Below are positions 1-64,000 of a stretch of DNA of 64,000 nt, piece by piece; positions within the stretch are counted from its first letter, which is position 1, and each line of letters begins with the position of its first letter. This stretch comes from Ideonella alba. GTDB lineage: Bacteria > Pseudomonadota > Gammaproteobacteria > Burkholderiales > Burkholderiaceae_C. Under the pieces are notes generated by a model, which was not told the origin of the DNA, did no database searches, and worked only from the letters and a program-made list of their open reading frames with translations. Where the stretch lies: positions 186,001 through 250,000 of the forward strand of contig NZ_JAGQDF010000004.1 of NCBI RefSeq assembly GCF_018069875.1, in the 5' to 3' direction. Made by a program: the position numbers and the translations under genes.

Positions 1-27
1 TTCCTTGGATTCCTCAGCCGCCGGGGA

Positions 28-141
28 TCAGCCCTGGCGCTGCTTGTGACGCGGGTCGGTGCAGATCACGCGCACGATGCCGTTGCGCCGGATGATCTTG
101 CAGTTGCGGCACATCTTCTTGACCGATGCCGAGACTTTCAT
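28..141 (-). CDS. rpmJ: 50S ribosomal protein L36
   Basis: This 37-residue protein is a small component of the large ribosomal subunit. It is too short for a usual ORF screen but reads cleanly from an ATG preceded by an AAGGAGAAG ribosome-binding site. Cys11, Cys14, Cys27 and His32 form the zinc-binding set of the Zn-containing L36 type. It lies directly downstream of infA at the end of the spc block. The 27 bases to its left contain no start codon on this strand, so the expected next gene, rpsM, must begin outside the window. Confidence 0.96.
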
Positions 142-178
142 CGTCTTCTCCTTGACGGGTTCAAGCGCTCTTGAACGT

Positions 179-397
179 TTACTTTGCGCGGAAAACGATC
201 CGAGCGCGACTCAAATCGTAGGGCGTCAGCTCGACTGTCACCTTGTCGCCGGGGAGGATGCGGATGTAGTGCATGCGCATCTTGCCGGAGATGTGTCCGA
301 GGACCACGTGCCCATTGTCCAGCTTCACGCGGAAGGTGGCGTTGGGCAGGTTCTCGAGGATCTCCCCCTGCATCTGGATGACGTCGTCTTTCGCCAT
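179..397 (-). CDS. infA: Translation initiation factor IF-1
   Basis: The 72-residue protein has the single OB-fold of IF-1, with the typical [13 protein letters not shown] start and the [20 protein letters not shown] ending. It binds the A site of the 30S subunit during initiation. The length matches the family exactly. It sits between secY and rpmJ, the usual Burkholderiales order, and is probably co-transcribed with both. Many Burkholderiales carry a second infA elsewhere in the genome; whether this one does cannot be seen here. Confidence 0.97.
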
Positions 398-437
398 GGA
401 AATGCGTTGACGGGCTGTGTTGCGGACCTCTGGCTCT

Positions 438-1748
438 TCAGCTCGCCTTGAAATTGGCCTTCTTCAGCAGCGACTCGTACTGATGACTCATCACGTACGA
501 CTGCACCTGGGCCCAGAAGTCCATCGTGACGACCACGATGATCAGCAGGCTCGTGCCACCGAAGTAGAACGGAACGCTGTACTTGAGCTGCAGGAATTCC
601 GGCAGCAGGCAGACCAGCGTGATGTACACGGCACCGGCCAGCGTCAGGCGGGCCAGGATCTTGTCGATGTGGCGCGCAGTCTGCTCGCCCGGCCGGATGC
701 CCGGGATGAACGCACCGCTCTTCTTCAGGTTGTCGGCGGTCTCGCGGCTGTTGAACACCAGCGCCGTGTAGAAGAAGCAGAAGAACACGATCATCGCGGC
801 GTACAGCATCACGTAGATCGGCTGACCCGGCTGCAGCGTGCCCGAGATGTCCTTCAGCCAGCGCATGTCGTCGCCGGTGGCGAACCAGCCGACCACCGTG
901 GCGGGCAGCAGGATGATCGACGAGGCGAAGATCGGCGGGATCACGCCCGACATGTTCAGCTTCAGCGGCAGGTGCGAGGACTGGCCGCCATACACCTTGT
1001 TGCCGACCTGGCGCTTGGCGTAGTTGACCAGGATCTTGCGCTGACCCCGCTCGACGAACACCACCACATAGGTCACGATGCCGACCAGGGCGATCACGAA
1101 CAGCGCCACGATGATGCTCATCGCGCCGGTGCGCACCAGCTCGAACAGGCCGCCGATGGCGTTGGGCAGACCGGCCGCGATGCCCGAGAAGATCAGGATC
1201 GAGATGCCGTTGCCCAGACCGCGCTCGGTGATCTGCTCACCCAGCCACATCAGGAACATCGTGCCAGCTACCAGGCTGACCACCGCGGTCATGCGGAAGC
1301 CGAAGCCCGGGTTCAGCACCAGACCGGCCGAGCCTTCCAGCGCCAAGGCGATGCCCAGCGACTGAAAGATCGCCAGGCCCAGCGTGCCGTAGCGGGTGTA
1401 CTGGGTGATCTTGCGACGGCCGGACTCGCCTTCCTTCTTCAGGGCCTCGAGGCTGGGCACCACGTAGGTCATCAGCTGCATGATGATCGACGCCGAGATG
1501 TACGGCGTGATCCCCAGCGCGAAGACCGCGAAGCGCGACATCGCGCCACCCGAGAACATGTTGAACAGGTTCAGGATGCCGCCCTGCTGACCCTCGAAGA
1601 GGGCCTGCAGCTGCTGCGGGTTGATGCCCGGCACGGGGATATGCGCCCCGATGCGGTACACCACCAGCGCCAGCAAGAGGAAGACCAGCCGGCGATTGAG
1701 GTCGCCGAACTTGCCTGTCTTGGCCAGCTGAGTCGGAGAGGTTGCCAC
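438..1748 (-). CDS. secY: Preprotein translocase subunit SecY
   Basis: This is the 436-residue channel subunit of the Sec translocon in the inner membrane. It shows about ten hydrophobic spans, the plug region near [17 protein letters not shown], and the cytoplasmic loops with [16 protein letters not shown] that contact SecA and the ribosome. It lies 29 bp downstream of rplO at the end of the spc operon, its normal place. Its partner SecE is encoded in this window beside nusG. Confidence 0.98.
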
Positions 1749-1777
1749 GAGCGTGGGTGTCCTTCAGCGCGTGCCGA

Positions 1778-2209
1778 TCAGCCCAGCGTGCCGCCGGCGG
1801 CTTCGATCGCGGCCTTCGCGCCGGCGGTGGCACCGATGCCCTTGAGGGACACCTTGGCGCTCAGCTCGCCCGACTTGATGACCTTGACGTTCTTCGCCAG
1901 CTGGGGCACCAGGCCGGCCGCCTTCAGGGTCGACACGTCGACCTCGGCAGCGCCCAGGGCTTGCAGCTCGGAGAGCGTGATTTCGGCGTTGTACTTCAGC
2001 GAGGCCGACTTGAAGCCGCGCTTGGGCAGACGACGCTGCAGCGGCATCTGGCCGCCTTCGAAGCCGACCTTGTGGTAGCCGCCCGCACGGGACTTCTGGC
2101 CCTTGTGGCCACGGCCGGCGGTCTTGCCCAGGCCCGAGCCGATGCCACGGCCGACGCGGCGCTTGGCATGCTTGGAACCGGTGGCCGGCTGGATGGTGTT
2201 GAGTTGCAT
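1778..2209 (-). CDS. rplO: 50S ribosomal protein L15
   Basis: The 143-residue L15 has the glycine- and arginine-rich N-terminal extension ([20 protein letters not shown]) that threads into 23S rRNA, followed by the globular L15 domain. Length and position between rpmD and secY are standard for the spc operon. Confidence 0.98.
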
Positions 2210-2239
2210 GGTGCTTTTCCTGTCGATCAGGCGCGGTGC

Positions 2240-2425
2240 TTACAGCACCTGGACCAGGTAGGAAATCTTGTTGATCATGCCGCGAACCGCCGGGGTGTCT
2301 TCCAGGGTGCGCTGGCTGTTGAGCTTGCCCAGGCCCAGGCCACGCACGGTGGCGCGGTGGGATTCCTTGCAGCCGATCGGGCTCTTGACCAGCTTGACCG
2401 TGAGGGTCTTCTTGGCGTCAGTCAT
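2240..2425 (-). CDS. rpmD: 50S ribosomal protein L30
   Basis: A 61-residue L30 ([20 protein letters not shown], then the [20 protein letters not shown] region). It is a small large-subunit protein that binds 23S rRNA. It lies between rpsE and rplO in the spc operon, with 20-30 bp gaps on both sides. Confidence 0.97.
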
Positions 2426-2445
2426 GTTGGCTCCTGCTGGGCTGA

Positions 2446-2964
2446 TCAGTTGAAGATCTCTTCAACCGACTTGCCGCGCTTGGCAGCGATCTCGGCCGGG
2501 GTCGACACGTTCTTCAGCGCGTCGAGCGTGGCACGGACCATGTTGTAGGCGTTCGAGGTGCCGTGGCTCTTGGCGACGATGTCGGTGATGCCCAGCACTT
2601 CGAAGACGGCGCGCATCGGGCCGCCGGCGATGATGCCGGTACCGGCCGGCGCGGGCATCATCAGCACGCGGGCGGCACCGTGGTGACCCTTGACCACATG
2701 GTGGATCGTGCCGTTCTTCAGCGGCACCTTGACCATGTTGCGGCGGGCCGAATCCATGGCCTTCTGCACCGACACCGGCACTTCCTTGGCCTTGCCCTTG
2801 CCCATGCCGACGCGGCCGTCGCCGTCGCCGACCACGGTCAGCGCCGCGAAGCTCAGCGTGCGACCACCCTTGACGACCTTGGTGACGCGGTTGACCGCGA
2901 TCATCTTTTCCTTCAGGCCGTCGTCATTGCCTTCAGTCTGGGCGCGGGGAGTGAACTTTGCCAT
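2446..2964 (-). CDS. rpsE: 30S ribosomal protein S5
   Basis: The 172-residue S5 contains the N-terminal double-stranded RNA-binding fold ([20 protein letters not shown]) and the C-terminal domain with [17 protein letters not shown]. It sits near the decoding centre and affects fidelity. Length and neighbours (rplR upstream, rpmD downstream) are normal for the spc operon. Confidence 0.98.
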
Positions 2965-2988
2965 TTTCAGGTTTCCTTTTCGCGCAGA

Positions 2989-3348
2989 TCAGAACTGCAG
3001 GCCGGCTTCGCGAGCGGCTTCGGCCAGGGCCTTGACACGGCCGTGGTAGGCGAAGCCCGCACGGTCGAAAGCCACCTTGTCGACGCCAGCGGCCTTGGCC
3101 TTCTCGGCGATGCGCTTGCCCACCAGGGCCGCGGCTTCGGTGTTGCCACCTTTGCCCGACAGTTCGGTGCGCACGTCCTTCTCGGCGGTCGAGGCCGAGG
3201 CCAGGACCTTGCTGCCGCAGCCGGAGATGACCGAGGCGTAGATGTGCAGATTCGAGCGGAAGACGGTCAGGCGCGCGACGCCCTGCGTGGCGATGCGCTC
3301 GCGGGTCTGGCGCGAACGACGCAGGCGCTGCTCTTTCTTGTTCAGCAT
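2989..3348 (-). CDS. rplR: 50S ribosomal protein L18
   Basis: This 119-residue L18 binds 5S rRNA in the central protuberance. The basic N-terminus ([18 protein letters not shown]), the [16 protein letters not shown] strand region and the terminal AGLQF are typical. It is 11 bp downstream of rplF and 24 bp upstream of rpsE. Confidence 0.97.
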
Positions 3349-3359
3349 GGTGTCGCTCC

Positions 3360-3893
3360 TTACTTCTTCTTGGTCTCTTTGATGACCACGCGCTCGTCGG
3401 CATAGCGGATGCCCTTGCCCTTGTAGGGCTCGGGCGGCCGGATGGCGCGCACTTCGGCGGCGAGCTGGCCCACCACCTGGCGGTCAGCACCCTTGATGAC
3501 GATTTCGGTGGGCGTCGCGGTGGTCACGGTGATGCCGGCGGGCATTTCCTTGACGACCGGATGCGAGAAACCGATCTGCAGGTTCAGCTTCTGGCCCTGG
3601 GCCTGGGCACGGAAGCCCACGCCGACCAGGTTCAGCTTCTTCTCGAAGCCCTTGCTGACGCCGTTGACCATGTTGGCCAGCAGCGCACGCATGGTGCCGC
3701 TCATGGCGTTCGCTTCGGCCGAATCGTTGGCCGGAGCGACCGACAGCACGGCGCCTTCCTGCTTCACGGTGACCAGGCCGTTGCCGGCGCGCACCAGGGT
3801 GCCCTGGGCGCCCTTGATGGTGATCTGGTCAGCAGCGATCTTGACGTCCACGCCTTGCGGGACGGTGATCGGCATTTTTCCAACGCGGGACAT
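3360..3893 (-). CDS. rplF: 50S ribosomal protein L6
   Basis: The 177-residue L6 has two repeated domains; the second ends in the conserved [16 protein letters not shown] motif. It lies near the factor-binding site of the 50S subunit. It keeps its usual place between rpsH and rplR, and the length equals the family norm. Confidence 0.98.
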
Positions 3894-3908
3894 TGCTCGA
3901 CTCCTCCC

Positions 3909-4304
3909 TTAGGCCACGTAGCACAGCACTTCGCCGCCGACGCCGGCAGCGCGCGCCTTGCGATCGGTCATCACGCCCTTGGGGGTCGTGACGATCGCCA
4001 CGCCCAGGCCGTTCATGACCTGGGGGATGGCATCGCGGCCACGGTAGATGCGCAGGCCGGGGCGGCTCACGCGCTCGATGCGCTCGATCACGGGACGGCC
4101 GGCGTAGTACTTCAGGCCGATCTCGAGCTCGCTCTTGCCGCTCTCGCTCTTGACAGCGAAAGCGTCGATGTAGCCTTCATCCTTCAGGACCTGGGCAATC
4201 GCCACCTTCAGCTTCGAGGCGGGCATCGTCACCGACGCCTTCTCGACCGCCTGGGCATTGCGAATGCGGGTCAGCATGTCGGCGATGGGATCACTCATGC
4301 TCAT
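3909..4304 (-). CDS. rpsH: 30S ribosomal protein S8
   Basis: The 131-residue S8 starts [18 protein letters not shown] and ends in a [11 protein letters not shown] tail typical of the family. It binds the central domain of 16S rRNA. In E. coli S8 also represses the spc operon by binding mRNA near rplE; whether that site exists here was not tested. Confidence 0.98.
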
Positions 4305-4328
4305 GGTGTTATCTCCTTCTCGCCTTGA

Positions 4329-4634
4329 TTACCAGCTGGCCTTGATCACGCCGGGGATGTCGCCCTTGAAGGCGAGATCGCGGATCTTGGAGCGGGCCAG
4401 ACCGAACTTGCGGAACGTGCCGCGAGGACGACCGGTCAGCTCGCAGCGGGCGCGCTGGCGGGTCGGGTTGGCGTTGCGGGGCAGCTTCTGCAGCTCGAGG
4501 CGCGCGGCGTAGCGCTCTTCCTCGGACTTCTTGGCGTTGTCGATGATGGCCTTCAGCTCGGCGTACTTCTTCGCGTACTTGGCGACAAGCTTGGCGCGCT
4601 TTTCTTCGCGCTGGATCAGGGAAACCTTAGCCAC
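4329..4634 (-). CDS. rpsN: 30S ribosomal protein S14
   Basis: A 101-residue S14 of the long, zinc-free type: only one cysteine is present (CELTGRPRG), with none of the CxxC pairs of the short zinc form. It binds the head of the 30S subunit. It lies between rplE and rpsH. Confidence 0.97.
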
Positions 4635-4642
4635 GTGTCACC

Positions 4643-5209
4643 TCAGTTCTTGAACGGGAAGCGGAAGGCGGCGAGGAGCGCCTTGCACTCGTCGTCGGTC
4701 TTCGCGGTGGTCGTGAAGGAGATGTTCATGCCACGGATCGCGTCGATCTTGTCGTACTCGATTTCCGGGAAGATGATCTGTTCCTTGACGCCGATGTTGT
4801 AGTTGCCACGGCCATCGAACGAACGACCCGAGATGCCGCGGAAGTCGCGCACGCGCGGCAGGGCCACGGTGACGAAGCGGTCCAGGAATTCGTACATGCG
4901 GGCACCGCGCAGGGTGACCATGCAGCCGATGGGCACGCCGTCACGGATCTTGAAACCCGCGATGGCCTTGCGGCTCTTGGTGACCACGGGCTTCTGGCCG
5001 GCGATCTTGGTCAGGTCGCCGACGGCGTTGTCCATGACCTTCTTGTCGGCCACGGCCTCGCCCACACCCATGTTGAGCGTGATCTTGGTCAGACGCGGCA
5101 CTTCCATCACCGACTTGTAGCCGAACTTGGCCATCATGTCGGGGACGACTTTTTCCTGGTAGAAGGCCTGCAGTCGGGCGATGACGGCGGCTTGTTGCTG
5201 TTGACTCAT
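4643..5209 (-). CDS. rplE: 50S ribosomal protein L5
   Basis: This protein binds 5S rRNA and contacts the P-site tRNA. The core from [16 protein letters not shown] through [12 protein letters not shown] to the [10 protein letters not shown] end is clear. The frame gives 188 residues, about nine more than the common 179, owing to an MSQQQQAAV leader. The ATG used here has a G-rich stretch upstream, and no better internal start is visible. Confidence 0.97.
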
Positions 5210-5224
5210 GCTGGATACCCCGCC

Positions 5225-5542
5225 TTAAGCCTTGATCTCTTCGCCGCTGGACTTGAAGACGCGCACGCGCTTGCCATCGGCCAGGGTCTTGATGCCCACG
5301 CGATCGGCCTTGCCGGCGGCGGCATTCCAGATCGCCACGTTGGATTGATGGATCGGCATGGTCTTGTCGATCACGCCACCGGTGGTGCCCTTGAGCGGGT
5401 TCGGCTTGACGTGCTTCTTGACCATGTTGACGCCCTCGACGACCACATGGTCGGCGTCAACGCGCAGCGACACGGTGCCGCGCTTGCCCTTGTCACGGCC
5501 GGTCAGGACCACGACCTGGTCGCCCTTGCGAATCTTGTTCAT
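5225..5542 (-). CDS. rplX: 50S ribosomal protein L24
   Basis: The 105-residue L24 carries the KOW motif near its N-terminus ([19 protein letters not shown]). It is an early assembly protein of the 50S subunit. It lies between rplN and rplE as in other proteobacteria. Confidence 0.97.
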
Positions 5543-5570
5543 CGCGTTTCCTCTTGTGGGTGCGAAGCGC

Positions 5571-5939
5571 TTACAGCACCTCGGGCGCCAGCGACACGAT
5601 CTTCATGAAGCGCTCGGAGCGCAGTTCGCGCGTCACCGGGCCGAAGATGCGGGTGCCGATCGGCTCCAGCTTGTTGTTCAGCAGGACGGCGGCGTTGCCG
5701 TCGAACTTGACGAGCGAGCCATCCTGGCGGCGCACACCCTTGGCGGTGCGCACGACGACGGCGCTGTAGACCTCGCCCTTCTTGACGCGGCCACGGGGAG
5801 CAGCTTCCTTGATGCTCACCTTGATGATGTCGCCGATACCGGCGTAGCGACGCTTGGAGCCGCCCAGCACCTTGATGCACATGACGGACTTCGCGCCCGT
5901 GTTGTCCGCGACGTCGAGCCGCGATTGCATTTGGATCAT
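5571..5939 (-). CDS. rplN: 50S ribosomal protein L14
   Basis: The 122-residue L14 reads from [17 protein letters not shown] to IVSLAPEVL. An in-frame upstream extension is open but does not resemble L14, so the ATG at 5939 is taken as the start. It is the first gene of the spc block, about 200 nt downstream of a strong-looking promoter, and is separated from the S10 block by a peroxiredoxin gene. Confidence 0.97.
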
Positions 5940-6144
5940 GTCAATGTCCCCAACTTGCTCCCGCGGCGCCCACACCCCCTTGGCGTAGGCTGTCGCGGTC
6001 AGTATTGGGCCCGTCTGGCTCCGGGCACCTCTTGCGAAGGCGCCCTCGACCGATTGGGCAGAAAACCGCCACGTCGCGCCCTTGCGTCCTTGTCGAGCTT
6101 GAAGTCGACAACGGCAAGGCCACGCCATTGCGGCGAAGCTGTCT

Positions 6145-6174
6145 ATTATGCTGGCTTTCCCGAGGCCGTGTCAA
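6145..6174 (-). promoter_or_regulatory. Predicted sigma-70 promoter of the spc operon (rplN)
   Basis: On the minus strand a perfect -35 TTGACA (6169-6174) is followed after 18 bp by CATAAT (6145-6150), five of six matches to the -10 consensus. It lies in the 254-bp gap between the peroxiredoxin gene and rplN and would give a leader of about 200 nt before rplN, long enough for regulation. No transcription data are available. Confidence 0.7.
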
Positions 6175-6193
6175 CAGCCCCGGGCGAGATTTT

Positions 6194-6709
6194 TCAGCGG
6201 GCCAGCTGCTGCGCCTGCTTCAGCAGGGTGGCGGCGTCGCTGACCTCGAACTGGCCAGGGCCTTCCACATTGAGCGTGCGCACCACGCCGTCGACGACCA
6301 GGGCCGAGTAGCGGTTGCTGCGCAGACCCAGGCCGCGGGCGCTGAGGTCCAGCGTCAGGCCGGTGGCGCGGGCGAAATCGGCCGAGCCGTCTGCCATCAT
6401 GCGGACCTTGCCGCCGGTCTTCTGGTCGCGGCCCCAGGCGCCCATCACGAAAGCGTCATTGACCGACACGCACCAGATCTCGTCGACACCGGCCGCCTTG
6501 AGCTGGTCGTGCAGCTCCACGTAGCCGGGCACATGCTTGGCCGAGCAGGTGGGCGTGTAGGCGCCAGGCAGCGCGAACAGCGCGATGGTCTTGCCGGCGG
6601 TGGCCTTCTCGATGTCGAAGGCGTTGGGGCCCAGGCTGCAGCCATTGCCCTCGACCTCGATGAACTCGTACAGCGTGCCGCCGGGCAGCTTGTCGCCAAC
6701 CTGGATCAT
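6194..6709 (-). CDS. Peroxiredoxin, Prx5/AhpE-like redoxin family
   Basis: This 171-residue thioredoxin-fold protein would reduce hydrogen peroxide and organic peroxides using the peroxidatic cysteine Cys55 in the YTPTCSAKH motif, as in Prx5-type enzymes. The reductant is not evident. The frame is open further upstream, but the ATG at 6709 is preceded by AAGGAGAG and aligns with the family start MIQVGDKLP. It sits between rpsQ and rplN, where the S10 and spc blocks are normally adjacent, and is flanked by a terminator-like hairpin upstream and the spc promoter downstream. It may be transcribed by read-through from the S10 operon. Confidence 0.9.
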   Translation of the reverse strand: MIQVGDKLPGGTLYEFIEVEGNGCSLGPNAFDIEKATAGKTIALFALPGAYTPTCSAKHVPGYVELHDQLKAAGVDEIWCVSVNDAFVMGAWGRDQKTGGKVRMMADGSADFARATGLTLDLSARGLGLRSNRYSALVVDGVVRTLNVEGPGQFEVSDAATLLKQAQQLAR

Positions 6710-6749
6710 GGGGAGCTCTCCTTCTTGTTGTGGGAACGGCCAGGCCCGG

Positions 6750-6795
6750 GAAATGAAGAAAGCCGCTGGGCCGGATTCTTCCAGCGCAGCGGCTT
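6750..6795 (-). terminator. Predicted terminator after rpsQ (end of S10 operon)
   Basis: On the minus strand the inverted repeat AAGCCGCTG / CAGCGGCTT (9 bp, loop 18 nt) is followed by a T-rich stretch TTCTTCATTT. It lies 50 bp after the rpsQ stop and before the peroxiredoxin gene, so it would separate that gene from the S10 transcript or reduce its expression. Confidence 0.55.
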
Positions 6796-6844
6796 CGGTC
6801 ACGCGCGGGGCCGCGAAGACCCCACCTGCGGGACGGTCAGGTGA

Positions 6845-7120
6845 TCAGACCAGGCGGGCCTTCTCGACCAGGCGGGTCACGACCCAGTTCTTGGTCTTGG
6901 ACAGCGGACGCGACTCGGAGATCTCGACGGTGTCACCCATCTTGTACTCGCCGTTCTCGTCATGCGCGTGGTACTTGCGCGACTCGCCGACGATCTTGCC
7001 GTACAGCGGGTGCTTGACGCGACGTTCGACCAGGACGGTGACCGTCTTGGCGCGCTTGTCGCTGACCACGCGACCGATCAGGGTGCGCTGGACCTTGGTG
7101 GTGGCTTGGGCTTCGCTCAC
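6845..7120 (-). CDS. rpsQ: 30S ribosomal protein S17
   Basis: The 91-residue S17 has the OB-fold core beginning [20 protein letters not shown] and the [15 protein letters not shown] ending. It binds 16S rRNA early in 30S assembly. Its start codon overlaps the rpmC stop by 4 bp, which suggests translational coupling. It is the last gene of the S10 block here. Confidence 0.97.
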
Positions 7121-7317
7121 TTCGCGGCTCCCTTCTTCTTCTCGGCCAGGATGGTCTTGGCACGGGCGATGTCACGGCGGACATTGCCCAGCTGGGCGGT
7201 GTTGCCCAGCTGTTGCGTGCCCTTTTGCATGCGCAGACCGAAGTGCGCCTTCAGGAGGTCGGAGACTTCCTTCTCGAGCGCGGCCACGTCCTTGGTACGC
7301 AGTTCAGATGCTTTCAT
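7117..7317 (-). CDS. rpmC: 50S ribosomal protein L29
   Basis: A 66-residue helical L29 ([18 protein letters not shown], then [14 protein letters not shown] and [18 protein letters not shown]). It lies at the exit of the peptide tunnel. It is positioned between rplP and rpsQ and overlaps rpsQ by 4 bp. Confidence 0.97.
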
Positions 7318-7331
7318 GTGCTGTCCTTTTC

Positions 7332-7748
7332 TCAGGCGCCGATCTGGCGCGCCACGAAGGTGCAGCGCAGCGGCAGCTTGGCGGCAGCCAGCGTGAAGGC
7401 TTCACGGGCCAGCGCCTCGGGGACGCCGTTGACTTCGTAGAGCACCTTGCCGGGCACGATCTCGGCCACGTAGTACTCCGGGTTGCCCTTGCCGTTACCC
7501 ATGCGGACCTCGGCAGGCTTCTGCGAGATCGGCTTGTCCGGGAAGATGCGGATGAAGATGCGGCCACCGCGCTTGATGTGACGCGAGATGGCACGACGTG
7601 CCGCCTCGATCTGGCGCGCGGTGATGCGGCCACGCTCGGTGGCCTTCAGACCAAAGTCGCCGAAGGACACGCTGGCGCCACGGGTGGCGACGCCAGTGTT
7701 ACGGCCCTTCTGCTCCTTGCGGTACTTGCGACGTGCGGGTTGCAGCAT
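7332..7748 (-). CDS. rplP: 50S ribosomal protein L16
   Basis: The 138-residue L16 shows the typical [17 protein letters not shown] start and the [15 protein letters not shown] core. It helps position tRNA and complete 50S assembly. It starts 2 bp after rpsC ends. Confidence 0.98.
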
Positions 7749-7750
7749 GC

Positions 7751-8605
7751 TTATTCTCCTTTGCCTTCACCGGCGGCGGGCGTCTTGCGCACGCGCTTCA
7801 CGCCGGGGGTGGCGGCGGCACCGGCGCCAGCCTCGGCCGGCTTGTCGCCAGCGGCAGCGCGCGGAGCACGGTCACCGGGGCGGCCACGGCCGGCCGGGGC
7901 GCCCGGGCGGGCGTTGCGGCGCGGGCGGCGGTCGTCCTCGGCACCGGCCGGGGTGTTGATGGTGGGCGCCTCGCCGTTGGCCAGGCGGTCACCGCGGTAG
8001 ACCCACACCTTCACACCGATCACGCCGTAGGTCGTCTTGGCTTCGGAGAAGCCATAGTCGATGTCGGCCTTCAGGGTGTGAAGGGGCACGCGGCCTTCGC
8101 GGTACCACTCGGTACGGGCGATTTCGATGCCGTTCAGGCGGCCGGCGGACATGATCTTGATGCCCTGGGCGCCCAGGCGCATCGCGTTCTGCATCGCGCG
8201 CTTCATGGCGCGGCGAAACATGATGCGCTTTTCCAGCTGCTGGGTGATCGAGTCGGCGATCAGCTGAGCATCGACTTCAGGCTTGCGCACTTCCTCGATG
8301 TTCACGGCCACCGGCACGCCCAGACGCTTGGTCAGTTCGGCCTTCAGGTTCTCGATGTCCTCGCCCTTCTTGCCGATCACCACGCCCGGACGGGCGGAGT
8401 AGATCGTGATGCGGGCGTTCTTGGCAGGACGCTCGATCAGGATGCGCGAGACGGCGGCGTTCTTCAGCTTGGCCTTGAGGTACTCGCGCACATCCAGGTC
8501 TTCGGCCAGCATGCCGGCGAAGTTGCGGCTGTTCGCGTACCAGCGCGACGCCCAGGCACGGGTGACGGGCAGGCGGAAGCCGGTCGGGTGGATTTTCTGT
8601 CCCAT
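7751..8605 (-). CDS. rpsC: 30S ribosomal protein S3 with long C-terminal tail
   Basis: S3 forms part of the mRNA entry tunnel. The KH-domain region ([17 protein letters not shown]) and the C-terminal S3 domain ([19 protein letters not shown]) are intact. At 284 residues it is about 50 longer than the E. coli protein: from roughly residue 215 it continues as a low-complexity tail rich in Arg, Pro, Ala and Gly. Tails of this kind are seen in other Burkholderiales S3 proteins and are presumably disordered and RNA-binding. Confidence 0.97.
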
Positions 8606-8613
8606 GGTCTTCC

Positions 8614-8943
8614 TCAGTTCCCCACGGTCACGTAGATGTGGCAGGTCGGCTTGCTGATGCGGTTGCCGCGACCCTTGGCGCGCGCGGCGAAACGCTTGAG
8701 CGTGGCGCCCTGCTCGACATAGATCGAGGTGACCTTCAGGTCGTCGATGTCAGCGCCGTCGTTGTGCTCGGCGTTGGCGATGGCGCTTTCCAGCGCCTTC
8801 TTGACGATGCCGGCGGCCTTCTTCTGGGTGAAGGTCAGGATGTTCAGGGCTTGATCCACCTTCTTGCCGCGGACCATGTCCGCCACCAGGCGGCCCTTGT
8901 CAACGGAGAGGCGGACGCCACGGACGATTGCTTTGGTTTCCAT
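8614..8943 (-). CDS. rplV: 50S ribosomal protein L22
   Basis: This 109-residue L22 begins [20 protein letters not shown] and carries the [14 protein letters not shown] hairpin that lines the nascent peptide tunnel, the site of some macrolide resistance changes in other bacteria. It lies between rpsS and rpsC. Confidence 0.97.
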
Positions 8944-8955
8944 CGTCGTGTTCCT

Positions 8956-9231
8956 TTACTTCTTGGCCTTCTTGTCCGCGGGGTGACCCTTGAACGTGCG
9001 GGTCAGCGCGAACTCGCCCAGCTTGTGGCCGACCATCTGGTCGGTCACATACACCGGAACGTGCTGCTTGCCGTTGTGCACGGCAATGGTCAGGCCGATG
9101 AAGTCGGGCAGGATGGTCGAGCGACGCGACCAGGTCTTGATCGGCTTCTTGTCCTTGGTGGTCACGGCCTTGTCGACCTTGGCCACCAGGTGATGGTCCA
9201 CGAACGGACCCTTCTTGAGTGAACGTGCCAT
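8956..9231 (-). CDS. rpsS: 30S ribosomal protein S19
   Basis: The 91-residue S19 begins [16 protein letters not shown] and contains the [15 protein letters not shown] and [17 protein letters not shown] motifs. It is in the head of the 30S subunit. It starts 10 bp downstream of rplB. Confidence 0.98.
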
Positions 9232-9241
9232 GGTCCAGCCC

Positions 9242-10066
9242 TTACTTCTTGCGACGCGAGACGATGAAGGTCTGCGTGCGCTTGTTGTTGCGAGTGCGGT
9301 AGCCCTTCGTCAGGGTGTTCCACGGCGACACCGGCACCTGGCCTTCGCCGGTGCGGCCTTCGCCACCACCGTGCGGGTGGTCGACCGGGTTCATCGCGGT
9401 ACCACGCACGGTCGGGCGGATGCCCTGCCAACGGATCGCACCGGCCTTGCCGTACTGGCGCAGGTTGTGCTCTTCGTTGCTGACCTCACCGATGGTGGCG
9501 CGGCAGTCGATGTGGATCTTGCGCACTTCACCCGAGCGCAGGCGGACCTGAGCGTAGGTGCCTTCGCGGGCCATCAGCGTCACCGAGGTGCCGGCCGAGC
9601 GGCAGATCTGCGCGCCCTTGCCCGGCAGCATCTCGACGCAGTGGATGGTCGAGCCCACGGGGATGTTGCGGATCGGCAGCGTGTTGCCAGCCTTGATCGG
9701 GGCCTCGGCACCGCTCAGGATGGTGGCACCGACTTCCAGACCGCGCGGGGCGATGATGTAGCGGCGCTCGCCATCGGCGTAGCAGACCAGCGCGATGTGG
9801 GCGGTGCGGTTCGGGTCGTACTCGATGCGCTCGACCTTGGCCGGAATGCCGTCCTTGTTGCGCTTGAAGTCGACGACGCGGTAGTGGTGCTTGTGACCAC
9901 CACCCTTGTGGCGCATCGTGATGTGGCCGTTGTTGTTGCGGCCCGACTTCTGCTTCTGCGGCTCCAGCAGCGACGCTTCAGGAGCGCCCTTGTGCAGGTG
10001 CTTGTGAACGACCTTGACGACGGCGCGGCGGCCCGGCGAGGTCGGTTTGACTTTGACGACTGCCAT
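9242..10066 (-). CDS. rplB: 50S ribosomal protein L2
   Basis: The 274-residue L2 is one of the core proteins at the peptidyl-transferase region and joins the subunits. The conserved [17 protein letters not shown] motif with the functionally important histidine is present, as is the [15 protein letters not shown]-terminal region. It lies between rplW and rpsS. Confidence 0.98.
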
Positions 10067-10069
10067 GAT

Positions 10070-10381
10070 TTACGCGGCCTCCCCGGAGAAGTTGAGCTCC
10101 TGGCCGGCCTTCAGCGAGACATACGCCTTCTTGACGTGGTCGCGACGGCCGATCGAGCGACCGAAGCGCTTGACCTTGCCCTTGACGTTGACGACGTTCA
10201 CCGCCTCGACCTCGACCTTGAACAGCAGTTCGACTGCGGCCTTGATCTCGGGCTTGGTGGCGTCGCGCAGGACCTTGAACATCACCTGGTTGTGCTTCTC
10301 GCCCACCGAGGTGGCCTTCTCGGAGATCACCGGGGCGACCAGCACCTGGGCCAGACGGCCCTCGTTGAACTTGGTGCTCAT
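10070..10381 (-). CDS. rplW: 50S ribosomal protein L23
   Basis: The 103-residue L23 sits at the tunnel exit and docks trigger factor and SRP. It carries the [15 protein letters not shown] start region and the loop around [20 protein letters not shown]. It overlaps the rplD stop by 4 bp. Confidence 0.97.
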
Positions 10382-10998
10382 GCGAACATCTCCTTGAGCT
10401 GTTCGATCGCGCCCTTGGTCACCAGCACCTTCTTGTAGAAGACCAGCGACAGCGGATCGGCGTAGCGCGGCTCGACCACCAGCACGTTGGCCAGGTTGCG
10501 CGAGGCCAGCGCCAGGTTGTCGTCCACGTTGTCGGAAATGACCATCACCGAGTCCAGGCCCATGGCCTTGAACTTGGAGGCCAGCAGCTTGGTCTTGGGC
10601 GCCTCGATGGTCAGCGAATCGACCACCGCGATGCGGCCGTCACGGGCCAGCTGCGAGAAGATGGTGGCCATCGCGGCGCGGTACATCTTCTTGTTGACCT
10701 TCTGCGAGAAGTTCTCGTCCGGCGTGTTCGGGAAGATCCGACCACCCCCGCGCCACAGCGGCGACGAGGTCATACCGGCGCGAGCGCGGCCGGTGCCCTT
10801 CTGACGGAACGGCTTCTTCGTCGAGTGGTGAACCTCGCGACGGGTCAGCTGCTTGCGGGTGCCTTGACGGGCGTTCGCCTGGTAGGCGACCACGACCTGG
10901 TGGACCAGGGCTTCGTTGTAGTCGCGGGCGAACACGGTGTCAGGCGCGTCCACCTTGGAGGTGGCCTGCCCTTGTTCGTTCAGGAGCTCGAGTTGCAT
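10378..10998 (-). CDS. rplD: 50S ribosomal protein L4
   Basis: The 206-residue L4 has the extended tunnel loop ([20 protein letters not shown]) and the conserved globular domain. In E. coli L4 also represses the S10 operon by binding its leader; here the only long leader in the block lies just before rplC. Its start shares one base with the rplC stop. Confidence 0.98.
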
Positions 10999-11669
10999 CA
11001 GTTGGCTCCCTTCTTGACCTTGACCTTGACGGCGGGACGCACGGTCACGAAGCCGTTCTTGGCGCCCGGCACCGCGCCACGCACCAGCAGCAGCTGGCGG
11101 GCTTCATCGATGCGGACGATGTCCAGGTTCTGGGTGGTGACGGTCTCGTCGCCCATGTGGCCGGTCATCTTCTTGCCCGGGAACACACGGCCCGGATCCT
11201 GCGCCATCGAGATGGAGCCCGGGACATTGTGCGAACGGCTGTTGCCGTGCGAGGCGCGCTGCGAACCGAAGTTGTGGCGCTTGATCGTGCCGGCGTAGCC
11301 CTTGCCGATCGAGGTGCCCTGCACGTCGACCTTCTGGCCGGCGGCGAACAGCGTGACGGGCACGGTGGCACCGGCCTTGTATTCGGCGGCCACGGTGGCG
11401 TCGACGCGGAATTCCTTCAGGACTTCACCGGCTTCGACACCCGCCTTGGCGAGGTGGCCGGCTTCCGGCTTGGTCACGCGCGATGCCTTGCGCGTGCCGA
11501 ACGCCACTTGGAGGGCGCTGTAGCCGTCGGTCTCGACGGTCTTGACCTGGGTGACGCGGTTGTTGGACACATCCAGCACGGTCACGGGGATGGCGTCGCC
11601 ATCGTCCGTGAACACGCGCATCATGCCCACCTTGCGGCCCAGCAAACCGAGACGGTTGCTCAGACTCAT
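10998..11669 (-). CDS. rplC: 50S ribosomal protein L3
   Basis: The 223-residue L3 starts [20 protein letters not shown]; the frame is open for 54 more codons, but a GGAGCGGAGAAG ribosome-binding site marks the ATG at 11669. The methylated-glutamine loop region ([19 protein letters not shown]) is conserved. It is the first gene after a 234-bp gap that holds a promoter and a leader. Confidence 0.97.
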
Positions 11670-11840
11670 GGTTCTTCTCCGCTCCACTGAAGGAGCTGGG
11701 TTTTCACATCCCCGACAACGATTGGCCGGGCTGACGGTGTCATCTGACTCTTCACTCCAACGCCGCCTGTCGGCACCGCAGTTCTGAAAAGTGATGACGC
11801 GAAGGCGACCACGAATGGCCGCCTTTCGCAAAAGCTGGCG

Positions 11841-11869
11841 AGTATAACCAGCCCCGGACTAACCCGCAA
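11841..11869 (-). promoter_or_regulatory. Predicted promoter and leader upstream of rplC
   Basis: On the minus strand TTGCGG (11864-11869) and TATACT (11841-11846) are spaced by 17 bp. The gap between rpsJ and rplC (11670-11903) thus holds a promoter and about 165 nt of leader. Near the end of the leader, GCTCC/GGAGC can pair just upstream of the rplC ribosome-binding site, so translation could be controlled there. Confidence 0.65.
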
Positions 11870-11903
11870 GTAGGCCTGCGGGCGCCCGGCGCCGGTCAGC
11901 GGC

Positions 11904-12215
11904 TCACTGGAGCTTGATCTCCACGTCCACACCGGCCGGCAGGTCGAGCTTCATCAGGGCATCGACGGTCTTGTCGGTCGGGTCGACGATGTCCATCAGG
12001 CGCTGGTGCGTGCGGATCTCGAACTGGTCGCGGCTGGTCTTGTTGACGTGCGGCGAGCGCAGGATGTCGAAACGCTGCATGCGGGTCGGCAGGGGCACCG
12101 GGCCCTTGACGATCGCGCCGGTGCGCTTGGCGGTGTCGACGATTTCCAGAGCCGATTGGTCGATCAGCTTGTAGTCGAAGGCCTTGAGGCGGATGCGGAT
12201 CTTTTGCTTGGACAT
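11904..12215 (-). CDS. rpsJ: 30S ribosomal protein S10
   Basis: The 103-residue S10 (NusE) begins [20 protein letters not shown]. Besides its ribosomal role it joins NusB in antitermination complexes. The ATG at 12215 is chosen over a longer in-frame extension because it matches the family. It follows tuf by 10 bp, so it probably belongs to the rpsL-rpsG-fusA-tuf transcript, while rplC has its own promoter. Confidence 0.97.
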
Positions 12216-12225
12216 GGTCCGCCCC

Positions 12226-13416
<1,191 letters not shown>

Positions 13417-13541
13417 TTCTCAGATCTCCAGGTAAAGAGCAGCGCCCGTGTCGGTTTAACGTCTCCAGCACTGGCCGCCACGGGCAGCAGGCCAACCCCG
13501 TCGTGAGGGGTGCTGAAGACCTGAAAGGAGACCCAACCCAT

Positions 13542-13622
13542 CCAGCGGCAACCGCGGAACCGGCTTTGCCGGGCCGCTGGTTGCGCCCCCTTGAGGGGGA
13601 GCGGCGGCAGCCGCTCCGGGGG
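13542..13622. repeat. Palindromic (REP-like) intergenic element after fusA
   Basis: Two compact hairpins sit in the 212-bp fusA-tuf gap. The first pairs CCAGCGGC with GCCGCTGG around an inner CCGGC/GCCGG stem. The second region has CCCCC-TTGA-GGGGG overlapping GAGCGGC-GGCA-GCCGCTC and ends in CCGGGGG. Similar CCCCCTTGAGGGGG-type palindromes are scattered in Burkholderiales genomes as I recall. It could end fusA transcripts or stabilise them. No second copy was noticed in this window. Confidence 0.6.
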
Positions 13623-13628
13623 TGGGTG

Positions 13629-15731
13629 TTACTTCGAGCGCGCGGTGATGATCGCGTCGGCCACGTTCTTCGGAGCTTCGCTGTAGTGCTTGAACTCCAT
13701 CGTGTACGTGGCACGGCCTTGCGACATCGAGCGCAGCGTGGTCGAGTAGCCGAACATCTCGGACAGCGGGACCTCGGCCTTGATGATCTTGCCGCCGCCG
13801 ACCATGTCGTCCATGCCCTGGACCATGCCGCGGCGGGACGACAGGTCGCCCATCACCGAGCCGGCGTAGTCTTCCGGGGTCTCGACTTCCACGGCCATCA
13901 TCGGCTCCAGGATCACCGGGCTGGCGCGGCGCATGGCTTCCTTGAAGCCCATCGACGCGGCCATCTTGAACGCGTTTTCGTTCGAGTCCACTTCGTGGTA
14001 CGAGCCGAAGGTCAGCGTGACCTTGACGTCGACCACCGGGAAGCCCGCCAGCACGCCGTTGGGCAGGGTGTCGATGACGCCCTTCTCAACCGCCGGGATG
14101 AACTCGCGCGGCACCACGCCACCCTTGATCGCGTCGACGAACTCGAAGCCCTTGCCGGCTTCCTGAGGATCGATCGTGAACACCACGTGACCGTACTGGC
14201 CCTTGCCGCCCGACTGGCGGACGAACTTGCCTTCGACGTCGGTGGCCGACTTGCGGATGGTCTCGCGGTACGCGACCTGCGGCTTGCCCACGTTGGCTTC
14301 CACGCCGAACTCGCGCTTCATGCGGTCGACGATGATTTCCAGGTGCAGCTCGCCCATGCCCGAGATGATGGTCTGGCCCGATTCCTCGTCGGTGCGGACG
14401 CGGAACGAGGGGTCTTCGGCAGCCAGACGGCCCAGCGCGATGCCCATCTTTTCCTGGTCGGCCTTGGTCTTCGGTTCCACGGCCTGCGAGATCACCGGCT
14501 CGGGGAAGACCATCTTTTCCAGCGTGATCACGGCATCCGGATCGCACAGGGTCTCGCCCGTGGTCACTTCCTTCAGGCCCACGCAGGCGGCGATGTCACC
14601 GGCCAGGATTTCCTTGATTTCCTCACGCTGGTTGGCGTGCATCTGCAGGATCCGGCCGATGCGCTCCTTCTTGCCCTTGATCGGGTTGTAGACGGTCGAG
14701 CCGGAGGTCAGCACGCCCGAGTACACGCGAACGAAGGTCAGCTGGCCGACGAACGGGTCGGTCATCAGCTTGAAGGCCAGCGCGGAGAACTTCTCCTTGT
14801 CGTCGGCATTGCGGGTGACCGGCTGGTCGTCCTCGTCGGTGCCGCCGACCGGGGGAATGTCCACCGGGGAAGGCAGGAAGTCGATCACCGCGTCGAGCAT
14901 GCGCTGCACACCCTTGTTCTTGAAGGCGGTGCCGCACAGCATCGGCTGGATCTCGGTGGCGATGGTGCGTTGACGGATCGCGCCCTTGATCTCTTCCTCG
15001 GTCAGGTCGCCCGTCTCGAGGTACTTGTTCATCAGCTCTTCGGTGGCTTCGGCAGCCGCCTCGACCATCTTCTCGCGCCATTCCTTGGCCTGCTCGGCCA
15101 GCTCGGCGGGGATGTCCTCGTACGAGAACTTCATGCCCTGCGAGGCCTCATCCCAGAAGATCGCCTTCATCTTGATGAGGTCGACCACGCCCTTGAAGTT
15201 TTCCTCGGCGCCGATGGGGATCACCACGGGCACGGGGTTGGCCTTCAGGCGGGTCTTCATCTGGTCGACGACCTTGAAGAAGTTGGCGCCGGTGCGGTCC
15301 ATCTTGTTGACGAACGCGAGGCGGGGCACCTTGTACTTGTTGGCCTGGCGCCAGACGGTTTCCGACTGCGGCTGCACGCCACCCACCGCGCAGTACACCA
15401 TGCAGGCGCCGTCGAGCACGCGCATCGAACGCTCCACCTCGATGGTGAAGTCGACGTGGCCCGGGGTGTCGATGATGTTGAAGCGGTGCTCCGGATAGTT
15501 CAGGTCCATGCCCTTCCAGAAGCAGGTGGTCGCGGCGGAGGTGATCGTGATGCCACGCTCCTGCTCCTGCTCCATCCAGTCCATGGTCGCGGCACCGTCG
15601 TGCACTTCACCGATCTTGTGGTTCACACCGGTGTAATACAGGATGCGCTCGGTGGTGGTGGTCTTGCCGGCGTCGATGTGAGCGGAGATACCGATGTTGC
15701 GGTAGCGCTCAATGGGGGTCTGACGAGCCAT
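13629..15731 (-). CDS. fusA: Elongation factor G
   Basis: The 700-residue EF-G drives translocation. The G-domain motifs [23 protein letters not shown] and NKMD are present, followed by domains II-V ending in the [13 protein letters not shown] region. Length equals the family norm. It lies in the str operon between rpsG and tuf. Confidence 0.98.
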
Positions 15732-15806
15732 GTGTCACTCCAAATGCCAGAAATGGCGAGGGCCGCCCGGGTCAGCGTTAACCCTGAGCGGCCAAAGAAC
15801 GGTGGT

Positions 15807-16277
15807 TTAGAAGCGGAAGTGCGAGAAGGCCTTGTTGGCTTCGGCCATGCGGTGCACTTCGTCGCGCTTCTTCATCGCGCCGCCGCGGCCTTCCGAGGCC
15901 TCCAGCAGCTCGTTGGCCAGGCGGGCAGCCATCGACTTCTCACCACGCTTGCGGGCCGACTCCTTGAGCCAGCGCATCGCCAGGGCCATGCGGCGGATGG
16001 GACGAACTTCCACGGGAACTTGGTAGTTCGCACCACCGACGCGGCGGCTCTTGACTTCGACCATGGGCTTCACGTTGTTCAGCGCGGTCATGAACACTTC
16101 CAGCGGATCCTTGGCGGCCTTCTTCTCGACTTGCTCGAGGGCGCCATAGATGATGCGCTCAGCCACGGCCTTCTTGCCGGACTCCATGATGACGTTCATG
16201 AACTTGGACAGATCGACCGAGCCGAACTTCGGATCGGGCAGGATCTCGCGCTTGGGGACTTCGCGACGACGAGGCAT
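15807..16277 (-). CDS. rpsG: 30S ribosomal protein S7
   Basis: The 156-residue S7 begins [20 protein letters not shown]. It nucleates assembly of the 30S head and binds at the E site; in E. coli it also represses the str operon through the rpsL-rpsG intercistronic RNA. Here that gap is 179 bp (16278-16456), and I see no other gene in it. Confidence 0.98.
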
Positions 16278-16456
16278 TTCACTCTTCCTTCATCTTCAGT
16301 GGGTGGCAGCCACCTGCTCACCTGGAGGGACCACGCTTGCACGAGGCGTTTCGGGCCCTTCACTTACTCGACCGCACCGTATCGGGGTGGGGCCGCAACT
16401 GGGATCACATCAGCAGCCTGGCAGGCCGGTGTGACACGAACGGGTCAGACGGCCGA

Positions 16457-16834
16457 TCAGGCCTTCTTGGGACGCTTGGCGCCGTACTTGGAGCGGGCCT
16501 GCTTGCGATCCTTGACGCCTTGCAGGTCCAGCGAGCCACGCACGATGTGGTAGCGCACACCCGGCAGATCCTTCACACGGCCGCCGCGCACGAGCACGAC
16601 GCTGTGTTCCTGCAGGTTGTGGCCTTCACCGCCGATGTACGAGATGACCTCGAAACCGTTGGTCAGGCGCACCTTGGCGACCTTCCGCAGCGCCGAGTTC
16701 GGCTTCTTCGGGGTCGTGGTGTAGACGCGGGTGCAAACCCCGCGGCGCTGCGGGCAGTTCTGCATCGCAGGCGACTTGGACTTCGTGACCTCGACCTGAC
16801 GGCCTTGGCGCACGAGCTGGTTGATGGTGGGCAT
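16457..16834 (-). CDS. rpsL: 30S ribosomal protein S12
   Basis: The 125-residue S12 controls decoding accuracy. The start [13 protein letters not shown] and the loops [12 protein letters not shown] and [13 protein letters not shown] are the standard forms; the lysines altered in streptomycin-resistant mutants are unchanged. The frame stays open upstream, but the ATG at 16834 is the family start. It is the first gene of the str operon. Confidence 0.98.
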
Positions 16835-17024
16835 GGGTAACTTGTTCCCGTTTGAAGTTACGACGAAAAATTCCTTCCGGCTGGCGTCCAGCGCCTTGCG
16901 GGCCCTGGTGTCGCCCCGCAGGCGAATGCCCTGGGGCCCTGCGCAGCGCGCCGCAAAACGGCAACGGCGCCACCGGGTTGTCCAGGCAGCGCCAAGCGCG
17001 GCAGAATGTGCCGAAAAGCCGAAC

Positions 17025-17054
17025 ATTATAGGTCGACCCCGGCACGGCACGCAA
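17025..17054 (-). promoter_or_regulatory. Predicted promoter of the str operon (rpsL)
   Basis: On the minus strand a perfect -10 TATAAT (17025-17030) is preceded, after 18 bp, by TTGCGT (17049-17054). It would give a leader of roughly 185 nt before rpsL. The promoter lies just before the divergent PIN-domain gene. Confidence 0.75.
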
Positions 17055-17089
17055 GCCGCCTGGGCGCCCGACCCCAGCGAGCCATCAAT

Positions 17090-17539
17090 GTGAACACCTA
17101 CTCTCGCTCAGAGAGCCTGGATGCCGTGCTGGACACCCAGAGCATCCTCGACTGGCTGCACTTCGCCGACCCGCGATGCACCGCCTGGGAGGCCTGGCGG
17201 CAGGCCGGCGCCTGGCGCTGGCGGATCGCCGCGCCGCTGCGCGACGAACTGGCCCACGTGCTGGCCCGGGGTCGGCTGCCGGCCGCGGCCCCGTCGGGCC
17301 AGCCGGTGCTGGCGCAGGTGGACGTGCGGGCCCTGCCCGGTGAGCTGCCCGCCCCGGCGCCGCTGCCGAGCCTGCGCTGCACCGACCGCGACGACCAGAA
17401 GTTCATCGACTTCGCGCTGGCCTGCGGCGCGCGCTGGCTGGTCAGCCGCGACAAGGCGGTACTGAAGCTGCGCCGCCGCGCGCTGGCGCTGCACGGCCTG
17501 CAGATCGTCCATCCGGACGACTGGCGACCGGCCGGCTGA
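17090..17539 (+). CDS. PIN-domain protein (putative VapC-like ribonuclease)
   Basis: This protein of about 149 residues shows a PIN-like pattern: an early acidic motif [13 protein letters not shown], then [15 protein letters not shown] and [10 protein letters not shown] with the acidic residues expected to hold metal in such nucleases. PIN proteins of this kind are often annotated as toxin components, but no antitoxin gene is adjacent. It is the only plus-strand gene in the ribosomal/RNA polymerase region, divergent from rpsL and convergent with rpoC. The start is uncertain: no ATG is in frame nearby; GTG at 17090 is used, but a GTG closer to VLDTQS could serve. Confidence 0.75.
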
Positions 17540-17542
17540 ACG

Positions 17543-17570
17543 AAAAAAGGGCGACCTCTCGGTCGCCCTT
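17543..17570 (-). terminator. Intrinsic terminator of rpoBC
   Basis: A perfect 8-bp stem GGGCGACC/GGTCGCCC with a 4-nt loop is followed on the minus strand by six T residues. It lies 24 bp after the rpoC stop. On the plus strand only two Ts follow, so it may also act weakly on the convergent PIN-domain gene. Confidence 0.9.
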
Positions 17571-17593
17571 CCTGGGGTGGCAGCCGCCGCGGC

Positions 17594-21820
<4,227 letters not shown>

Positions 21821-21902
21821 GGCTTAACTCCTAATGTGGTATCGAGATGGAAAAGGGGACGGATGACTGCAGCGGCAGGCGCGGGGCCTGCCGCCCAGGC
21901 GA

Positions 21903-26024
<4,122 letters not shown>

Positions 26025-26188
26025 GGAAGACTCCGTATCGACAGCGCGTGCCGGCCGGTAGCACGGGCTGCGTCGGCGACTGGCTGGCCAGGCTCATCCC
26101 CTCACGGGGAGACCTGAAAGCTTGGTGGTTGGCCACTACCAACCGCTGGCGGACAACCCCGGCATTGCACCGGAGTCCGACCAAACCC

Positions 26189-26213
26189 GTTCTCTGCAGT
26201 CGGATCAGAGAAC
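26189..26213 (-). other. Hairpin in the rpoB leader
   Basis: A perfect 8-bp inverted repeat GTTCTCTG/CAGAGAAC with a 9-nt loop lies in the rplL-rpoB gap (26025-26366). In E. coli this gap contains an RNase III processing hairpin; a similar role is possible. I see no gene in the gap. Confidence 0.4.
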
Positions 26214-26313
26214 ACTTGGAAAACCCACGATTATCACTCGGGAATTTTCCAGCTGCTCTCAACAGGGTTTTGCACCGCCGCGACCGGGGCCGCCGCGGTG
26301 CGCCCTGTAAGCG

Positions 26314-26343
26314 CAAAAGGCCGGGAGCCCTTGGCGGGCTCCC
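26314..26343 (-). terminator. Partial terminator (attenuator) between rplL and rpoB
   Basis: On the minus strand GGGAGCCC and GGGCTCCC pair perfectly over a 5-nt loop, followed by GGCC and TTTT. It lies 24 bp after rplL. In E. coli an attenuator at this place lowers rpoBC transcription relative to rplJL; the same is inferred here. Confidence 0.65.
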
Positions 26344-26366
26344 AGCCTCCTGGCCAGGGGGCTGAA

Positions 26367-26747
26367 TTACTTCAGCTCGGCCTTGGCGCCGGCTTCCACC
26401 AGCTTCTTGACGGCGGCTTCGGCGTCGGCCTTGGCAATGCCTTCCTTGACGTTCTTCGGGGCGCCGTCGACCAGGTCCTTGGCTTCCTTCAGGCCCAGGC
26501 CGGTCAGTTCGCGCACGGCCTTGATGACCGAGACCTTGTTGGCGCCGGCTTCGGTCAGCACGACGTTGAACTCGGTCTTCTCTTCAGCGGCCGGGGCGCC
26601 AGCGCCAGCGGCACCGCCGGCGGCCGGGGCGGCCATGGCGGCGGCGGACACGCCGAACTTCTCTTCAATCGCCTTGACCAGGTCGTTGAGTTCCATGACG
26701 GACATGCTGTCCAGGGCGGTCAGGAAGGCGTCTTTGTCGAAAGCCAT
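26367..26747 (-). CDS. rplL: 50S ribosomal protein L7/L12
   Basis: The 126-residue stalk protein has the N-terminal dimerisation region ([19 protein letters not shown]), an Ala/Gly-rich hinge and the C-terminal factor-binding domain ([20 protein letters not shown], then [20 protein letters not shown]). It recruits elongation factors. It follows rplJ by 50 bp. Confidence 0.98.
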
Positions 26748-26797
26748 GATGGTTTCCTTGAAATCAGTGAATCAGTGAATGGGTACAGGCAGCGGGA

Positions 26798-27319
26798 TCA
26801 GGCCGCAGGGGCCTCGGCAGGCGCTTCAGCGCCGCCACCACGCTTCTCGGACAGGGCAGCCAGGACGCCGGCCATGCGTTGCACGGGCGACATCAGCAGG
26901 CCAGCGATCTGGGCCAGCAGGACTTCCTTGCTGGGGATCGACGCCAGGGCCTTGACGCCGTCGGCGTCCAGGGCCTTGCCAGCGTAGGCACCAGCCTTGA
27001 TGACCAGCTTGTCGTTGCCCTTGGCAAAGTCGGCGATGACTTTGGCCGCGGCGACGGCATCTTCCGAAAAGCCGTAGATCAGCGGACCGGCCATGCTCTC
27101 CGCGGCCACCTCGAACGGGGTGCCGGCGACAGCGCGACGGGCCAGGGTGTTCTTCAGCACGTGAAGATACACACCCTTGGCACGCGCATCGACGCGCAGC
27201 TTGTTCAGGGCTTCCACGGTGAGGCCACGGTACTCGGCCAGCGCCAGGGTCTGGGACTTGGCGGCTTGCGCTGCCACTTCCTCGATCACGGCCGCCTTCT
27301 CGTTGCGGTTGAGACTCAA
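26798..27319 (-). CDS. rplJ: 50S ribosomal protein L10
   Basis: The 173-residue L10 anchors the L7/L12 stalk to 23S rRNA. It starts [19 protein letters not shown] and has the typical [14 protein letters not shown] region. The long gap upstream is where L10 represses its own mRNA in E. coli. Confidence 0.97.
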
Positions 27320-27618
27320 GGTCTACTCCTCACATCACGCACCTTCGCCACCCTGACGGGCGACTCCGGTGCACCGGGGTTTCAGCGACCTTGCCGCTTC
27401 GAGTGAGGTGCCCATCACGGTTCACTTCCTTCGTCACGGCGGGGACGCCATCTGCGCTGGTGGACCCCTCGGGCGGACCCTCGGGTTCGATTAAGACGGC
27501 ACCTGCGTGCCGTCACCAGCGGTCTTGGATGGCCCGCGCCCGGAGCAAGCTCCTGGCACGGCCCACCAATGACCAACCGGGCGTCAAGACGGCCGCCCGG
27601 CCGGATTCAATGCCTCGA
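27320..27618 (-). promoter_or_regulatory. rplA-rplJ intergenic leader
   Basis: This 299-bp gap has no convincing gene. It contains a perfect hairpin GACGGCA/TGCCGTC with a 6-nt loop (27495-27514). By analogy with other proteobacteria it should carry the L10-L7/L12 binding leader and perhaps a promoter for rplJL, but I could not identify a clear -35/-10 pair. Confidence 0.45.
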
Positions 27619-28329
27619 TCAGGCAGCGGCGGTGTTGATCGCCACCGAGCTGATGTCGACGCGAGCACCCACGCCCATCGTCGAGGACACGGCCAGCTTG
27701 CGCAGGTAGACACCCTTGGACGAGGCCGGCTTGGCCTTGTTCAGGGCTTCCAGCAGCGCGGCCAGGTTGCCCACCAGCTTGTCGTCGTCGAACGAGCGAC
27801 GGCCGATCGTGCCGTGGATGATGCCGGCCTTGTCGACGCGGAACTGGACCTGACCGGCCTTGGCGTTCTTCACCGCCGTGGCGACGTCCGGGGTCACGGT
27901 GCCGACCTTCGGGTTCGGCATCAGGCCGCGCGGGCCCAGGATCTGACCCAGGGTACCGACGATGCGCATCGTGTCGGGCGAGGCGATCACCACGTCGAAG
28001 GGCATGTCACCCGCCTTGACGCGCTCGGCCAGGTCTTCCATGCCGACCACGTCGGCGCCGGCGGCCTTGGCTTCCTCGGCCTTGGCGCCCTGGGCGAACA
28101 CGGCCACGCGCTTGGTCTTGCCGGTGCCGTTGGGCAGCACGACGGCGCCACGCACGACCTGGTCCGACTTCTTGGCGTCGATGCCCAGCTGCACGGCCAC
28201 GTCGATCGACTCATCGAACTTGGCGGTGGCGCAGCTCTTGACCAGGCTCAGCGCGTCATTGATGGTGTACAGCTTCAGGCTGTCGACCTTGCCCTGCAGG
28301 GCCTTGGCCTTCTTGGTCAGCTTTGCCAT
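27619..28329 (-). CDS. rplA: 50S ribosomal protein L1
   Basis: The 236-residue L1 forms the mobile L1 stalk that helps release deacylated tRNA. The [20 protein letters not shown] start and the [18 protein letters not shown] motif are typical. It begins 1 bp after rplK ends. Confidence 0.98.
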
Positions 28330-28330
28330 G

Positions 28331-28762
28331 TCACACGCCCTCCACGATCACGCCCATCGAGCGGGCGGAACCGGCAATCGTCTTCACCGCGGCGTCCATG
28401 TCGGCCGCCGTCAGGTCCTTCTGCTTCATCTTGGCGATCTCTTCCAGCTGGGCGCGGGTGATCTTGCCCACCTTGTTCAGGTGCGGCTTGTCCGAGCCCT
28501 TGTCCAGCTTGATCGCCTTCTTGATCAGCACCGTCGCCGGGGGCGACTTCAGCACGAAGGTGAAGGACTTGTCAGCGAAGGCGGTGATCACCACGGGCAG
28601 CATCAGACCGGGCTCCATGCCCTGGGTCTGGGCGTTGAACGCCTTGCAGAACTCCATGATGTTCAGGCCGCGCTGGCCCAGCGCCGGACCGACCGGCGGA
28701 GAGGGGTTGGCCTTGCCGGCCGGGATCTGCAGCTTGATGAAGCCGACGATCTTCTTTGCCAT
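28331..28762 (-). CDS. rplK: 50S ribosomal protein L11
   Basis: The 143-residue L11 shows the [21 protein letters not shown]-terminal region and the RNA-binding C-terminal domain. It lies in the GTPase-associated centre. It is followed at once by rplA, as in most bacteria. Confidence 0.98.
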
Positions 28763-28932
28763 GAATGGCTCCTTTTCGAGTTCAGACGCTTCGGGGCATC
28801 AGCCCCTCGGCTCCTCGTCCACGACCCGTTTCGAACTTCATCAGCGGCGCCGGGTCGGGAACGCTGCTGACTGCCTTGACCTTTTGAGCCCGCCCTGCGG
28901 GGCGGACTCGACAGGTCTGACGACTCAGGTCG
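28763..28932 (-). promoter_or_regulatory. nusG-rplK intergenic leader
   Basis: The 170-bp gap carries a GC-rich hairpin (CCGCCC-CGCA-GGGCGG on the minus strand) followed by AAAAGG, and other weaker stems. In E. coli L1 represses rplKA by binding such a leader. No promoter was clear to me. Confidence 0.4.
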
Positions 28933-29511
28933 TCAGACCTTTTCGACCTGGGAGAAGTCCAGCTCCACTGGCGTGGCACGACCGAAGATCGTGACCGAGA
29001 CGCGGACCTTGGACTTCTCGTAGTTGACTTCCTCGACGGCGCCGTTGAAGTCGGTGAACGGGCCTTCCTTGACGCGGACCAGCTCGCCGACCTGCCACTC
29101 GACCTTGGGCCGCGGCTTCTCGACGCCTTCCTGCATCTGGTTGACGATCTTCATCACCTCGGCCTCGGAGATCGGGGCCGGGCGGTTGCGCGCGCCGCCG
29201 ACGAAGCCGGTGACCTTGCTGGTGTGCTTGACCAGGTGCCAGGACTCGTCGTCCATCAGCATCTCGACCAGCACGTAGCCGGGGAAGAAGCGGCGCTCGG
29301 TGACCGACTTCTTGCCGTTCTTCAGCTCGACCACTTCCTCGGTCGGCACCAGGATGCGGCCGAACTTGGCCTGCATGCCGGCGCGCTCGATGCGCTCGCG
29401 GATGTTGCGCTCGACGGCCTTCTCCATGCCCGAATAGGCATGCACCACGTACCAGCGCATGCCGTTGGCCGGTGCGTTGGCGGTGGTGTCGGGGGCGACG
29501 GATTCGCTCAT
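28933..29511 (-). CDS. nusG: Transcription termination/antitermination factor NusG
   Basis: The 192-residue NusG has the N-terminal NGN domain ([19 protein letters not shown] and [20 protein letters not shown]) that binds RNA polymerase and the C-terminal KOW domain ([17 protein letters not shown]) that binds Rho or S10. It follows secE by 34 bp. Confidence 0.98.
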
Positions 29512-29545
29512 TCGGATGCCTCTTGTTGGATGACCGGGTGCGCGT

Positions 29546-29932
29546 TCAGCGCTTCCAGCCCAGGATCAGGTCGTACAGCACCCACTCCAGCGTCTTGTCG
29601 GTCAGCCACAGGAACAGGGCCATCACGACGACGAAGGCGAACACGTACAGCGTCATCTGGCCGGCTTCCTTGCGGGTGGGCCAGACGACCTTCTTGACCT
29701 CGCGCACCGACTCGCGGCCGAAGCCGATCAGCTGCTTGCCGTTCTCGGACGTGAAGAACACGACCACCGCCAGGGCCACGCCCACCAGCAGGGCCACCAC
29801 GCGCAGCCACATGCTCTGCTGGTTCAGCAGGTAGAAGGCCGCGACCGAGCCGATCAGCAGCACCGCCGCTGCGGCCAGCTTGGCCTTGTCAGCGCCGGTG
29901 GAGACAGTTTCGACTTGAGGAGAGGTGGACAT
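29546..29932 (-). CDS. secE: Preprotein translocase subunit SecE
   Basis: The 128-residue protein has three hydrophobic segments and the conserved SecE amphipathic region ([20 protein letters not shown]) before the last span, as in the three-span E. coli form. It clamps SecY in the inner membrane. It lies upstream of nusG, the usual pair. Confidence 0.96.
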
Positions 29933-30089
29933 GGTCTGCTTGGGTGGTCTGTCGGCCCGTCAGGAGACTGACGGCCCAACAGCAGGAAAGCCCGCCGGGC
30001 TCTGGTGGCCTGCGGGCTGCCTGCTTCGGGCTGCTGGGCTCCTTGCGGAGCCACCAACCGGGCACGCTGTTCTGCGCAGCGTGTTCAGT

Positions 30090-30165
30090 TGGCAGGGGCA
30101 GTAGGAATCGAACCTACAACCTTCGGTTTTGGAGACCGACGCTCTGCCAATTGAGCTATACCCCT
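30090..30165 (-). tRNA. trnW: tRNA-Trp (CCA anticodon)
   Basis: A 76-nt cloverleaf with acceptor AGGGGUA/UGCCCCU, anticodon loop CTCCAAA (anticodon CCA), T loop TTCGATT and an encoded CCA end. It sits between tuf and secE, the common bacterial arrangement. A perfect stem CACGCTG/CAGCGTG (30063-30083) lies 7 nt past its 3' end and may help processing or termination. Confidence 0.97.
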
Positions 30166-30184
30166 GCGGCCTTTTCGGGAAGGT

Positions 30185-31375
<1,191 letters not shown>

Positions 31376-31430
31376 CTTGCGCTCCTGGTGCCCCTGAGGG
31401 CGTTCGAGAACAATGAAAACGAGAAAGAGG

Positions 31431-31505
<75 letters not shown>

Positions 31506-31590
31506 ATCGACACAGGATTGAGGGCTGCCGGGGCACCCCTCAGGCCTGTGTCGACTCACTCGACACACACCAACGAACCCTGTCCTTCAC

Positions 31591-31664
31591 TGGAGCGGGA
31601 GACGGGAATCGAACCCGCGTCATTAGCTTGGAAGGCTAAGGTTCTACCATTGAACTACTCCCGC
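31591..31664 (-). tRNA. trnG: tRNA-Gly (TCC anticodon)
   Basis: A 74-nt cloverleaf: acceptor GCGGGAG/CTCCCGC, anticodon stem TTAGC/GCTAA with loop CTTCCAA (anticodon TCC), T loop TTCGATT, encoded CCA end. It is the middle gene of the tRNA run before tuf. Confidence 0.97.
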
Positions 31665-31763
31665 TCGGGACTCGTTCACTCATTCGCAACTTGTCGCCAG
31701 CCTTGCGGCCGGCGCACTCACCGCACCAGCCTTGCGGCTGGTGCTCTCATGACAGGTTCGCTC

Positions 31764-31849
31764 TGGTGGAGGAGGCTGGATTCGAACCAGCGTAGGCGTA
31801 AGCCAACAGATTTACAGTCTGCCCCCTTTAGCCACTCGGGCACCCCTCC
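31764..31849 (-). tRNA. trnY: tRNA-Tyr (GTA anticodon)
   Basis: An 86-nt class II tRNA with a long variable arm, acceptor GGAGGGG/CTCCTCC, anticodon loop CTGTAAA (anticodon GTA), and encoded CCA end. It is the first gene of the tRNA-tuf transcript and lies about 10 nt after the predicted promoter start. Confidence 0.97.
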
Positions 31850-31863
31850 GGAGCGAGCCCAAG

Positions 31864-31893
31864 AGTTTAGCAGCTTTTTCGTGCAGTGCGCAA
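31864..31893 (-). promoter_or_regulatory. Predicted promoter of the tRNA-Tyr/tuf transcript
   Basis: On the minus strand TTGCGC (31888-31893) and TAAACT (31864-31869) are spaced by 18 bp. The predicted start is about ten bases before the mature tRNA-Tyr end, as expected for a tRNA promoter. It lies in the 62-bp gap between ung and tRNA-Tyr. Confidence 0.65.
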
Positions 31894-31911
31894 ATCGGCG
31901 CGCCAGCGCGA

Positions 31912-32637
31912 TCAGCCCAGCCGCCAGTCGACGTCGATGCCCGCCTGGCGGCAGGCGCCGAAGTGGCCGCAGCCCAGGAAGGGCAGCGGCGGGCGGCGGG
32001 CCGACAGCGGCGACGGGTGGTTGGCCTGCAGCAGCAGGTGGCGGCCCGGCGCGGCGGCCTCGATCAGCGGCGCCTTGGCTTGCGCATGTGCCCCCCACAG
32101 CAGGAAGGCGATGCGGCGCGGCTGGCGGGCGACCGCCTCGATCAGCGCATCGGTCAGCGCCTCCCAGCCCTTCTTCGCATGACTGGCCGGCTGGCCGTCC
32201 TCGACCGTCAGGCTGGTGTTGAGCAGCAGCACGCCGCGCCGTGCCCAGTCGCCCAGGTGGCCGTGGCGCGGCGGCACCAGGCCCAGATCACGCTGCAGCT
32301 CGGCGTGGATGTTGCGCAGGCTCGGCGGGATCTTCTGGCCCGGCGGCACCGAGAAGGCCAGACCTTCGGCCTGGCCCAGCCCGTGGTACGGGTCCTGGCC
32401 CAGGATCACCGCCCGCACCGCGTCCAGCGGCGTCAGCGCCAGCGCCCGGAAGGGCTGGGCGGGGTAGATCAGCGCGCCGGCGGTGCGGCGGGCGTCGACG
32501 TGGGCGATCAGGCCGCGGCCGGCGGACGTGCCCACCCAGGCCTCGACAACGCTTCGCCAGTCAGTGCCCACTTCCGCAATCAGCGCCTCCAGCGGCTGTT
32601 CCAGCCGCAAGCCGGCGCCGCCGAACAAGTCGCTCAC
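31912..32637 (-). CDS. ung: Uracil-DNA glycosylase, family 1
   Basis: The 241-residue enzyme removes uracil from DNA in base-excision repair. The catalytic water-activating motif GQDPYHG and the HPSPLS loop that inserts into DNA are both intact, as is LLNTSLTVE. Its start overlaps the trpC stop by 4 bp, so it is probably translated from the trp transcript. Confidence 0.97.
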
Positions 32638-33422
32638 GCGAACAGCGTGGCCAGGGCCACGCCCGGGTCGGGCTGGCGCATGAAGGCCTCGCCGACCAGG
32701 AAGGCGTGCACGTGGGCGGCGCGCATGCGCTGCACATCGGCCTGGCCCAGGATGCCCGACTCGGTCACCAGCAGGCGGTCGGCCGGCACGCGCGGCAGCA
32801 GGCCCAGCGTGGTGTCCAGGGTCACGTCGAAGGTGCGCAGGTTGCGGTTGTTGATGCCCACCAGCGGCGTGCGCAGGCGCAGTGCGCGGTCCAGTTCGGC
32901 GCCGTCGTGCACCTCCACCAGTACCGCCATGCCCAGGCCGTGGGCGGTGGCTTCCAGGTCGGCCATCTGGGCGTCGTCCAGGCAGGCGGCGATCAGCAGG
33001 ATGCAGTCGGCACCCATCGCGCGGGCCTCGACCACCTGGTAGTCATCGACCATGAAGTCCTTGCGCAGCACCGGCAGCGCGCAGGCGACGCGGGCGGCGC
33101 GCAGGTAGTCGGCGCTGCCCTGGAAGAACTGCACATCGGTCAGCACGCTCAGGCAGGCGGCGCCGTGGGCGGCATAGCTGGCGGCGATGTCGGCGGGCTC
33201 GAAGGGGTCGCGCATCACGCCCTTGCTGGGGCTGGCCTTCTTGATCTCGGCGATCACACCGGCCTGGCCGGCGGCGATCTTCGCGCGCAGCGCGCCGATG
33301 AAGTCGCGCTGGCCACCCAGCGATTCGGCCTCGCGGCGCAGGCTGGCCAGGTCGCGTGCCGCCCTGGCGGCGGCCACTTCCTGGTGCTTGACCGCCACGA
33401 TCTTCTTAAGGATGTCGTCCAT
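32634..33422 (-). CDS. trpC: Indole-3-glycerol phosphate synthase
   Basis: The 262-residue TIM-barrel enzyme closes the indole ring in tryptophan synthesis. The motifs [13 protein letters not shown] (catalytic lysines), [15 protein letters not shown] and [12 protein letters not shown] are present. It follows trpD by 12 bp and overlaps ung by 4 bp. Confidence 0.98.
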
Positions 33423-33434
33423 CGACTCAGCCCC

Positions 33435-34466
33435 TCAGCCTTTCAAGGCCTGGGTGGCCGCGACAAACGCGCTCAGCTTGGCCATGGCCCGCCCCGAGGC
33501 CACCGCCTCGCGGGCCAGCTTCACGCCGTCGCTGATGCTGGCCGCCTGGCCGCCGCAGTACAGCGCGGCGCCGGCATTGAGCAGCACGATGTCGCGCACC
33601 GGGCCGTCCTCGTTGCCCAGCGCGCGCTGGATGCAGGCCACCGATTCATCGCGGTTGGCCACCCGCAGCACGCGGCTGTCGTAGACCGGCAGGCCGAAGT
33701 CGCTGGGGTGCACCATGTACTCGTGCACCGAGCCGTCCTTCAGCTCACCCACCATGGTCTCGCCCGACAGCGAAATCTCGTCCATGCCGTTCATGCCGTA
33801 GACCACCATCGCATGCTCGGCGCCCAGGCGCTGCAGCACGCGCACCTGGATGCCCACCAGGTCGGGGTGGAACACGCCCAGCAGGATGTTGGGCGCGCCG
33901 GCCGGGTTGGTCAGCGGGCCCAGGATGTTGAAGATGGTGCGCACGCCCAGCTCCTTGCGCACCGGCGCCGCATGCTTCATCGACGCATGGTGGTTGGGCG
34001 CGAACATGAAGGCGATGCCGGTCTGCGCCAGGCACTGCGCCACCTGCTCCGGGTTGAGGTTGATGTGCGCGCCCAGCGCCTCCATCACGTCGGCCGAGCC
34101 GCTGGTGGACGACACGCTGCGCCCACCGTGCTTGGCCACCCGCGCGCCCGCCGCCGCGGCAACGAAGGTGCTGGCGGTGGAGATGTTGAAGGTGTGGCTG
34201 CCGTCGCCGCCGGTGCCGACGATGTCGACCAGGCCGGTGCGGTCGGCCACCGGCACCGGCGTGGCGAACTCGCGCATCACCTGGGCGGCGGCGGCGATCT
34301 CGCCGATCGACTCCTTCTTGACGCGCAGGCCGATCGCCAGCGCGGCGATCATCACCGGCGACATCTCGCCGCTCATGATGCGGCGCATCAGCGTCAGCAT
34401 CTCGTCGTGGAAGATCTCTCGGTGCTCGATGACGCGGGTCAGCGCCTCGGTGTTGGTGATGCTCAT
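33435..34466 (-). CDS. trpD: Anthranilate phosphoribosyltransferase
   Basis: The 343-residue enzyme joins anthranilate to PRPP. The glycine-rich [15 protein letters not shown] motif and [20 protein letters not shown] are conserved. It follows ltaE by 18 bp and precedes trpC. Confidence 0.98.
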
Positions 34467-34484
34467 GGCGGTCTTTCGGGCGGG

Positions 34485-35561
34485 TCAGTACGGGGCGCGC
34501 GACGCCGCGGTGGGCGCATCGGCGGCGGGGGAGAGTTCGACGAAGGCGCGCACCGCGGCGATGGTGCGGTCGATGCCGGCGGCATCGACGTCCTGGTGGG
34601 TGACGAAGCGCAGGCCGATCAGGCCGGTGGCCAGGATGCCCTGCGCCGCCAGGTGGGCCAGCAGCGCCGGGCCGCGGCCGTCGGCCACATCGACGAAGAC
34701 GATGTTGGTTTCGGCGCTCTTGACGCTCAGCCCCGGCAGGCCGCGCAGGCCGTCGGCCAGGCGCGCGGCCAGCGCGTGGTCCTCGTGAAGGCGGCCCAGG
34801 TGGTGGGTCAGCGCATGGTCGATCGCCGCGGCCAGCAGGCCGACCTGGCGCAGGCCACCGCCGGCCATCTTGCGGATGCGGTGGGCGCGGGTGATGAGCT
34901 CGCGCGAGCCGCACAGCAGCGAGCCCACCGGCGCGCCCAGGCCCTTGGAGCAGCAGATCGAGACGCTGTCGAAGTGGCGCGTGATGCCGCGCAGCGCGCT
35001 GGCAACATCACCCCCCGACCCGGCCTCGGCCACTGCGGCGTTGAACACCCGCGCGCCGTCCAGGTGGCAGGCCAGGCCGCGCGAGCGCGCCAACGCGGTG
35101 GCCTCGGCCAGGTAGCTCTGCGGCATCACATGGCCGTTCCAGGTGTTCTCCAGGCACAGCAGGCGGCTGCGGGCGAAGTGCGGGTCGTCGGGCTTGATCG
35201 CGCCGGCGATGTCGGCCAGCGCCATCTGCCCGCGCGCGTCCTGCGCCAGCGGCTGCGGCTGGATGCTGCCCAGCACCGCGGCGCCGCCGCCCTCGTAGCG
35301 GTAGGTGTGGGCCAGCTGGCCGACGATGTACTCGTCGCCGCGCTGGCAGTGCGCCAGCAGCGCGCAGAAGTTGCTCTGCGTGCCGCTGGGCATGAACAGC
35401 GCCGCCTCCATGCCGGCCAGCGCCGCCATGCGCTCCTGCAGCGCGTTGACGGTGGGGTCGTCGCCGAAGACGTCGTCGCCCACCTCGGCGCGGGCCATGG
35501 CCTCGCGCATCGCGGCGGTGGGCCGCGTGACCGTGTCGCTCCTTAGGTCGACGGTCTTCAT
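34485..35561 (-). CDS. ltaE: Low-specificity L-threonine aldolase
   Basis: The 358-residue PLP enzyme (fold type I) would cleave threonine or allo-threonine to glycine and acetaldehyde. It begins [19 protein letters not shown] and has the FMPSGTQSN and [12 protein letters not shown] motifs, the latter with the PLP-binding lysine. The frame is open further upstream over trpG, but the ATG at 35561 forms a 4-bp overlap with the trpG stop. Its insertion between trpG and trpD is unusual; no part in tryptophan synthesis is implied. Confidence 0.94.
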
Positions 35562-36145
35562 GCGCGGCTCATCGCGACAAAGTTGCGCAGCATCGCATGC
35601 CCATGCTCGGAGAGGATGGACTCGGGATGGAACTGCACGCCCTCCAGCGGCGTGCGGGTGCCGGCCAGTTCGCGGTGGCGCACACCCATGATCTCGCCAT
35701 CTTCCGAGCGCGAGGTCACCTGCAGCGCCTCGGGCCGGGTGCTCTCCTCGATCACCAGCGAGTGGTAGCGGATCACGGTGAACTGCTTGGGCAGGCCGGC
35801 GTAGACGCCTTCGCCATCGGTGTCGATGACGCTGGTCTTGCCGTGCATCTGGGTCTTGGCGCGGATGATGCGCCCGCCCAGCGCGGCACCGATGCTCTGG
35901 TGGCCCAGGCACACGCCCAGGATTGGCAGCTTGCCGACGAAGGCCTGGATCGCCGGCACGCACACGCCCGCCTCGGCCGGCGAACAGGGGCCGGGCGAGA
36001 GCACCAGCTGGTCGGGTTGCAGGGCACCGATCTCGTCGACGGTGATCTCGTCGTTGCGCACCACCTTCACCTCTTCGCCCAGCTCAGAGAAGTACTGGAC
36101 CAGGTTAAAGGTGAAGGAGTCGTAGTTGTCGATCATCAGCAGCAT
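35558..36145 (-). CDS. trpG: Anthranilate synthase glutamine amidotransferase subunit
   Basis: The 195-residue class I amidotransferase supplies ammonia to TrpE. The nucleophile is in [11 protein letters not shown] and the His-Glu pair in [12 protein letters not shown]; the start [19 protein letters not shown] is typical. The frame is open upstream, but 36145 matches the family. Its partner trpE is not adjacent: the next gene upstream is the divergent bchI. In some bacteria TrpG also serves folate synthesis (PabA). Confidence 0.96.
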
Positions 36146-36186
36146 GGGCGCTTTCCCTTGGATGGCAGCGGAGGTCTGGCGGACCC

Positions 36187-36205
36187 CCGGGATTCTGGAT
36201 CCCGG
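36187..36205. repeat. Inverted repeat in the trpG-bchI gap
   Basis: CCGGGAT and ATCCCGG form a perfect 7-bp inverted repeat around TCTGG, 42 bp before trpG. The 334-bp divergent gap (36146-36479) holds this repeat, a possible weak -10 (CATAAT on the minus strand, 36365-36370) for trpG, and the bchI control region. I see no gene in it. Confidence 0.4.
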
Positions 36206-36402
36206 CGTCCCCTTCCGGCGCAGGCTGGCGCGGCAGACGGGGCGGGGAGTGGGGCGGGGCCGCAACAGCGGTCGCCCGGGGCATGGGTGGGTTCAGGCCG
36301 ATGGCTTGCGCCAACGCCACCCGGAGCGCGCTGCAGGGATCAGACGGATCGCAGACATGGACCCATTATGGCCGTGTCAGCAGGCCGCCGTCACCGTGCA
36401 CG

Positions 36403-36446
36403 CGATCGCCAGCATTGACACCACCCAGTGTCCTGTTAAATTGACA
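36403..36446 (+). promoter_or_regulatory. bchI promoter with PpsR/CrtJ-type box
   Basis: A TGT-N12-ACA palindrome (TGTCCTGTTAAATTGACA) lies at 36429-36446, 33 bp before the bchI start. TTGACA at 36415-36420 with TAAATT after 16 bp (36437-36442) could be the promoter, so the box would cover the -10. A second half-site (right arm TTGACA only) sits at 36403-36420, 26 bp upstream. Confidence 0.65.
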
Positions 36447-36479
36447 GCCTGCGGCCCCCTGCCGCCCGAGGTGATATCC

Positions 36480-37508
36480 ATGGCCACGCCCTACCCGTTC
36501 ACCGCCATCGTCGGCCAGGAGGAGATGAAGCGGGCGCTGCTCGCCACCGTGGTCGATCCCAGCCTGGGCGGTGTGCTGATCCTGGGCGACCGCGGCACCG
36601 GCAAGTCCACCGCGGTGCGCGGTCTGGCCGCGCTGCTGCCGCCGATGCGCGCGCTGGCCGATTGCCGCTATGGCTGCGACCCGCGCGCCGGCGCCGCGCG
36701 CCTGTGTCCCGAATGCCAGGCCGCCGGCCGCCATGGCCGCTCACGCAGCGCGCTGCGCCCGGTGCCGGTGGTCGACCTGCCGCTGGGCGCCACCGAGGAC
36801 CGGGTGGTTGGCGCGCTCGACCTGGAGCGGGCGCTGAGCCAGGGCGTCAAGGCCTTCGAGCCCGGGCTGCTGGCGCGGGCGCACCGGGGCTTCCTGTACA
36901 TCGACGAGGTCAACCTGCTGGAGGACCACCTGGTCGACCTGCTGATCGACGTGGCCGCCTCGGGCGAGAACGTGGTCGAGCGCGAAGGCCTGTCGGTGCG
37001 TCACCCCGCCCGCTTCGTGCTGGTGGGCAGCGGCAACCCCGAGGAAGGCGAGTTGCGGCCGCAGCTGCTGGACCGCTTCGGCCTGGCGGTGGACGTGGGC
37101 ACGCCCAAGGACATTGGCCAGCGCATCGAGGTGGTGCGCCGCCGCGAGGACTATGAGCGCGACCCCGAGGCCTTCCAGCAGACCTGGGCGGCCGAGCAGG
37201 CGCGGCTGCGGCGCCAGCTGCAGGGCGCCCAGCGCCGGCTGGCCGAGCTGGCGGTGTCCGATGAGGTGCTGACCCTGGCCGCCCAGCTGTGCCTGCAGCT
37301 GGGCACCGACGGCCTGCGCGGCGAGATCACGCTGATGCGCGCCGCCCGCGCGCTGGCCGCGCTGGAAGGCGCCGCCACCGTCACGCCCGAGCACCTGCGC
37401 CGCATGGCCGCGCCCGCGCTGCGCCACCGCCTGCGCCGCAACCCGCTGGACGACGCCGGTTCGGGCGTGCGGGTGCAGCGCGCGGTGGACGAGCTGGTGC
37501 CGGCGTGA
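36480..37508 (+). CDS. bchI: Magnesium chelatase subunit I (AAA+ ATPase)
   Basis: The 342-residue BchI powers insertion of Mg2+ into protoporphyrin IX, the first committed step of bacteriochlorophyll synthesis, together with BchD and BchH. The Walker A motif GDRGTGKST and Walker B region FLYIDEVNLL are clear, as are the sensor motif GSGNPEEG and the LLDRFGL arginine finger region. A cysteine cluster (CRYGCDP, CPEC) sits near residue 65. The ATG at 36480 has GAGGTGA 6 bp upstream. It overlaps bchD by 4 bp. Confidence 0.97.
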   Translation: MATPYPFTAIVGQEEMKRALLATVVDPSLGGVLILGDRGTGKSTAVRGLAALLPPMRALADCRYGCDPRAGAARLCPECQAAGRHGRSRSALRPVPVVDLPLGATEDRVVGALDLERALSQGVKAFEPGLLARAHRGFLYIDEVNLLEDHLVDLLIDVAASGENVVEREGLSVRHPARFVLVGSGNPEEGELRPQLLDRFGLAVDVGTPKDIGQRIEVVRRREDYERDPEAFQQTWAAEQARLRRQLQGAQRRLAELAVSDEVLTLAAQLCLQLGTDGLRGEITLMRAARALAALEGAATVTPEHLRRMAAPALRHRLRRNPLDDAGSGVRVQRAVDELVPA

Positions 37509-39271
37509 ACGCCATCGCGGCCCGCCAGGCCGCCGCGCTGCTCGCGGTGGACGCCGCCGGCCTGGGCGGCGTCGCGCTGCGCGACCGCCACGGCCCGCGC
37601 CGCGAGGCCTGGCTGGCCTGGCTGGCGGCCGGCCAGCCCCCCGAGACACCCTGGCGCCGCATGCCCGCCAGCATCGACACCGCGCGCCTGCTGGGCGGCC
37701 TGGACCTGACGGCCAGCCTGCGCAGCGGCCGCCCGGTGGCCCAGCGCGGCCTGCTGGCCGAGTGCGACGGCGGCGTGCTGCTGCTGCCGATGGCCGAGCG
37801 CCTGGACCGCGGCCGCGCCGCGCTGCTGGGCCATGCGCTGGACACCCACCAGGTGGCCGTGCAGCGTGAGGGCCTGGACCAATGCCTGCCGGCCTGCTGG
37901 GCGCTGGTGGCCATGGACGAGGGCGCCGAGCCCGACGAGACCCTGCCGCCCGCGCTGGCCGAGCGCCTGGGCCTGTGGCTGGACCTGGGCGCCTGCGGCG
38001 AAGCGCTGGACGCCCCCGTCGGCGACGAGGCTGCCGCCTGGCGCCAGCGGGTGCAAGCGGCCCACACGGCGCTGCCCTGGATCCAGGTGTCCGACGAGGC
38101 GCTGCAGGCGCTGGCCGAGACCGCCGCCGCGCTGGGCGTGGGCTCCGACCGCGCGCTGCTGCAGGCCTGGCGCGCCGCCCGCGCCGCCGCCGCCTGGGCC
38201 GGCCATGCCCAGGTGCAGGACGAGGACCTGGCCTGGGCCGCGCGCCTGGTGCTGGCGCCACGCGCCACCCAGCTGCCGCCGCTGCCCGCCGACGACACCG
38301 AGGAGACACCGGCCGAACCGCCGCCGCAGGACGCCTGCGCCGACACACCGCCCCCCGCCGACTCCAGCGATCCGGCCCCCAGCGACCAGGCGCTGGAGCA
38401 GGCCGCCGACGTGCTGCTGCAGGCCGCGCTGGCAGCGCTGCCGCCGGGCCTGCTGGCACGCCTGGCCGCCGGCCGCGCCCGCAACGCCTCGCGCAGCGCG
38501 GGCAGCGCCGGCGCCTGGCAGGTTCAGCCACTGCGCGGCCGCCCGGCCGGCGCCCACCCTGGCGACCCGCGCCGCGGCGCCCGGCTGAACCTGGTCGAGA
38601 CGCTGCGCGCCGCCGCGCCCTGGCAGACGCTGCGCCGCCGCGAGCGCCCCGCCACCCCGAACCGGGTGCAGCTGCAGCGTGAGGATTTCCGCATCACCCG
38701 TCGCCTGCAGCAGCGCCAGACGGTGACCATGTTCGTCGTCGACGCCTCGGGCTCGGCGGCCGCGCACCGCCTGGCCGAGGCCAAGGGCGCGGTCGAGCTG
38801 CTGCTGGCCGAGTGCTATGTGCGGCGTGACCAGGTGGCGCTGCTGGCCTTCCGCGGCCAGCCGGGTGGCCCGTCGGTGGAATGGCTGCTGCCGCCCACCC
38901 GCGCGCTGGCGCGCGCACGCCGCTGTCTGGCCGGCCTGGTCGGCGGCGGCGCCACGCCGCTGGCCGCCGCACTCGACGCCGCCTTCCTGGCCAGCCAGGA
39001 ACAGTTGCGCCGCGGCGCCACGCCGGTGGTGGTGGTGCTGTCCGACGGCCGCGCCAACCTGGCGCGCGACGGCAGCCCCGGGCGCACCCAGGCCGCGGCC
39101 GATGCACTGGTGTCGGCGCGCGCCTTCGCCGGCCAGTCACTCGATCTGCTGTGGCTGGACACCGCGCCGCAGCCCCAGGCCCAGGCGCGCGAGCTGGCCC
39201 AGGCGATGGGGGCGCGCTACCTGCCGCTGCCGCACGCCGACGCGCGTCAGCTGCACGCGGCGTTGGGCTGA
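37505..39271 (+). CDS. bchD: Magnesium chelatase subunit D
   Basis: The 588-residue BchD has an AAA-like N-terminal half without an intact Walker A motif, an acidic proline-rich linker around residues 255-300, and a C-terminal integrin-I (von Willebrand A) domain with the metal site DASGS. It forms the platform for BchI rings. The start is taken as GTG at 37505 because it overlaps the bchI stop (GTGA). Its last 25 bp overlap the convergent bchO. Confidence 0.94.
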   Translation: MNAIAARQAAALLAVDAAGLGGVALRDRHGPRREAWLAWLAAGQPPETPWRRMPASIDTARLLGGLDLTASLRSGRPVAQRGLLAECDGGVLLLPMAERLDRGRAALLGHALDTHQVAVQREGLDQCLPACWALVAMDEGAEPDETLPPALAERLGLWLDLGACGEALDAPVGDEAAAWRQRVQAAHTALPWIQVSDEALQALAETAAALGVGSDRALLQAWRAARAAAAWAGHAQVQDEDLAWAARLVLAPRATQLPPLPADDTEETPAEPPPQDACADTPPPADSSDPAPSDQALEQAADVLLQAALAALPPGLLARLAAGRARNASRSAGSAGAWQVQPLRGRPAGAHPGDPRRGARLNLVETLRAAAPWQTLRRRERPATPNRVQLQREDFRITRRLQQRQTVTMFVVDASGSAAAHRLAEAKGAVELLLAECYVRRDQVALLAFRGQPGGPSVEWLLPPTRALARARRCLAGLVGGGATPLAAALDAAFLASQEQLRRGATPVVVVLSDGRANLARDGSPGRTQAAADALVSARAFAGQSLDLLWLDTAPQPQAQARELAQAMGARYLPLPHADARQLHAALG

Positions 39272-40101
39272 TCCAAATCGGCCAGCAGCAGCGCGGCCAG
39301 GCGCGGCGGGTCTTCCTCATGCATCAGGTGGCCCAGCCCGTCGAGGCGCTGCACCTGCACACCCGGCCGGCGCAGCCGCGCCGCCTGCGCCGGCGGCACC
39401 ACCGCGTCGCGCTCGCCCACCACCAGCGTCAGCGGTTGCTGCAGACGCGGCAGGTCACGCTGCAGGCCGGCCAGGTCCCAGTCGGCCATCATCGACAGCA
39501 CGCCCGCCAGGTGGGTGGGCTGGCGCAGCCAGTGGCCATAACGGGCCACGGCGTCTTCATTCAGTGTCGAGCCGGTGGCGGCGATCAGGCGGCGCACCGC
39601 CGTCAGGTCGCGCGCGCGCCAGGCGGCCAGCGGCGGCACCAGCGGGTTCCAGGCCAGCAGCCGGGCCAGCGCCGGGTAGGTCCAGCCGGCCAGACCGTCG
39701 AAGGGCTGCAGCGCGGCGTTCAGGCCGATCAGCCGGGTTGGGGGCGGCAGACCGCCATCCAGCGCCAGGCGCAGCATCAGCGCGCCACCGGCGGAATGCC
39801 CCAGCACCACCGCCGGCGGCTCGGCCAGCGTGGCCAGCAGCGCGCGCAGCGCCTCGGCCATCGCCGCCATGCCGCGTCGCCCGGGCGGCAGCGGGGCGCT
39901 GCGGCCCTGGCCGGGCAGGTCGGGGGCGAGCAGGGTCCAGCCAGCGTCACGCGCCAGCCAGGCCTGCGCCAGCGTCTGGAAGCTGTCGCTGCAGGCACCG
40001 GTGCCGTGCAGGCAGAGCAGCTGCCGAGGACCGTCGCCCCAGCGCGCCAGGTGCCAGCGCAGACCGCCGGCAGACACCATCGTGGTGCCCGCCCCCATCA
40101 A
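39247..40101 (-). CDS. bchO: BchO-type alpha/beta hydrolase
   Basis: The 284-residue protein is an alpha/beta-fold hydrolase with nucleophile motif GHSAGG, the oxyanion region LLCLHGTGACSDSF and the late His in GLGHLMHEED. BchO is found beside bchID in photosynthetic bacteria and is needed for normal Mg-chelatase step activity, though its reaction is not settled. It is convergent with bchD and divergent from the haem oxygenase gene. Confidence 0.9.
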   Translation of the reverse strand: MMGAGTTMVSAGGLRWHLARWGDGPRQLLCLHGTGACSDSFQTLAQAWLARDAGWTLLAPDLPGQGRSAPLPPGRRGMAAMAEALRALLATLAEPPAVVLGHSAGGALMLRLALDGGLPPPTRLIGLNAALQPFDGLAGWTYPALARLLAWNPLVPPLAAWRARDLTAVRRLIAATGSTLNEDAVARYGHWLRQPTHLAGVLSMMADWDLAGLQRDLPRLQQPLTLVVGERDAVVPPAQAARLRRPGVQVQRLDGLGHLMHEEDPPRLAALLLADLDQPNAACS

Positions 40102-40142
40102 GCCCCCCCGCGGGCCACGGGCCAGGCCCTAAGATGGGCTGC

Positions 40143-40793
40143 ATGAGTCCGGCCGCGCCCCCCTTTCAGCCCCTGGCCCGCCGGCTGCGCCAGGCCACGC
40201 AGACGCGCCACACCCAGGTGGAGCGCAGCGCGCTGATGCAGCGGCTGCTGCGCGGCCAGCTGGGCCGCGCCGATTACTGCGGCTGGCTGTGCGACCTGCA
40301 CGCCCTGTACAGCGCGCTGGAAGACGGCCTGGACACGCCCGCCGTGCAGCAGCGCCTGGCGCCCTTGCTGGACCCGGCGCTGGCGCGCCGCAGTGCCCTG
40401 GACCAGGATCTGGGGCAGTTGCACGGCCCCGACTGGCGCGCCGATCTGCAGGCCAGTCCGCCGGCCCAGGCCTATGCGCTGCACCTGCAAGGCCTGGCCA
40501 TCCGCCAGCCGCTGGGTCTGGCGGCACACGCCTATGTGCGCTACCTGGGCGACCTGGCGGGCGGCCAGGTGCTGGCGCGGGTGGTGGGCCAGAGCCTGGG
40601 TCTGGCCGGCGGCCCGGGCCTGGCGTTCTATGACTTCGGCGGTCCGGCGCGCGTGGGCGAGCTGGCCATGCGCTTTCGCAGCGGCCTGGACCAATTGGCG
40701 CGCGACGAGGACGAAGCCCAGGCGCTGGAGGACGAGGCCTGCGCCGCCTTCGACCGCCACGGCGACTGGTTCGACTGGCGCTGCCCGCCCTGA
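40143..40793 (+). CDS. bphO: Haem oxygenase, bacteriophytochrome-associated
   Basis: This protein of about 216 residues fits the haem oxygenase family: the proximal His lies in TQTRHTQVERSALM and the distal-helix motif YLGDLAGGQVLARVV is clear. It would open haem to biliverdin, the chromophore of the adjacent phytochrome. The start is uncertain: an in-frame ATG lies three codons upstream at 40134 and neither has a strong ribosome-binding site. It is convergent with bphP and divergent from bchO. Confidence 0.88.
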   Translation: MSPAAPPFQPLARRLRQATQTRHTQVERSALMQRLLRGQLGRADYCGWLCDLHALYSALEDGLDTPAVQQRLAPLLDPALARRSALDQDLGQLHGPDWRADLQASPPAQAYALHLQGLAIRQPLGLAAHAYVRYLGDLAGGQVLARVVGQSLGLAGGPGLAFYDFGGPARVGELAMRFRSGLDQLARDEDEAQALEDEACAAFDRHGDWFDWRCPP

Positions 40794-40810
40794 CCCGCGC
40801 GGCGCGGCGC

Positions 40811-43042
40811 TCACGACCCGCTGTCCGCACCCGGCGGCGTGCTCAGCCGGCGGATGCGCTCGACCAGCGAGGTGGCCCGGCGAGTGGCGCTTTCCAGCTC
40901 TTCAAGCATCGGCGCGGTGGGCACGGAGGCGCTGGAATCGGCAATGTCCATCGCCGCCAGGCTGGCATTGGTGAGGATGGCGCCCAGCAGCGGGTCGATC
41001 TCGCGCGTGGCCGCGGCGCCCGCCGACAGGCCCTCGACCGGCGCCGCCGCCGGCATCGCCCGGGCCAGTGAGGCCTCCAGGTGGGCGCGGGCCTGGGTGG
41101 CGCGCCAGCTCTGGCTGCGGTCGAAGAACGTCAGCACATAGCCCAGCGGACGGCCGTCACGGCCCGGCACCACCTCGGCGCGCACCGTCACCGGCCGCTC
41201 GCCGGCATCGGCGGGCTGCGGGCGCAACAGCATCTCGCCGCGCCAGTGGGCCTGGCCGGTGCGCAACGCGGCCAGCGCATGGCGCAGTTGCTGGGGCTGG
41301 GTGAAGGCATCGGCCAGGTGGTCCAGGTCGGCCGCGTCGGCCGGCGGCCCCCCGGACCAGACCCGGCCCAGCAGCTGGCCGCAGGCCTCGTTGATGAACA
41401 GCAGCCGGCCGTCCGGCCCGGCCACCAGCACCGCCTCGACGGCGTTGCGCACGGTCTCGCGCACCGTGGCCAACTGGTGCTCGGCCACCAGCAGGCGCAC
41501 CGCCTGGACCTGCACGATGATGTCCACCAGCGCACCGCCAAAGGCCCGGCCCAGCGCCAGCTCGGCGGTGGTCCAGGCGATCGCGGTGCCGCGCACCAGC
41601 TCGGACCAGGCGGCGAAGGAGCGCCGCGGCGACAGGCTCATCGGGTCGTCGCCGATCATCGGCTTGTGCGGGTCGCCGGCCCAGGTGACGGTGCGCATCT
41701 GCTCCTTGCGCAGCCACATCAGCAGGTCGGGCCGCTGCGCCGACAGGCGCACGCCCAGCACGCCGCTGGCGGTGGGCGTCAGCGAGGCCAGCGCTGGGTT
41801 GGCCTTGCCCACCGCGGAGCTGGCGAACAGCATGTCGCTGGCGGTCTGCTCGACCACCCAGTCGCGCAGCGCGCGCAGCTCGGGCGTGGACGGCACCTCG
41901 CCGGTGGTCAGCAATTCGTTCTCGGCGAACAGCACCGCGCCGGTGGCATTCAGCGGCTGCAGCAGCGTGGCCGGGTTGCGGAACAGCGCCTGGCGCCAGT
42001 CGCCCTCGGTGGAGGTGGCCTCGACCAGGCGCTGCTCAAGCCGGCGAACCAGCACCGCGACCTGCGCATGAGCGTAGTTCTCGATCGCCGCGATGCGGGT
42101 GGAGACCACCTCGCCGATCAGGTCGCAGGCGGCGCGCACCGCGTAGCGCACGTTGCGCGGCGCATCGTGGTGGGCGGCGATCAGGCCCCACAGCCGTTCC
42201 TCGTGCACCAGCGACACCACCAGCGTCGCGGTGACACCCATGTTCTTCAGGTACTGCAGGTGCAGCGGCGACATGCTGCGCAGGTAGCTCATCGACATGT
42301 CGAGCTGGTCGCCCACCGGCTGGCCGTCCTCGCGCACCAGCAGCTGCGGCTGGTAGTGCACGTCCACCAGCACCCGCACCCGGTTGCGCAGGTACAGCTC
42401 GCGGGCGCGCTGCGGAATGTCGGTGGCCGGGTAGTGGTGCCCCAGCAGCGACTGCAGCCGCGGGTCGCGCGACTCGGCGATGATCTCGCCGTGGCCCTCG
42501 GGGTCGAACTTGTAGACCATCACCCGGTCGTAGCCGATCAGCTCGCGCACGCCGCGTGCGGTGGCGTCGGCCAGCACGCCCAGGCTGGCGGCTTCGCCAA
42601 TGCGCTGCACGGTCTGCGCGACCAGCGTCATCAGCGTCTCGCGGTCATGGCCCACGGTGGGCGCGGCCCCCGACGCCAGCGGCTCCAGCTCCAGCACCAG
42701 CGCGCCCGCGGCATTGCGGTGCAGTGCGCCCTCCCAGTCGGGCGCGCCGCCGCCGCGGGCGGCCTGCAGCGGCACCGGTTCATCGGCGCGCAGCGCGGGC
42801 AGCGCGACCTGCACCGCCTGCGCCAGGCCCGGCGCCAGCGCCTCCAGTGGACGGCCCAGGCAGGCGCTGCCGGGGGCATCCAGCAGTTGCGCGATGTTCT
42901 CGGACGCCGCCGACAGCCGCAGGCCCTCGCCCTCCAGCACCAGCAGCACGCCGTGCGGCTGCACCGAGCCGGCGAGGTGGATCAGCTCGCGCTCGCAGTT
43001 GGTCAGATCGGCCTGACCGAAGCGGGGACTCTCGCCTTGCAC
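40811..43042 (-). CDS. bphP: Bacteriophytochrome with PAS output, no kinase
   Basis: The 743-residue red/far-red sensor has the PAS2-GAF-PHY core: Cys16 for biliverdin, the GAF motif PATDIPQRARELY (Asp208), His261 and His291, and the PHY tongue PRRSF near residue 474. After it comes a PAS domain (about 525-640) and a helical end (about 650-743) with no ATP-binding motifs. This layout resembles the Bradyrhizobium/Rhodopseudomonas BphP1 that binds and antagonises PpsR2 in far-red light. It lies 16 bp downstream of ppsR and is probably co-transcribed with it. Confidence 0.93.
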   Translation of the reverse strand: MQGESPRFGQADLTNCERELIHLAGSVQPHGVLLVLEGEGLRLSAASENIAQLLDAPGSACLGRPLEALAPGLAQAVQVALPALRADEPVPLQAARGGGAPDWEGALHRNAAGALVLELEPLASGAAPTVGHDRETLMTLVAQTVQRIGEAASLGVLADATARGVRELIGYDRVMVYKFDPEGHGEIIAESRDPRLQSLLGHHYPATDIPQRARELYLRNRVRVLVDVHYQPQLLVREDGQPVGDQLDMSMSYLRSMSPLHLQYLKNMGVTATLVVSLVHEERLWGLIAAHHDAPRNVRYAVRAACDLIGEVVSTRIAAIENYAHAQVAVLVRRLEQRLVEATSTEGDWRQALFRNPATLLQPLNATGAVLFAENELLTTGEVPSTPELRALRDWVVEQTASDMLFASSAVGKANPALASLTPTASGVLGVRLSAQRPDLLMWLRKEQMRTVTWAGDPHKPMIGDDPMSLSPRRSFAAWSELVRGTAIAWTTAELALGRAFGGALVDIIVQVQAVRLLVAEHQLATVRETVRNAVEAVLVAGPDGRLLFINEACGQLLGRVWSGGPPADAADLDHLADAFTQPQQLRHALAALRTGQAHWRGEMLLRPQPADAGERPVTVRAEVVPGRDGRPLGYVLTFFDRSQSWRATQARAHLEASLARAMPAAAPVEGLSAGAAATREIDPLLGAILTNASLAAMDIADSSASVPTAPMLEELESATRRATSLVERIRRLSTPPGADSGS

Positions 43043-43058
43043 GTGCGTGCTCCGCAGA

Positions 43059-44525
43059 TCAGTTCAGCAGCCCCGGGCCCGGCGTCTTGCCCGCCTCGAG
43101 CCGATGGTGGCGCATCCGCGCCCACAGGTCATCCAGCGCAATGCCCAGCAGCGCCGCGGCCTGCGCCAGGTCGGACGGGTGGCGGGCGATCGCCTCTTCC
43201 AGCAGGTGGCGCTCGGCCAGCTCGCTGGTCTCGCGCAGCAGGTCGCCCAGCGACATCAGGCCGACCTGGGCGGCCAGGCGGTCGATCGCGCTGGCCAGCT
43301 GGCGCACCTGCGGTGGCATCGCGCCCTGGCGGTGGTCGATGCGGCGCAGCGTCAGGCCCATGCATTCCTGGTCGCCTTCGGCCAGCAGCGCGGCCGAGAC
43401 CTCGACGTCGATCGCCACCGACTCATGGCAGCCGACCGTGCACTGCTGCTGGTCGACGATGCCCAGGTGGCGCGCCTGCGCCAGGATGGCGGGCAGGCTG
43501 CCCTTGGCGTCGCCCAGCAGCTGGGTCAGGCTCTGGCCGGCGCTGGGCATGGGCATGCCGGGCACCGCGGCGGCGTCCTGGCACAGCAGGTCGAAGGCGG
43601 AGTTGGACATCAGCACCCGGGCCTGCGAATCGGTGATCACCACCGCGTCGGGCGTGCGGTCGACGAAACTGGCCAGGCGCAGGCTGGCCGAGCCCGGCTC
43701 GGCGGCCACCTCGGCCACGCGTACGCGCACCAGCAGCAGCAGCGTGCCGTCGGCGCTGAAGGGCGTGGCCGACAGGTCGGCCGGCACCGGCGCCACCGCC
43801 AGGCCCTCGCCAGGCGCCAGCAGCGCACGGATCTCGCCCGGGCGGCCGCTGGTGCGGGCGGTGACGAACAGCTCTTCCACCGCCGCGCGCGAGACGCTGC
43901 TGATGCTCGCCAGCACGCTCTGCCCGGCCCAGTGCGCCATCACGCGGCCGAACAGCTCGGCGGCGGCGCGGTTGGCCTCGACCATGGCGTAGCTGTGGGC
44001 GTCGATGACCAGCACGCCGTCGGTGGCCACCTGGAACAGCATGCGGTAGCGCGCCTCGGCCTGGCGACGGCGCCAGTAGTCGCGCTCCAGCGCCTGCTGG
44101 GCTTCGACGAATCGCTGCTGGATGGCGGCCACCGAGCGCAGGTCGCGGCCCACCGCCAGCACCGGGCCCTTGGCGCCCAGGCGCACGGCCGAGTAGGCCA
44201 CCGGGATCTCGGTGCCGCCGTCGGCGTGGTGGTTGACCTCGCGGCGCTGCGTCACGCGGCCGGCGCGGGCCTCGCTGAGCATCATCTCGACCTTGCGGCG
44301 GGTCTCGCCAGTGACGGTGTCCACCCAGTGCCGGCCCACCCAGTGGGCGGCGCCACCGGTCAGCGGCTCGGCGCCCTGGGCGACGTTGCGGATGACCCCG
44401 TCGTCGTCGATCACCAGTGCGATGTCACTGGCGATGGAGACAAAGGTCTGCGCCAGCTGGGGCGCGAGTTCGGACAGCGCACCCAGGTCAGGCGGCTCGG
44501 TCGGGCGATTCGGGGCGTTGCTCAC
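43059..44525 (-). CDS. ppsR: PpsR/CrtJ photosynthesis gene repressor
   Basis: The protein (488 residues from the GTG at 44525, which has GGAGAAG upstream; the frame is open for 30 more codons) has an N-terminal PAS domain, a Q-rich linker with QQRFVEAQQALERDYW, two more PAS domains and a Fis-type helix-turn-helix near residues 450-475. PpsR represses bch, crt and puc genes by binding TGT-N12-ACA sites; in Rubrivivax it is reported to act also as an activator. The cysteine that I recall in the Rhodobacter DNA-binding region aligns here with Leu441. It is in an operon with bphP. Confidence 0.92.
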   Translation of the reverse strand: MSNAPNRPTEPPDLGALSELAPQLAQTFVSIASDIALVIDDDGVIRNVAQGAEPLTGGAAHWVGRHWVDTVTGETRRKVEMMLSEARAGRVTQRREVNHHADGGTEIPVAYSAVRLGAKGPVLAVGRDLRSVAAIQQRFVEAQQALERDYWRRRQAEARYRMLFQVATDGVLVIDAHSYAMVEANRAAAELFGRVMAHWAGQSVLASISSVSRAAVEELFVTARTSGRPGEIRALLAPGEGLAVAPVPADLSATPFSADGTLLLLVRVRVAEVAAEPGSASLRLASFVDRTPDAVVITDSQARVLMSNSAFDLLCQDAAAVPGMPMPSAGQSLTQLLGDAKGSLPAILAQARHLGIVDQQQCTVGCHESVAIDVEVSAALLAEGDQECMGLTLRRIDHRQGAMPPQVRQLASAIDRLAAQVGLMSLGDLLRETSELAERHLLEEAIARHPSDLAQAAALLGIALDDLWARMRHHRLEAGKTPGPGLLN

Positions 44526-44751
44526 GCGACTTCTCCACTGCAGCGCACGACTTGCACCAAGGGCGGAATGATCCGCCAGGCGCAGGTGTCGACGCACAGG
44601 GCCTGGAATGATCAATCCACGATACCACAGGGGCCCTGTCCATGACGCTGCCGAGAGGACCAGGGCCGGCGAGTCGGGCTCTTTGAGGACGGCTGCCCGG
44701 GCGCCGCAGCGCAGGGGAAGGTGGGGCCGGCCAGGAGGAGTACGGATCGTG

Positions 44752-44795
44752 TTGTCATTCTAACTTGACACTCCTACAATCACCAAATGTTGACA
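44752..44795 (+). promoter_or_regulatory. crtI promoter with PpsR/CrtJ-type box
   Basis: TTGTCA (44752-44757) and TACAAT (44775-44780) are spaced by 17 bp. A perfect box, TGTCATTCTAACTTGACA, covers the -35 and spacer (44753-44770). A second half-site with right arm TTGACA lies at 44778-44795, 25 bp downstream, overlapping the crtI start. The predicted +1 falls on or next to the crtI ATG. Confidence 0.75.
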
Positions 44796-46301
44796 CTCGA
44801 CAGTGGCGTGCCGCACGCCGTGGTGATCGGCTCCGGCTTCGGTGGCCTCGCCGCCGCGGTCCGGCTGGTGGCCCGTGGCTGGCGGGTGACCGTCGTCGAG
44901 CAGCTCGACGCGCCCGGCGGCCGGGCCTATGTGCACCGGCAGGACGGCTTCACCTTCGACGCCGGGCCCACCGTCATCACCGCGCCCTTCCTGCTCGAGG
45001 AGCTGTGGGCGCTGTGCGGCAAGCGCCTGTCCGACGACATCGACCTGCGCCCGGTGGCGCCGTTCTACCGCATCCGCTTCGACGACGGCACGCTGTTCGA
45101 CTACAGCGGCGACCCCGAAGCCATGCGCCGCGAGGTGGCCCGCCTGGCGCCGGGTGACGTGGCCGGCTACGAGCGCTACCTGGCGGCCAGCAAGGCCATC
45201 TTCAAGGTCGGCTTCGAGCAGCTGGGCCATGTGCCGTTCGAGAGCCCCACCGACATGCTCAAGGTCGCCCCCGACCTGCTGCGCCTGCAGGGCTGGCGCT
45301 CGGTCTGGGGCCTGGCCAGCCGCCATGTGCGCGACCCGCGGCTGCGCGTGGTGCTGACCTTCCAGTCGCTGCTGGTGGGCGGCAACCCCTTCGACACCAC
45401 CGCGGTCTACTGCCTGATCGCCCACCTGGAGCGCCACTGGGGCGTGCACTTCGCGATGGGCGGCACCGGCGCGCTGGTCAGCGGCCTGGTCAAGCTGATG
45501 CAGGAGCAGGGCGCTCAGCTGCGGCTGAACACCCGGGTCGAGCAGATCATCGTCGAGGGCGGCCGCGCCCGGGGCGTGATGCTGCAGGGCGGCGAGCGCC
45601 TGGACGCCGACGCGGTGATCTCCAACGCCGACTCGGCCTTCACCTACCGCCGCCTCGTGGCGCCCGAGCACCGCCACCGCTGGACCGACCGCAAGCTGGA
45701 GCGCGCCAACTACTCGATGAGCCTGTTCGTCTGGTACTTCGGCACGCGCCGCCAGTACCCGGACGTGGCCCACCACACGATTGCGCTGGGGCCGCGCTAC
45801 CGCGAGCTGCTGGCCGACATCTTCCACCGCCAGCACCTGGCCGAGGACTTCAGCCTCTACCTGCACCGCCCCACCGCCACCGACCCCTCGCTGGCACCGC
45901 CGGGCTGCGACACCTTCTACGCGCTGGCGCCGGTGCCGCACCAGGGCAGCGGCGTCGACTGGACGCAGCAGGCCGAGCCCTTCCGGCAGGCGGTGCAGCG
46001 GCGGCTGGAAAGCACCCTGCTGCCGGGCCTGAGTGCCGAGGTCGTGACCTCGCGCGTGACGACGCCGCTGGACTTCGCCCAGCGCCTGTCCTCCGAGCAG
46101 GGCGCCGCCTTCGGCCTGGCGCCCACGCTGATGCAGAGCGCCTGGTTCCGACCGCACAACCGCAGCGAGGACATTCCGGGGCTGTACCTGGTTGGCGCCG
46201 GCACCCATCCGGGCGCCGGGCTGCCCGGCGTGCTCAGCTCAGCCCGCGTGCTCGACCACTACCTGGCTCCGGCCGCCGCCCATGTCCGCGCCGCCGCCTG
46301 A
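44787..46301 (+). CDS. crtI: Phytoene desaturase
   Basis: The 504-residue FAD enzyme desaturates phytoene to neurosporene and/or lycopene. The dinucleotide-binding motif VIGSGFGGLAAAVRL and the GGRAYVHRQDGFTFDAGPTV region are clear, as is the C-terminal YLVGAGTHPGAGLPGVL. There is no ribosome-binding site before the ATG, which lies at the predicted transcript start. It overlaps crtB by 20 bp. In Rubrivivax the enzyme makes both three- and four-step products, feeding spheroidene and spirilloxanthin branches. Confidence 0.97.
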   Translation: MLTLDSGVPHAVVIGSGFGGLAAAVRLVARGWRVTVVEQLDAPGGRAYVHRQDGFTFDAGPTVITAPFLLEELWALCGKRLSDDIDLRPVAPFYRIRFDDGTLFDYSGDPEAMRREVARLAPGDVAGYERYLAASKAIFKVGFEQLGHVPFESPTDMLKVAPDLLRLQGWRSVWGLASRHVRDPRLRVVLTFQSLLVGGNPFDTTAVYCLIAHLERHWGVHFAMGGTGALVSGLVKLMQEQGAQLRLNTRVEQIIVEGGRARGVMLQGGERLDADAVISNADSAFTYRRLVAPEHRHRWTDRKLERANYSMSLFVWYFGTRRQYPDVAHHTIALGPRYRELLADIFHRQHLAEDFSLYLHRPTATDPSLAPPGCDTFYALAPVPHQGSGVDWTQQAEPFRQAVQRRLESTLLPGLSAEVVTSRVTTPLDFAQRLSSEQGAAFGLAPTLMQSAWFRPHNRSEDIPGLYLVGAGTHPGAGLPGVLSSARVLDHYLAPAAAHVRAAA

Positions 46302-47370
46302 TCGTCTGGCCGCCGACCGCGCCGACCTGGCCGCCTGCCGGGTGGCGCTGGCCAATGGCTCGCGCACCTTCCTGGCCGCCTCGTGGCTGCTGCCGCGTGC
46401 GGTGCGTGAGCCGGCCTGCGCGCTCTACGCCTTCTGCCGCATGGCCGACGACCGGGTCGATGGCGCCGCCGCCCGCGGCGAGAACGCCGCCGAGGCGGTG
46501 GCCGAGCTGCGCGAGCGCCTGGCACGCCTGTACGCCGGCCAGCCCGGCCCGGACGTGGCCGACCGCGCGCTGGCCGCGGTGGTGCGCGGCGGCACGCTGC
46601 CGATCGCCTGGCCGCTGGCGCTGATCGAGGGCTTCGAGTGGGACGCCACCGGCCGCCGCTACGAGACGCTCGACGAGCTGCTGGCCTACGCCGCCCGCGT
46701 GGCCGGCGCGGTGGGCGCGATGATGGCCGCGCTGATGGGCGCCACCCAGGGCGAGCACGCCGAGGCCGCGCTGGCCCGCGCCTGCGACCTGGGCGTGGCG
46801 ATGCAGCTCTCCAACATCGCCCGCGATGTGGGAGAAGACGCCGCGATGGGCCGGCTCTACCTGCCGCAGCAATGGCTGCGCGAGGCCGGCATCGACCCCG
46901 ACGCCTTCCTCGCCGCCCCGGTGTTCAGCCCGGCGCTGCACCAGGTGGTGGAACGCCTGCTGGCCGTGGCCGAGCGCCTGTACGCCCGCGCCGGCGCCGG
47001 CGTGGCCGCGCTGCCGCTGGCCTGCCGGCCCGGCATCAACGCCGCGCGCCTGCTGTACCGCCAGATCGGTCTGCAGGTGCGGCGCAACGGCGGCAACTCG
47101 GTCGACCGCCGCGCCGTCGTGTCGGCCCGGCGCAAGCTGCTGGGCCTGGCCCAGGCCGCCTGCACGCTGCGGCCGTCGATGCAGGCGCTGCACGAGCCGC
47201 CGCTGGCGGCCAATGCCTTCCTGGTGCAGGCGCTGCCGCGCCCGCTGGCCGACACGCCGCCGGCCTGGTGGCAGTGGCAGACGCGCGGCCTGCGCGTGCT
47301 GGCGCTGTTCGAGCGTCTGGAGCGCTGGGACCGCGCGCGCCAGGCTGCGCCGCCGGTGGTCTGGCGCTGA
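46282..47370 (+). CDS. crtB: Phytoene synthase
   Basis: The 362-residue enzyme condenses two geranylgeranyl diphosphates. The aspartate-rich motifs appear as RMADDRVDG and NIARDVGEDAAMGRLYLP. The ATG at 46282 begins 20 bp inside crtI, so the two are translationally coupled. It is followed by a 61-residue membrane ORF. Confidence 0.96.
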   Translation: MSAPPPDRLAADRADLAACRVALANGSRTFLAASWLLPRAVREPACALYAFCRMADDRVDGAAARGENAAEAVAELRERLARLYAGQPGPDVADRALAAVVRGGTLPIAWPLALIEGFEWDATGRRYETLDELLAYAARVAGAVGAMMAALMGATQGEHAEAALARACDLGVAMQLSNIARDVGEDAAMGRLYLPQQWLREAGIDPDAFLAAPVFSPALHQVVERLLAVAERLYARAGAGVAALPLACRPGINAARLLYRQIGLQVRRNGGNSVDRRAVVSARRKLLGLAQAACTLRPSMQALHEPPLAANAFLVQALPRPLADTPPAWWQWQTRGLRVLALFERLERWDRARQAAPPVVWR

Positions 47371-47386
47371 CGGCCGCTGGGGCGCC

Positions 47387-47572
47387 GTGTCGCTGATCTG
47401 GCTGGAGATCGTGCTGGGCTTCGGCGTGCCCATCGCCTGGGGCCTGTGGGAGCTGTGGTCGTTGCGCCGGCTGCGCCAGCGCGACGAGGCCGCCCACGCC
47501 GAGGCGCTCAAGCCCGCCGTGGCATCCGGAACGGCAGCATCGCCTGCACCCACGGACGAGCGAAACGCCTGA
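47387..47572 (+). CDS. Small single-span membrane protein after crtB
   Basis: I do not recognise this 61-residue protein. It starts at GTG, has one hydrophobic span at about residues 3-26 (LIWLEIVLGFGVPIAWGLWE), then a basic RRLRQR stretch and a polar tail. It starts 16 bp after crtB, where Rhodobacter has tspO, and its last 65 bp overlap the convergent crtC. It may be a carotenoid-cluster membrane protein; no function can be named. Its codon pattern agrees with its neighbours. Confidence 0.6.
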   Translation: MSLIWLEIVLGFGVPIAWGLWELWSLRRLRQRDEAAHAEALKPAVASGTAASPAPTDERNA

Positions 47573-48350
47573 GGTCCAGGCTCTCCTGCACCGCGCAGAC
47601 CGGCAGGCCGTGCCAGCGCAGCCCCAGCAGCGAGCGGGTGTAGAACGGCCCGTCCTCCAGCCGGCGCAGCCGCTGCGGCAGCGAGCCCGCGTCCTGGCGC
47701 ACCTGCTGCGCCACGCCCCAGGCGCCGCGCGGCAGATCGGTGCTGGCCATCAGCGGCAGTTGCTGCACCGGCTGGCCCTCGCGCAGTTCCAGCGCCAGCG
47801 CGCGGGTCTGGCCATCGCGCTCGACCGTGTCGTAGACCACCATGCAGCGCCGCTCGTCCAGGTGGGCGCGCGCCCAGTGCCAGTGCGAGAAGGCCTGCTC
47901 CAGCGGTTCGGCGCCGCGGTTGCTGTCCAGGTAGCCCTGGCCGCGCCAGTGCCAGCCGGGTTCGTCGAAGTCGACCTCCACGTCGGCCAGCGGCGCCAGC
48001 GGCCACCACTGGTGGCGGCCGGCGCCGTCCAGGTCGATCGGCGCGGTGGGACAGGGCCGCGGCCGCAGCCGCACGCGGCCGCGCAGGCGGCGCGGCCAGG
48101 GCACGGCCCATTCCTGGATGCGCGCCTCCAGCACCTCGCCGTCCCAGTGCAGCGCGCTGGGCCCCACCTGCAGGTGATCGGGCCCGCGCTGCAGCTGCGC
48201 CGCGCCACGCTCGGTCATCGCCCACAGGGGCCGGCCGTCGCGGTACAGCGCCACGTTGATCGCGCAGTGCGCCTGCGGGTCGGCCGGACCCCGGGCGCGG
48301 GCCCGGGCGTAGTAGGGCGAGAAGACGCTGCCGACGAAGCCGATCAGCAC
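47508..48350 (-). CDS. crtC: Carotenoid 1,2-hydratase (hydroxyneurosporene synthase)
   Basis: The enzyme adds water to the end group of neurosporene or lycopene. The core reads VLIGFVGSVFSPYYA through AINVALYRDGRPLWAMTER to QWWPLAPLADVEVDF and the HWRGQGYLDSNRG motif. From GTG at 48350 it gives 280 residues, like the Rhodobacter protein. However the conserved HPVPPGGYAWWYLDALS stretch lies upstream and is open: the frame continues inside crtD to 48731 (407 residues), close to the larger form I recall for Rubrivivax. No ATG, GTG or TTG precedes that motif closely, so the true start is undecided. Confidence 0.85.
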   Translation of the reverse strand: MLIGFVGSVFSPYYARARARGPADPQAHCAINVALYRDGRPLWAMTERGAAQLQRGPDHLQVGPSALHWDGEVLEARIQEWAVPWPRRLRGRVRLRPRPCPTAPIDLDGAGRHQWWPLAPLADVEVDFDEPGWHWRGQGYLDSNRGAEPLEQAFSHWHWARAHLDERRCMVVYDTVERDGQTRALALELREGQPVQQLPLMASTDLPRGAWGVAQQVRQDAGSLPQRLRRLEDGPFYTRSLLGLRWHGLPVCAVQESLDLRRFARPWVQAMLPFRMPRRA

Positions 48351-48373
48351 CAGCGCATCACGGCGGTCGGCGC

Positions 48374-49939
48374 TCAGCGCGTCAAGGTACCACCAGGCAT
48401 AGCCGCCGGGGGGGACAGGGTGATCGAAACCCGGGCGGGCGCTGCCTGCAGCATCGCCTGCGCCGCCAGCCAGCCCGAAGTGGCCGCCATCGGCAGGCCC
48501 GGCCCCGGGTGCACGCTGCCCCCCGCCAGCCACAGGCCCGGGATCCGGCTGGCCGAGCCCATCCGGCGAAACGAGGCCTGCCAGCCGTGCGTCGCCCGCC
48601 CGTACAGCGCCCCCCCGGTCCCCGGAAAGCGCGCCGCGAAGTCCGCCGGCGTCGTGCGCAGCACCGTCTCGGGCTGCCAGCGCAGGCGCAGGCCGCAGCG
48701 TCTCAGATGGGTCAGGCTGCGCAGTTCGCATGTGTCGATCTCCTGTGGGGACAGGCCGCGGCCGTCCGCCTGGGCCGGTGCATTGACCAGCCAGAACATC
48801 CGCTCCAGGCCCCCGGGCGGCGGCGAGACGTCGTCGCGGTCGGGGGCGCAGAGGTAGACCGTGGGGCGGCGCGGCAGGCGCGTGGCGCCGAAGATGTCGC
48901 TGAACTCGCCCGCGCCATCGCTGCTGAAGAACACGTTGTGGTGCGCCAGCGCCGGCCCCTGGGCCTGCGCCAGCGCGGTCCAGGTGAGGGCCGACAGCGA
49001 CCGCGGCGCGGTGGCGGCCTCACTCGGCATGGCGGCGCGCGCCGCCGCACCGGCCAGACCGCGCGCCAGCGCCGCGGCGTCGCCGTTCCACAGCACCTGG
49101 TCGGCGCGCAGGCACTCGCCCCCCAGCAGGCGCACGCCGCAGGCGCGGCCGCCCTCGACCAGCAGCTCGCTCACATGGGCGCCGGTGCGCAGCACGGCGC
49201 CGCGCGCCACGGCGATGTCGGCCAGCGCCCGCGCCAGCCGCTGCATGCCGCCGGGGATGCGCCACACGCCCGCACGCTCGGCCTGCGCCACCAGCATCAG
49301 CGTGGCCGGCGCCGCATCGGGCGAGGCGCCGCAATAGGTGGCGTAGCGGCCGAAGAGCTGGCGCAGCCGCGGGTCACGGAACTGCCGGGCCAGCTCAGCC
49401 ATCAGCGTGGCGAACGGCGCAATGCCGGCCAGCGCCGCCAGCCCAGGCAGGCCCTGCGCACGCCAGCTGCGCCAGGCCAGGCTGATCGGCGTGGGGCGCG
49501 GCGCCCGCATGTGGGTGTGCTCCAGCGTGCGGAAGATGCGCTCGGCGCGGCCGCAGAAGGCCTGGTAGCGGCGCGCCTCGTCGGGCCCGGCGAAGGCGCC
49601 GATCGCCGCCACCGCCTGCTGCGGATCGGCCAGCAGGTCCAGCGTGTCGCCGCCGCGCCAGAAGTGGCGCGCCAGCACCGGCATCGGCGTGGTGGGCACC
49701 CACGCGCCAAAGGATTCGCCCAGCTCGGCAAACAGCGTCTCGAACCAGGGTTTGAGCGTGAACACCGTGGGCCCGGCGTCGATCCAGGCATCGCCCGCCG
49801 CCTGGTGGCGCAGCTTGCCGCCCCAGTGCGCGGCGCGCTCCAGCACGGTGACGGCACGCCCGGCGTGGGCCAGGCGCGCCGCGGCGACCAGGCCGCCGAT
49901 GCCACCGCCAACCACGATCACCCGGTGCTCGCCCGCCAT
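48374..49939 (-). CDS. crtD: Hydroxyneurosporene (methoxyneurosporene) dehydrogenase
   Basis: The 521-residue FAD protein is related to CrtI and introduces the 3,4 double bond in hydroxylated carotenoids. It has VVGGGIGGLVAAARLAHAG and a C-terminal LWLAGGSVHPGPGLPM motif. It is divergent from crtE across paired PpsR boxes and sits upstream of crtC in one operon. Confidence 0.95.
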   Translation of the reverse strand: MAGEHRVIVVGGGIGGLVAAARLAHAGRAVTVLERAAHWGGKLRHQAAGDAWIDAGPTVFTLKPWFETLFAELGESFGAWVPTTPMPVLARHFWRGGDTLDLLADPQQAVAAIGAFAGPDEARRYQAFCGRAERIFRTLEHTHMRAPRPTPISLAWRSWRAQGLPGLAALAGIAPFATLMAELARQFRDPRLRQLFGRYATYCGASPDAAPATLMLVAQAERAGVWRIPGGMQRLARALADIAVARGAVLRTGAHVSELLVEGGRACGVRLLGGECLRADQVLWNGDAAALARGLAGAAARAAMPSEAATAPRSLSALTWTALAQAQGPALAHHNVFFSSDGAGEFSDIFGATRLPRRPTVYLCAPDRDDVSPPPGGLERMFWLVNAPAQADGRGLSPQEIDTCELRSLTHLRRCGLRLRWQPETVLRTTPADFAARFPGTGGALYGRATHGWQASFRRMGSASRIPGLWLAGGSVHPGPGLPMAATSGWLAAQAMLQAAPARVSITLSPPAAMPGGTLTR

Positions 49940-49977
49940 GGTCTTCAGACCCGGTGGCGACCGTGGGGGGTCGTCAG

Positions 49978-50020
49978 TGTGTATTGACGTTGACAGCTCA
50001 TGTGTCTATTCTGCTTGACA
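49978..50020. promoter_or_regulatory. Paired PpsR/CrtJ boxes between crtD and crtE
   Basis: Two perfect TGT-N12-ACA palindromes lie at 49978-49995 and 50003-50020, separated by 7 bp (25 bp start to start). For crtE, TTGACG (49984-49989) and TATTCT (50007-50012) are spaced by 17 bp and lie inside the boxes. The site can serve both the divergent crtD-crtC and the crtE operon; I could not define a clear crtD promoter. Confidence 0.8.
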
Positions 50021-50090
50021 CTTGATGCTGTTGACAACCGCGTCAGGCCGGCCCCTCCCTGGTCGGCCGGGCGTCACACCGGGGAGCCTG

Positions 50091-50972
50091 ATGGACATTC
50101 GCAACCGGATCGAGGCCTCGCTGCAGCGGGCCCTGGAAGGCGCCCTGATCGACGACGCGCCACCGCGCCTGGCGGCCGCCGTGCGACACGCGGTGTGGCC
50201 GGGCGGCGCCCGCGTGCGGCCGCGCCTGTGCCTGGCCGTGGCGCTGGCCTGCGGCGACGACGACCCGCTGCTGGCCGATGCCGCCGCCGCGGCGATCGAG
50301 CTGCTGCACTGCGCCTCGCTGGTGCACGACGACCTGCCCTGCTTCGACAACGCGCGCCTGCGCCGCGGCCGGCCGTCGGTGCACGCCGCCTATGGCGAGC
50401 GGCTGGCGGTGCTCAGCGGTGACGCGCTGATCGTGCTGGCGCTGCAGGGCCTGGGCGCGGTGGCCGCACGGGCACCGCAGCGCCTGCCGGCGGTCTGGGC
50501 GGCGGTGACGCGCGGCGTCAGCATGCCCCACGGCATCGTCGCCGGCCAGGCCCAGGAATGCGAGCCCCAGGTGGTGCTGAGCGACTACCAGCGTGCCAAG
50601 ACCGGCGCCCTGTTCGTGGCCGCCACGGTGGCCGGCGCCGAAGCCGCGGGCGCGCCTGGCGCCCCGTGGCGCGCGCTGGGCGCCTGTCTGGGTGAGGCCT
50701 ACCAGGTGGCCGACGACATCCGCGACGTGGTGGCCGACCCCGAGGCGCTGGGCAAGCCGGTGGGCCAGGACGTAATGCACGACCGCCCCAGCTCGGCCCG
50801 CGTGCATGGCCTGCTGGACGCGACGCGGCATTTCGGCGAGCTGGTCGACGAGGCCGCGGCCTCGGTGCCGGCCTGCCCCGGCCGCCACCAGCTGCAAGCC
50901 CTGGTGCGCGCCGAGGGCGAGCGTCTGGTGCCCACCGCGCTGTACGCCGACCTGCTGCGCCAGGCCGCCTGA
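50091..50972 (+). CDS. crtE: Geranylgeranyl diphosphate synthase
   Basis: The 293-residue prenyltransferase makes the C20 precursor of carotenoids and of the bacteriochlorophyll tail. The first aspartate motif is in LVHDDLPCFDNARLRRGRP and the second in QVADDIRDV. The ATG at 50091 has GGGGAG upstream; earlier in-frame starts at 50022 and 50025 have none. It begins the plus-strand crtEF-bchCXYZ-puf series. Confidence 0.95.
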   Translation: MDIRNRIEASLQRALEGALIDDAPPRLAAAVRHAVWPGGARVRPRLCLAVALACGDDDPLLADAAAAAIELLHCASLVHDDLPCFDNARLRRGRPSVHAAYGERLAVLSGDALIVLALQGLGAVAARAPQRLPAVWAAVTRGVSMPHGIVAGQAQECEPQVVLSDYQRAKTGALFVAATVAGAEAAGAPGAPWRALGACLGEAYQVADDIRDVVADPEALGKPVGQDVMHDRPSSARVHGLLDATRHFGELVDEAAASVPACPGRHQLQALVRAEGERLVPTALYADLLRQAA

Positions 50973-50979
50973 GCCCACG

Positions 50980-52149
50980 GTGAATCCCCGCGAACACAGC
51001 GCCGACGTCCGCTGGGACGGCGCCCCCCCCGCGCCCTGGCGCGACGGCTGGGCGCGCTGGCGTGACCGCCTGCTGGGCAGCCCGCGCTTTCGCCAGTGGG
51101 CGGCCGGCTTCCCGCTGACGCGCTGGGTGGCGCGTCGGCGCGCGCAGGCGCTGTTCGACCTGGTCGCCGGCTTCGTCTACTCGCAGGTGCTGCTGGCCTG
51201 CGTGCAGCTGCGCCTGTTCGACCACCTGGCCGAGGGCCCCCGCACGCTGGACGCGCTGGCGCCCCGGCTGGGCCTGGACGCCAGCGCCTGCCTGCGGCTG
51301 CTGCAGGCGGCGCAGGCACTGTCGCTGGTCGAGCCACGCGGCGCCGGCCGCTGGGGCCTGGGCCCGCTGGGCGCGGTGATGGCCGGCGACCGCGCGATCA
51401 GCGCGATGGTCGAGCACCACGGCGCGCTCTATGCCGACCTGGCCGACCCGGTGGCGCTGCTGCGCGGCCAGGCCCGCGACAGCCACCTGGCCGCGTTCTG
51501 GCCCTACGCCACCACCACCGCGCCGGGCCAGCTCGGCGACGCCGACGTGGGCGCCTACAGCGAGCTGATGAGCGCCTCGCAGCCGCTGGTGGCCGAGCAG
51601 GTGCTGGACGCGGTGGACCTGCGGCGCTGGCGCTGCCTGATGGACGTGGGGGGTGGCCAGGGCCGCTTCCTGATCGAGGCGGCGCGCCGCGTGCCGGCGC
51701 TGTCGCTGCGGCTGCTGGACCTGCCAGCGGTGGTCGAGCGCGCACGCCAGCAGCCAGACTGGCAGGCGCTGGGCGAGCGCGCCCGCGTGCACGGCGCCGA
51801 CTTCCTGCGCCAGCCGCTGCCCACGGGCGCCGACATCGTCTCGCTGGTGCGCGTGGTCCACGACCACGACGACGAACCTGCCCAGGCACTGTTGCGCGCC
51901 GTGCACGCCGCGCTGCCCCCCGGCGGGGCACTGCTGCTCGCCGAACCGATGGCCGACACCCCCGGCGCCGCGCGCATGGGCGACGCCTATTTCGGCTTCT
52001 ACCTGCTGGCCATGCGCAGCGGCCGGCCGCGCAGCGCGGCCCGCCTGGCCGAGATGCTGCAGGCCGCCGGCTTCCAGGCGCCGCGCGAGCACGCCACCCG
52101 CCAGCCGCTGCAGACGCGGGTGCTGATGGCGCTCAAGCCCGGCACCTGA
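50980..52149 (+). CDS. crtF: Demethylspheroidene (hydroxyneurosporene) O-methyltransferase
   Basis: The 389-residue SAM-dependent enzyme methylates the tertiary hydroxyl made by CrtC. It has an N-terminal dimerisation/winged-helix part (QLRLFDHLAEGPRTLDALA) and the SAM motif LMDVGGGQGRFLIEAA. It starts at GTG 7 bp after crtE; no in-frame ATG lies near. Confidence 0.94.
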   Translation: MNPREHSADVRWDGAPPAPWRDGWARWRDRLLGSPRFRQWAAGFPLTRWVARRRAQALFDLVAGFVYSQVLLACVQLRLFDHLAEGPRTLDALAPRLGLDASACLRLLQAAQALSLVEPRGAGRWGLGPLGAVMAGDRAISAMVEHHGALYADLADPVALLRGQARDSHLAAFWPYATTTAPGQLGDADVGAYSELMSASQPLVAEQVLDAVDLRRWRCLMDVGGGQGRFLIEAARRVPALSLRLLDLPAVVERARQQPDWQALGERARVHGADFLRQPLPTGADIVSLVRVVHDHDDEPAQALLRAVHAALPPGGALLLAEPMADTPGAARMGDAYFGFYLLAMRSGRPRSAARLAEMLQAAGFQAPREHATRQPLQTRVLMALKPGT

Positions 52150-52179
52150 GCCCCCCACGAACCCCGTCGTAAATCACCC

Positions 52180-52236
52180 TTGACAACTCAATATGTCAGC
52201 GTACAGTGACACTCAACATGTCAATTTCCACTGACA
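52180..52236 (+). promoter_or_regulatory. bchC promoter with paired PpsR/CrtJ boxes
   Basis: TTGACA (52180-52185) and TACAGT (52202-52207) are spaced by 16 bp. Two perfect TGT-N12-ACA boxes lie at 52194-52211 and 52219-52236, again 25 bp apart. The second overlaps the bchC start codon. This matches the double CrtJ site known at Rhodobacter bchC, but is shifted downstream relative to the gene. Confidence 0.8.
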
Positions 52237-53183
52237 CCTTGGCCGTCGTTCTCGCCTCACCCGAGCACCTGCAGCTCGAGCGCCTGGCCCTGTCGCCGCG
52301 CGGCGAGGACGATCTGCTGGTCGAGGTGGAATGGAGCGGCATCTCCACCGGCACCGAGCGCCTGCTGTGGAGCGGCCGCATGCCGCCCTTCCCCGGCATG
52401 GGCTACCCGCTGGTACCGGGCTACGAGTCGGTCGGCCGCGTGGCCGAAGCCGGCGCCGACAGCGCCTTCCGCCCAGGCGACCGCGTCTTCGTGCCCGGCG
52501 CCAACTGCTTCGGCCCGGTGCGCGGCCTGTTCGGTGGCGCCGCCCGCCGCCTGGTGGTGCCGGCGCGCCGCGTGGTGGCCGTGGACGAGGCCCTGGGCGA
52601 AGATGCAGTGCTGATGGCCCTGGCCGCCACCGCCTACCACGCGGTGGCCCGCGGCGGCACCTGCGAGCACCCCGAGCCGCCCGAGCTGATCGTCGGCCAC
52701 GGCGTGCTGGGTCGCCTGCTGGCGCGCCTGAACGTGGCCGCCGGCTGCACCAACACGGTCGTCTGGGAAACCGACGCCCGCCGCCAGGACGGCGCCCGCG
52801 GCTACACCGTGCTGCACCCGGATGACGACCCGCGGCGCGACTACCGCAGCGTCTGCGATGTCAGCGGTGACGCGGCGATGCTGGACGTGCTGATGCAGCG
52901 CCTGGCCCCCGGCGGCGAGATCGTGCTGGCCGGCTTCTACCCCGACCGCGTGTCCTTCGCCTTCCCGCCGGCCTTCATGCGCGAGGCGCGCATCCGCGTC
53001 GCGGCCGAATGGCAGCGCCCCGACCTGCTGGCCGTCAAGGCCCTGATCGAGTCCGGCGTGCTGCCGCTCGACGGCCTGGTCACCCACCACTGCGAGGCCG
53101 ATCAGGCCGACCAGGCCTACCGCACCGCCTTCGGCGACGCCGGCTGCCTGAAGATGATTCTCGACTGGAGGCACAGCGCATGA
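52218..53183 (+). CDS. bchC: 3-hydroxyethyl bacteriochlorophyllide a dehydrogenase
   Basis: The 321-residue medium-chain dehydrogenase oxidises the 3-hydroxyethyl group late in bacteriochlorophyll a synthesis. The GTGTERLLWSG and GYPLVPGYESVG regions and the LIVGHGVLGRLLA nucleotide-binding stretch support the call. The ATG at 52218 has no ribosome-binding site and sits a few bases after the predicted +1. Its end overlaps bchX by 4 bp. Confidence 0.95.
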   Translation: MSISTDTLAVVLASPEHLQLERLALSPRGEDDLLVEVEWSGISTGTERLLWSGRMPPFPGMGYPLVPGYESVGRVAEAGADSAFRPGDRVFVPGANCFGPVRGLFGGAARRLVVPARRVVAVDEALGEDAVLMALAATAYHAVARGGTCEHPEPPELIVGHGVLGRLLARLNVAAGCTNTVVWETDARRQDGARGYTVLHPDDDPRRDYRSVCDVSGDAAMLDVLMQRLAPGGEIVLAGFYPDRVSFAFPPAFMREARIRVAAEWQRPDLLAVKALIESGVLPLDGLVTHHCEADQADQAYRTAFGDAGCLKMILDWRHSA

Positions 53184-54187
53184 ACTCTCCCACCGAGGTG
53201 CCTGTGCAGGTGCTGCGCGATCTGCAGTTGCGCGCCGAAGCGGCCATTGAGCCCGACGCGCCGTCGACCGGCCCCGTCAAGCAGGGCACACAGATCATTG
53301 CGATCTACGGCAAGGGCGGCATCGGCAAGAGTTTCACGCTGGCCAACCTCAGCTACATGATGGCCCAGCAGGGCCGGCGGGTGCTGCTGATCGGCTGCGA
53401 CCCCAAGAGCGACACCACCAGCCTGCTGTTCGGCGGCAAGGCCACGCCCACCATCATCGAGACCAGCAGCCGCCGCAAGGCCGCCGGCGAATCGGTGGCG
53501 ATCGGCGATGTCTGCTTCAAGCGCGACGGCGTCTACGCGATGGAGCTGGGCGGCCCCGAGGTCGGCCGCGGCTGCGGCGGGCGCGGCATCATCCATGGCT
53601 TCGAGACGCTCGAGAAGCTCGGCTTCCACGACTGGGGCTTCGACTACGTGCTGCTCGACTTCCTGGGCGACGTGGTCTGCGGCGGCTTCGGCCTGCCGAT
53701 CGCCCGCGACCTGTGCCAGAAGGTCATCGTCGTCGGCTCGAACGACCTGCAGAGCCTGTACGTGGCCAACAACGTCTGCTCGGCGGTCGAGTACTTCCGC
53801 AAGCTCGGCGGCAACGTCGGCGTGGCCGGACTGGTGGTCAACAAGGACGACGGCACCGGCGAGGCCCAGGCCTTTGCCGCGCAGGCCGGCATCCCGGTGC
53901 TGGCCAGCATCCCCGCGCACGAGGACATCCGCCGCAAGAGCGCCGCCTACGAGATCATCGGCCGCCCCGATGGCGCCTGGGGTCCGCTGTTCGGCCAGCT
54001 GGCCGACGCCGTGGCCGAGGCTCCGCCGCAGCAGCCCCGCCCGCTCAGCCAGGACGGCCTGCTGGCGCTGTTCTCGGGCAGCGCGGTCGGCCGCGACGTG
54101 GTGCTGCAACCGGCCACCGACGCCGACATGATGGGCCGCGCCGTGGTGGCCAAGCCCTCGCTGGAGGTGGTCTACGACCCCGAGTGA
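53180..54187 (+). CDS. bchX: Chlorophyllide a reductase iron protein
   Basis: The 335-residue NifH-like ATPase donates electrons to BchY-BchZ. The P-loop IYGKGGIGKSFTLANLS is present, and Cys residues in GRGCGGRG and GDVVCGGFG are the expected ligands of the [4Fe-4S] cluster shared by the dimer. It overlaps bchC by 4 bp and precedes bchY. Confidence 0.97.
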   Translation: MNSPTEVPVQVLRDLQLRAEAAIEPDAPSTGPVKQGTQIIAIYGKGGIGKSFTLANLSYMMAQQGRRVLLIGCDPKSDTTSLLFGGKATPTIIETSSRRKAAGESVAIGDVCFKRDGVYAMELGGPEVGRGCGGRGIIHGFETLEKLGFHDWGFDYVLLDFLGDVVCGGFGLPIARDLCQKVIVVGSNDLQSLYVANNVCSAVEYFRKLGGNVGVAGLVVNKDDGTGEAQAFAAQAGIPVLASIPAHEDIRRKSAAYEIIGRPDGAWGPLFGQLADAVAEAPPQQPRPLSQDGLLALFSGSAVGRDVVLQPATDADMMGRAVVAKPSLEVVYDPE

Positions 54188-54194
54188 GCCAGCG

Positions 54195-55721
54195 ATGACC
54201 GTGTCCACCCTGCCCCTGCACGACGGCGCCCCCGAGGCGCTGGGCTGCCACGCCTCGGCCGAACAGGTCGCGGCGCTGGCGCAGCAGCTGCCCGAGTCCA
54301 CCGCCGACACGCTGGCGCGCTACGCCCGCGACTACCCGCAGGGCCCGCACGACCAGCCGCAGAGCATGTGCCCGGCCTTCGGCTCGCTGCGCGTGGGCCT
54401 GCGCATGCGCCGCGTGGCCACGGTGCTGTCGGGCTCGGCCTGCTGCGTCTATGGGCTGAGCTTCACCTCGCACTTCTACGGCGCGCGCCGCAGCGTGGGC
54501 TACGTGCCCTTCAACAGCGAGACCCTGGTCACCGGCAAGCTCTTCGAGGACATCCGCGAAGCGGCCTTTGGCCTGGCTGACCCTGAGAAGGTCGACGCGG
54601 TGGTGGTGATCAACCTGTGCGTGCCTACCGCCAGCGGCGTGCCGCTGCAGCTGCTGCCCAGGCAGATCGACGGCGTGCGCGTGATCGGCATCGATGTGCC
54701 CGGCTTCGGCGTGCCCACCCATGCCGAGGCCAAGGACGTGCTGGCCGGCGCGATGCTGCGCTACGCCCGCGCCGAGGCCGAGTCCGGCCCGGTGCAGGCA
54801 CCGCGCGGCGGCCGCGCCGAGCGGCCCAGCGTGGCCTTCCTGGGCGAGATGTTCCCCGCCGACCCGGTGGTGCTGGGCGCGCTGCTCGACCCCCTGGGCC
54901 TGGCCGCCGGCCCGGTGGTGCCCACGCGCGAATGGCGCGAGCTGTACGCCGCGCTGGACGCCAGCGTGGTCGCCGCGATCCACCCCTTCTACACCGCCAG
55001 CGTGCGCGAGTTCCAGGCCGCTGGCCGGCCGATCGTCGGCTCGGCGCCCGTGGGGGCCGAGGGCACCGACGCCTGGCTGCAGGCGATCGGGCGCAGCGCC
55101 AACGTGCCGCAGGCGATGATCGACGCCGCCCGCAACCGCTTCGTGCCCGCGGTGCGCAGCGCGCTGGCGGCGCAGCCGATCCGCGGCCGCCTCACGCTCA
55201 GCGGCTACGAGGGCTCCGAGCTGCTGGTGGCGCGCCTGCTGGTGGAAAGCGGCGCCGACCTGCGCTACTGCGGCACCGCCGCACCGGCCACGCCCTGGAA
55301 CGCCGACGACCGCGACTGGCTGGCCGCGCACGGCGTGCATGTGCAGTGCCGCGCCTCGCTGGAGCAGGACCTGGCCGCGATGCGCGCCTTCGAGCCCGAC
55401 CTGGCGATCGGCACCACGCCGCTGGTGCAGGCGGCCAAGCAGGCCCGCACGCCGGCGCTGTACTTCACCAACCTGATCTCGGCGCGGCCACTGATGGGCC
55501 CGGCCGGCGCCGGCTCGCTGGCCACGGTGATCAACGCCGCGATCGCGAACCGCGCGCGCTTCGAGGCGATGGACGACTTCTTCGGCGCCTCCGGCGTCGG
55601 CCAGGGCGACCGCAGCGGCGTCTGGCAGCAGGCACCGCAGGAGCGGCCGGCCTTCCGTGCCGACTTCCGCCGCCGCGTCATCAAGATCCAGCAGGCGGCG
55701 AACGCGCCGGTGGGGGTGTAG
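54195..55721 (+). CDS. bchY: Chlorophyllide a reductase subunit Y
   Basis: The 508-residue NifD-like subunit forms with BchZ the catalytic part that reduces ring B of chlorophyllide a. Likely cluster cysteines lie in QSMCPAFGSLRVG, SGSACCVYGLSF and VVVINLCVPTASG. It lies 7 bp after bchX and 3 bp before bchZ. Confidence 0.96.
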   Translation: MTVSTLPLHDGAPEALGCHASAEQVAALAQQLPESTADTLARYARDYPQGPHDQPQSMCPAFGSLRVGLRMRRVATVLSGSACCVYGLSFTSHFYGARRSVGYVPFNSETLVTGKLFEDIREAAFGLADPEKVDAVVVINLCVPTASGVPLQLLPRQIDGVRVIGIDVPGFGVPTHAEAKDVLAGAMLRYARAEAESGPVQAPRGGRAERPSVAFLGEMFPADPVVLGALLDPLGLAAGPVVPTREWRELYAALDASVVAAIHPFYTASVREFQAAGRPIVGSAPVGAEGTDAWLQAIGRSANVPQAMIDAARNRFVPAVRSALAAQPIRGRLTLSGYEGSELLVARLLVESGADLRYCGTAAPATPWNADDRDWLAAHGVHVQCRASLEQDLAAMRAFEPDLAIGTTPLVQAAKQARTPALYFTNLISARPLMGPAGAGSLATVINAAIANRARFEAMDDFFGASGVGQGDRSGVWQQAPQERPAFRADFRRRVIKIQQAANAPVGV

Positions 55722-55724
55722 ACC

Positions 55725-57203
55725 ATGCTGGTGCTGGACCATGACCGGGCAGGCGGCTACTGGGGCGCGGTGTACGTGTTCACCGCGATCAAGGGCCTGC
55801 AGGTGGTGATCGACGGCCCGGTGGGCTGCGAGAACCTGCCGGTCACCAGCGTGCTGCACTACACCGACGCGCTGCCACCGCACGAGCTGCCGATCGTCGT
55901 CACCGGCCTGGCCGAGGAACAGCTGGGCCGCGAAGGCACCGAAGGCGCGATGCGCCGCGCCCACCGCGCCCTGGACCCCGACCTGCCGGCGGTGGTGGTG
56001 ACCGGCTCGATCGCCGAGATGATCGGCGGCGGCGTCACCCCCGAGGGCACCGGCCTGCTGCGCTTCCTGCCGCGCACGATCGACGAAGACCAGTGGCAGT
56101 GCGCCAACCGTGCGATGAGCTGGCTGTGGACGCAGTACGGCACGAAGCGCATCCCCGCGGCCCGGCCCGCGGCCGAACGCCCGGCCGGCGCGCGCCCCAA
56201 GGTCAACCTGATCGGCCCGAGCTACGGTGTCTTCAACGGCCCGAGTGATCTGGCCGAGATCCGCCGCCTGGTCGAAGGCATCGGCGCCGAGGTGAACCTC
56301 AGCTTCCCGCTGGGCAGCCACCTGGAGGACGTGCCGCGCCTGGCCGAGGCCGACGCCAACGTCTGCCTGTACCGCGAGTTCGGCGCCGCGCTGTGCGAAC
56401 AACTGGAGCGGCCCTGGCTGCATGCGCCGATCGGCGTGCACAGCACCACCCGCTTCCTGCGCACCCTGGGCGAGATGCTGGGCCTGGACCCCGAGCCCTT
56501 CATCGAGCAGGAAAAGCACACCACGCTCAAGCCGGTGTGGGACCTGTGGCGCTCGGTGACGCAGGACTTCTTCGCCACCGCCAGCTTCGCGGTGGTGGCC
56601 GGCGCCACCTACACCCGCGGCCTGCAGCGCTACCTGGGCGAGGAGCTGGGCCTGCCCTGCCAGTTCGCGGTGCCACGCGTGCCCGGCGCCAAGACCGACA
56701 ACGCCGAGGTGCGCCGCCTCACCCACAGCCGCACGCCGCTGGTGATGTTCGGCTCCTTCAACGAGCGCATGTACCTGGCCGAGCTGGCCGGCGGCCATGG
56801 CCCGCGGCCCAGTTACATCCCGGCGTCGTTCCCGGGCGCCATCATCCGCCGCGCCACCGGCACGCCCTTCATGGGCTATGCCGGCGCCACCTATGTGCTG
56901 CAGGAGGTCTGCAACGCCCTCTTCGACGCGCTGTTCCATGTGTTGCCGCTGGCCTCGGCGCTGGATGCCGTCGAGCCCACGCCGGCCCGCCTGGCGCCCG
57001 AGCGCCCGCAGGCCTGGGACGACGAGGCGCAGCGCCTGCTCGATGAGCTGGTGCGTGCGCAGCCGGTGCTGGTGCAGATCTCGGCCGCCAAGCGCCTGCG
57101 CGACCGCGCCGAGCACGAGGCGCAGCAGGCCGGCGAGGACCGTGTCACCGCCGAGCGCATGGCGCGCCTGCGCGACACCCTGACCACGGGCGTGCCGGCA
57201 TGA
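55725..57203 (+). CDS. bchZ: Chlorophyllide a reductase subunit Z
   Basis: The 492-residue NifK-like partner of BchY. It starts [20 protein letters not shown] and carries the conserved cysteine in [19 protein letters not shown]. The helical C-terminus is rich in Glu and Arg. It is followed by a 117-bp gap before pufB in which no PpsR box is seen, so puf may be read from bch promoters as a superoperon, or from a promoter I cannot recognise. Confidence 0.96.
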
Positions 57204-57320
57204 CGCCGATGACGCCCGCTTCCGACGTTCCGGCTGGCAGCCCTGCCACCGGGCGCCCTTGCCGCGCGGGATGGAGCCGCGGTATCGGCCGCAAGGCCAT
57301 TGAGAAAAGGAACCCCCACT

Positions 57321-57470
57321 ATGGCTGATGACCGTAAGGGCTCCCTGTCCGGACTGACCGAGCAGGAAGCACGCGAGTTTCACGGCATGTTTGTGACCAG
57401 CTTCATCGCGTTCACTGCGATCGCGATCGTCGCCCACATCCTGGTGTGGAACTGGCGTCCCTGGCTCTGA
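57321..57470 (+). CDS. pufB: Light-harvesting 1 beta polypeptide
   Basis: The 49-residue LH1 beta protein has an acidic N-terminus ([14 protein letters not shown]), one membrane span with the bacteriochlorophyll-ligand His39, and the WNWRPWL ending. His21 is also conserved in beta polypeptides. It starts at ATG with AAAAGGAA upstream and is the first gene of the puf operon. Confidence 0.96.
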
Positions 57471-57506
57471 GCCTGGCCCGCCTTCAACGCTCCTGAGGAG
57501 CAAGAG

Positions 57507-57728
57507 ATGACCGCTTCCACCCTGAAGCCCGACGTTGGCCACACCCGGGGCGCCGAGTCCTCGCGGCTGGTGTTCTGTGTGTGCTTTGCGATGTTCCTGG
57601 TGATCGCCGTGATCGCCCAGCTGCTGTTCATTCCCTGGCGCAGCTGGTTGACCGGTGCCGAGGACCATCGCTCGCTGATCGGCGGCGTCAGGTCGGCGGT
57701 CTACACCCTGTTGTCCAACATCCCTTGA
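57507..57728 (+). CDS. Unrecognised 73-residue single-span protein in the puf operon
   Basis: This gene lies between pufB and pufA, which are normally adjacent. It has a clear GAGGAG ribosome-binding site and starts at ATG. A polar 20-residue N-terminus is followed by one membrane span (about residues 21-43, FCVCFAMFLVIAVIAQLLF), then PWRSWLTGAEDH and a short amphipathic end (RSLIGGVRSAVYTLLSNIP). There is no His positioned as an LH ligand in the span. Size and topology recall PufX or PufW, which shape the core complex in other bacteria, but I see no sequence similarity that I can claim. It may be a core-complex subunit. Confidence 0.8.
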   Translation: MTASTLKPDVGHTRGAESSRLVFCVCFAMFLVIAVIAQLLFIPWRSWLTGAEDHRSLIGGVRSAVYTLLSNIP

Positions 57729-57743
57729 ATGGAGAGACAAGAC

Positions 57744-57926
57744 ATGTGGAGATTGTGGTTGCTGTTCGACCCGCGAAGGGTCCTCATCGCGCTGTTCACG
57801 TTCCTGTTCGGACTGGCGCTGCTCATTCACTTCATCCTGCTGAGCACCGACAAGTTCAACTGGCTCGACGGCGCCAAGAAAACCAAGGCGGCGACCGTCC
57901 AGGTCGAGGCACCGCCCAAGGGCTAG
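57744..57926 (+). CDS. pufA: Light-harvesting 1 alpha polypeptide
   Basis: The 60-residue LH1 alpha protein begins [18 protein letters not shown]; His29 in LLIHFILLS is the bacteriochlorophyll ligand, followed by the FNWLDG ending and a short Lys/Ala tail. An in-frame ATG lies five codons earlier, but 57744 matches the family and follows GGAGAG. It is 15 bp downstream of the 73-residue ORF. Confidence 0.96.
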
Positions 57927-57937
57927 TCCCCGCACCC

Positions 57938-57961
57938 ACCCTGCGTCCCCGGACGCAGGGT
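57938..57961 (+). other. Stable hairpin between pufA and pufL
   Basis: ACCCTGCGTCC and GGACGCAGGGT form a perfect 11-bp stem with a minimal loop. In Rhodobacter a hairpin here protects the pufBA part of the mRNA from decay and so raises LH1 over reaction-centre subunits. There is no T-run, so it is not a normal terminator. The 173-bp gap contains no gene. Confidence 0.75.
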
Positions 57962-58099
57962 TCGGGCCGGAGACCCCCTTGTTCACCGTCCCTCGGCATC
58001 CGAGCCTGCCGCCTGCCTGCGGGCAAGCGACCGGTCGCATGCCGACCCAACACCTGATCGGCGCAGCCCTGGTGTGCTGCGTCTGCATGGGAGTCGGCC

Positions 58100-58924
58100 A
58101 TGGCCATGCTCAGCTTCGAGCGCAAATACCGCGTCCGCGGCGGAACCCTGATCGGAGGCGACCTGTTCGACTTCTGGGTCGGTCCGTTCTACGTGGGCTT
58201 CTTCGGCGTCACCACCGCCTTCTTCGCCACCCTGGGCACCGCGCTGATCCTGTGGGGCGCGGCGCTGGGGCCGACCTGGAACCTGTGGCAGATCAGCATC
58301 GCGCCGCCGGACCTGAGCTGGGGCCTGCGCCTGGCGCCACTGGCCGAAGGCGGGCTGTGGCAGCTGATCACGATCTGTGCGCTGGGCGCCTTCGTGTCCT
58401 GGGCCCTGCGGGAGGTCGAGATCTGCCGCAAGCTGGGCATGGGGCTGCATGTGCCGGTGGCCTTCAGCTTCGCGATCTTCGCCTACTTCACGCTGGTGGT
58501 GATCCGACCGATGCTGCTGGGCGCCTGGGGCCATGGCTTCCCCTACGGGATCATGAGCCACCTGGACTGGGTGTCCAACACCGGCTACCAGTACCTGCAC
58601 TTCCACTACAACCCGGCGCACATGCTGGGCGTGAGCTTCTTCTTCGCCACCTGCTTCGCGCTGGCGCTGCACGGCTCGCTGATCCTGTCGGCCACCAACC
58701 CCGGCAAGGGCGAAGTGGTCAAGGCGCCCGAGCACGAGAACACCTTCTTCCGCGACACCATCGGCTACTCGATCGGCTCGCTGGGCATCCACCGCCTGGG
58801 CCTGTTCCTGGCGCTGTCGGCGGCCTTCTGGAGCGCGATCTGCATCGTGCTCAGCGGTCCCTTCTGGACCCGCGGCTGGCCCGAATGGTGGAACTGGTGG
58901 CTGAGCCTGCCCGTCTGGCGCTGA
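58100..58924 (+). CDS. pufL: Photosynthetic reaction centre L subunit
   Basis: The 274-residue L subunit has five membrane spans and begins [17 protein letters not shown]. The pigment and iron ligands are visible in the regions [30 protein letters not shown] (special pair) and [19 protein letters not shown] (non-haem iron). A second ATG two codons later is possible. It is followed by pufM after 41 bp. Confidence 0.97.
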
Positions 58925-58965
58925 ACACCCCCACCCACGGCCCCTAGAAGACAACAGGAGCTCCC

Positions 58966-59928
58966 ATGGCCGAGTACCAGAACATCTTCACCCGCGTCCA
59001 GGTCCATTCGCCCGCCTACCCCGGCGTGGCGCTGGCCGAGGACAAGCGCGCCGGCACCCCGGTGCATGTGCACCTGCTCGGACGCTTCGGCGACGCGCAG
59101 ATCGGCCCGATCTACCTGGGCTGGCTCGGCGTGGTCGCGCTGATCCTGGGCTTCGCGGCCTTCGAGATCATCGGCCTGAACATGCTGGCCTCGGTCAACT
59201 GGAACCCGATCGAGTTCGTCCGGCAGCTGCCCTGGCTGGCACTGGAGCCGCCGGCGGCCGAGTACGGTCTGCGCATCCCGCCGCTCGAGAAGGGCGGCTG
59301 GTGGCTGATGGCGGGCTTCTGCCTGACCATGGCCATCCTGCTGTGGTGGGTGCGCATGTACCGCCGGGCCCGTGCGCTGGGTCTGGGCACGCATGTGGCG
59401 TGGGCCTTCGCCGCGGCGATCTGGCTGTACCTGGTGCTGGGCTTCATCCGCCCGGTGATGCTGGGCCAATGGAGCGAGGCGGTGCCCTTCGGCATCTTCC
59501 CGCACCTGGACTGGACGGCGGCCTTCTCGCTGCGCTACGGCAACCTGTTCTACAACCCCTTCCACATGCTCAGCATCGCCTTCCTCTACGGCTCGGCGCT
59601 GCTGTTCGCGATGCACGGGGCGACGATCCTGGCCGTCACCCGCTTCGGCGGCGAGCGCGAGATCGAGCAGATCCTGGACCGCGGCACCGCCAGCGAGCGC
59701 GCGGCGCTGTTCTGGCGCTGGACCATGGGCTTCAACGCGACGATGGAATCCATCCACCGCTGGGCCTGGTGGTTCGCGGTGCTGTGCCCGCTGTGCGGCG
59801 GCATCGGCATCCTGCTGACCGGCACCGTGGTCGACAACTGGTACCTGTGGGCGGTCCAGCACGGCGTGGCGCCCAGCTACCCGGCGGCCTACCCGGTCGG
59901 ACCGGACCCGGCCCTCGCCCCGCACTGA
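58966..59928 (+). CDS. pufM: Photosynthetic reaction centre M subunit
   Basis: The 320-residue M subunit pairs with PufL. It begins [13 protein letters not shown]; the special-pair histidine region is [21 protein letters not shown], and the iron ligands lie in [14 protein letters not shown] and [10 protein letters not shown]. It has a GGAG ribosome-binding site. Confidence 0.97.
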
Positions 59929-59996
59929 CCCGATGTCCGCCGACGCGCCCGCAACCCCCTTGCCGTTGGCGGCCCGCTGATCCCGCAGGAGCACCC

Positions 59997-61073
59997 ATGA
60001 AGAACACGCCCCACCGCGGCCTGCTGGCCGCCGCCCTGAGCCTCTGCGCCCTGCTGGCGGGCTGCGAACGCCCGCCGATGGAAAGCCAGCAGACCGGCTA
60101 CCGCGGCACCGCCATGGGCCAGGTCAGCAACCCGCGCCTGACCGAACCGCTGCTGGCCGCCCAGACCCTGCCCGAGCCGCTGCCCGCGGTGCCGGCGCCG
60201 CCCGGCTCGCCGCTGGCCAAGGACGTCTTCAAGAACGTCAAGGTGCTGGGCGATCTGCCGGTGGGCGAGTTCACCCGCACGATGCAGGCGATCACCAACT
60301 GGGTGTCGCCGCAGCAGGGCTGCGCCTACTGCCACGCCCAGGGCGCCGAACTCTCCGACGACTCGCTCTACACCAAGGTCGTGGCGCGCAAGATGCTGAC
60401 CATGACCCGCCACCTGAATGCCGACTGGCAAAGCCACGTCCAGCAGACCGGGGTGACCTGCTACACCTGTCACCGTGGCCAGCCGGTGCCGGCCGCGGTG
60501 TGGTTCAACCAGGACGGCGGCAAGCATGCCGGCGGCGCCTCGGCGCTGGGCTATGGCCAGAACCACCCGTCGATGCAGGCCGGCCTGACCTCGCTGGATG
60601 TGAACGTGCTGTCGCGCTACCTGGTGGGGGCCGAGCCGATCCGCACCGGCACGCCGCAGGCCCTGCCGATGGGCAGCCCGATGACGATCCGCCAGACCGA
60701 GAACACCTTCGGCCTGATGATCCACATGAGCGAATCGCTGGGCGTCAACTGCACCCACTGCCACAACACCCGCTCGCACACCGAGTGGTCGCAGAGCCCG
60801 CTGGCGCGCACCCAGGCCTACCACGGCATCCGCATGGCCCGCGAGTTGAACAACCAGTACCTGCTGCCGCTGACCTCGGTCTTCCCGGACCACCGCAAGG
60901 GCCCGGGCGGCGATGTGGCCAAGATCAGCTGCGCCACCTGCCACCAGGGGGTCAACAAGCCGCTGGCCGGCCAGTCGATGCTGAAGGACCATCCGGCGCT
61001 GGGCGGGGTGCCGATGGGCTCCGCCACCGCGACGCCGCCGGCCGCCGCGACCACCGCGGCCGCCCCCAACTGA
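59997..61073 (+). CDS. pufC: Reaction centre tetrahaem cytochrome c subunit
   Basis: The 358-residue PufC donates electrons to the special pair from the periplasm. It has a lipoprotein signal with LLAGC at Cys23, so it is anchored by lipid, and four CxxCH haem sites (CAYCH, CYTCH, CTHCH, CATCH). The frame is open over pufM, but the ATG at 59997 preceded by GCAGGAG is the real start. The C-terminus is Ala/Thr/Pro-rich. ispH follows after 18 bp. Confidence 0.96.
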   Translation: MKNTPHRGLLAAALSLCALLAGCERPPMESQQTGYRGTAMGQVSNPRLTEPLLAAQTLPEPLPAVPAPPGSPLAKDVFKNVKVLGDLPVGEFTRTMQAITNWVSPQQGCAYCHAQGAELSDDSLYTKVVARKMLTMTRHLNADWQSHVQQTGVTCYTCHRGQPVPAAVWFNQDGGKHAGGASALGYGQNHPSMQAGLTSLDVNVLSRYLVGAEPIRTGTPQALPMGSPMTIRQTENTFGLMIHMSESLGVNCTHCHNTRSHTEWSQSPLARTQAYHGIRMARELNNQYLLPLTSVFPDHRKGPGGDVAKISCATCHQGVNKPLAGQSMLKDHPALGGVPMGSATATPPAAATTAAAPN

Positions 61074-61091
61074 GGCCATCCGCCCCCTGCC

Positions 61092-62228
61092 ATGGCCACG
61101 CCGCCGCTGGAGATCCTGCTGGCCCAGCCGCGCGGCTTCTGTGCCGGCGTGGAGCGGGCCATCGACAGCGTCGAGCGGGCGCTGGCGCGCTTCGGCGCGC
61201 CGCTGCATGTGTTCCACGAGATCGTGCACAACCGCCAGGTGGTCGAGGACCTGCGCCGCCGCGGCGTCGTCTTCGTCGATGACGTGGCCCAGGTGCCGCG
61301 CGGCGAGGTGCTGGTCTTCAGCGCCCACGGCGTGGCCGATGCGGTGCTGGAGGCCGCCCAGGCGCGCGGCCTGCGCGTGATCGACGCCACCTGTCCGCTG
61401 GTCAGCAAGGTGCACCAGCAGGTGCGCCAGTACAGCGCCGACGGCCGCCGGGTGATCCTGATCGGCCAGGTCGGCCACGACGAGGTCGAGGGCACGCGCG
61501 GCGTGGCCGCCGCCGAGCCGCTGGCCGTGGTGGGCAGCGCCGCCGACATCGCCGCACTGGACTGGCCGGGCGACACCCGCGCCGCCTATGTCACGCAGAC
61601 CACGCTGTCGATCGACGACACCGCCGGCCTGATCGATGTGCTGCGCCAGCGCTGGCCCGACCTGCAGGGACCCAACACCTCGGACATCTGCTACGCCTCA
61701 CAGAACCGCCAGTTCGCGGTGCGTGCGCTGGCGCGCCAGGTGGACGCGGTGCTGGTGGTGGGGGCGCGCCACAGCGCCAACGCCGCCCGGCTGCGCGAGG
61801 TGGCCGAGCAGGCCGGCGTGCGCGCCTGGCTGATCGAGGAGGCGAACGAGCTGGACCCGGCCTGGCTGGCGGGTGTGCGCCAGGTGGGCATCACCGCCGC
61901 CGCGTCCACCCCACCCGCCCTGGTCGACGCGCTGTGCGATCGCCTGGTGGCGCTGGGCGCATCGGCGCCGCGCGCGCTGCCGGGCGAGGTCGAGCGGGTG
62001 CGCTTTCGCCTGCCCGCCGGCCTGGACACCCCGGCGCTGCCGGAGCAGCCCTGCGCGCCGCCGCGCCTGCACCCGGGACCGCCGGCGGTGATGAGCGCGC
62101 TGGGCGCTCACCAGTCCAGCTCGAACTCGCAGGCCGGCGCACCCATCGCCGCGCAGGCCACCTCCTGCACCCTGGAGGCGGGCGACACCAGCGCCTGGAA
62201 CAGGCGCTCGAAGGTGGCGGCGAAGTAG
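61092..62228 (+). CDS. ispH: 4-hydroxy-3-methylbut-2-enyl diphosphate reductase with odd C-terminus
   Basis: IspH (LytB) makes IPP and DMAPP in the last step of the MEP pathway, supplying carotenoid and phytyl precursors. The three iron-sulfur cysteines are in PRGFCAGV, IDATCPLVSKVH and SDICYASQN. The frame gives 378 residues, about 60 more than the usual 310-320. The extra end is Pro/Ala/Ser-rich, looks unconserved, and overlaps bchJ on the other strand by 121 bp. Its position after pufC suggests a photosynthesis-linked copy; another copy elsewhere is possible. Confidence 0.93.
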   Translation: MATPPLEILLAQPRGFCAGVERAIDSVERALARFGAPLHVFHEIVHNRQVVEDLRRRGVVFVDDVAQVPRGEVLVFSAHGVADAVLEAAQARGLRVIDATCPLVSKVHQQVRQYSADGRRVILIGQVGHDEVEGTRGVAAAEPLAVVGSAADIAALDWPGDTRAAYVTQTTLSIDDTAGLIDVLRQRWPDLQGPNTSDICYASQNRQFAVRALARQVDAVLVVGARHSANAARLREVAEQAGVRAWLIEEANELDPAWLAGVRQVGITAAASTPPALVDALCDRLVALGASAPRALPGEVERVRFRLPAGLDTPALPEQPCAPPRLHPGPPAVMSALGAHQSSSNSQAGAPIAAQATSCTLEAGDTSAWNRRSKVAAK

Positions 62229-62704
62229 TCGCACAGGGGCTCGTCGGCCTGCACGCCGCGGCTGGTGGCGCTGCCCTGCAGCCGCAGCTGCACCCGACCG
62301 GGCCGCAGCAGCTGCGCGCTGAACTGGCCGCTGCCGCAGAAGGTCCAGGCGTGGCGGCGGATGGCCACCAGCAGCACGCGCGCCGACCAGGTGGCCGGCA
62401 GGTGCGGCAGCAGCCAGCGCATGGGCCGCGGAATGCGGTGCGCCAGCAGATAGTCCCCCGTGGCCAGCCCGGCCGCGCGGCCAATGCCCCGGGCCTCGGC
62501 CACCGAGCCGTGCTCGCGCAGCACGCGGTGCAGCGCCTGCACCTGGGCCTCGTCGACCATGGTCTGCGGCGGCGTGTCGGCGTAGGCGGCCAGGCCGGCC
62601 TGCGCCAGCACGGCGCGGCAGGCCGCCTCACCGGGGCCGGCGCGCAGCACCGCCATCACCTGCAGGATCGCGTTGGGGCCGATGCGGCCGGCCGCCGCGC
62701 TCAC
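62108..62704 (-). CDS. bchJ: Bacteriochlorophyll synthesis protein BchJ
   Basis: The 198-residue protein carries a V4R-like domain (residues about 100-198, [14 protein letters not shown] and the C-terminal [15 protein letters not shown]). BchJ was once called the 8-vinyl reductase, but that role is now given to BciA/BciB; it may aid substrate handling in the pathway. It begins at GTG overlapping the bchE stop (GTGA), so the two are coupled. Its 3' part overlaps the ispH end. Confidence 0.88.
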
Positions 62705-64000
62705 GGCGTGGCCGCGGGTCCGTCGGCCACCTCGCTCATGCGCGACAAGGCCTCGGCGGCGATCGCCTCGCCCTCGCGCCGGCGCATCGCGATCTTCGGG
62801 CCGTGCATCGTCACCCAGCCTTCGTCGGCCGCGGCGATGGCGGCGGCATCGGGCCGCGCATGGACCCGCTCGCCGGCAAAGCCGAAGTCGACCTTGCCCT
62901 TGCTCTGCGGGCCCCAGTAGCCCACCCGGCCCAGGTCGTAGAAGCTGCGCTGGAAGCCGCTCTTGGCAAAGGCCTTGAGACAGCCCATCAGGTAGCGCCG
63001 CCGCGTGCGGTCCTTGGTCCAGGGGTACTGGAAGAAGGCCTTGTTCATGAAGAAGCGGCGGTAGTTGTGCATCACCCGGTCGAGCAGCTCGGCGCGGTCC
63101 ATCGCGTCGGGCTTCATGATCGGCGTGACGAAGTTGTACTTCTCGAAATCGAACACCTCCACCTTGTCGCCCAGCTCCTGGAACAGGTCCGAGAAGGGCC
63201 AGGGCGTGTACATCGCCCAGTTGGCCATGTCGGGGTTCCAGTCGCGCGCCATCTGGTAGGTCTCCTCCAGGGTCTCGGCGGTCTCGTTCTCCAGGCCCAC
63301 GATGAACTGCGCCTCGGTGACGATGCCGGCCTCGCGCAGCAGCGCGATCGCCTTCTTGTTCTGCGCGACCGTGGTCTCCTTGTGGAAGCGGTCCAGCTTG
63401 AGCTGCGCCGCCGCCTCGGTGCCCAGGCTCACATGCACCAGACCGGCACGGCGGAACAGCGGCAGCAGGGCCTCGTCGCGCAGGATGTCGGTGACGCGGG
63501 TGTTGATGCCCCACAGCACGCCCAGGTCGCGGCGGATCAGCTCCTCGCAAAAGGCGATGAACTTCTTGCGGTGGATCGTCGGCTCCTCGTCGGCCAGGAT
63601 GAAGAAGCCCACCTGGTGCTCGCGCACCAGGGTCTCGATCTCGTCGACCACCTTGATCGGGTCGCGCACCCGGTAGTCGCGCCAGAACTTCCACTGGCTG
63701 CAGAAGCTGCAGGTGAAGGGACAGCCGCGGGCGAAGTTGGGAATCGCCACCCGCACGCCCATCGGGATGTAGATGTATTGGTCCCACTCCAGCACGCCCC
63801 AGTCGGGCGCCACCCGGTCCAGGTCCTGGATCGGCGGCTCGGCCGGCGTGGCCACCACCTGCCCGTCCTGCCGGTAGGCGATGCCGTGCACCACGCCCGG
63901 GCCTTCGGTGCGCCAGCGGCCGTCGTCGACCGCGCGCACCAGGTTCAGGAAGACCTGCTCACCCTCGCCGCGCACGATGGCGTCGATCCACGGCGCCTCC
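62701..64000 (-). CDS. bchE: Mg-protoporphyrin IX monomethyl ester oxidative cyclase (BchE), partial
   Basis: This B12-dependent radical SAM enzyme forms the isocyclic ring without oxygen. The cluster motif CxxxCxxC is in [13 protein letters not shown], and [18 protein letters not shown] follows. The frame remains open through the right edge, so the N-terminal part with the B12-binding domain is outside the window; about 433 residues are seen. The oxygen-using cyclase AcsF is not in the window, so alternative cyclases cannot be judged here. Confidence 0.95.

Follow-up and report, generated by a model that had tools for sequence, protein, structure and literature searches.

A third small gene lies between the LH1 beta gene pufB and the LH1 alpha gene pufA in the puf operon of Ideonella alba, and its product is an LH1-beta paralogue without the bacteriochlorophyll-ligating histidine. 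We studied this gene in a window of 64,000 nucleotides (the whole stretch of DNA analyzed) together with its homologues in other genomes. Sequence comparisons make descent of the extra protein from the LH1 beta family very probable, a kinship absent from the initial annotation and added here. The gene itself is already known, matching ORF2 in Rubrivivax gelatinosus and ORF74 in Roseateles depolymerans. For its function, we give about an even chance to a role as a beta surrogate, either an assembly-stage partner of LH1 alpha or a low-copy RC-LH1 subunit at the ring end.

The gene between pufB and pufA

The initial annotation described a 73-residue open reading frame with a good ribosome-binding site of its own. 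The frame is intact and located exactly as claimed (Table 1), and its duplex energy with the anti-Shine-Dalgarno sequence is −8.4, against −5.6 for pufB and −6.4 for pufA. Next after pufM is pufC, assigned by position only. The stop of the putative bchZ lies 117 nt from pufB, so a gene of PufQ size does not fit there. Pfam LHC matches at E ≤ 0.001 in the same genome (5.5 Mb, 36 contigs) are confined to pufA and pufB, so that LH2 (puc) genes were not found in it. A GGCC-GCAA-GGCC hairpin occupies positions 57287–57298, 22 nt before the pufB start, and also occurs in L009, L011, L068, L077, and L078; because its stem varies on both sides in relatives (GGTC..GACC, GACC..GGTC), the element is a possible structured 5′ leader. 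A crude hairpin pattern was present at 48/135 loci and in 114/4110 random windows of equal length.

Table 1. Features of the puf operon in the Ideonella alba window
Feature	Position	Strand	Basis
492-aa ORF, taken as bchZ from position alone	55725..57203	+	ORF list; bchZ-pufQ-pufB order in annotated records
pufB, LH1 beta, short form, 49 aa, ends WRPWL, ligand His retained	57321..57470	+	Pfam LHC 6.9e-11, NCBIfam pufB 8.9e-25
Shine-Dalgarno GAGGAG of extra gene, 6 nt before ATG	57495..57500	+	sequence; anti-SD duplex energy −8.4
Extra gene, 73-aa His-less LH1-beta paralogue (ORF2/ORF74 family), ATG start	57507..57728	+	PDB antenna beta matches, homologues
Transmembrane stretch, residues 20–43, limits assigned in this analysis	57564..57635	+	model helix 16–48, beta alignment
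Gln38 codon CAG, aligned with beta ligand His	57618..57620	+	alignments
WRSW boundary and conserved tail, residues 44–73 (model helix 56–71)	57636..57725	+	column conservation, model
pufA, LH1 alpha, 60 aa	57744..57926	+	Pfam LHC 1.5e-17, NCBIfam pufA 2.2e-21
pufL	58100..58924	+	tblastn, 81% identity to annotated pufL of Novosphingobium and Thiodictyon plasmids
pufM, by position after pufL	58966..59928	+	ORF list

The protein has one span with no histidine in it, as first described, and Gln38 stands at the position of the beta ligand. An AlphaFold2 model (mean pLDDT 66.5, pTM 0.36) places this single span in the longer of two helices, residues 16–48, and adds a C-terminal helix at residues 56–71. 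Regional pLDDT is 91 and 84 within residues 21–40, and across the tail it takes values of 54 to 70, which gives the C-terminal helix no more than moderate support. The amphipathic C-terminal segment proposed earlier is borne out mildly (mean moment 0.31 versus 0.09 for the span). A Foldseek search with the model gave no PDB match at E ≤ 10.

Kinship with LH1 beta and loss of the ligand

Searches of known structures lead from the extra protein to antenna subunits. With the single sequence, phmmer found 18 PDB sequences at E ≤ 10, the best at 7.9e-7. All of them are antenna chains, of which 14 are named beta and 4 are unspecified, and a single comparison with the neighboring PufB gave 1e-6. A profile of 93 homologues found 42 PDB sequences at E ≤ 1, comprising two GPCRs at about 0.7 and 40 antenna chains at 8e-17 to 0.033. 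Of these chains 30 are named beta and 10 are unspecified, with none labeled as alpha only; the five alignments displayed are to betas with the histidine. In profile–profile comparison with hhalign, the extra family matched long-form beta at 99.6% (1.5e-24, 75 columns including the tail) and a mixed beta set at 99.4% (5.5e-22), against 5.6% for the LH1-alpha control. Curated families name neither the extra protein nor the PufQ-like proteins described below, with nothing above cut-off in Pfam or NCBIfam. For the extra protein, Pfam LHC (PF00556) gave no match at E ≤ 10, no PufX model appeared among the Pfam and NCBIfam matches, and NCBIfam pufB (NF040862) reached E 0.044 with 13.7 bits, under its cut-off of 61; one homologue reached 2e-5 with the same model, still below cut-off.

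Long-form LH1 beta (7XXF of Rhodopila globiformis; 8Z81) shares with the extra protein the span register, the alanine at −4, the WRxW end, and the tail. The extra protein differs from it in lacking the ligand histidine and the SLSGLT start, and it has mostly lost the histidine before the span (kept in 12/12 long betas versus 8/93 extras). We considered a recent duplication within Burkholderiales pufB; the extras are not nested in beta in a tree of 65 columns and 123 rows that includes 31 of the 99 extra-bearing loci. Support was 94/95 for beta versus the rest and 90/97 for the extras as one clade with L176 outside, although few columns, long branches, and an unsettled bootstrap make this tree no arbiter between an old split and fast change.

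The ligand is lost throughout the family, while the residues around it are kept. Among 103 distinct homologues the ligand position is occupied by Q (82), T (8), S (6), E (2), A (2), G (1), M (1), and L (1), the M and L rows looking shifted by one, and by H in none; the histidine is present in 84/86 short betas, the remaining two being unscored by the script. Residues kept in the 93 aligned extras include the alanine at −4 (93), W44 (92), R45 (90), W47 (91), and G50 (93), followed in the tail by V65 (93), Y66 (90), and S70 (92); P49, A51, E52, V61, and M69 are also near-invariant (86–93 of 93 each). This conserved tail is 26 residues long. Short betas end 1–3 residues after their last tryptophan (84/86, two not scored); the tail is borne by beta itself in long-beta operons and by the extra protein in extra-bearing operons. 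At a 100-degree pitch, the conserved face of the extras' span lies at −52 to −78 degrees relative to the ligand (p 0.02–0.09), and the same measure gives −55 for short and −54 for long betas, a weak agreement in direction. Pitches of 97 and 103 degrees spread the direction over −23 to −95 degrees, with p up to 0.21 (at 103), and the pull toward the ligand face itself is non-significant in two of three ranges.

Conservation and relatives at the pufQ place

The initial annotation suggested looking for conservation at the same position in related photosynthesis clusters, and homologues do occupy this place in Rubrivivax, Roseateles, and one Limnohabitans MAG. LHC genes are carried by 12/100 relatives, ten of which have the extra gene while the other two (G056, G088) have a long pufB without it. 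In an order-wide sample, 53/399 genomes match an extra-family query at E ≤ 0.01, a count that includes betas and some chance hits. Searches of named genomes by tblastn gave 298 stretches encoding a relative, with long betas not separated; the best 80 of these include Rubrivivax gelatinosus, R. benzoatilyticus, Roseateles depolymerans, the Limnohabitans MAG, Leptothrix discophora, Sphaerotilus mobilis, Piscinibacter, Aquincola, and Ideonella. Viral contigs scanned for close relatives, and plasmids searched by tblastn, yielded no homologue.

The extra gene is under purifying selection. Its median dN/dS is 0.41, compared with 0.19 for pufB and 0.27 for pufA (2139 dependent pairs, dS 0.15–1.5), and dN/dS is below 1 in 99.9% of these non-independent pairs. 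The distance from its end to the pufA start is 10–26 nt in 97/99 operons; in the other two the start or pufA could not be set, pufA being sought only within about 60 nt. From this spacing and the median dN/dS, the gene is more than a chance reading frame. Median Shine-Dalgarno energies across loci are −8.5 for pufB, −7.9 for the extra gene, and −7.3 for pufA, against −3.2 at random places; the pufB and extra starts were chosen by Shine-Dalgarno strength, which favors the medians of these two.

Several individual loci are unusual. In L179, L180, and L182 (G268, G298, G134) a different LH1-alpha type (MWRYWRIVDPRKAII...) adjoins a member of the same extra-gene family, an arrangement that would suit a partial exchange of the operon. 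A Piscinibacter aquaticus pufB (L133, about 2799–2963) is without the usual WRPW end, maybe through a frameshift or assembly error. Extra-gene homologues also occur in MAGs labeled Bordetella parapertussis (L100, L137, L142), a label that looks wrong; in L100, pufB and pufA adjoin the homologue.

In other purple bacteria, the profile of the extra family also detects short ORFs that precede pufB. This is where annotated Rhodobacterales carry PufQ, between bchZ and pufB, and where Thiodictyon has an annotated hypothetical protein. Eleven aligned rows of these PufQ-like proteins have arginine (10) or histidine (one, G480) at the ligand place and an invariant proline three residues after it. Their profile matches the extras at 98.7% (3e-16), long beta at 98.5%, and annotated PufQ at 90.7%, with 0.3% for the LH1-alpha control, whereas the annotated PufQ profile matches long beta at 1.3% and the extras at 28%. 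Against the PDB at E ≤ 10, the PufQ-like profile found antenna chains in 22/25 cases (the other three were unrelated, at E ≥ 0.0092), and annotated PufQ found no chain. Pfam PufQ (PF05398) is touched by one of six PufQ-like proteins (E 0.052) and has no match at the extra gene; in the Ideonella genome it touches two places elsewhere, both below cut-off. When 21 whole genomes were searched with the PufQ-like profile at E ≤ 0.01, all 33 places found were at the puf operon. In 13 genomes with the extra gene this profile matched nothing beyond the puf locus, with only 150 of 159–189 candidates scored in three of them (G000, the Ideonella genome, G014, and G026).

A census of 137 distinct puf loci separates the two kinds of gene. 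We found 99 loci with a short beta and the extra gene (L176 by a weak, divergent match), 12 with a PufQ-like gene and a long beta (L192 at only 21 bits), 5 with a PufQ-like gene and a short beta, 6 with PufQ and a short beta (five annotated, one by profile), 10 with a long beta alone, and 5 with a short beta alone. The extra gene and PufQ or a PufQ-like gene share none of the 137 loci (99 with the former, 23 with the latter), and at least 600 nt upstream of pufB was covered in 92 of the 99. Most of these loci came from searches for the extra gene and related sequences or for pufL on plasmids. The counts are therefore not frequencies, and both lineage and this mode of collection confound the exclusion. 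A strict rule that a short beta needs the extra gene was rejected on the short-beta loci with a PufQ-like gene (5), with PufQ (6), or with neither (5). Three genomes of the window's own order (L173–L175) have a PufQ-like gene and are without the extra one, and the Rubrivivax and Roseateles loci have no PufQ-like ORF upstream of pufB (ORF1 of the literature). Beta-like ORFs upstream of pufB lie in L173 at 1112–1378, L174 at 1046–1309, and L175 at 1096–1359 (reverse-strand numbering), as well as in L227 at 760–984 and L226 at 726–1085; the one in L227 is annotated as hypothetical and the others are unannotated. They may widen the PufQ family.

Candidate roles and the ORF2/ORF74 record

Published accounts of the gene are brief. 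A passage on the Rubrivivax gelatinosus puf operon, citing Nagashima 1994, mentions ORF2 upstream of pufA as of unknown function, and section 8 of the same paper compares ORF2 with PufA and PufA2 only and rejects it as the source of pufA2 (PMC12817894). In Roseateles, the ORF74 locus tag falls between those of pufB and pufA, and the three genes are reported, citing Suyama 2002, to be co-transcribed in the major 1-kb puf transcript and to change most in starvation (PMC10037100). ORF2 and ORF74 are homologous genes of about 73–79 codons at the same pufB–pufA place, with no difference seen from the Ideonella gene; that our L165 and L152, the R. gelatinosus and R. depolymerans loci, hold these very genes is deduced from place and size. 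In the titles and abstracts searched, a set with few subscription journals, neither ORF2/ORF74 nor PufQ is described as a paralogue of beta, and a review passage mentions neither PufQ nor Rubrivivax (PMC10214105).

The initial annotation proposed an unnamed RC-LH1 subunit or assembly factor. That class remains sensible for a conserved single-span puf-operon protein with co-located homologues, and the gene itself was already on record as ORF2/ORF74. The initial annotation also held that the gene upsets the 1:1 translation of beta and alpha; it may do so, and in Roseateles the three genes are reported to share one major transcript. Known accessory proteins resemble it in part. Protein-W (PufW), an RC-LH1 accessory protein and thus alike in proposed role, is encoded outside the puf operon. 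Its supposedly similar topology does not hold, since PufW has three transmembrane helices where the extra protein has one span; PufX does have one such helix (both in PMC7806223) and belongs to the puf operon, with its gene after pufM. PufQ resembles the extra protein in size, single span, conserved C-terminus, and operon, and differs in its place upstream of pufB and in the low direct profile match. LH1 gamma and gamma-like chains are likewise small accessory LH1 proteins.

As a beta surrogate, the protein would insert like a beta helix, with its N-terminus inside and, by homology, its tail in the periplasm. Its gene stands directly before that of LH1 alpha and, as reported for Roseateles, shares the same major message. 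The span might then offer alpha a beta-type packing face, so holding a nascent or terminal alpha without the pigment of beta, while the conserved tail could dock on a fixed partner, probably the reaction center or the LH1 ring end; copy number would presumably be low. Counting against a beta surrogate are the curated families without a score above cut-off, the Foldseek search without a match, the dN/dS above that of pufB and pufA, and the sensitivity of the face test to range and pitch. The relatives at the pufQ place also count against it, favoring a factor over a subunit.

Those relatives raise the main rival possibility, less likely in our judgment, that the extra protein stands in for PufQ in Burkholderiales. 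It would then be a factor for pigment supply or for the heme/bacteriochlorophyll branch point, relocated from upstream of pufB to its place before pufA and not belonging to the ring. The mostly histidine-less beta-like ORFs upstream of pufB elsewhere, including the three genomes of the same order, would fit such a move, as would the profile match between the two families, their separation in the census, and the confinement of PufQ-like matches to the puf locus. PufQ is moreover described as having one span and a conserved C-terminus (PMC5725709). Set against this are the weak direct link to annotated PufQ, to which the PufQ-like profile itself is only suggestively tied, the lone marginal Pfam match, and the closer match of the extra family to long beta than to PufQ-like proteins. 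The exclusion loses force through its confounding, and neither gene accompanies the beta in ten long-beta and five short-beta loci.

Other readings fare less well. A stoichiometric gamma-like subunit, one per alpha–beta pair on the outside of the LH1 ring, is improbable: the common transcript reported in Roseateles, a Shine-Dalgarno strength similar to those of pufB and pufA, and the occurrence of the tail on beta itself in long-beta operons would suit it, but none of the profile's PDB matches looks like a true member of the extra family instead of a beta, the five alignments shown being to histidine-bearing betas. The gamma-like chain of Rhodopila, moreover, is described as 22 residues long and of opposite orientation, with its gene far from pufLMC (PMC9640540). 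Both the predominance of glutamine at the ligand position and the invariant alanine at −4 could be taken to mean that the protein is a true pigment-binding beta variant, with Gln (or Thr, Ser, or Glu) ligating bacteriochlorophyll. Glutamine can ligate chlorophyll in plant antennas. We nevertheless hold this very improbable, given alanine or glycine at the site in 3/103 homologues, threonine or serine in 14/103, and the rarity of the second, pre-span histidine. That the gene is a duplicate in decay, or serves only to space translation ahead of pufA, has nothing but its position in favor, and the dN/dS values and near-invariant tail residues make it hardly credible.

A broader reading, which we put forward tentatively and at less than even confidence, is that LH1 beta, the extra protein, and PufQ form one family, in which a ligand-less antenna subunit may have turned into an assembly or pigment-supply factor. 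That factor would be PufQ upstream of pufB in many purple bacteria and, on the same tentative footing, would lie between pufB and pufA in Burkholderiales. ORF74 is among the three most strongly induced photosynthesis loci reported in Roseateles. Homologues occur widely among Rubrivivax, Roseateles, Limnohabitans, and related bacteria, and the passage on ORF2 leaves the ORF without an assigned function since its 1994 description (PMC12817894). Reading it as a pigment-less beta would link ORF2/ORF74 to the old question of the nature and origin of PufQ.
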